Shown here: positions 1 to 29,447 of the stretch, piece by piece
Position numbering within the stretch: position 1 is the stretch's first letter
How the letters are laid out: every line of letters begins with the position of its first letter
Virus record (IMG/VR): IMGVR_UViG_3300020190_000263
Coordinates: 1 to 29,447 of that record
Direction: 5' to 3' (one strand)
DNA from: a virus
DNA length: 29,447 bases
Made by a program: the position numbers and the translations under genes
The notes under the pieces: model-generated
What the model saw: only the letters and a program-made list of their open reading frames with translations
Told to the model about the DNA's origin: nothing
Databases searched by the model: none

Positions 1-1351
1 CAGTTGAAGATAATTGGTTTACAACGGAACCACTTGTTCCTGAGTGGGTAGGAGTGGCAAACACATGGGTGTGCCCGGAGTGCTCAGTGGTGTTGAGAGT
101 GTAGTGTACCTGCATTCCTTGACCAACAATTCCTGTTAGCCCATCTGCAACTAAATCAGCGGTAGCTGACCCAGGTACTACATAACCCTTTAACCACCCG
201 GTAGTTCCAGGGTATAGAACTCCAGCAATTGCTTGTCCAAGCCTAGTAACAAACCCAATACCTTCTGACGGCGTTTCGTCTTGACCACCCAAGGGTTGGT
301 GGCTGTGTTGCCCACCATTGACAGTGGTGCCAGAACCATGACCATGGGCAATATTGTGCGTGTGATCACCAATTGTGTGGGTGTGCGACCCAAGACTGTG
401 AGTGTGGCTGGGCAAGTTGCCCGAACCGATGGTTATTGTTGAACTTCCACTAATGGCTCCCGCCGTAGAGTTACCAGTAACAAATTTTGATGTCTCAGAG
501 TACAGGTTTGGAAGGCTAAATTGGGTAGCTGTTTGAGGTCCGTAAGTGTCGCCTAAAAGATTGTGCAACTCAGCATACGACTCTTTTGAGACCGACTGAC
601 CGTTACACTCTAGCCAAAACGTTTTATTAGCAGGGTTAGGGCTAGCGACGTTACTTGGCCACATAATGATTGACCCAATAGGTGTTACTGAACCCGAGTC
701 ATCACTTAAAAGAAGCTCAATCCATGCCCCATCACGCTTAACGTACACACCTGATGAGCTAGTGCCAACAGAGTTTTTATAGTAAAAATCACCATCCAAA
801 CCAATGCCGTTTGATGGCACCACGTTTCCACGGAGGCTTGTGGTAGATGGGACGTTTACACGTTTGTCAACAATGTTGGCATTTGACGGGGATGTTGTTC
901 CTTGACGGAACACCATAGCCAAAACAACGTCATTTTCTGTTATGTACGTAGCTGTGTTAATTCCATCAGTAGTTACCAAACGGGCTGCTGACTTGGGGTA
1001 CGTTGGGTTTGTAACATTTTGTACACCGTCAATAATAGTGATAGATGCTGTGTTTGCTGAGGGTGTGCATCTAACAACAACAGCATCAAATCTATACCCA
1101 GATGATGGGCCAGTGTTTAGTGGTTTACTAGCATCACCAAAAACTTCGTATACTACTCCTCTAAGGGCTACAAAACCACTAGCGATGGCAAGGAACCCAG
1201 ATGACGTTGAGGCAGTTACTGCACACCCAGACAATACACCAGTCGACCTATCACCCAAAATTTCAAAATCAAGTGAGTCTGGTTCCGCTTGATCAAGGGC
1301 AATAAATTTATTACCGTCAACATCAGTTGCGTTAGGGATTATGTAAGGCAT
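1..1351 (-). CDS. Tail fibre with phage tail-collar domain (C-terminus cut by window edge)
   Basis: An open frame begins at an ATG at 1351, with GAGG about 6 nt upstream, and stays open to the left edge, giving about 450 residues without a stop. Residues about 222-285 read as a phage tail-collar domain, with the typical 'IMWPS...W.ECNGQSVSK..Y..L...LG..YG' pattern followed by 'FSLPNL'. At about residues 313-342 there is a histidine-rich stretch of HTH motifs spaced about seven residues apart (SHTHSLG SHTHTIG DHTHNI), and another HTH occurs near the visible end. Collar-domain proteins form trimeric distal fibres or adhesins, and HxH motifs in such fibres can bind metal. It is probably a receptor-binding or fibre protein, expressed after the capsid and the small 83-aa gene. 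The receptor is unknown. Confidence 0.85.
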   Translation of the reverse strand, partial: MPYIIPNATDVDGNKFIALDQAEPDSLDFEILGDRSTGVLSGCAVTASTSSGFLAIASGFVALRGVVYEVFGDASKPLNTGPSSGYRFDAVVVRCTPSANTASITIIDGVQNVTNPTYPKSAARLVTTDGINTATYITENDVVLAMVFRQGTTSPSNANIVDKRVNVPSTTSLRGNVVPSNGIGLDGDFYYKNSVGTSSSGVYVKRDGAWIELLLSDDSGSVTPIGSIIMWPSNVASPNPANKTFWLECNGQSVSKESYAELHNLLGDTYGPQTATQFSLPNLYSETSKFVTGNSTAGAISGSSTITIGSGNLPSHTHSLGSHTHTIGDHTHNIAHGHGSGTTVNGGQHSHQPLGGQDETPSEGIGFVTRLGQAIAGVLYPGTTGWLKGYVVPGSATADLVADGLTGIVGQGMQVHYTLNTTEHSGHTHVFATPTHSGTSGSVVNQLSST

Positions 1352-1358
1352 TTACACC

Positions 1359-1610
1359 TCAAGCCATAGTGTCGTAAATGTTTCCGTTTGCACGAAGGTA
1401 GTTAAACAGATCTTTTGGAAGCTTGTAGGTTTTGCCGTCCTTAAAGTCAAATTTTGTTAGTCCCCAAATCATGAGCCATGTTCCCTTTACTCGGGCCTTA
1501 ACGAAATCTCCGTCCGTGCTAGAAACGGTAACGGGCTCTTCAATTACTACTTCGTCCTGCTCTTCAGCAGGTTCTGCCCAATTTGTTGTGGTTGTAATTT
1601 TACGAGGCAT
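1359..1610 (-). CDS. Small hypothetical protein after the capsid gene
   Basis: The 83-residue frame starts at an ATG preceded by AAAAGGAG. The N-terminal half is polar and acidic and probably flexible. The C-terminal half (about residues 40-83) looks folded and has the pattern 'F.DGK.YKLPKDLFNYLR..G.IYD', which suggests a small compact domain. The gene sits between the major capsid gene and a collar fibre, where phages often encode a head-decoration or head-completion protein, but nothing in the sequence proves that. A strong hairpin at 1645-1672 separates it from the capsid gene. Function is unknown; a minor virion protein is an inference from position. Confidence 0.75.
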   Translation of the reverse strand: MPRKITTTTNWAEPAEEQDEVVIEEPVTVSSTDGDFVKARVKGTWLMIWGLTKFDFKDGKTYKLPKDLFNYLRANGNIYDTMA

Positions 1611-1644
1611 TGTGTTCTCCTTTTGGTTTTACCATATACAGCAA

Positions 1645-1672
1645 TATGGTGGGGGAATTATCCCCCACCATA
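1645..1672 (-). terminator. Strong hairpin between capsid gene and downstream genes
   Basis: A perfect 12-bp inverted repeat (TATGGTGGGGGA / TCCCCCACCATA) encloses a 4-nt loop. It lies in the 84-bp gap just after the capsid stop codon. No T-tract follows on the minus strand, so it is not a classical intrinsic terminator. It may be a partial terminator that raises capsid output relative to downstream genes, or an mRNA-stabilising or processing stem. Confidence 0.55.
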
Positions 1673-1694
1673 CTACAGCATCTGAACGCTAGGT

Positions 1695-2801
1695 TCAGGA
1701 AATTGCGCCACCGAATGTGTTTAGAATTACTCGGCTTTCGTGGGTGATTACACCGAATCCCCAAATGGCGTACCAGGCAAGACCATGCTCACGACCGAAG
1801 TCAATGACACCACCGTCACGAAGCTCAACCGGGAGGCTGATTGCGTGACCGAAAGCGTTGTCACCGATCATAATGGCGTTAAAAGAGTTGGGGTTTTCCT
1901 GGAAGCCAGCGCTAGCGCTGGTGTCTAAAGTTGATCCCAATCCGAACAGAGGGGAGGTAGCAGCAGTGGCATCCAGACCCTTCTTAACCTGAGTGGTTTC
2001 AATGAAAACTACGTCGTACAGACGACCGATTTCACCAAGCATGAAGTTGCCGGGGGCAGCGTACTTGGTGACTTCGATGAACTCAGGCCAGTCACGGAGT
2101 GAGCGGCTCTGACTTGGGTGTACGAAGCAGACATAAGTGTCGCCCAAACGGGGGATGTTCTGGCCGGCGAGAACCTCAACTGCGTCCTTGATGGACGCGG
2201 GGCTGAGGAAACCGGGGGCAGAAGCGGTACCAACGTCACCGCCGTCGTAGGGGCTGATTGAGCCACGGGCTGCAACAGCGGTACGACCAAACACAACGCT
2301 TGGAGGTACAGCTGCTCCACCACCGAACGGTACACCGTTCTTGTAGAGGGTGTTGCGAGCCTGGATGTCCATGCTCTGAGCCATGTGGCGACCAAGTAGG
2401 CGCGAAGCTGATGCCATAACGTCATCAAAAGCTGCATTGAGAAGCAGCTCGGTGACGGCGACAGCCTTACCATGTTCGGTAACGGTGATCTGAATCTGGC
2501 TTGCGGACAAAGCGACGGGCTCCATACGGGTACCTTCGCTAAGGGTTGCTCCTGCTGACTCATCAACTGACAGGTTGTTGTAACGCATAAAGTTGATGGT
2601 CAAACCGGGCATGACACCGAGTTCGGTCTTCTTAACAGCGAACTGTTCAAACCGAAGTACGGGCATGGCCTGGAAAAGGATTTCCTTTGACCAAATTTGC
2701 TGGATTGCGGGAGATAGAGCGGAACTACCGTCAGTATAACCGGTCACTGAACCGGTAGCTGTACCTGTAATTGCTCCACCTGCGGGTGCGGGTAATGCCA
2801 T
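1695..2801 (-). CDS. Major capsid protein, N4-gp56 family
   Basis: The 368-residue product starts at an ATG with GGAGG upstream. The N-terminus is Gly/Ala/Thr-rich. It is followed by 'IWSKEILFQAMPVLRFEQFAVKK' and 'PG.TI.F.RY.....' segments and then 'EG......LS..QI..TV.EHGKAVAVTEL', the hallmark of the N4-gp56 major capsid family (HK97-like fold). The C-terminal part has 'YVCFVHPSQSRSLRD' and 'GEIGR.YDVVFIETT', also typical of this family. Length fits (usually about 300-420 aa). It forms the icosahedral head shell together with the upstream scaffold-like and portal products. Codon use is relatively GC-rich and regular, as expected for the most highly expressed phage gene. Confidence 0.93.
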   Translation of the reverse strand: MALPAPAGGAITGTATGSVTGYTDGSSALSPAIQQIWSKEILFQAMPVLRFEQFAVKKTELGVMPGLTINFMRYNNLSVDESAGATLSEGTRMEPVALSASQIQITVTEHGKAVAVTELLLNAAFDDVMASASRLLGRHMAQSMDIQARNTLYKNGVPFGGGAAVPPSVVFGRTAVAARGSISPYDGGDVGTASAPGFLSPASIKDAVEVLAGQNIPRLGDTYVCFVHPSQSRSLRDWPEFIEVTKYAAPGNFMLGEIGRLYDVVFIETTQVKKGLDATAATSPLFGLGSTLDTSASAGFQENPNSFNAIMIGDNAFGHAISLPVELRDGGVIDFGREHGLAWYAIWGFGVITHESRVILNTFGGAIS

Positions 2802-2836
2802 ATTAATATCCTCCGATGGATGTGGTTAGTTTGGGT

Positions 2837-3610
2837 TTAGTAGCGGCCCCGTTGCTGAGACCGTGTTGCTGACAGTAACTTTTCACGCATTTTTACATAT
2901 TGATCCATCGGCATGTTGCGGATATCCTCCGCGCTAACCGTTTGATATTCCATTTGGTTGTCCAGTGGCCCAGACGGAGGAGCCGTTACCGGAGCCCCCT
3001 TCAAGCGAGGGGGACTCGCCTGCTGGATTGATTCAATTATAGCAGTACTTCTATCACGAAGTACGGTAATACTGTGTTCAATCTCTTCTTCAGTATTACC
3101 TGAAATAAGATCGCGCAGCTCTGGAATTATGGTTTCTGACTCCGCCTGGATACGTCTCTGGCGATAAGCCTCTAGTTGCTGGAGATAGCGCTCCTTTTCA
3201 AGGATGGCATCCTGGGCCTGCCGCTGTTTCTCAAGTTCGGCAAACTTCTGGCCCCATTCGTGCTCAACCTGGTTGATTCGCTGGCTCCATTCATCCTCCT
3301 TCTTTAAGAGGAGTTCCTTGGCGCTTAGCTCTTCAATCTCACGTTGACGAAGGAGTTCAGCTTCTTTTTTAGCGCGATCTGAGGCTTCTTTAATTGCCGT
3401 TTCACGTTCGCTACTAATAATGTTTAGCTTTTCTTCCAGTGCCTTGACGCGATGATCAGCGTCTTCTAGACGTTTGTACATCTTCTCCTTCTCCTGTTGG
3501 CGCACCTTTTGGATGTCCTCTTCAGAGAAGTACTTTTCTTCCTGAACCTTTGGAGCCGGAGTTTCTTCCTGATCTACGGGAACCTGAATACCATCTTCAA
3601 ATTTTGACAT
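2837..3610 (-). CDS. Coiled-coil scaffold-like protein
   Basis: The 257-residue protein is strongly charged and predicted to be a long coiled coil from about residue 28 to 160, dominated by Glu, Lys, Arg, Gln and Ala. The N-terminus is acidic and Pro-rich. The C-terminus carries a Pro-rich linker and then a short helical tail ('SAEDIRNMPMDQYVKMREKLLSA') followed by basic residues. This layout, with a basic C-terminal helix that can contact the shell, and its position between portal and major capsid genes are what head scaffolding proteins show. No protease domain is visible. The start is an ATG with AGAGG upstream. Scaffold is inferred from composition and order rather than from a specific motif. 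Confidence 0.75.
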   Translation of the reverse strand: MSKFEDGIQVPVDQEETPAPKVQEEKYFSEEDIQKVRQQEKEKMYKRLEDADHRVKALEEKLNIISSERETAIKEASDRAKKEAELLRQREIEELSAKELLLKKEDEWSQRINQVEHEWGQKFAELEKQRQAQDAILEKERYLQQLEAYRQRRIQAESETIIPELRDLISGNTEEEIEHSITVLRDRSTAIIESIQQASPPRLKGAPVTAPPSGPLDNQMEYQTVSAEDIRNMPMDQYVKMREKLLSATRSQQRGRY

Positions 3611-3660
3611 AAGTTAACCTCTTTTAGTTGAGCTGATAATGACTGATTTAAAACAACTAT

Positions 3661-5355
3661 TTATTCTTCGTCAGGAACACGGCGCTGGGCAAACCTAGCT
3701 CCGTATGCCTTTGCAACTATATTGTTTACCATTCCTTCTACAGGACCGCCTGTCGCCTGGGTTCCCGGTAAGGGGCCTCCAGGTTGGGCAGGAGAACCTG
3801 CACTTGTTACATTAGCACCTCCAGCGGGTACCGTGCTGGTACCTTCGGGGCCGGGTAGCAAGCCTGTGGCGAGCATGACCGCTTGGTTGATCTGTGCGCG
3901 AAGCATGTCAAGCGCTCCTTGATCAACAGCATCATCTCGCAATTCTTCAAATATCTCAGCAAGTTTTTCACGTGGGAACTCTTCACCCAACATACGCATA
4001 GCGCCTTCTTTGGACTCAAGCCCCATCGCCATCTTTGCCTGAGCTTCGTTAAGTTTAATAAGAACATCAACTGGGAGTGGTTCTGGCCAGTGTACTTGAG
4101 TTTTGTAGGTCAAAGGGTCGGCTGGGTCAAGTTGTGGCAATTGATCACCCTCCGGCGCTTCGGCCTTAGAGGGGTCGTAAATAAGAAGCTCAGGTTGGAA
4201 AATTGCAGCAGTTCGGATGATTATTTCGTTAATCTTTTCCAGACCTTTTGTAAAATGTATTCTCTTCATGTTGTAGCGATTCATCAACGGCTGATATTGA
4301 ATTGACAAAGCTACACCAGAAGTGTTAGACACTGGTTGGAACTGGCCAAGTGCGGTCTCCGGTACTCCAGTTATTTCGTGCATAACACGCTTTAGGAACT
4401 GAATGTATTGAAGAGCTCCAGCCATGTCACCACGTGACTCTAGGTTTGTAACTGACGCATCCTTTGGCAACCCAGCCCAAACCTTCTTTGGTCCACGCTC
4501 TAGCTGGCTTGCCTTAGCACCAATGATGATTGTCACGGGAGCAGCATGATAGTTAATTATGTCCGATATTTCGGTCATCTTTTCGTTTAGTTCGCGGTTA
4601 AGTGGGATTATGTCCCAAATGTCAGATTGACCCCAAGGTGACGACGTGATAGTTATATTTGGAATATGCACTACTGGCACACGGCCAATCGGGTTAGGGT
4701 ACTGATCCACTAGTTCATCATTGATATATTGTTCGATACTGTCATCAGTAAGGATTTCAGTAAATGTGTATACCTGCCGTGTACCTTCTGGTGAAGTCCC
4801 CCAGAATCGGTATTTGAGCTTAAATCTCAGAAGACGATCACGATCATGTGGGTGGTATTCAGGGAAGCAGTGAGCGGGGTTTAATGGTATTACTCTGATT
4901 CGCCCCTCAACCGTGATACCTAGAGGGTCAATAAATGGGTCTTCGTAAGCAACTTTGACAAAGCAGTCCCCTGTTACTCCGGCAAGCTGCCCCATTTCCC
5001 ATAAAACGTTGTGCTTAGAGTTGTCTACTTCCCAAACTTTGTGTAGTAGGTGAGGGATAATTGCAGCGTTCTGTTCTGGAACTTTCCATTGTACGCCCTT
5101 ACCAAAACAAAAGTTTGTAATGTAATCGGCAAAAGTTCTAGCGTAATTTAGTGTGATGTTCTGTTCGCCCTGCTCACGACGATACGACCAGTGGTGACCA
5201 AGGTACCATGCCCAACATGCGCTATAGCGGTTTAGCCTAGGTCCATGCACTTCAAACTCTTCATCAGCAAGTTCAACTAGACCCAGCGGGGATATTGCAA
5301 CAGTTAAATCACTAGAAGAAGCTCTGTAACTTGGTGACCAGAAATCAATCGGCAT
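3661..5355 (-). CDS. Portal protein (SPP1 gp6-like)
   Basis: The 564-residue product has the size and layout of phage portal proteins, which form the dodecameric ring at the packaging vertex. Supporting segments are 'NYARTFADYITNFCFGKGVQW' near residues 70-95, 'VTGDCFVKVAYEDPF' (about 150), 'RIRVIPLNPAHCFPEYHPHD' (about 175) and the stem/clip region 'PLNRELNEKMTEISDIINYHAAPV'. 'ITGVPETALGQFQPVSNTSGVALSIQ..PL..R' around residues 340-370 is the common 'SG.Al......L' portal signature. The C-terminus is Pro/Gly-rich and low in complexity. The start ATG has AGGGGA upstream and overlaps the end of the preceding small gene by 11 bp. It lies just before the scaffold and capsid genes. Confidence 0.92.
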   Translation of the reverse strand: MPIDFWSPSYRASSSDLTVAISPLGLVELADEEFEVHGPRLNRYSACWAWYLGHHWSYRREQGEQNITLNYARTFADYITNFCFGKGVQWKVPEQNAAIIPHLLHKVWEVDNSKHNVLWEMGQLAGVTGDCFVKVAYEDPFIDPLGITVEGRIRVIPLNPAHCFPEYHPHDRDRLLRFKLKYRFWGTSPEGTRQVYTFTEILTDDSIEQYINDELVDQYPNPIGRVPVVHIPNITITSSPWGQSDIWDIIPLNRELNEKMTEISDIINYHAAPVTIIIGAKASQLERGPKKVWAGLPKDASVTNLESRGDMAGALQYIQFLKRVMHEITGVPETALGQFQPVSNTSGVALSIQYQPLMNRYNMKRIHFTKGLEKINEIIIRTAAIFQPELLIYDPSKAEAPEGDQLPQLDPADPLTYKTQVHWPEPLPVDVLIKLNEAQAKMAMGLESKEGAMRMLGEEFPREKLAEIFEELRDDAVDQGALDMLRAQINQAVMLATGLLPGPEGTSTVPAGGANVTSAGSPAQPGGPLPGTQATGGPVEGMVNNIVAKAYGARFAQRRVPDEE

Positions 5356-5704
5356 TAAATCCCCTGGTGTTTAAATCATTAATGATTAGTTGTTCTATAG
5401 AACTCGGAACGTCAATGTATGTTATTGATTGTATCATCCCTAACGGGATATGAGCAGGATTGCTGTAATAAGTCTTGTTACCTAACTCGTTACGGTCTGC
5501 TAACCATGTGCCAATTAACGTAATGTGGTCTTTTAAAAAATCTTCTACTACCCAACCAACTGAGATTGGGCGAACTGGGTGGGGCTTGTACTCTGCGGGG
5601 TCCACCCACCCAGTAGGGCCATCAAAGGCGTCAAGCCATGTAATTAAAACAAGCTTTGGAATAGCTGGTTTTTTAGATTTTTTAGACTTTTTGGTTTTGT
5701 GCAT
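5345..5704 (-). CDS. Small conserved phage protein of unknown function
   Basis: The chosen start is the internal ATG at 5704, with AGAGGAAAG about 7 nt upstream, giving 119 residues. An ATG 72 bp further upstream lacks such a site and would extend far into the preceding gene. The N-terminus is a lysine run (MHKTKKSKKSKK). The rest has 'ITWLDAF.GPTGW.D..EYKP.PV...SVGWVVEDFL.DHITL' and 'PLGMI.SI', a pattern I recognise from small phage proteins of unknown role. It overlaps the phosphoesterase gene by 23 bp and the portal gene by 11 bp, so it is translationally coupled to both. Confidence 0.75.
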   Translation of the reverse strand: MHKTKKSKKSKKPAIPKLVLITWLDAFDGPTGWVDPAEYKPHPVRPISVGWVVEDFLKDHITLIGTWLADRNELGNKTYYSNPAHIPLGMIQSITYIDVPSSIEQLIINDLNTRGFNAD

Positions 5705-6668
5705 TGTAAAACTTTCCTCTAAAAAATGCTGTTCCGTTATGAAACGGTATTTGCTCGTAGAAAAAGTTTCCCTCACCGGGTTGGTAAGTCACAACACCAA
5801 TGCCCTGCTGCCAGTCCTCAACAATCGTCATTGGCCGTCCGTCCAAGTCTATTGACCCTTTGGTGGAAGGTACCGTACCGTCGCATCTGGCCAACGTACC
5901 TGGTGATGCGGCCATGATCGTTTTGGGTCCATCAAAGTCGTCACGTGAACGCTCCGCCCACTCGCGGCGGTGGATGTGCCCATAAAGTACAGAGGATTTT
6001 TCGGTGTTGAGGTAGGCATGCGCTGTAGACCCGTTACTTCGTACTTTTGTGCCGTGGATGACTCGAAGTTTTTGGTTGATCCAAAATTGTCCCGCCGGAT
6101 AGCCCGGTACATAATCCACCCCATAATCATCGAAACGGCAGAGATAAGGGATAGACAGAACAGGCCAAGAGTCAGGGGTGTTCCCACGCTTGATGCCGAA
6201 CGCTGCTTTTGCGTTGTCGAGGACAAAGTTCACCAATCTTTCTTCGTGGTTTCCAGCTAACCAAACTATTTTAGCGTTTGGAGCAGCCGTGCGTAATTGA
6301 GCACAAAGTACTGTAGCCCGGTCTATGGACGCCTGTGTAGTCAATGCATACGCGCTGCTTAATCTGTACTTTCCAAATTCAGGAAAATCCAAATTATCTC
6401 CTACCAAAACCACAAGATTTGGGTTTAGATTCTTAACTATCGAAAACGCAATATCAATTGCTTTTTCGTCATGTGTTGGCTCTAGCTCACCAGAACGAGC
6501 TCTAAAATAACCAATTTGCATGTCCGGTAGAACCACACAGGTTTCATACCCATCTTTGTTAGATGATGCTTTTGCCGTTAGTTTTGGCATTCGTACAGAG
6601 GGCCCTGGCTGTACCACAGGCCATTCAGGTGCAACGGTCAACGCTTTAATAAGGTTACTCACAGCCAC
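5682..6668 (-). CDS. Calcineurin-like metallophosphoesterase
   Basis: The 328-residue product contains the five-block metallophosphoesterase signature in order: DMQ (D49, Q51), GDNLD (90-94), GNHEERL (139-145), the His of 'VIHGTKV' (H205) and GHIH (230-233). These residues bind a dinuclear metal centre that hydrolyses phosphomono- or phosphodiesters. The first block has Gln in place of the usual His (DxH to DxQ), which may change metal affinity but also occurs in phage-type members of the family. The gene overlaps the HTH gene upstream by 14 bp and the 119-aa gene downstream by 23 bp, so it is embedded in the head operon. Its substrate (nucleotide, nucleic acid or protein phosphate) cannot be read from sequence. 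Confidence 0.88.
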   Translation of the reverse strand: MAVSNLIKALTVAPEWPVVQPGPSVRMPKLTAKASSNKDGYETCVVLPDMQIGYFRARSGELEPTHDEKAIDIAFSIVKNLNPNLVVLVGDNLDFPEFGKYRLSSAYALTTQASIDRATVLCAQLRTAAPNAKIVWLAGNHEERLVNFVLDNAKAAFGIKRGNTPDSWPVLSIPYLCRFDDYGVDYVPGYPAGQFWINQKLRVIHGTKVRSNGSTAHAYLNTEKSSVLYGHIHRREWAERSRDDFDGPKTIMAASPGTLARCDGTVPSTKGSIDLDGRPMTIVEDWQQGIGVVTYQPGEGNFFYEQIPFHNGTAFFRGKFYNAQNQKV

Positions 6669-6930
6669 ACCGCCCGTTCATATGACGAGAAATTGTGCTT
6701 GAGCTAACTGGGTAACCATTCTTGGTTAGAATTTCAGACAACCAAGTGCAAGAGTAAATCTTTGCTCTACCATTACCGGAGTCCGTTTTTATTGCCTTTT
6801 CTGCGTTTTCTACAGCCTCAGCTTCATCAGCTGGAAGGTTTTCTTTGATGCGCGTGTACGAGCACTTTTGTTTCATAGAGCCCGTATGACGCTCCATTAA
6901 GTCTTTGATAAGACCGTTGGAATCTGACAT
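6655..6930 (-). CDS. Small helix-turn-helix DNA-binding protein
   Basis: The 91-residue protein has a C-terminal 'WLSEILTKNGYPVSSSTISRHMNGRCGC', which reads as a helix-turn-helix with a recognition helix (SSSTISRHM) and a closing GxCxC tail. The N-terminal half is helical and charged. Small HTH proteins with this GxCxC ending are frequent in actinobacteriophage genomes. Lying between the terminase and portal genes, it could be a small-terminase-like packaging protein or a transcription factor. The sequence supports DNA binding only. The start ATG has AAGGAG upstream, and the 3' end overlaps the phosphoesterase gene by 14 bp. Confidence 0.7.
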   Translation of the reverse strand: MSDSNGLIKDLMERHTGSMKQKCSYTRIKENLPADEAEAVENAEKAIKTDSGNGRAKIYSCTWLSEILTKNGYPVSSSTISRHMNGRCGCE

Positions 6931-6949
6931 CTAATACTCCTTGTGATAC

Positions 6950-6966
6950 CACTCTGCTTGAGAGTG
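6950..6966. repeat. Short inverted repeat before the HTH gene
   Basis: CACTCT-GCTTG-AGAGTG forms a perfect 6-bp stem with a 5-nt loop in the gap between the 53-aa gene and the HTH gene, about 20 bp upstream of the latter's start. It could be a small operator or a leader hairpin. No T-tract follows. Confidence 0.35.
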
Positions 6967-6969
6967 TGG

Positions 6970-7131
6970 TTATGCGGCAGTTGTGCCACTCGTAGTATAC
7001 ACAGGTTTTGCGTTAGGCAACGCATTTGAAAGTGATTGTATTAGTGCGTAGAGTTCCTGCTCTTCCTCAACTCCACGAGCTGTTACGCGCTGAAGGTATT
7101 TGAGTGCTGCTGCAATCTGCAGGATATTCAT
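6970..7131 (-). CDS. Small hypothetical protein (53 aa)
   Basis: The start chosen is the ATG at 7131 because GGAG sits 5 nt upstream. An ATG 24 bp earlier lies in a hairpin arm and has no ribosome site. The product is a mostly helical peptide (ILQIAAALKYLQRV..GVEEEQELYALIQSLSNALP) with a disordered Thr/Ser/Ala tail. No domain is recognised. The ribosome-binding site lies inside the 3' arm of an 8-bp hairpin (7133-7156), which suggests controlled translation. Homologous small helical proteins may exist in related phages, but function is unknown. Confidence 0.6.
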   Translation of the reverse strand: MNILQIAAALKYLQRVTARGVEEEQELYALIQSLSNALPNAKPVYTTSGTTAA

Positions 7132-7132
7132 A

Positions 7133-7156
7133 AGTGCTCCTTTTTGGTGGAGCACT
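7133..7156 (-). promoter_or_regulatory. Hairpin sequestering a ribosome-binding site
   Basis: On the minus strand AGTGCTCC and GGAGCACT form a perfect 8-bp stem around an 8-nt A-rich loop (ACCAAAAA). The GGAG of the downstream 53-aa gene is in the 3' arm and its ATG follows two nucleotides after the stem. Folding would hide the Shine-Dalgarno site. Confidence 0.5.
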
Positions 7157-7169
7157 ACTGTATCAGATC

Positions 7170-7571
7170 TCAGCCAGAAACAACCGTCTTGTTGGGCAGA
7201 TTCATGTGCCCACCTGTGTTATAGGAGTACTCAAACTGAGGCATGCCGTCGCCTGCCATTGAACCCATAACGAACTCTTGGAGGTGGTCAGGGGCTTCAA
7301 TCCAGGTAGCTGAGCCAACGTGGGCACGCTCACGCATGGTCTCCTCAGGGTACTTGTAAAACATCTCGGGGTTGTTATGGTTCACCCGCATTGGCGAAGG
7401 GGCGGTGTCCTGGTAGGCGCCAATGCTAAAGTCCATGGGAACGTCGGTGTCAGTTGCTACGCCTTCCTCAAAGCGGAGTGGACCACGGTTCATGGGAATG
7501 CTGGGAGCAAGCGCTCTCTCAAATTGTGGTTCACCTTTTTCTGGGAACATTGGGGCGGGGGCTACAGCCAT
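7170..7571 (-). CDS. Hypothetical protein after terminase, possible virion protein
   Basis: The 133-residue product begins at an ATG with a strong GGAGG site 7 nt upstream. It is rich in Pro, Met, Phe and Glu with little repetitive helix pattern ('MAVAPAPMFPEKGEPQFERALAPSIP'; 'ETMRERAHVGSATWIEAPDHLQEFVMGSM'; 'YSYNTGGHMNLPNK'). The codon pattern is GC-rich like that of the capsid gene, which hints at high expression and a structural role. No known domain is recognised. It lies between the large terminase and the small HTH gene. Confidence 0.65.
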   Translation of the reverse strand: MAVAPAPMFPEKGEPQFERALAPSIPMNRGPLRFEEGVATDTDVPMDFSIGAYQDTAPSPMRVNHNNPEMFYKYPEETMRERAHVGSATWIEAPDHLQEFVMGSMAGDGMPQFEYSYNTGGHMNLPNKTVVSG

Positions 7572-7630
7572 AGGTTATCCTCCTGTTGGAATGGATGTGT
7601 ATATATTTAGATTACCACGTTTTTATGCTC

Positions 7631-9190
7631 TTATCTGAAAAACGGACTCTCGGATACGGTCACCATTGGCATGGTGTCAGCCACAGACATGGCGCATGCG
7701 ATAGCCAAGGAATCTGGATAGTCGTCAAAAGCTCCCTTTTCGTCTGGTGCTGAGGCTAATAAATAGGGCCCTCGGTATACTTTCTCTAGGTCTGACATTT
7801 GTTGATTAAAGCGTTTCCATGATCGTGTACGTCGTGCTTTTGAGTGGCCAGGGATAATGAGTTGGTCACGTTGTATAAGTTCAGTCAGATGAACCCAACG
7901 TTCGTTTTGGTTTTTGGCGTCTGAGGTGACAGAAAGGACCTCAATTTTTGGAAGCAAAATTTGCAACCTCTCTGCTACAGCACCGCCAACACCTTGGGCA
8001 TCAACACCAATTCTGTACACATTATAATTGCGAAGAAAGTCAATAATCTCAAAATACTGGGATTCCCATTCTTCATTATTAATCTCCAACCAGTTTAGGA
8101 CTCGGTGTTCGTAGAACCCAAATCCGTCAGGGTGATCCCAATCAACCCAACAGACTGTCACTACAGTAGAGTCGTTTGATCTAGCTACGTCAATACCAAC
8201 AACAACCGGAGTTCTCCACCACTGCTTTACGAGGCCCATTGACTGGTCGTACATGCGTGATAGACGCTCATCTGAAACAAACATTCCTTTTTCAAGAATC
8301 CATTTATTGCAGTAGGACATCTGAAACTCGTCCGAATCTTCTCCAATTCTTATTTTTTCTTTAGATATGAATTTTGCATAGTTGTCATTATACTTTGCGG
8401 CTGTTTTCCAATCGTACTCAAAGTGACACTGACGGTGGTTACGACGGGAGTTAACATCCCGTCGTCTATTGAATTGTATCATTTTGTAAAAATAAGATTT
8501 ATTACGGGTTGCGGTGCCAGTAAGCGCAATACTTCCGTTGTTGAACGCCAACATTGGCTTTATTGACTTGGTTATCATGAACTCGTCAGCCTCTTGGGCC
8601 TCATCTACTAGAACAAAGTGATACGTTTTAGATTCAATCTTTGCTTTAGGGTTACAGGTCTGCATACGACAAAAAGACCCAGAATGCTTAAGACTTATTA
8701 TTCGTCCTTTTCCTCTAGATCCTCCGGATGTGGCTTTGTCGTCAATCTCAGGATCAAGGAGAAAATCCAGTGCGTGGTCACTAGTGAGTTTACTAACAAT
8801 ACGACTGAACACCGTGTCAGCCTGGTCCTCAACGGGCGCGAACACTCCACACCAAAACCCCCTTTCAAACTTACCCAACCATGTTGGGTAGACCTTGGAC
8901 AATTTTGGAAGAATCACCATCATAGACGCAAGGACATTTGATAGAACTTCAGATTTACCTGATTGACGAGTAGCAATTAGTGTTATTTCTTCACCATCTC
9001 CAATAACTATTGACTCGATCATCCTATAAGCAATCGGTATTTGGTACGGGAAGAAAGTTACGTTACAAAATTCTTCTGTAAATAAGATTAATTTCATAAC
9101 AAGTTGGTCAATAAACTCTTGAGATGTTTCATCAAGCTCAAGAGCTTCAATGTCTTCTGGTATTGACCCCTCTTCTGCCACTTGCTGCAT
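7631..9190 (-). CDS. terL: Terminase large subunit
   Basis: The 519-residue product is a two-domain packaging motor. The ATPase domain has a Walker A-like P-loop 'ATRQSGKS' (73-80), Walker B 'FVLVDEAQE' (192-200, D196/E197) and coupling motif 'TGTATR' (224-229). The C-terminal RNase H-like nuclease shows acidic residues in 'VVGIDVARSNDST' (D334), 'RIGVDAQGVGG' (D397) and 'DDYPDSLAIA' (about 489-493). Length is normal for the family. It cuts concatemeric DNA and drives it into the prohead through the portal. The start ATG has AGAGGAAG upstream and lies 6 bp after the preceding stop. Confidence 0.95.
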   Translation of the reverse strand: MQQVAEEGSIPEDIEALELDETSQEFIDQLVMKLILFTEEFCNVTFFPYQIPIAYRMIESIVIGDGEEITLIATRQSGKSEVLSNVLASMMVILPKLSKVYPTWLGKFERGFWCGVFAPVEDQADTVFSRIVSKLTSDHALDFLLDPEIDDKATSGGSRGKGRIISLKHSGSFCRMQTCNPKAKIESKTYHFVLVDEAQEADEFMITKSIKPMLAFNNGSIALTGTATRNKSYFYKMIQFNRRRDVNSRRNHRQCHFEYDWKTAAKYNDNYAKFISKEKIRIGEDSDEFQMSYCNKWILEKGMFVSDERLSRMYDQSMGLVKQWWRTPVVVGIDVARSNDSTVVTVCWVDWDHPDGFGFYEHRVLNWLEINNEEWESQYFEIIDFLRNYNVYRIGVDAQGVGGAVAERLQILLPKIEVLSVTSDAKNQNERWVHLTELIQRDQLIIPGHSKARRTRSWKRFNQQMSDLEKVYRGPYLLASAPDEKGAFDDYPDSLAIACAMSVADTMPMVTVSESPFFR

Positions 9191-9196
9191 GCTTAA

Positions 9197-9496
9197 TTAT
9201 ACTTCCTCTGTGAAGAGGCTTCCCTGACTAGGAATGTCCAGCGGTTTCTTAGGCATTCCAATAGACTCAGAAATTCGATCGATCAAGTAAAATAGATCTG
9301 GCAAACTTACTAAGTAACCATAATCTTCTATTTCACCAGAAATTATGGGTGACACAGCCCCGAAGTCATAACCAAGGTGGTTAATACTGTTAACCAGATC
9401 GTGCAGGTATTTACGATCTTGCCCGTTACCACGAAGCAAAGCCTTACGATTCGGGAGAGGGTTTACCTTGTCTGTTTTTCTGTTTAAATTTACCAT
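9197..9496 (-). CDS. Hypothetical protein upstream of terminase
   Basis: The 99-residue product has a basic N-terminus (VNLNRKTDKVNPLPNRKALLRG) and helical segments ('DRKYLHDLVNSINHLGYDFG', 'LVSLPDLFYLIDRISESIG'). It starts at an ATG with AGGAG upstream and ends 6 bp before terL. Position and size would suit a small terminase subunit, but no HTH is obvious, so this remains a guess. Confidence 0.65.
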   Translation of the reverse strand: MVNLNRKTDKVNPLPNRKALLRGNGQDRKYLHDLVNSINHLGYDFGAVSPIISGEIEDYGYLVSLPDLFYLIDRISESIGMPKKPLDIPSQGSLFTEEV

Positions 9497-9525
9497 TAGT
9501 TGTCTCCTGTACGCTCAATAATACA

Positions 9526-9762
9526 CTATTTATTGTTTAAACTAGTTTTTCTAATCAAAAGTTCATCCCAGAGAGCATTAATAATATCTAAATGTTGCGC
9601 AACCTCTTCTTCTGGAAGGTCGCTATACCGCCAGCTGTCAAATGTTTGACCAAGATTCATGATCGTGAGATCCATCCAATTAATGATGGATGGGGTGTCC
9701 ATTTTTTCAATTCGTGCTAGCTTTTTGTGTGTCTGGGGTTTTTGTTCTCGTTTAAAAAACAT
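9526..9762 (-). CDS. Small hypothetical protein (78 aa)
   Basis: The ATG at 9762 is preferred over two upstream GTG codons because GGGAG lies 5 nt before it and its A overlaps the TGA of the preceding gene (TGATG). The N-terminus is basic (MFFKREQKPQTHKKLARIEK). The rest is helical with conserved-looking aromatic and acidic positions ('IINWMDLTIMNLGQTFDSWRYSDLPEEEVAQHLD'). I recognise no domain. It belongs to the run of small genes ahead of terL. Confidence 0.65.
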   Translation of the reverse strand: MFFKREQKPQTHKKLARIEKMDTPSIINWMDLTIMNLGQTFDSWRYSDLPEEEVAQHLDIINALWDELLIRKTSLNNK

Positions 9763-10088
9763 CACCACTCCCGTATGTCACTTGTTGAAGTATCTAAGTA
9801 CCTACCACCTAGGGCACCTAGGATACCCTCAGTTTCATCATAATGGTTTGATTTTTTACAAATACCAAATTGAAACGAATACCTACCAATACTTACCTGT
9901 AAACCCTTACCTACTTTCCAAGGAAAGTTAGTCTGCCGCATAAATCCAATAGACAACAATGGTGTTTTTTTAGGTGTGTTATCTCGTGTTATCCAATAAA
10001 CAGGGCCTATAGACTGCAGTCTATTTAAGGTGTCTCTAAGCAGCATGTATAAAGACAAGATTATTATTAGAATAGTAAATATTATCAA
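9762..10088 (-). CDS. Hypothetical membrane-anchored protein, TTG start
   Basis: The 108-residue product begins with a TTG codon; AAGAGAAG lies roughly 10 nt upstream and no better start is present. Residues 1-18 are a strongly hydrophobic segment (MIIFTILIIILSLYMLL), read as a single membrane anchor or uncleaved signal. The remainder (about 85 residues) is soluble and beta-like ('GLQVSIGRYSFQFGI') with no known domain. It starts 4 bp after the preceding stop and overlaps the next gene by one base. Function is unknown. Confidence 0.6.
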   Translation of the reverse strand: MIIFTILIIILSLYMLLRDTLNRLQSIGPVYWITRDNTPKKTPLLSIGFMRQTNFPWKVGKGLQVSIGRYSFQFGICKKSNHYDETEGILGALGGRYLDTSTSDIREW

Positions 10089-10092
10089 CTTG

Positions 10093-10818
10093 CTAACTTC
10101 TCTTTCTTGAACGAACGTTTACACCATATTGTGATGCCATATCAATAAACTCTTCTCTAGCTTGTTTTGTCTTTTTACGCTCTGCTACATCACCCGGTGG
10201 TGAACCTGCATCTATTCGGGAAAAGCCGTAGTCTCTTTCCCAATCCAGTATCTTACGACCTATTGAAGCTACTCGCCCTGATTTACATAGATAAAATTCT
10301 GTATAAGGAAAGTTTTCACCTGGTCCGTAATGATAAACTGACCCCCACTTCCAAAATACAACTTCTAATGTTCCCTCTAACCCTAGTTCTTGAGCAATCC
10401 TGGGTATGTCTTCATCTTTTACAAGTGTTTCCCAATCGTTAATAGTTTTAATTTGGTCACATGTGACTTTTTCAAACATAGCCATAAACTTCATACTTTT
10501 AACTCTTGTGCTCATTAAAGACGTACCTTCAGCGTACTCCTCAGCTTGGCCAAACTCAACTATTTCATCAAGTTCTCTAGTCATTCTACTAGCTAATTCT
10601 TTGCATAATTCGTCTAAGTCGTCGAAGCTTGTGTTTGATTCGTCTGTGTTTGATTCGTCTAAGTCGTCTAAGCTTGTGTCTGTAAACAACGTTTTAGCAA
10701 GGACTTCAGACTCCTCACTTTTCTCAAGAATCTCTTCTAGACTAGTACCTAGTCTTTTTCTTTTCTTTAAAGCATTAAGTCTCTGTTTTGTCTCCGGGTC
10801 CATGGGCTCATTAGCCAT
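10093..10818 (-). CDS. Hypothetical acidic protein with duplicated Asp/Ser segment
   Basis: The 241-residue product starts at an ATG with AAGGAG upstream. Residues 1-45 are charged and helical. Residues about 47-71 contain an imperfect internal repeat (SLDDLDESNTDESNT / SFDDLDE). The remainder has folded-looking segments, including 'TINDWETLVKDEDIPRIAQELGLEGTLEVVFWKWGSVYHYGPGENFPY', and a basic C-terminus ending in RSRKRS. No known domain is recognised. It is the last gene upstream of the terL block and downstream of the fibre genes. Confidence 0.65.
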   Translation of the reverse strand: MANEPMDPETKQRLNALKKRKRLGTSLEEILEKSEESEVLAKTLFTDTSLDDLDESNTDESNTSFDDLDELCKELASRMTRELDEIVEFGQAEEYAEGTSLMSTRVKSMKFMAMFEKVTCDQIKTINDWETLVKDEDIPRIAQELGLEGTLEVVFWKWGSVYHYGPGENFPYTEFYLCKSGRVASIGRKILDWERDYGFSRIDAGSPPGDVAERKKTKQAREEFIDMASQYGVNVRSRKRS

Positions 10819-10828
10819 GAGATACTCC

Positions 10829-12325
10829 TTAGTTGAATACTATTGTTAGTCTGCCAGAGTCTGCATCACCCCAAGGTGAATTAAAAACACGATAAGTAGT
10901 TCCATTGGAACAGGTAGTAGCAGCTGTTCCGTTTATACTACCATCAGCATTTCCAGGATACATAAACATTCCAAAGTCACTATCAACTGCCATGCGACCA
11001 CGTGTTCCCGAGGTTAGTGTAAACTCTCTCGCGTTGCCTTGCGTTTGTGATGTTCCAGTTGTCCAATAGGCTGTGTCGTTGACAGGTGCGCCAGCAGGTG
11101 GTGACGCATAGTTGTGTGTTGCAAAAGCAACAACAGCTCCTGAACAACCATCCGCTGTTCCTCTAAGTGTGCGAAAAGTTGCACTATCAGGGATAAATCC
11201 CTTTGTTACATCACTAACGCTTGAACCATAGAACCAATAGCCGTACTGATATCCATAGGTAGTGTTGAGCCACCCAGATAATACAGAAACGAGACTTTGA
11301 GGATCGTTTCTCCAACCACTGCTGCTCCCCCAGGTTCCCCACCCTTTTGCTTTTACGTAGAAAGTACCGAGAGGTTTAGTCCATCTAGTAACAGAACCTG
11401 GTCCTTGACCTGACTTACCTACATTGTCAGTAGCAACTATATAATACACAACTAGCCAAGATTCTCCTCCTGGTGTAGCGCGTCTATTGGAGGGTGTTGT
11501 GAATGTAGTTGAAGAACCAGACCACTTATTAGACGGTATTACATAGCTTGATCCGGAAACAAATCCGCTGGAACTTCCAAAAAATAGTTCATGAAGAGTT
11601 GCTGATGCAACACCACTATGAGCGTCTGTTATTGCACCCCATGAAACTGTGACAGTTGTACCATTAATAGAAACTGACGGTTGTGGGACAACTGGGGCAA
11701 TTGCCTTTGTTGATCCGGTACCACTACCATTTGTAGATCTGTCATTATTTGTTGTAATCGCTCGCACAGTTACAGTATAAGAAGCTTCATCAGCTAACCC
11801 ACTTATCGTAAAGTTAGCAGATGACACACCAGTCCAAGTACCTCCAGAGTTCAAACTGTACTCATACGGGGTGCTACCGTTTAGGTTGTCAGTACCAGCA
11901 GTTCCTGCCGTGACAGCAACGCTTAGTTTACCATTATCAGTAGCATGTTCTGTAACAGTAACTGTCGGTGCACCGGGTAGGGCAACTGGACGACCAATCG
12001 TAGAGTTGGATTGTTCGGAGGCTCCAATTGAGTTAACAGCACGTAGCCTTATTGTATAGCTTGTACCGTTTGTTAATCCAGTAATAACTACTGGAGATGC
12101 AGTGCCAGATCTAGTTACCCACGTTGAACCGTTGTCTATTGAGTATTGATAGTCAGTTGTGGCTGTTGTACCAACCGTACCAGCAGTAAACGACACCTCT
12201 AATCGTCCACCGGTAGTACCATTCAAATATGCAATACCAGTTATTGTTGGGGCTCCCGGTCTTATACCACTGCCAAGACCTAGGGATCGTGAAGACCCAG
12301 AAGAAAAGGTGGATACTAGGGGCAT
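10829..12325 (-). CDS. Fibronectin type III repeat adhesin / tail fibre
   Basis: The 498-residue product has three consecutive fibronectin type III-like domains, at about residues 23-112, 116-210 and 214-316. They show 'PGAPTITGI', 'YQYSIDNGSTWV', 'GLTNGTSYTIRLRAVNS' and 'YEYSLNSGGTWT' type strands. The C-terminal 180 residues are Gly/Ser/Tyr/Trp-rich and unlike FN3, and probably form the receptor-contacting tip. FN3 modules are common on phage virion surfaces and help attach to cell-wall sugars. Its ATG overlaps the stop of the preceding fibre gene (TAATG), so the two are translationally coupled. No cleavable signal or anchor is present, which fits a virion protein. Confidence 0.85.
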   Translation of the reverse strand: MPLVSTFSSGSSRSLGLGSGIRPGAPTITGIAYLNGTTGGRLEVSFTAGTVGTTATTDYQYSIDNGSTWVTRSGTASPVVITGLTNGTSYTIRLRAVNSIGASEQSNSTIGRPVALPGAPTVTVTEHATDNGKLSVAVTAGTAGTDNLNGSTPYEYSLNSGGTWTGVSSANFTISGLADEASYTVTVRAITTNNDRSTNGSGTGSTKAIAPVVPQPSVSINGTTVTVSWGAITDAHSGVASATLHELFFGSSSGFVSGSSYVIPSNKWSGSSTTFTTPSNRRATPGGESWLVVYYIVATDNVGKSGQGPGSVTRWTKPLGTFYVKAKGWGTWGSSSGWRNDPQSLVSVLSGWLNTTYGYQYGYWFYGSSVSDVTKGFIPDSATFRTLRGTADGCSGAVVAFATHNYASPPAGAPVNDTAYWTTGTSQTQGNAREFTLTSGTRGRMAVDSDFGMFMYPGNADGSINGTAATTCSNGTTYRVFNSPWGDADSGRLTIVFN

Positions 12326-13269
12326 TACGCAAACTTAGTCTGTGAGGCAAACACCGTGTATGTATTAGTAGCGGTTTTAATGATAGTGTAAGCGTAAATA
12401 TCTACGCTGTTTGCGCTACCAGCTGTAGGTGCTGTACCGCCTTGCCATTTAGGTGTAACTGATGAACCATCAATAGTTACCGATGTTGGGTAGTACGGTG
12501 TAGAACCGTTTGTTACACCTACCGCAACTGTGATGCTTTGGTTATTTGAAAGCATAGAGTTGAGAGTTGTCGAACCATCTCCACGTATATTAAGAACAGT
12601 GTTTACTGTTGCATTGCTGGTATACACCCACGCAGATGAAGTTTTAATGTCTATGTTTTGGGTAGACGATGGTGCTGAGCCAACAACATTCCATGATTCT
12701 ATTGGAGAAGTAAATACTGGTGTTACTAAGGCTGGCGATGTAAATGTACCAGTAGTAACAGTTGGGTTTGTAACCGTAGCAGCGGCTACTGTGCCACCGG
12801 AAATAGTGGGGCTTGATAAAGTTTTGTTTGTTAGTGTTTCCAATCCAGCAAGTGTTGCCCCGTTAACCCATGTTAAACCAGTAGTTTGAGTCGAATCAGC
12901 TGCTAGCATTTGACCATTTGTACCAACTGGTTGTCTTGTTGGTGTGTTTGCAGCTGAGGCAACCAGTACATCACCCTTGGTTGTTAACGTACCTCTGGTA
13001 ATTAAACCAGTAGACCCAGACGTAGCTACAGTGAGTGTGACGACTCCTGAAGTCCCACCACCCGTTAACCCAGTGCCAGCTGTTACCCCAGTTATTGTTC
13101 CTGAGTTAAAAAAAGGCAAAGACGCCCATGGAGTGGAGCCATCTCCAACTTTTAGCTGTTTTGATGTAGTGTCTACACCAATCTCACCAGCTGCCAATGT
13201 AGCGTATTCGGGGGATGCTGCAGCCCACTGTTGAGTGGTACCACGCCGCATTTGTATTCTAACTGCCAT
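12325..13269 (-). CDS. Tail fibre with tropism-determinant-like N-terminus
   Basis: The 314-residue product begins with 'VRIQMRRGTTQQWAAA.P.LAAGEIGVDTTSKQLKVGDGSTPWASLP', the phage fibre N-terminal domain found in major tropism determinant and hyaluronidase-type fibres, which docks the fibre to the tail. The middle is a Thr/Ser/Gly-rich repetitive shaft ('TNKTLSSPTISGGTV', 'TNPTVTTGTFTSPALVTP'). The C-terminus ends in 'SVDIYAYTIIKTATNTYTVFASQTKFA', a common fibre tip ending. The start ATG has AGGAG upstream. It is followed by the FN3 gene with a 1-bp overlap and preceded by the lysis cassette. Confidence 0.88.
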   Translation of the reverse strand: MAVRIQMRRGTTQQWAAASPEYATLAAGEIGVDTTSKQLKVGDGSTPWASLPFFNSGTITGVTAGTGLTGGGTSGVVTLTVATSGSTGLITRGTLTTKGDVLVASAANTPTRQPVGTNGQMLAADSTQTTGLTWVNGATLAGLETLTNKTLSSPTISGGTVAAATVTNPTVTTGTFTSPALVTPVFTSPIESWNVVGSAPSSTQNIDIKTSSAWVYTSNATVNTVLNIRGDGSTTLNSMLSNNQSITVAVGVTNGSTPYYPTSVTIDGSSVTPKWQGGTAPTAGSANSVDIYAYTIIKTATNTYTVFASQTKFA

Positions 13270-13281
13270 TTGAGGCTCCTA

Positions 13282-14097
13282 TCAGCCAAACATCTTCTTC
13301 CATGTTACAGGCCCGACTACACCGTCTACTTTTAGGCCGTTAGCGGTCTGCCATGCCTTTAGAGACTGTTCTGAGCGGGGGCCAAAGTCCCCGTCAGGGG
13401 TAGCACCAATAATGGCCTGTACAAGAGCGGCAGCTGGGCCCTTAGAGCCACGTTTGATTGGGGTGCCAGGATAGTCAAACTTCATGGGGCCCGCCTCTGG
13501 AGAACCACCAGAAGGTACTAGAGCCTCTACTGGAGCTGCTACAGAGCCGTCTGGGGTCTTATCACCAAGACAGTACTGCCAGTGCCAGGACTCAAACTCC
13601 TTGGAGTTCTTGTCACCAGTCTGAAGGTAGAAACCCCACTTAGGGGCGTTGGCGCACATCCACTCAAAGCAAGCTCCGCCCATGGACTGAAGCTTGCCAC
13701 CAGCCTCGTAACCAAGGTCAATGGCAAGGCCCCAACCGTGGTTGGAACCCTTCTTACCAGTGGGATCTGGTGCAGCGCTGGGAGCCTTACCGGGCTTGAG
13801 GTACCAGGTCTTGCCTTCGTACTGGCGGGTAACCTGGGGCTTACGTCCCTGGTCAGTAGTGGTGTACCGGTCCATGAACATGTTCAGCTGACCCTGGAAC
13901 GAGCGGTAGTCACCGACGTTCTTGAGCTTGTGACCGGCAGCAAGAGCTGCATCGTACATCTTATTGAACTGCTCAGCGGCAGGTTTGTACATCAACCCAC
14001 CAGTTTTCACCTTGGCAAGCAGCTCTTGGGGGAGCTGGCCGTTCTTGTGGTTTGCTAGGGCTGAGGGAAGTACCAGTTTAATGTAGGGGTAAATCAC
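13282..14097 (-). CDS. Endolysin: VanY-type L,D/D,D-carboxypeptidase plus peptidoglycan-binding domain
   Basis: The start taken is the GTG at 14097, which overlaps the TGA of the holin gene (GTGA) and has AGGGGG upstream. This gives 271 residues; a longer frame would run into the holin gene. Residues about 35-178 form an M15/VanY peptidase with zinc ligands H120 and D127 in 'SNHGWGLAIDLG' and H172 in 'ESWHWQY'. Residues 213-271 are a PG_binding_1 domain ('IKRGSKGPAAALVQ...DGDFGP.SEQSLKAWQ...LKVDGVVGPVTWKKMFG'). It cleaves peptide bonds in peptidoglycan at the end of infection after release by the holin. There is no signal peptide, as expected for a holin-dependent enzyme. Confidence 0.93.
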   Translation of the reverse strand: MIYPYIKLVLPSALANHKNGQLPQELLAKVKTGGLMYKPAAEQFNKMYDAALAAGHKLKNVGDYRSFQGQLNMFMDRYTTTDQGRKPQVTRQYEGKTWYLKPGKAPSAAPDPTGKKGSNHGWGLAIDLGYEAGGKLQSMGGACFEWMCANAPKWGFYLQTGDKNSKEFESWHWQYCLGDKTPDGSVAAPVEALVPSGGSPEAGPMKFDYPGTPIKRGSKGPAAALVQAIIGATPDGDFGPRSEQSLKAWQTANGLKVDGVVGPVTWKKMFG

Positions 14098-14285
14098 TCG
14101 GCCCCCTTGCCAAAGGCAGCGTCCTTGGGGTTGATGAAGCGCATTACAACTGGAATGGCAGCGGCCCAAAGAGCGTTTAGGGTTAGCTTCCAGTCCTGGG
14201 TAGCGGTGTAAGTAGCTACACCTGCGCCAAGAACGCTACGAGCGTAGGATGCAATTAGGGCTTTATTTTGCTTTGTCAGAAACAT
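14094..14285 (-). CDS. Probable holin
   Basis: The start at the ATG of 14285 is set by a GGAGG 6 nt upstream; an upstream ATG lies within the preceding coiled-coil gene. The 63-residue product has a basic start (MFLTKQNK), a moderately hydrophobic stretch (ALIASYARSVLGAGVATYTA), a second one (LTLNALWAAAIPVVMRFI) and a C-terminal 'NPKDAAFGKGAE'. Small proteins of this pattern next to endolysins in actinophages act as holins that permeabilise the membrane. It overlaps the endolysin gene by 4 bp. The two short hydrophobic segments are weak by length, so holin rests on both sequence pattern and position. Confidence 0.8.
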   Translation of the reverse strand: MFLTKQNKALIASYARSVLGAGVATYTATQDWKLTLNALWAAAIPVVMRFINPKDAAFGKGAE

Positions 14286-14418
14286 CGGGGACCTCCTGCT
14301 TGGCCTTTTGGATAGCATTAATTGTAGCCTCTAAGATGGCTATACGCTGAGCCTGCTGTGCAATCTGCGTTGTTAGTGACTCGATTACGGTGTTAACGTC
14401 AATCTGTACATCGGACAT
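14263..14418 (-). CDS. Small coiled-coil protein at head of lysis cassette (51 aa)
   Basis: A 51-codon frame runs from an ATG at 14418, with AAGGAG 7-8 nt upstream, to a TAA at 14263. The product starts MSDVQIDVNTVIESLTTQIAQ and continues with heptad-like helix (QRIAILEATINAIQKAKQE), ending in a short acidic and basic tail. It overlaps the holin gene by 23 bp in another frame. Its place as first gene of a coiled-coil / holin / endolysin triplet suggests a role in lysis timing or a small virion coil; neither is proven. Confidence 0.7.
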   Translation of the reverse strand: MSDVQIDVNTVIESLTTQIAQQAQRIAILEATINAIQKAKQEVPDVSDKAK

Positions 14419-14436
14419 TTTATTCTCCTTGTTTAG

Positions 14437-15141
14437 TTAGATTCCAATATGACTGTGATCGTGGTGATGAGTCGAATGTAGATCTTCTATCGTCTGAAAG
14501 TTCGTAGGTGTACCGTATGGATGACTACTTAAGAATGTACTAATGATCCACTTGTCCTGCGAATATGTCGGGTTACCCATATGCGGATGAGTATAGTTTG
14601 AAGGGAATAGACATATTCTTCCGACTACCGGATTCACTGCAACCTTGTGTAGAGGAAACTCTGTCTCTCCCCCAGACTCGACAGTGTTCAGATAGACGAC
14701 TGCAGATAGAACTCTATTAGCTGTCTGTGAGACCCATGGCGCTGAATCATAGTGTTCTCGATAGTACCCATCACACGTCTTATATCGTTGCACTTGAAAA
14801 CCTGAATCGACGATATCTGTCCACTCCCATAGAGCTCTGATCTGATGTCTGTAATGAGATACACATGTTGCAATAGCTCTTATCACTTCACCTTCAAACA
14901 TCCGTAGCATAGGCTGTACAGTCATTTGATGCTCTTCTTGGATCGAAATGTGTGAAATCACCATGTCTGTTGAGTTCTTGTGATCTAGTCTAACACCGCT
15001 TATTGTCTTACCTTGGTGTCCGATAACGTCAATCACGGAAGAAGCGTAATTAAGAAACTCACGACATACTTGTTCGTCTAGAGCATTGTCTGCTACTAGA
15101 ATCCCACCACTACGACCTGCTGGCCACTCAAACTTGATCAC
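14437..15141 (-). CDS. 2-oxoglutarate/Fe(II)-dependent oxygenase (prolyl 4-hydroxylase-like)
   Basis: The 234-residue product shows the double-stranded beta-helix signature of 2OG-Fe(II) dioxygenases. The iron ligands are H130 and D132 in 'YYREHYDS' and distal His 187 in 'NYTHPHMGNP', with 'ESGGETEFP' between them. K197 in 'DKWIISTFL' binds the 2OG carboxylate. Such enzymes hydroxylate proteins, nucleic acids or small molecules, and phage members of this type are known but mostly without assigned substrate. The C-terminus is His-rich (HSTHHHDHSH). The GTG start overlaps the TGA of the upstream gene (GTGA). Codon choice (many AGA, CTA and ATC) differs from the surrounding fibre and lysis genes and matches its upstream partner. 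Confidence 0.88.
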   Translation of the reverse strand: MIKFEWPAGRSGGILVADNALDEQVCREFLNYASSVIDVIGHQGKTISGVRLDHKNSTDMVISHISIQEEHQMTVQPMLRMFEGEVIRAIATCVSHYRHQIRALWEWTDIVDSGFQVQRYKTCDGYYREHYDSAPWVSQTANRVLSAVVYLNTVESGGETEFPLHKVAVNPVVGRICLFPSNYTHPHMGNPTYSQDKWIISTFLSSHPYGTPTNFQTIEDLHSTHHHDHSHIGI

Positions 15142-15851
15142 TTGTACCCTCCAATTGGCTTAGACTGTAGAATCTTCTCACACACCCACTCGTTAAACTC
15201 CGAAGCTAGATCAGGTACCTCCGTTCTATCCGCTGGAGTTGTTGCGTTAGGATCTCCCTTGATGAACTTAGACACTTTCTCGTCTGGTAGAGCAGACAAT
15301 AGCCATGACTTAATATCTTCTGGGATGTCTAGGTACCCGACGATCCCGTGACAAGATGTTGCTACTTCTTCTCTGTTGTTTAGCTCCGTATAAGCGTAGT
15401 CCCACTCAAGCATTAGTCTAAAGATTTCTTGCAAAGATCTAGCACAATCTGAATGTCTCTGCCTAATACACGTTTCTTCATCTACCTCGTTCTTTAGTTC
15501 GAAGTAGAGTACATAACCGTGGGGGACTGCACTTATCACAGAAAATACGAAGTTGATATTCGCTAGTACGATCTCGTGATGTCCAAACGATGGATCTGGT
15601 TCATCTGTACGTCCACAGTTGCAGATTTCTAACTCCGCATCCCAACGATGATAGCCGTACGGACCATACGATGCACTATCGCAACGAACCCATACACCAC
15701 TTGGGTCAACAGCTACCTCTGGGTTTAGTCTTGCTCCAGATAAAGCAAAGAATCCAGTCGACGTTGTAGATAAGTCTTTGTGATAGAAGCCTACTCCTCC
15801 TCGATGTACTGGATGATCTCTAAGCCGTTCTACTTTTCTGTCCATAATCAT
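15138..15851 (-). CDS. Hypothetical protein coupled to the 2OG oxygenase
   Basis: The 237-residue product is not recognised. It is probably globular, has several Cys and His residues ('ELEICNCGRTDEP', 'TCIRQRHSDCARS', 'TSCHG'), a helical middle ('LQEIFRLMLEWDYAYTELNNREEV') and an acidic-basic C-terminal helix ('ASEFNEWVCEKILQSKPIGG'). The ATG overlaps the stop of the collar fibre (ATGA), and its TGA overlaps the GTG of the oxygenase, so the three are translationally linked. Arginine is often encoded by AGA and leucine by CTA, as in the oxygenase gene, suggesting the pair entered together. It could be an oxygenase partner, a substrate-recruiting factor or a tail component. Confidence 0.7.
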   Translation of the reverse strand: MIMDRKVERLRDHPVHRGGVGFYHKDLSTTSTGFFALSGARLNPEVAVDPSGVWVRCDSASYGPYGYHRWDAELEICNCGRTDEPDPSFGHHEIVLANINFVFSVISAVPHGYVLYFELKNEVDEETCIRQRHSDCARSLQEIFRLMLEWDYAYTELNNREEVATSCHGIVGYLDIPEDIKSWLLSALPDEKVSKFIKGDPNATTPADRTEVPDLASEFNEWVCEKILQSKPIGGYK

Positions 15852-16915
15852 GCCTTAATGATGTAGATGAATTGAGTTGCCGTCAAGGTGTGTGAATGTG
15901 TCATTGAACTTGTCGATGCTATAGTAATCGTATGGTCGTGGTTCCCCGTCTGGATACCAGCCGTGGCACCAATAATGTGATTGTGGTTCTGCGACTGGTT
16001 ACCAGCGTTTGAGGTAATTGGATGTTGGTGGTTAGTACTAATCCCTGACGTGGTTCCACCGACGTAGTGGTAGTGGTTTTGGTTGATGTCAGCTGTAGTT
16101 TTAGTAGCGCCAGCATTACCAGTGTAGTTGTGAGTATGGCCGTTACTCACATTACCCGTGTTGTTACCCCAGTTGTGGGAATGATCAGCGTTTACGTTGC
16201 CCGCGTTAGATGTGATTGAGTGGTTGTGGTTAGTGGAGTTGTTGCCTGAACTCGCGCTAATCGTATGAGAGTGGTTAGAATTCTCCCACCCAGAATTAGC
16301 ATTGTGACTATGATCAGTGTTGGCTGTTATTGTCGTGACAGTTGGTGATACTGCTCCTGAGTTCCCACCATATGGGAGTCTGGAGGTCATGTCGGGCAGA
16401 TTGAAGGTCGTGCTCCCGTTTCCTTGCCCCCACACGGAAGAGGTTTCCCCCAATGCGATCCACAGGTTTGAATATGTTGTTCTAGATACGGCCGTGCCAT
16501 CACAAATCAACCATCCAGAAGGTGCAGAAAGGCCTGCGTACTGCACCACAGTTCCAGTAGGAACAAACCCCGTGTAAGTAGAATCAACAGCAATAGTAGC
16601 AGTTGAGCCTTCACCGGGGGTATGGGTCACACTAATGCCTGTACCTGCTGACACCCCAGACATGTAGTTACCTGTTGTGTCGGTTCCAAGGTCAATGGGG
16701 TCATTTACCCATGCAGAACCATTGTACTTAAGAAACTCACCAGAGTTGGGAGAAGATACCGTTACGTCAGAAAGGTCATCGAGGGCTAACGATCCTGAAC
16801 CTGGTGTAGCAGGAACAAACTTAGTACCGTTATACGAAAGAACGTTACCATTGGCTGCACCAGCTGTATCAATTTCAACCCCCTTAACAAAGAGGGACTT
16901 TAGAAAGTTAGCCAT
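15848..16915 (-). CDS. Collar-domain tail fibre with ten HxH repeats
   Basis: The 355-residue product has a fibre-type N-terminal region ('LDDLSDVTVSSPNSGEFLKY'), then a phage tail-collar domain at about residues 117-187 ('GTVVQYAGLSAPSGWLICDG' ... 'TTFNLPDMTSRLPYGG'). Residues 202-342 carry ten HxH motifs (HSH, HSH, HNH, HSH, HTH, HYH, HQH, HNH, HDH, HSH), with first-His spacings of 13, 15, 15, 15, 21, 15, 15, 15 and 14 residues. In T4 gp37 similar HxH motifs from three chains bind iron and build a needle-like tip. A long metal-stabilised trimeric rod is therefore the likely structure here. The start ATG has AAAGG upstream. The 3' end overlaps the next gene by 4 bp. Confidence 0.88.
   Translation of the reverse strand: MANFLKSLFVKGVEIDTAGAANGNVLSYNGTKFVPATPGSGSLALDDLSDVTVSSPNSGEFLKYNGSAWVNDPIDLGTDTTGNYMSGVSAGTGISVTHTPGEGSTATIAVDSTYTGFVPTGTVVQYAGLSAPSGWLICDGTAVSRTTYSNLWIALGETSSVWGQGNGSTTFNLPDMTSRLPYGGNSGAVSPTVTTITANTDHSHNANSGWENSNHSHTISASSGNNSTNHNHSITSNAGNVNADHSHNWGNNTGNVSNGHTHNYTGNAGATKTTADINQNHYHYVGGTTSGISTNHQHPITSNAGNQSQNHNHIIGATAGIQTGNHDHTITIASTSSMTHSHTLTATQFIYIIKA
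15890..16312 (-). repeat. Ten-unit HxH coding repeat, about 45-bp period
   Basis: The DNA that encodes residues 202-342 of the collar fibre repeats a loose 45-bp unit corresponding to a 15-residue 'N-H-x-H-x-I-x6-G-N' pattern. Copies are degenerate at the DNA level but strongly conserved at the His and Gly codons, so selection appears to act on the protein. Confidence 0.8.
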
Positions 16916-16935
16916 CTGTTGTTGCCTTTTGTGTA

Positions 16936-18411
16936 TTAGCCTACGACTGTTACCTGGTATTGAGTGCTAGTTAGGGCGCTTGCAAACTTAACCGTAATGG
17001 CGTTTACAGTCGCGCATTCTACGTCAGCGTAAACTACCGCGTAAGGCGACGCAACTTCCCTGACAGTTACGGCTACATCTCGGGTGTTTAGGCTATGGGT
17101 AACCGTAAAATCAGTAGCGTTGGTATTACCAATTGTAGTGGTGTACTTTTGAGCTAGAGAAACGCTAGCACTTGAAACTGTTGCTCCAAGGTTAAAACGT
17201 GCATCAGCTGCAGTCGAAGCCCCAGTACCACCGTCAGCTACGGCAATGTCAGTACCATTCCATGTACCAGAGGTGATGGTTCCTAGGGTTGTAATGGTTG
17301 CTTGACCAGAATAAGCTGCTGAAATTTGAACGGTGTCGGCGTTTACCGTGATACCAGTTCCAGCACCTACGTTTAGTGTGTTACCGGACTTAGTAAGTCC
17401 GTCACCAGCAACTACCTGGCCAGCACCAGAGAACTGGGCAAACGCCAAGTTGGTTGAACCGACAGTAATTGGGTTGTTAGTAGTGAGTACCCAGCCGGAG
17501 TCTGCGTTTACGGTACCTTCTTCAACGAAGGTGAACATGCCAGCCGTAACTTCCGCATCGCTATCCGCATCGGTCGCTCTAGTTGGAGCACCCGAAGCGT
17601 TAACCGTGTAGATGCCGTTTTCTGAAGCCGTACTCTGGTCTTTTACCAAAATACGGTCACCAGCAACAAGAGTTATACCATCAAGGGTATCCCCAGCCTC
17701 AAGATCACTGGCCAGAGTTACAGATGCTGTAGTCGCCGCGCGAACCGATTGCTTAACGTCTAAACCAGATCGGGCTGCGTCTACATACCCCTTAGTAGCA
17801 GCATCAGTGTCGGCAGCTGGTGTACCAAGTCCAGTAATCTTTTGGTTGTTAAAGGCAACAGGGCTTGTTGGTGCTGCAAACTCATCAAGACGGTACGCCT
17901 TGACCGTGGTAGCCAGGTCAGAAATAGTGGAAGCCGCTTGAGTTCCAGTGTGATTGGTACGATCTAGATAATGTGATCCGTGGCTACCATCAAGAAGATC
18001 GGCGTCAAGAGCGCTGCTGGCTCCGTCAACTGTAAGTAGCAGGGTTAGGATCTCTGAAGCGGTGAGGTCCGCGGTTGCCCCAGCCTCAATACCATCTAGC
18101 TTGGTTTTGTCACTTGCAGACATAACACCAGCAACGCTTTGCGTAGCTAGGTTGGGGGTGATGGTTACAGTACCGTTAGCTTCGGTGATACTTAGCGAAC
18201 CCGAGTACGATCCACCCGAAGAAACGTTGTGAATCATCTTACGCCAGGCACTGCCGGTGTATACCTTGATTACATCTTCAGTACTGTTGTAAATCAGACG
18301 ACCTTCGAAGTTGTCACTTGATGGGTCACCAGGACCGGCAATGACTTCAAACCTGGCGTTAATCAGCTGGTTCTGGCTGAGGTCTACGTTATTTAAAAAC
18401 TTAGTCGCCAT
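16936..18411 (-). CDS. Tail fibre / shaft protein
   Basis: The 491-residue product has a fibre N-terminus ('FLNNVDLSQNQLINARFEV...GRLIYNSTEDVIKVYTGSAWRKM'). It has several repeats typical of phage fibres: 'VMSASDKTKLDGIEAGAT' (about 92), 'LGTPAADTDAATKGYVDAA' (about 197) and 'VADGGTGASTAADARFNLG' (about 398). The central 'GDRILVKDQSTASENGIYTV' motif belongs to the same fibre family. The last roughly 60 residues form a beta domain ('FTVTHSLNTRDVAVTVRE') that resembles most of the neighbouring 108-aa protein. The start ATG has AGGAG upstream. It is probably a trimeric side fibre that connects the tail to receptor-binding tips. Confidence 0.88.
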   Translation of the reverse strand: MATKFLNNVDLSQNQLINARFEVIAGPGDPSSDNFEGRLIYNSTEDVIKVYTGSAWRKMIHNVSSGGSYSGSLSITEANGTVTITPNLATQSVAGVMSASDKTKLDGIEAGATADLTASEILTLLLTVDGASSALDADLLDGSHGSHYLDRTNHTGTQAASTISDLATTVKAYRLDEFAAPTSPVAFNNQKITGLGTPAADTDAATKGYVDAARSGLDVKQSVRAATTASVTLASDLEAGDTLDGITLVAGDRILVKDQSTASENGIYTVNASGAPTRATDADSDAEVTAGMFTFVEEGTVNADSGWVLTTNNPITVGSTNLAFAQFSGAGQVVAGDGLTKSGNTLNVGAGTGITVNADTVQISAAYSGQATITTLGTITSGTWNGTDIAVADGGTGASTAADARFNLGATVSSASVSLAQKYTTTIGNTNATDFTVTHSLNTRDVAVTVREVASPYAVVYADVECATVNAITVKFASALTSTQYQVTVVG

Positions 18412-18419
18412 GAGATCTC

Positions 18420-18746
18420 CTAGGACAGATAGGCGTATCCACTAAAAGGAACTGAAAAGTATACCGTGATTTGCTTATCCCCAGTATAGCGCACATCCCC
18501 AAATACGACTTGTTTTTCAGTTGTAACCGTGGTTACCGCTGGGAGATAATTAAGTAGGTGTTGTATAACCCACGTTGCTGACGCAGCAGTTTGTGTATGG
18601 GTGTAATTAAAAATTGGAATAGCAATCTGGTTTGTATCACGGATTTCAACTACTCGATCAACCGGTTGGGAGATTGTCGATATGTTTTGGGTTTTTGTAA
18701 CGGTAACAAACTTGTTTGGTGACTTTGTTACCTCTACGGTGCTCAT
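18420..18746 (-). CDS. Small fibre-associated beta protein
   Basis: The 108-residue product is Thr/Val/Ile-rich. Its last 55 residues ('ATWVIQHLLNYLPAVTTVTTEKQ.V.GDVRYTGDKQITVYFSVPFSGYAYLS') follow the same strand order as the C-terminal domain of the 491-aa fibre, with H-L-N, a dv-y/a segment and an F-s-x-p/a-x-s/t segment. It may be a free-standing tip or cap subunit related to that domain. Its ATG overlaps the TGA of the upstream gene (ATGA). Location inside the fibre cluster supports a virion role. Confidence 0.72.
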   Translation of the reverse strand: MSTVEVTKSPNKFVTVTKTQNISTISQPVDRVVEIRDTNQIAIPIFNYTHTQTAASATWVIQHLLNYLPAVTTVTTEKQVVFGDVRYTGDKQITVYFSVPFSGYAYLS

Positions 18747-19480
18747 GTTGGGTACGTTGATACGGCAGCCTCAACGACGACTGTTCCGGAAGCCAAACAG
18801 TCCCAGTCTCCTGCGGAGTCTTGAACGAACATGTCAAATGGGTAGATACCTGCTGAGATGGTGTTTTTATCAGATACGTGCATCTCTAGAGTTGCCCCAG
18901 TTGAGGGAGCCAGGTAACCACGTCTGTTACCAGTTAACCCAATAACTGTTGCTTCGGACGGTGTAGACGAATACCATCGAAGGTCAAGTACAGTAGTCCC
19001 AGAGGAGTCTTTTGCCTGCATAAAGGCATCTTGCACTGAAATAATTGCACCTGCGCCGTCCCTCCAGGTAAAGGTTCTACGGAAGTCCACACGCTGTTTA
19101 AACCTAATTTCCATAGCCTGCGTATCCTCCAATGGAGTAATATTCTCCAACCCTGTAACAGTAATTGTACCCCGAGCAACAGGTCTGGTTACCTCTTTGC
19201 TAGCTCCTGAATATGGAGCTTTTCTTGGATAAGTTGCCAAAACATCGTACTCTAAGTTACCGTTCGGTAGACCTGTGGTGTCTTCCTCGGTTAATCCAAG
19301 TAGTATGCCACCTTCTGCTGTAAGGGTTACATTGAATTCTTTGCGGCCAGTAGTACTTGTCTTGATGCTGCCGCGTGCTGATGTAGGAAAAATAATTCTA
19401 TGAGTACGTTGATCACGCACTATGATTAAGCGCTCCCACGGCAGGCCCTTAGATACGGAATAGTTAACTGTATTAGTCAT
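18743..19480 (-). CDS. Two-domain beta protein of the fibre/baseplate cluster
   Basis: The 245-residue product consists of two similar halves, at about residues 1-112 and 120-245. Each starts with an F/L-x-W/R-rich strand, contains an 'I.TSTTGRKEFNVTLTAE' or 'MQAKDSSGTTVLDLRW' strand, and ends with 'Y.V.A.......V.RGTITV' or 'YPFDMFVQDSAGDWDCLASGTVVVE'. This pattern resembles small baseplate or fibre-adaptor domains that appear before fibre genes in many phages. It is the first gene of the fibre cluster. There is no clear Shine-Dalgarno site; a TAAAAT ends 6 bp before the ATG, which raises the possibility of a leaderless transcript. Confidence 0.72.
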   Translation of the reverse strand: MTNTVNYSVSKGLPWERLIIVRDQRTHRIIFPTSARGSIKTSTTGRKEFNVTLTAEGGILLGLTEEDTTGLPNGNLEYDVLATYPRKAPYSGASKEVTRPVARGTITVTGLENITPLEDTQAMEIRFKQRVDFRRTFTWRDGAGAIISVQDAFMQAKDSSGTTVLDLRWYSSTPSEATVIGLTGNRRGYLAPSTGATLEMHVSDKNTISAGIYPFDMFVQDSAGDWDCLASGTVVVEAAVSTYPT

Positions 19481-19486
19481 GGTTCC

Positions 19487-19492
19487 ATTTTA
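19487..19492 (-). promoter_or_regulatory. Candidate -10 element before the fibre cluster
   Basis: TAAAAT on the minus strand, inside TTAGGCTAAAAT, ends 6 bp before the ATG of the 245-aa gene. The same 12-bp string occurs upstream of the glycosyltransferase gene (24868-24879). No convincing -35 is present. Confidence 0.3.
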
Positions 19493-19503
19493 GCCTAAGA
19501 ATG

Positions 19504-19535
19504 TGGGGTGGGCCATCCTCAGATAGCCCACCCCA
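19504..19535 (-). terminator. 10-bp hairpin upstream of the fibre cluster
   Basis: TGGGGTGGGC and GCCCACCCCA pair perfectly around a 12-nt loop in the 75-bp gap between the membrane-protein genes and the fibre genes. There is no T-tract on the minus side. It may act as a U-tract-less terminator or transcript boundary, in the same way as the hairpin after the capsid gene. Confidence 0.5.
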
Positions 19536-19555
19536 ATCGGACTCCGTGTTAATAA

Positions 19556-19798
19556 TTATACACTTTTCTTTCGTGTTTTTACTGCCTCTAGATTAGTTAC
19601 CCGCCCGTCTAACCGATCTACCTTCTCATCAAGGCGGTCTACCTTACCGTCCATGCGGTCTTGCTTATGCTCTATTCTCTCTAAGACCTTCATGTTCTGT
19701 CCGTGCTGCTCGGTGTTTCGCTTATCAAACCGATGGAGGAACCACATTACGGGCCCACCTATTAAAGCGACCACAATTGGTATGTACACCGGCTCCAT
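19556..19798 (-). CDS. Small membrane protein with coiled coil
   Basis: The 80-residue product has one N-terminal membrane segment (about 4-21, 'VYIPIVVALIGGPVMWFL') followed by a basic turn (HRFDKR). A heptad coiled coil made of repeated 'DRLDEKVDRLDGRV' units follows, with a basic tail. One-TM plus coil proteins of this size occur near lysis genes and can act as holin-like or spanin-like partners. Its ATG overlaps the stop of the upstream two-TM gene (TAATG), so the pair is coupled. Role unproven. Confidence 0.7.
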   Translation of the reverse strand: MEPVYIPIVVALIGGPVMWFLHRFDKRNTEQHGQNMKVLERIEHKQDRMDGKVDRLDEKVDRLDGRVTNLEAVKTRKKSV

Positions 19799-20094
19799 TA
19801 CTCGCTATCCTCTTTTTTACCAGAAGACATAGCACGCCCAGCAGCCAAGCCAGTAAGGGCGCCGCCAATGCTAAACATGAGAGGCTCAAGTATTTTAAGA
19901 AATGCCGCATCATTTGGACTCTGCTCCGCAGGTTGATACACAAAGATTAATGAATATAGTAAAGCGCATACACTGAATAGAAGTACTCCGGCAAGTGTCA
20001 TAATAACCACCGCTCTGGTTCGTGCCTCTAGATCTTCTGGAGATAAGCGCTTACGGGGCTGGTACAACTGTCGTTGATTGGTTTCTTGGGTCAT
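19798..20094 (-). CDS. Small two-TM membrane protein
   Basis: The 98-residue product has a charged N-terminus (about 1-26), a strong membrane segment (about 28-52, 'AVVIMTLAGVLLFSVCALLYSLIFV') and a second Gly-rich one (about 72-90, 'LMFSIGGALTGLAAGRAM'), then an acidic tail. This fits a holin-like or membrane-regulatory protein. Its first 44 bp overlap the end of a tiny lipoprotein gene in another frame. It is coupled downstream to the coiled-coil membrane protein. Confidence 0.7.
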   Translation of the reverse strand: MTQETNQRQLYQPRKRLSPEDLEARTRAVVIMTLAGVLLFSVCALLYSLIFVYQPAEQSPNDAAFLKILEPLMFSIGGALTGLAAGRAMSSGKKEDSE

Positions 20095-20170
20095 CTGCAG
20101 GGTTCCTATATCTGTCCGAACAGGCCGATAGAGCCAGTAATGTTGCTAATAATAATACAGCTTTTTTCAT
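20051..20170 (-). CDS. Tiny lipoprotein with SDRYR motif (39 aa)
   Basis: The 39-codon frame begins at an ATG overlapping the TGA of the upstream 59-aa gene (ATGA). The product starts MKKAVLLLATLLALSAC, a complete lipoprotein signal with lipobox LSAC, followed by SDRYRNPADDPRN and a short Thr/Pro tail. Small phage lipoproteins with 'C-SDRYR-P' right after the lipobox are a pattern I recognise from aquatic phages, where an outer-membrane (Rz1-like) role is sometimes proposed. Its 3' end lies inside the 98-aa gene in a different frame, an arrangement reminiscent of Rz/Rz1 pairs. If the host is monoderm, a classical o-spanin role is unlikely. Confidence 0.7.
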   Translation of the reverse strand: MKKAVLLLATLLALSACSDRYRNPADDPRNQSTTVVPAP

Positions 20171-20346
20171 TCCTCAGACTCCATTTCTTTTGTAAAAAAG
20201 ACACCGAGAAAGTGGATAATTAATGATACACCGGATATCCATAAACCTATTGCTTTTGTGGGCCCACTTAATGTAATTAATACTAGGGCTGTTCCACCCA
20301 ATGTCCATGACAGCGAAGACGTTTCTTTAAAGAATTTCTTAATCAT
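20167..20346 (-). CDS. Small two-TM protein (59 aa)
   Basis: The 59-codon frame starts at the ATG of 20346, just inside the end of the secreted-protein gene (4-bp overlap), and ends in a TGA that overlaps the lipoprotein ATG. The product has a basic N-terminus (MIKKFFKE) and two hydrophobic stretches (about 15-27 and 33-52, 'IGLWISGVSLIIHFLGVFF'), then an acidic end (KEMESEE). It is probably an integral membrane protein. It forms the head of a four-gene run of tiny membrane proteins. Confidence 0.65.
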   Translation of the reverse strand: MIKKFFKETSSLSWTLGGTALVLITLSGPTKAIGLWISGVSLIIHFLGVFFTKEMESEE

Positions 20347-21515
20347 CTAACTTTCCTTGAGCTAGTGGGGGTTGGCATTGCAAAACTTGCTGCCGCAGCA
20401 GCAACTACTACTCGTCGTGCGCCTACGGACACCGTAGAACCAATGGGTACGTATGTGTCAAACTGGCCACCAAAAACATCTATTTCAGATTCAAACTCTT
20501 CTTTTACGCTATCTGGGGCGTTAGTTAAAGCCTCAGACAGTATTAAAGCTTGTTCATCAGACAATGTTTCGGGCTCAATTGCGTCAATTAGTGCTTCTAC
20601 CTGGTCTACAGATAGTTCGCTAAGTACTTCTTCGCTGAATACAGCGGCAATTGCTTCCTCAGTTAGTTCACTTATCTCTATAGATTCTACTAGATCGGTG
20701 AGTTCCTCGTCTGAGAGATTTAGTAGCTCTTCCTCAGATACCTGAGGGCCATTCTCCACAGGCACAGTCGTTGTTGTGGGCGTGCTGGTAGACGAACTGG
20801 TTGACTCCGGTATGGAGGTGCTCGTAGACGTTGAGACGACCGTTGTTGTAGTGGTAGTAGTGGTAGTAGAAGGGAGAGTCGGGGGAATCACAATGGGAAT
20901 ACTGGGCGCTGTCGGTATTTCCGTAGTGGTCGGTATTTCCGTGGTCGTCGGTATTTCCGTAGTGGTCGGCATTTCCGTAGTGGTCGGGGCCTCCGTAGAC
21001 GTTGAGGTGCTCGTAGTAACCGGGGGTTCCGTGACAGGCACAGTCGTTGTTGGGGCAGTGGTAGTACTCGTCGTCGTTGAAGTTGTGGATGTTGTAGTTT
21101 CCGGCCATGTCGTTGTCGTCTCAGGAGTGTTCGTTGGGGTGGTGTTTAGCTCTACAGTATAGCTAGTACCATACCACCTGTTTGGATCTCCACAGCATAC
21201 CCCAGTACGCAACCTGTACGTACCTGGTTGTACGGGTACTTCAATCCATGAATCCAAACCAAAGAAGTCGTCGTTTTGAGCAATTAGGTTATCTTGCGCG
21301 TCGTATAGCCATAGCATCGAGTCAATACCGTACTGCCATGCATAAGTACGTACCTTGAAATCAGAAGGTTCTGTGTACGTGAACCACAGATCGTTAGCCC
21401 CTGTTACGGTGTAAGTCACTGGTTCTGCTTTAGCAGAGCTAACTGGGAATATTGATAAAACTATTAAAGACCATTTTGAGACACTTATGACTCTTCCAAA
21501 TAGCTTTTTAATCAA
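20343..21515 (-). CDS. Secreted Thr-rich stalk protein with C-terminal anchor
   Basis: The start is a TTG that overlaps the TGA of the zinc-ribbon gene (TTGA), with GAAGGAG 5-6 nt upstream. The 390-residue product has a signal peptide (MIKKLFGRV.. SLIVLSIFPVSSAKA, predicted cleavage after AKA). Residues about 31-125 form a beta domain similar to pre-peptidase C-terminal (PPC) domains ('YTEPSDFKV..YAWQYGIDSMLWLYDAQDNLIAQNDD...PGTYRLRTG'). Residues about 130-255 are an extreme Thr/Ser/Pro/Val stalk. An acidic helical domain ('NLSDEELTDLVESIEISELTEEAI...') follows, then 'PIGSTVSVGARRVVVAAAAASFA' and a basic end. This looks like an actinobacterial cell-surface protein carried by the phage. A role in host-surface change or superinfection exclusion is inference. 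Confidence 0.8.
   Translation of the reverse strand: MIKKLFGRVISVSKWSLIVLSIFPVSSAKAEPVTYTVTGANDLWFTYTEPSDFKVRTYAWQYGIDSMLWLYDAQDNLIAQNDDFFGLDSWIEVPVQPGTYRLRTGVCCGDPNRWYGTSYTVELNTTPTNTPETTTTWPETTTSTTSTTTSTTTAPTTTVPVTEPPVTTSTSTSTEAPTTTEMPTTTEIPTTTEIPTTTEIPTAPSIPIVIPPTLPSTTTTTTTTTVVSTSTSTSIPESTSSSTSTPTTTTVPVENGPQVSEEELLNLSDEELTDLVESIEISELTEEAIAAVFSEEVLSELSVDQVEALIDAIEPETLSDEQALILSEALTNAPDSVKEEFESEIDVFGGQFDTYVPIGSTVSVGARRVVVAAAAASFAMPTPTSSRKVR
20911..21000 (-). repeat. Five tandem 18-bp units in the Thr-rich stalk
   Basis: Five consecutive 18-bp units of the type GTCGGTATTTCCGTAGTG (plus-strand reading) encode TTTE(I/M/A)P-like hexapeptides in the stalk. The near-identical middle units suggest recent slippage or recombination and possible length variation between relatives. 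Confidence 0.75.
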
Positions 21516-21643
21516 TATACTCCTTCACAGCATGCGTCACGTCTACCACAATCTTTACACTTATAGTGTGCATGTTCTGGAACCAGCTGACCACCACAGT
21601 AAACACACTGTGTCGAGGTATCACACTGCTTTTCGTCGCTCAT
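21512..21643 (-). CDS. Small zinc-ribbon protein (43 aa)
   Basis: The 43-codon frame starts at an ATG that overlaps the TGA of the upstream 54-aa gene (ATGA). The product contains two CxxC knuckles, 'CVYCGGQL' and 'CKDCGRRD', 13 residues apart, plus a terminal CC pair. This makes a compact zinc ribbon (residues 14-40). Such tiny zinc-ribbon proteins are frequent in phages and may bind nucleic acid or protein, but no function is known. It is coupled to the secreted-protein gene through a 4-bp overlap. Confidence 0.72.
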   Translation of the reverse strand: MSDEKQCDTSTQCVYCGGQLVPEHAHYKCKDCGRRDACCEGVY

Positions 21644-21804
21644 GAGTACTTAGAAACTATCAAAGTAACTTCGTAAGCTTGTGCGCCAACTTGCTTTACG
21701 TTAGTTACTGACACTCTACCCCAGCCCTCTGCCGTAGCACGGCGCATAGCAATGCTACGTGCATCGTGCATCATTGGAGTGCTGATAGTGTAAGTAACAA
21801 CCAT
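21640..21804 (-). CDS. Small hypothetical protein (54 aa), possibly leaderless
   Basis: The 54-residue product (MVVTYTISTPMMHDARSIAMRRATAEGW...) has a beta-helix-beta pattern: an N-terminal strand, a helix with 'DARSIAMRRA', then 'GRVSVTNVKQVGAQAYEVTLIVSK'. No Shine-Dalgarno site precedes the ATG. Instead a perfect TATAAT lies 7 bp upstream, which would place the transcription start at or next to the start codon. It lies directly downstream of the tRNA and starts a coupled series of small genes. Function unknown. Confidence 0.65.
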   Translation of the reverse strand: MVVTYTISTPMMHDARSIAMRRATAEGWGRVSVTNVKQVGAQAYEVTLIVSKYS

Positions 21805-21811
21805 GTTATCA

Positions 21812-21817
21812 ATTATA
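21812..21817 (-). promoter_or_regulatory. Perfect -10 box (TATAAT) between tRNA and small gene
   Basis: TATAAT on the minus strand is followed by TGATAAC and then ATG. This spacing predicts a leaderless transcript starting at the ATG of 21804. No strong -35 is seen; the expected area lies inside the tRNA T-arm. Confidence 0.4.
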
Positions 21818-21821
21818 ACAG

Positions 21822-21895
21822 TGCCGGATACGGGAGTTGAACCCGTCTACGGGTGTTTATAAGACACCTTGCGTCAACCGGACGCACCATCCGGC
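21822..21895 (-). tRNA. tRNA-Ile (anticodon UAU)
   Basis: A complete 74-nt cloverleaf can be folded on the minus strand. The acceptor stem is GCCGGAT/ATCCGGC (7 bp). The D-stem is TGCG/CGCA with loop TCCGGTTGA. The anticodon stem is GGTGT/ACACC with loop CTTATAA, giving anticodon UAU. The variable loop has 5 nt, and the T-stem is ACGGG/CCCGT with loop TTCAACT. The discriminator is A, and CCA is not encoded. UAU reads the AUA isoleucine codon directly, whereas most bacteria use a lysidine-modified CAU tRNA for it. Confidence 0.9.
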
Positions 21896-21909
21896 TGAAA
21901 CTTCAGCTT

Positions 21910-22776
21910 TCAGGAACGAATAGCTCGTCGTATGCCTTCTTCTAGGGATATCTTGGGGATATAGAACGTAAAAAGCTTTGAAGGATCGCATACTCGGTAT
22001 GACACCCCTTCAGGTGCGCCCAATATATGAGTAATAGCTGGTATGTACCCAGCTTCTTTTGCTACCAAGCTAGCAAGTTCATTAAAACTTGTTGCTCTCC
22101 CACACCCTAGATTGACGGGGCCTTGTATGTCTTGCTTAACTGCTTCTAAAGTAGCGTTAACTACATCATCAATATGTATAAAATCCCGCACCTGTTCTCC
22201 AGTACCCCAAATTTCAAATGGGTTATCTTTACGCTTTCCTCGCGCAATAAATGAAGGGAACGGGTAATCCAGATCTTGGTCTTCCCCGTATCCAGAGAAC
22301 GGGCGGAAAACATGAACACGAAGACCTTCGTTACTGGCGTATTTAGCCAAGGTCTCTCCTGTGAGCTTTGCCCATCCGTAGGTTAGATCCGGTGACATAA
22401 CAGAGTCCAGATCAATGTGATTTTCGTGGAGAGCATACTTCATAGTATGGGTTTGGTATGCCGTTGGGTAGGCAGCTGAAGAAGAGTAGTACACCGTTCT
22501 GTCTGGGCGTGTGCGTAGAGCCCACTGAAACATGTCGGAGTCAATAGCAAGGTCAGTTGCTACCTTCAGCGGGTTGCCTTCTATTGTGGCTCTTCCACCT
22601 ACAATTGCGGCCAAATGAATTACTAAATTAAATTTGGTGTCGTCTACTTTAAAGAAATCTCTACAATCGTTTCCATCTTTAATGTCAATTAAAGTTAGAT
22701 CATATGAACCTTCAAGTTTTTCAACAAAATGCCGTCCAACAAACCCGGCGTATCCAGTAATTAGAGCTTTTTTCAT
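21910..22776 (-). CDS. NAD-dependent sugar epimerase/dehydratase (extended SDR)
   Basis: The start at 22776 is chosen because its ATG overlaps the TGA of the methyltransferase gene (ATGA) and places the nucleotide-binding motif at the N-terminus. The 288-residue product has the Rossmann signature GYAGFVG (8-14), the acidic D31 after strand 2, the 'VIHLAAIVGG' segment (52-61), catalytic S98-S100 and Y133-x3-K137 (YGWAK). 'RPFSGYG' and 'GTGEQVRDFIHIDDVV' follow. This matches GDP-fucose synthase / UDP-sugar epimerase relatives. It interconverts nucleotide sugars. With the adjacent glycosyltransferases it probably supplies a modified sugar for a surface or virion glycan. Confidence 0.9.
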   Translation of the reverse strand: MKKALITGYAGFVGRHFVEKLEGSYDLTLIDIKDGNDCRDFFKVDDTKFNLVIHLAAIVGGRATIEGNPLKVATDLAIDSDMFQWALRTRPDRTVYYSSSAAYPTAYQTHTMKYALHENHIDLDSVMSPDLTYGWAKLTGETLAKYASNEGLRVHVFRPFSGYGEDQDLDYPFPSFIARGKRKDNPFEIWGTGEQVRDFIHIDDVVNATLEAVKQDIQGPVNLGCGRATSFNELASLVAKEAGYIPAITHILGAPEGVSYRVCDPSKLFTFYIPKISLEEGIRRAIRS

Positions 22777-23360
22777 ACGTTTACCGATTCGCATAGTGCT
22801 ACTTGGAAATTACCAGGCGTTTCGTGCCGTACAACTCTCCACCCGTTGGATTCAAGCATACGAGCGTATCCTTCTACATCCCATGCCCAAGCATGATATT
22901 CGTAGTGGTTGTTGACACTTTCTGTCCAAGGAGAACTAGCAATTAGGTATTTGCTCTTCTGACTAACCATATTTACAAACTGGTGTGGTCCTGCTAGATG
23001 TTCAATCATCTCTGTGGCAATAGCGATATCCGCCCAATCAATAGGATCGAATACACTACCGTAGCGAACATCCTGATCTCGATTTACTGCTCCAGCCACA
23101 TTTGATGGTTGTAGGTCATACCCCCATTTTTGAGCTTTGGGGACTTCTGTTAGAAGTGATAAGAGCCCACCATCACCAGAACCTAGGTCAACAACAGTCA
23201 GCTCTGGTGACCATACGGTCATTACAAATTGTGCCGCGGTGTTTAAGCGAGGTCGGTGCATTTCTTGGTCAACATGTGGTGCGATCTCGCGGTCTAAATA
23301 CCACTCGGCAGTACAATACTCTGGGATAGTGCCTAACGGGAAAAACCTATCTTCTCTCAT
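22773..23360 (-). CDS. SAM-dependent methyltransferase
   Basis: The 195-residue product has the class I methyltransferase motif I 'VVDLGSGDGG' (56-65), an acidic residue after strand 2 ('WGYDLQP'), a post-motif 'IAIATEMIEHL' and 'YLIASSPW'. The C-terminal 'WDVEGYARMLESNGWRVVRHE' is typical of small-molecule or sugar methylases of the Methyltransf_11/25 type. It is coupled by 4-bp overlaps at both ends with the glycosyltransferase and the epimerase, so methylation of a sugar in the same pathway is the likely role. Confidence 0.85.
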   Translation of the reverse strand: MREDRFFPLGTIPEYCTAEWYLDREIAPHVDQEMHRPRLNTAAQFVMTVWSPELTVVDLGSGDGGLLSLLTEVPKAQKWGYDLQPSNVAGAVNRDQDVRYGSVFDPIDWADIAIATEMIEHLAGPHQFVNMVSQKSKYLIASSPWTESVNNHYEYHAWAWDVEGYARMLESNGWRVVRHETPGNFQVALCESVNV

Positions 23361-24037
23361 TTTAAGGTTCTCAATTTCTGCAGATCAGCTTGTAATTGGG
23401 TAGCAACATAGTTGTTAAAAGTCAGTTCATCGGCATTGGACACTTTTAAGTCATTTGCTTCAGTGTAAGTTGTATCGTGTGCTGCTTTTCCAAAAAATGG
23501 GTGGATGTGCTCAATAACAACATCATCTAGGTAGTGCGCGCTGTCTAGCCCACGACCTATTGCTAGCCAGAAGTTATCTAGAAATAGGTGTATCCCTCCC
23601 GGCATAACAAAGTAACCAAGAGTACTGACAATATTTGAAGTCATGGCTACCGCAGTTGGTAAGTTTGCGCCGTGGTAAAGGTCATTGCCCCAGGTGATGC
23701 CTACTCCAGCCTTTTCCAACGTTGTAAGGAACCGATCATCCCATCCCTTAGTGCGTGGCAAGTGGTCGTCTCCCAGGAATCCAATAGCAAAGCAGTTTTC
23801 TGCTTCAATTGGGGCGACAGCATTAAGGGTACCCCCAATTCTTAGACGTGGGCCAACCTGTATGTCAATATTTGGAATAGCGAGGTACTCGTCCAGCTTG
23901 GGATCGTCGTTATCAACCAATACTAGAAGGCGTGTATTGCGTGTGGTTGTTGTATTCCAAGCGTCCATTAGACGAATTATATTTTGTGGCCGTCCACGTG
24001 ATGGTACGAGCATGGTCATTTCAAACATGTTTATCAT
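23357..24037 (-). CDS. Glycosyltransferase-like protein (GT-A fold), first of two in reading order from the left
   Basis: The 226-residue product begins 'MTMLVPSRGRPQNIIRLMDAW', the usual first strand of family 2-like glycosyltransferases. It then has 'LLVLVDNDDPKLDEYL', a 'GGTLNAVAPIEAE' loop and the metal-binding-like 'GFLGDDHLP' (D90, D91). The second half is less typical but contains a DD pair (LDDVV). It probably transfers a nucleotide-activated sugar. It is translated with its neighbours (TAATG with the upstream GT, ATGA with the methyltransferase). The acceptor is unknown. Confidence 0.8.
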   Translation of the reverse strand: MINMFEMTMLVPSRGRPQNIIRLMDAWNTTTTRNTRLLVLVDNDDPKLDEYLAIPNIDIQVGPRLRIGGTLNAVAPIEAENCFAIGFLGDDHLPRTKGWDDRFLTTLEKAGVGITWGNDLYHGANLPTAVAMTSNIVSTLGYFVMPGGIHLFLDNFWLAIGRGLDSAHYLDDVVIEHIHPFFGKAAHDTTYTEANDLKVSNADELTFNNYVATQLQADLQKLRTLK

Positions 24038-24843
24038 TACCCTAATGGTGGTACTAGTGGGGAGTATATTTCTCTAATGTCCATTATGGCAGAGTTTTTG
24101 CCTGCTTGAGATGATTCTTCCAATGTTACCGATGAGCGGAAGTTCCCTATCCATCTAGTATCAAAAAATGGTAGGATTTTTAGCATGCAATATGTGATGT
24201 CAATGCTGTAAATCAAATTACTTGCTATTGCTGGAGTGAGATACTGGTGTCCCCGTGTAAATCCAGCCATATTTGCCCTTTTACTAATCTGAGCATGCTC
24301 ATAACCATACAGGTGGGGGGCATCATTGGGGTAACCACCCAGGGCATCTATACATTTTCTATTGAAGTAGAGCATTACGCCAAAACAGTTAGAAAATGAA
24401 ACCATCTTCGTTTCGTTATCCCCAATTGAAGCAATTGGCTGAACAACTGCCCTAAATGCTGGGTTTAAGTCCAGTAGTTCTGCAGCAGTGACATTAAACA
24501 TAGAGTGCCCAACACCATTTACCTCATTTATGTTGATCCACGTTTCAGCCCAGTTATAACACTGTGGCCAGGTGTCATCATCAAACAGGAATACATGGTC
24601 GTAGTCGCGGAGTTCCCATAGGCATGCATTTTTTGCCTTTGATACACCTAATCGTGAAGTGCTATATTTGTATATAACGTTAATATTAAAGGATTCAGCA
24701 ACAATTTTATTAACTTGCCATAATTCACTGTTATCATCTATAACAACAACTTTGTCACCATGACCAAATTCGGTAAAGTGACGTAGACATGCTTCCAGAC
24801 ATTCTGGTCTGTTCCTTGTTGTTATGCCGATCCCTATAGACAT
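24037..24843 (-). CDS. Family 2-type glycosyltransferase
   Basis: The 268-residue product has 'IGIGITTRNRPECLEACLRHF' at the N-terminus, 'VVVIDDNSE' (33-40), 'SRLGVSKAKNACLWEL' and the DxD-type 'VFLFDDDTWP' (D88-D90) that binds metal and the sugar nucleotide. These are standard GT2/GT-A features. The C-terminal half has acceptor-side motifs ('FGVMLYFNRKCIDALGGYP', 'YGYEHAQISKRA'). It is the first gene of the four-gene sugar module. There is no clear Shine-Dalgarno site before the ATG, and a TAAAAT 24 bp upstream may be its promoter. Confidence 0.88.
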   Translation of the reverse strand: MSIGIGITTRNRPECLEACLRHFTEFGHGDKVVVIDDNSELWQVNKIVAESFNINVIYKYSTSRLGVSKAKNACLWELRDYDHVFLFDDDTWPQCYNWAETWININEVNGVGHSMFNVTAAELLDLNPAFRAVVQPIASIGDNETKMVSFSNCFGVMLYFNRKCIDALGGYPNDAPHLYGYEHAQISKRANMAGFTRGHQYLTPAIASNLIYSIDITYCMLKILPFFDTRWIGNFRSSVTLEESSQAGKNSAIMDIREIYSPLVPPLG

Positions 24844-24867
24844 GCCTAATTGTTGTCTTTTTTGTTA

Positions 24868-24882
24868 ATTTTAGCCTAAAAT
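24868..24882. promoter_or_regulatory. 15-bp palindrome with -10-like half before the sugar module
   Basis: ATTTTAG-C-CTAAAAT is a perfect palindrome with one central base, 25 bp upstream of the first glycosyltransferase. Its minus-strand TAAAAT could be a -10 box, and the symmetry could be an operator. The 12-bp core is shared with the region before the fibre cluster. Confidence 0.35.
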
Positions 24883-24894
24883 ACCTAATTTACA

Positions 24895-25386
24895 CTATTT
24901 TTCTTCGTTTGCTGCCTGTTCAAGGGCCTTTATACCCTCTTGAACGTCATCATACTGTCTAACTGCTGTCTTTTTGGGGTCTCCAGTGGGTCCAGCTAGC
25001 CGACTTACCATGCCGCGCTCGACCATTTCGGCTCTTTTGCGTGATGAAACACTGTTATGGCGGTGGTACTCTGTACCGTTAGGGCCAATTACGTTAATTT
25101 GCCAGTCTGATGACCCTGGATAGGTGGTATAAATGTGTGTTGAAACCGACGGTTTATCTAAATCGTCCTCACCTATAGCGTATTCTCTCTCGGTACGTTC
25201 CCCATCATCTGATGTTAGGTCTTTAACCATCGTAAAATGCATACTCTGAGCGTAAAACTGTCTAGGATTTAGCGGAGAAAGCTTCTTACGCCCGCTCATG
25301 CTCGGGTGGTTACGCCTTCGCACCTCCTGAGGAGTAGATTCGTCTGGCTCGTCGTCACTTTCGTCGTCGTTAAACGTTGTGTTCAT
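24895..25386 (-). CDS. Hypothetical protein (163 aa)
   Basis: The product has an acidic disordered N-terminus (NTTFNDDESDDEPDEST), a basic segment (RRRNHPSMSGRKK), a beta-rich middle ('YTTYPGSSDWQINVIGPNGTEYHRHN') and a charged helical C-terminus. AAGGA lies upstream of the ATG, with a longer than usual spacing. No domain is recognised. It may belong to the same transcription unit as the two paralogs and the 267-aa gene upstream of it. Confidence 0.65.
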   Translation of the reverse strand: MNTTFNDDESDDEPDESTPQEVRRRNHPSMSGRKKLSPLNPRQFYAQSMHFTMVKDLTSDDGERTEREYAIGEDDLDKPSVSTHIYTTYPGSSDWQINVIGPNGTEYHRHNSVSSRKRAEMVERGMVSRLAGPTGDPKKTAVRQYDDVQEGIKALEQAANEEK

Positions 25387-25414
25387 ATTTAATTTTCCTT
25401 TTATTTAGAAACGG

Positions 25415-26374
25415 CTATTCTCTGGAAAATGGGAAGTACTCTTCTGGATCAAGTTTAGCCCAGTTACCGGTTTGTAAATCGAGCATATCTTCATACCTGC
25501 GACCACTCTCATCCATATGCCAGACATTCACAAACTGTGGACCAAGCATGTTGGGAGACGTTCTACGAAAAAATCTTAGGCTTTCTTCATTTGGATTATC
25601 AAGCGCATACTGTAGTCTTTCACGATTTTCAGGAGTTTGAGGTCGGACATCCTCACGATTTTGAAAATTGATGCTCCTAAATCTGCTCTCAATAGAGTTT
25701 AGCGCGTCACGACGACTAGGGTGACTCCCAACATCCTCCGTGGTTTCCTCGGTTTCAACCCCACGCCACCTGGGTATATTATCTCCCCATGTCTCCTTTA
25801 GTAAGTTGAATGGTAGGATACTTCCCCTATTCACAGCTTTATACAATTCCCCACGCATTGGTACGCTGGGGTTTTGGCCTCGTGTACGATGCTGTGGCGC
25901 GCTAGTCACTAATTCTTGATAGGGCATCCGATGCGTCAGTTCATTATATCCTTTGTCTGAATCAAACTTAGCAATATGGGAGCCAGAATAATCAACGCCT
26001 TGGTCTCTCCCTTGGTCTCTCAACGAGTCACGATAGGTTGCTTGAGACGCCATCATAACCCCGCGTGGGGTTGTTAGCCCCTCATCATGCCTATCAAACG
26101 CAAAGTTCTGTATGAGGGGATCGTAACGTTTGCGGGGGTCTAAGTAATTATTTACTAAAACTTTACTACTATACCCTGGGCGATTTTCCGCTATGTGGAG
26201 GTTGGGCCCACTCTCGTGCGTATGAGCCCCCAGACCAGCAGCAAAGTGATGCAACCTATTGATGTGCACCTCAGGATTACCCGAACGGACCATTCTCCCA
26301 GTATTTATGTCAGGTTGAAGAAAGTCTTGGTTTCTTAATAGGTCTCTTTGAGAAGAATTATTTATGTTGACCAT
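25415..26374 (-). CDS. Hypothetical protein, tandem paralog A
   Basis: The 319-residue product is a diverged copy of its upstream neighbour (26408-27412). Shared blocks are, in order, an N-terminal 'LLRN', 'PEVHINRLHHFAAGLG' near residue 34, 'DPRKRYDPLI', 'F.RHDEGLTTPRG', 'SLRDQ', a 'LQYALDNP' block, 'PQFVNV' and the closing 'DLQTGNWAKLDPEEYFP'. It is polar and rich in Arg, Asn, Pro and His without membrane segments. No known domain is recognised. A structural or injected internal virion protein is possible but unproven. Confidence 0.7.
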   Translation of the reverse strand: MVNINNSSQRDLLRNQDFLQPDINTGRMVRSGNPEVHINRLHHFAAGLGAHTHESGPNLHIAENRPGYSSKVLVNNYLDPRKRYDPLIQNFAFDRHDEGLTTPRGVMMASQATYRDSLRDQGRDQGVDYSGSHIAKFDSDKGYNELTHRMPYQELVTSAPQHRTRGQNPSVPMRGELYKAVNRGSILPFNLLKETWGDNIPRWRGVETEETTEDVGSHPSRRDALNSIESRFRSINFQNREDVRPQTPENRERLQYALDNPNEESLRFFRRTSPNMLGPQFVNVWHMDESGRRYEDMLDLQTGNWAKLDPEEYFPFSRE

Positions 26375-26407
26375 GTTATGCCATTCTCTTTAAATCCCAG
26401 GATAGCA

Positions 26408-27412
26408 TCACGTTGGGAAGTATTCGTCTGGGTGGATTTTGGCCCAAGTACCGGTTTTCAAGTCAATTACGTCTTGTGTATGTTGTGTATGACCGTATAG
26501 ACGCGTTATTTCCGCTGGTGAACCAGCATCACCATCAGCTAGCCAAGATTCTCCTCCTGGACGAGGTTTCTGTATTATTTTAAGGAATTGTGGACTAAAC
26601 ATCTCTGGGTAGTTACCTCTCATCTTTGGCATAGGCATAGGGTTTGCTAATGCATGTTCCATTATTTGACGAACTCTTGGAGAACTGGGGTCGCGCAGAA
26701 CCCCCCGTACTCTATGTCTTAAATCGCCCATGGCCTCTCTAAAGTTATTACTCTGTGTGTCATCCCCAAATGCTTGCCAGTCTACGTCTTCTTTTTGATA
26801 AATATCAAAGGTCGATAACCCCGTATTTTGATAATTTGGACCTCTCCCCGTGAGATACTCCTTATTTTGGGCTTTGCTCCGCGCAAGGTCCTCCTCCTGA
26901 ACAACACCAATAAGTTTTGCGGTATTCCCAGCATGCTCGTTTCTCAACCCAGGCTCTCCAGGTATGATGTCTATAGTATGGCTGTATGGCTTTCTAGTAG
27001 TCCTTAAGTGCCAAAAGGCAGCATCGCCAGCGGCATCAACAATCCCCGACCCCCCAATAGTTGATCTGGGGTCGCGCAAGGGAGAGTAAATAGAGGCCCT
27101 CGCAGCCTCATGTAGGTGACCTCTTGTGTGGATTAGCCCTTCATCATGTTCGTCAAAGTCTACTCTATTGCTAGGTGCGTAAATAGACCTATTCCATAGC
27201 TCCCTAGGATCAGTTGGAGAAATAAACATTTGTTTGTCACTAAATACTGGGTGGGTAGAAGCAACATCCCCCACACCAGCGGTAAATGCGGATAGTCTAC
27301 GTATATGAGCTTCAGGGTCAGCAAGACGGAAAGTCCTTTTAGGATCAAATGACCTCCCAAAGTCATCAGCATCAACAAAGGTTTCTTTACTATTCCTCAG
27401 CAAGTCAACCAC
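26408..27412 (-). CDS. Hypothetical protein, tandem paralog B
   Basis: The 334-residue product starts at a GTG with GGAGG upstream. Blocks shared with the 319-aa gene are 'DLLRNS', 'PEAHIRRLSAFTAGVG', 'DPRELWNRSIYAP', 'FDEHDEGLIHTRG', 'SPLRD', 'MEHALANP', 'MFSPQFLKI' and 'DLKTGTWAKIHPDEYFP'. The conserved ends and conserved His/Asp/Glu residues (HDEGL) point to gene duplication with maintained fold. Between these blocks the copies differ in length. A -10-like TATAAT 74 bp upstream of the start may drive it. Confidence 0.7.
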   Translation of the reverse strand: MVDLLRNSKETFVDADDFGRSFDPKRTFRLADPEAHIRRLSAFTAGVGDVASTHPVFSDKQMFISPTDPRELWNRSIYAPSNRVDFDEHDEGLIHTRGHLHEAARASIYSPLRDPRSTIGGSGIVDAAGDAAFWHLRTTRKPYSHTIDIIPGEPGLRNEHAGNTAKLIGVVQEEDLARSKAQNKEYLTGRGPNYQNTGLSTFDIYQKEDVDWQAFGDDTQSNNFREAMGDLRHRVRGVLRDPSSPRVRQIMEHALANPMPMPKMRGNYPEMFSPQFLKIIQKPRPGGESWLADGDAGSPAEITRLYGHTQHTQDVIDLKTGTWAKIHPDEYFPT

Positions 27413-27476
27413 GGTTTACCTCCTCAGTCAACCGGCAAATTTTTACCCCAACTATATTTCAGTCTTATCTATATGG

Positions 27477-27491
27477 AATAGGTCTATTATA
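27477..27491 (-). promoter_or_regulatory. Promoter/operator: TATAAT overlapping AATAGACCTATT palindrome
   Basis: On the minus strand GGGC-TATAAT (27491-27486) runs into the palindrome AATAG-AC-CTATT (27488-27477), sharing its first three bases. The palindrome covers the expected transcription start, so a bound repressor would block it. No -35 is evident. Confidence 0.5.
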
Positions 27492-27521
27492 GCCCACTTG
27501 TCGGTTGGGCGGCTTTACTTA

Positions 27522-28325
27522 TTAAATTTGGAATTGGGTACGATTAAGGTGTTGAATACCTAAACCCTCCCACAATGTAGGTTGCTCGGTCTGCGTAGGT
27601 TGCGGCTTAGGCGTTTCCTTAGCGGGGCGACGCATTGATATAATGTGCTCACGGGCACTACGGGCGTCGGGGGATCTATCTGTGTATCCAGAACCGGGGC
27701 GTTGTATGTCCTTAAGATTATTTCCTGCCTCGTCAAGGGTTGCTTCAGCAAACTCAAAACCTATCGTGTTAGTGCTGGTACTCGGAACATCCGTGTTGCT
27801 CACGGCTCCACGGTCTCGCAGATGTCGTACAAGACGCAAACTGTGGGGGGACAAGTCCGATGAAGTTTGCAATGGGTGCCCCGTTCGTGCCCGTGCATCC
27901 ATGTCGGCTAGCCCCAGCAATGTCATTGCGGTTATTCTGGCTCCCATATTGTCTCGGGAAACTAGCATTTCAACCTGTGAAGGTTTCGGGGGATCATGGG
28001 CAAACAACTGCAATTGGTCGTCTTCTTTGGCGACGCGGAATGTGCCGCTCTTATGGTCGTACGTCAGTCCTGATTCTGAGAATGGCACGCCACTGCGGTA
28101 CTTCCGTTTTTTACGAAGTTTTCTAACTTGCGCAAGAGCTTTAGCGTTTTCTTCCATCGTAAAAAGCTGGGGAATATCGCCATTATGCCCAAGAGGGCGA
28201 GCACCGGATTCACGAATAAGAGTTGTTGTTTTATCTGGGTTGTGCTTGACAGTAAGACTTGCGTCAGGTCGTCTTTCACCGCTAGAGTACCCGTAATATC
28301 TGTAATGGTTAGAGAAGTAGGGCAT
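27522..28325 (-). CDS. Hypothetical protein (267 aa), first gene of the leftward module
   Basis: The ATG at 28325 has AGAAGG about 8 nt upstream. The N-terminal 80 residues are polar and Tyr/Arg-rich. A helical segment with 'MEENAKALAQVRKLRKKRKYR' is followed by 'SGLTYDHKSGTFRVAKEDDQLQLF'. The middle and C-terminal parts include 'ARITAMTLLGLADMDARARTG', 'LRLVRHLRDRG' and a Pro/Gln tail that ends 'LNRTQFQI'. No domain is recognised. It lies directly after the divergent control region, so it may be among the first genes transcribed leftward. Confidence 0.7.
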   Translation of the reverse strand: MPYFSNHYRYYGYSSGERRPDASLTVKHNPDKTTTLIRESGARPLGHNGDIPQLFTMEENAKALAQVRKLRKKRKYRSGVPFSESGLTYDHKSGTFRVAKEDDQLQLFAHDPPKPSQVEMLVSRDNMGARITAMTLLGLADMDARARTGHPLQTSSDLSPHSLRLVRHLRDRGAVSNTDVPSTSTNTIGFEFAEATLDEAGNNLKDIQRPGSGYTDRSPDARSAREHIISMRRPAKETPKPQPTQTEQPTLWEGLGIQHLNRTQFQI

Positions 28326-28341
28326 GTGTTAACCTTCTTGT

Positions 28342-28365
28342 GTATAGGTCTATATTACCCTATAC
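28342..28365. promoter_or_regulatory. Leftward promoter/operator with 7-bp inverted arms
   Basis: GTATAGG-N10-CCTATAC is an inverted repeat. Its left part also forms the compact palindrome TATAG-GT-CTATA (28343-28354). A minus-strand TAATAT (28357-28352) overlaps this palindrome by three bases, exactly as in the 27477-27491 site. It lies 18 bp upstream of the 267-aa gene. Confidence 0.45.
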
Positions 28366-28376
28366 CCAGGTGCCCA

Positions 28377-28392
28377 GTTACCCACGGGTAAC
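28377..28392. promoter_or_regulatory. 16-bp palindrome between divergent promoters
   Basis: GTTACCC-AC-GGGTAAC has perfect 7-bp arms and a 2-bp centre. It lies between the leftward and rightward promoter candidates, which is where a switch operator would be expected. The protein that would bind it is not encoded in the window in any recognisable form. Confidence 0.5.
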
Positions 28393-28400
28393 CCCCCATT

Positions 28401-28415
28401 TAGAATAGGGCTATT
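28401..28415 (+). promoter_or_regulatory. Rightward promoter/operator
   Basis: TAGAAT (28401-28406), one base from the -10 consensus, overlaps the palindrome-like AATAG-GG-CTATT (28404-28415) by three bases. This is the mirror-image arrangement of the two leftward sites. It would drive the 183-aa gene with a leader of about 110 nt. Confidence 0.4.
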
Positions 28416-28489
28416 GCGTAGTGGGGTGATCATTGGGGGCTGGGCCCTACCGAGGACGCTTTCCGGTCGCCCCCATAACGATGGCATGA

Positions 28490-28506
28490 CCGGCGACAAG
28501 CGCCGG
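28490..28506 (+). promoter_or_regulatory. Leader hairpin before the GC-rich gene
   Basis: CCGGCG-ACAAG-CGCCGG forms a perfect 6-bp GC stem that ends about 8 nt before the AAGGAG ribosome site of the 183-aa gene. It could modulate translation or protect the message. Confidence 0.4.
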
Positions 28507-28526
28507 CATTACGACAAGGAGACAAC

Positions 28527-29078
28527 ATGTCGGTGTTAGACACAGTCAGGCAAACGCTCTTGGCAGATGCCACAGCGTCCAACTCCAAGGCAACCGCGAA
28601 AGCAGCGTGGGACGACTTGCGTCCCTCCGCCCCCGCTATTGCGGCTCTCAAGGAGACCGAAATCCGCAGGGAAATCGGGGACGTCATCGCTAAGGCGTAC
28701 ACCGCCAACACGCTACCCGCGGGCTGGGAGGGAATCCTCATCGTTTGGGGACTCTTCTTCAGCCTTCCGGCGGTCGGCTCCGCGAAAGCGGGGCAGACGG
28801 TTTGGAACCGGCTCTTGGCTTCCAAGAAGTCCGCGGACGTTCTGAGGGCGTTGCTCGCAGGGGCACAAGACCAGAACGCAGCGTGGGCACGGCTGACCGA
28901 GGGTCAATCCAACAACGGAGAGACCCCCGCACAGCGTGAAGTGCGGATAGCCACAGAGCGTGCCACCAGCCAACTCGCAGCCTGCCAGTTGGCATTGGTG
29001 ACCACACCCGCCGATCAGCGGACAGTTGCTCAGCAGCAACTGGTAGCGTTGGTCGTGGCTCTCTCCAAGAGCCTCTGA
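28527..29078 (+). CDS. Rightward GC-rich orphan gene, Ala-rich helical protein
   Basis: This is the only supported plus-strand gene. The ATG has AAGGAG 8 nt upstream and a terminator follows 18 bp after the stop. The 183-residue product is Ala/Leu/Thr-rich and almost entirely helical. It has one moderately hydrophobic stretch (about 69-86, 'GILIVWGLFFSLPAVGSA') and a long charged helix near 126-150 (QSNNGETPAQREVRIATERA). It has no recognised domain. Base composition is clearly GC-richer than all genes to the left, so recent acquisition or a different selective history is likely. Position next to the divergent control region suggests early or lysogeny-type expression, but no regulator motif is seen. 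Confidence 0.72.
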   Translation: MSVLDTVRQTLLADATASNSKATAKAAWDDLRPSAPAIAALKETEIRREIGDVIAKAYTANTLPAGWEGILIVWGLFFSLPAVGSAKAGQTVWNRLLASKKSADVLRALLAGAQDQNAAWARLTEGQSNNGETPAQREVRIATERATSQLAACQLALVTTPADQRTVAQQQLVALVVALSKSL

Positions 29079-29095
29079 CCCCCCCCAGGGAGATT

Positions 29096-29131
29096 GCCCC
29101 CCGCCCGCAAGGGTGGGGGGCTTTCTTCTTT
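29096..29131 (+). terminator. Rho-independent terminator
   Basis: GCCCCCCGCCC and GGGTGGGGGGC form an 11-bp stem (one G-T wobble) around a GCAA tetraloop. The stem is followed by TTTCTTCTTT. It lies 18 bp after the stop of the 183-aa gene. Confidence 0.9.
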
Positions 29132-29216
29132 GCCCGAAATCCGGCTGAGAAATCTGCCCTGCCATACCCAGCCTAGTGTGAGGGGCATCTCTGCTCCCTG
29201 CGTCCTGGTTGGACCG

Positions 29217-29240
29217 GTTTGCGTCGCAAACGGTGCGACG
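29217..29240. repeat. Two overlapping inverted repeats
   Basis: GTTTGCG-T-CGCAAAC (29217-29231) and CGTCGCA-AACGG-TGCGACG (29222-29240) are both perfect and mutually exclusive as hairpins. This is an unusual nested design suited to alternative protein binding or alternative DNA/RNA folding. Confidence 0.6.
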
Positions 29241-29259
29241 TCCAGTACGAGGTGCCTAG

Positions 29260-29333
29260 TGTGACAAATGTCTCACCATGTGACAAATGTCTCACCATGT
29301 GGCACTTGTCACTATCATGTGACAAATGTCACA
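29260..29333. promoter_or_regulatory. Four tandem CRP/GlxR-like sites
   Basis: Four 16-bp copies lie at 29260-29275, 29279-29294, 29298-29313 and 29318-29333, with 19, 19 and 20 bp between starts. The last is TGTGA-CAAATG-TCACA, a perfect match to TGTGA-N6-TCACA. The first two differ by one base in the right half (TCTCA). The third is TGTGG-N6-TCACT. Either an array of CRP-family operators or an iteron-like set is possible. Confidence 0.65.
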
Positions 29334-29447
29334 ACTTGTGCCTATGTATGGGTCTATGCTTTCGTTGTGCCAGGTTGTCTGAGTGCAACGTCTGCTTTAG
29401 CACTACTCACCCCCCATTTGTAGTTGCTATCAGCACATAGCCTTGTA

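Follow-up and report, generated by a model that had tools for sequence, protein, structure and literature searches.

The collar fibre encoded in the window (the whole 29,447-nucleotide stretch of viral DNA analyzed here) most probably ends in a tip of the T4 gp37 D10-D11 kind, that is, an intertwined out-and-back hairpin whose two arms alternate in one metal column of about ten sites. We place the probability of this reading at about 85%. Three lines of evidence carry it: a mirror-symmetric array of HxH motifs behind the collar domain, homology to the T4 fibre tip from the collar to the C-terminal strand, and the way in which outgoing and return motifs mesh in the arrays of other viral contigs.

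The Fibre Gene and Its HxH Array

The ten HxH motifs lie between window positions 15890 and 16312, within the 355-residue open reading frame and downstream of the PF07484 collar domain (table 1). The spacings of their first histidines, 13, 15, 15, 15, 21, 15, 15, 15, and 14 residues, are exactly those given by the sequence-only reading. The motifs take up 20 of the 21 histidines of the protein; upon shuffling the C-terminal 170 residues 20,000 times, the mean was 2.2 HxH and ten were never reached. The array is nearly palindromic, with five motifs, a central gap of 21 residues and again five motifs, forming mirror-image arms. Its low complexity makes alignments inside the array unreliable. Still, repeats are alike within an arm, and an ITSNAGN repeat is found in both arms as well as in L185 (4+25+4) and L190 (4+20+4), the nearest needle relatives among the matches listed. 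Since these two carry four motifs per arm, the window fibre has one extra motif on each arm. In both relatives (L185:4119-4949, minus strand; L190:2655-6269, plus strand) the needle follows collagen-like repeats, with a PF01391 match in L185.

Table 1. Coordinates of the Collar Fibre, Its Parts and the Second Fibre in the Window
Feature	Window position	Strand	Basis
Collar fibre gene P0001, 355 aa	15848-16915	minus	ORF; Pfam collar match
N-terminal part, aa 1-117	16565..16915	minus	Common to viruses with a different C-terminal part
Phage tail collar domain PF07484, aa 121-181, needle base	16373..16555	minus	E 6.6e-16 / 1.8e-18
Outgoing arm, HxH at aa 202, 215, 230, 245, 260	16130..16312	minus	Motif positions; arm model
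Putative turn and receptor-facing end of the needle, aa 263-280, NYTGNAGATKTTADINQN	16076..16129	minus	Mirror-symmetric array centre; T4 tip position
Return arm, HxH at aa 281, 296, 311, 326, 340	15890..16075	minus	Motif positions; arm model
C-terminal beta strand FIYIIKA, aa 349-355, predicted to close the collar	15851..15871	minus	AF2 strand; gp37 end match
Second collar fibre, cut by the window edge	2..1351	minus	Outgoing-arm HxH spacing 7,7,6,13

Proposed Needle and Its Metal

In the architecture that we propose, the chain would leave the collar (aa 121-181), run outward as a first arm with five HxH motifs, turn at aa 263-280, run back as a second arm with five more, and end as a strand (aa 349-355) packed against the collar. 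Three chains would intertwine as in T4, with six histidines per HxH layer caging one metal ion, probably iron, in octahedral geometry. Along the axis the motifs of the two arms would alternate (return, out, return, out, and so on), providing about ten sites at a step of about 7.5 residues, in a needle of some 20-23 nm if 67 residues rise by about 3.3 A each, as in an extended strand. The metal column would set the strand register and stiffen the needle, leaving the small tip at the turn to touch the host cell. Iron fills HxH cages in gp37 of T4 as well as in pyocin fibres and spikes (PMC6116203), and in T4 the replacements H929A and H931A abolish plaque formation (PMC6957217). Both facts speak against a hairpin needle in which some or all sites lack metal, or hold zinc, nickel or a mixture, and the motif acts mainly as a packing repeat. 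This we consider unlikely, although T4 gp12 lends it some weight, having been crystallized with zinc (PMC6116203); given that this crystal was obtained after refolding, the native gp12 ion is uncertain.

Proposed Out-and-Back Course of the Chain

A phmmer search with the single fibre protein against PDB sequences returned no match, and so a profile was required (A1, the window fibre plus 11 relatives). Its best PDB match was the long tail fibre of cyanophage A-1(L) (8KEC, E=4.5e-18), followed by T4 gp37 (2XGF, E=1.7e-17, over chain residues 22-240 of 242, with a composition-biased needle part) and, third, by T4 gp12. The homology thus extends through the collar, needle, and C-terminal strand of gp37. 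No match was obtained by tblastn with the needle alone against phage records (low-complexity filter on), and an alignment-based search for relatives gave nothing, there being too few conserved blocks. In an AF2 model of a single chain (aa 86-355), the collar (pLDDT mostly 80-90) and the C-terminal strand (pLDDT 78) were both confident; the needle stayed at about 40 (mean 50, pTM 0.38), as expected where one chain of a putatively intertwined trimer is modeled. Foldseek placed 8KEC and 2XGF at the top ranks. VIA-align gave Z 8.3 against 1OCY (74 residues, rmsd 3.6), 7.9 against 8KEC, and 7.3 against 2XGF (71 residues, rmsd 4.7; model 31..270 on 811..1025), middling values for Z 7-8 over 70-90 aligned residues and carried mainly by the collar. 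The last residue of the model was aligned to gp37 residue 1025. Since the collar and the C-terminal end can each be superposed on fibre tips of T4, the chain would leave the collar, turn within the 21-residue gap, and return; the arm lengths described below agree with such an out-and-back insertion.

The layout of T4 gp37 is similar. Its collar D10 comprises residues 811-881 and 1010-1026, and its HxH motifs, at 883, 915, and 929 and at 966, 980, 989, and 998, flank the tip (932-959; PMC6957217), which thus sits in the central gap between the arms. The window fibre likewise has HxH motifs on both sides of its centre, and we predict that its 21-residue gap forms the tip, the flanking motifs leaving about 18 residues between them. 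In another viral protein (L134:10861-11661, plus strand) a DUF2577 domain is split midway by a 5+25+5 array, which the Pfam match spans (residues 26-265 on profile 15-96); because the array interrupts the domain, this chain must come back too. The same kind of hairpin would here stand on a different base.

What remains of the earlier comparison with gp37 is therefore the HxH column after a collar, which homology upholds, but the geometry differs, with two mirror-image arms. The sequence-only reading had envisaged about ten layers, with the 21-residue gap as a possible joint. Taken as a single run with a flexible joint, this would be a unidirectional rod about twice as long as the hairpin. The regular series of ten motifs behind the collar would suit such a rod; yet the C-terminal strand is back at the collar both in the model and in T4, the array is mirror-symmetric, and the balanced arrays of relatives have central gaps of 20-57 residues. 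Neither the AF2 model, nor VIA-align, nor the mapping of motifs has the second half running on away from the collar. Moreover, when motifs are mapped as if the chain ran on in parallel (offsets 0-28), 14 to 21 of 35 fall in narrow intervals, against none in antiparallel mapping at k=18-22. A single run is thus very improbable. The gap is better understood as the hairpin turn at the cell-facing tip, in the array centre, and with the chain running out and back ten sites would fit a rod of about half the residue length earlier implied.

Probable Interleaving of the Two Arms

Viral contigs were scanned for four HxH at 15, 13, 14, and 7 residues, and noise (low complexity, His-rich reverse frames) was removed by histidine fraction, collar-like sequence, and closed frame. 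At least 55 two-arm arrays were kept after removal of noise and near-duplicates. The arms are equal within one motif in 51 of the 55 listed, compared with a mean of 20.5 and a maximum of 34 in 20,000 null draws. Arrays of 11 to 15 motifs are present in other viral contigs, the largest among the matches listed having 8+7 (L244, L276, L301, and L313). The window array, supposed earlier to be longer than the described case, does surpass the seven sites of T4 with its ten but is not exceptional. One contig (L037:977-3799, plus strand) holds three tandem collar-needle genes of 6+5 motifs each, with tips of 39, 34, and 46 residues, perhaps heterotrimer partners or alternative tips.

Arm lengths follow a simple relation. 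Among 43 listed arrays with a single candidate tip, the return arm, taken as far as the C-terminal strand, in most cases exceeds the outgoing one by about 18 residues; these include arrays in which one arm has many 7-spaced motifs and the other just one or two. L297 and L530 depart from this rule, with differences of 124 and 85, and neither has the usual end strand. L121 and L543 fit poorly. The number of return motifs tracks how many extra sites would fit into the outgoing intervals at a 7.3-residue step (r=0.93, the step being fitted on the arrays tested), and not the count of outgoing motifs (r=0.04); steps of 6.5-8.5 gave r of 0.83-0.88 in the 55 listed arrays, ambiguous tips included. Uniform arrays alone do not reveal a half-period offset, their clash curve repeating every ~14 residues, and mixed arrays were thus needed. 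In the 19 listed mixed arrays, none of 35 mirrored return motifs falls in a narrow outgoing interval (9 or less) at k=18-22, a register offset fitted on these same arrays, whereas shuffling the interval order gave means of 7.5-12.2 (about 9.5-12.2 at k=20-22) and in none of 4,000 shuffles reached zero (P<1/4000). The count is likewise 0 of 33 for 18 representatives of families, these being only roughly thinned in the tests, and 0 of 65, with 13.8 expected, when ambiguous tips are included. At its most even offset (k=21) the window fibre has merged gaps of 8, 6, 7, 8, 7, 8, 7, 8, and 7, return and outgoing motifs alternating; T4 gp37 is most even at k=18, with 7, 9, 9, 7, 7, and 7.

Given equal arms, and return motifs that face nothing but wide outgoing intervals, the two arms probably interlock in a single metal column stepping about 7.5 residues per site; from the even merged gaps at k=21 we propose, for the window fibre, some ten sites along a single axis. 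By contrast, if the array had merely arisen through tandem copying of a His-rich repeat, with no metal column, repeats would be alike within an arm, as they are, ITSNAGN among them, but the equal arms, the central gap and the return motifs confined to wide intervals in mixed arrays would be left unexplained; such an origin is very improbable. Overall, we lean toward a sequence code in which equal antiparallel arms share one HxH file at 7-8 residues per step, one arm per level; one-arm (7) and two-arm (13-15) spacings would be its two settings, T4 gp37 being mixed, and needles would reach 15 sites. No statement of this interleaving rule was found in a literature search outside which lay most subscription papers, including the original one on 2XGF, and the rule may be new. 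If true, it would make the number of metal sites, the needle length, and the receptor-facing tip readable from sequence in many environmental phages, in which such proteins are otherwise annotated just as tail collar or hypothetical. In the window fibre, the candidate receptor contact moves to the 18-residue turn. The rule also touches the iron load of phage particles, an open question for marine phages (PMC11705849).

Second Fibre of the Same Phage

The second collar fibre, at the left edge of the window, had been credited with a 7-residue motif spacing, and spacings of 7, 7, 6, and 13 are indeed found. Its full version in L564 has 483 aa and ends in ISMRWFIRAK, near the 477 aa predicted from the arms. 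The central gap amounts to 78 residues, and the single return motif gives an uneven column at k=18-22 and an even one at 26-27. Judging from these spacings, the 7-residue array looks like the same hairpin in a one-arm layout, its tip being far longer. The idea of two different metal-rod designs in one phage is thus not supported, the 7- and 15-residue arrays apparently following one interleaving rule.

Genomic Context

The fibre is found unchanged in further viral contigs (L001-L003). Streptomyces phage BRock and its relatives share 54-59% identity with the window phage in the major capsid protein and portal; as the BRock annotation includes tail sheath and baseplate proteins, the window phage is probably contractile-tailed, and an actinobacterial host is possible. 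In L008 the fibre start is 78% identical to that of the window fibre, but the C-terminus has no HxH and seems S74-chaperone-like, a label read from the sequence with no profile match behind it; on the same contig, L566 is a left-edge fibre 78% identical to that of the window. With the start kept and the C-terminal module exchanged, this module appears to be swapped as a unit, which fits a role in host recognition.

Several neighboring genes deserve mention. A 2OG-Fe(II) oxygenase gene (14437-15141, minus strand) ends in a His/Asp-rich tail, HSTHHHDHSHIGI, which might bind metal. Oxygenases, often with such a tail, are also located near HxH fibres elsewhere (L185:2588-3388, L004:6744-7541, L006:6978-7787, L246:6349-7128, L286:1811-2530, and L325:5649-6443), and are present in 8 of 73 array loci versus 11 of the 384 other census loci listed (Fisher p=0.005, relatedness ignored). 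In L185 the oxygenase adjoins the gene of the collagen-like-repeat needle, and the enzyme may hydroxylate such repeats. The 237-aa gene overlapping the end of the fibre gene (15138-15851, minus strand) has no Pfam or PHROG match. Adjoining the fibre genes, a gene with VanY carboxypeptidase and peptidoglycan-binding domains (13282-14169, minus strand) encodes a probable endolysin. The N-terminal domain of the protein encoded at 12325-13269 (minus strand) is of the Mtd type (PF18454, E 2.3e-16); the Mtd family includes receptor proteins diversified by retroelements. Farther along, a nucleotide-sugar epimerase, a methyltransferase, and two glycosyltransferase-like genes are consecutive (21910-24843, minus strand), possibly serving sugar modification of the virion or DNA.

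Comparison with Known Fibre Tips

Among known systems, T4 gp37 (2XGF) shares with the window fibre the collar (D10), the inserted needle (D11), HxH on both arms, the central tip, and the conserved C-terminal strand. However, gp37 has seven sites at irregular spacings (32,14 / 37 / 14,9,9) and a 28-residue tip (932-959), whereas the window fibre has ten sites in a near-perfect 15-residue repeat and would turn within about 18 residues. Cyanophage A-1(L) gp34 (8KEC), described as a collar with a gp37-like arm domain (PMC10966104), is similar in this collar and arm and is the top profile and Foldseek match; yet, in the profile alignment, its HxH motifs are close-set in the first half and missing from the second, while the window fibre has them on both arms at double the spacing. 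The tail fibre gp12 of Alteromonas phage R22Y contains several HxH with predicted iron binding (PMC11705849), but its six motifs are irregularly spaced and lie in the N-terminal part instead of the tip. The collar fold is shared by the T4 short tail fibre gp12 (1OCY, VIA Z 8.3), and gp12 and R-type pyocin fibres form a single HxH octahedral cage like that predicted for each HxH layer of the window fibre, with one metal site and no column. HxH motifs are mentioned for further T4-like tips (PMC11990801). From its sequence, the window tip would represent a known kind, that of T4 gp37, in a longer and more regular form than the described examples that we found (seven motifs in T4 and six in R22Y).
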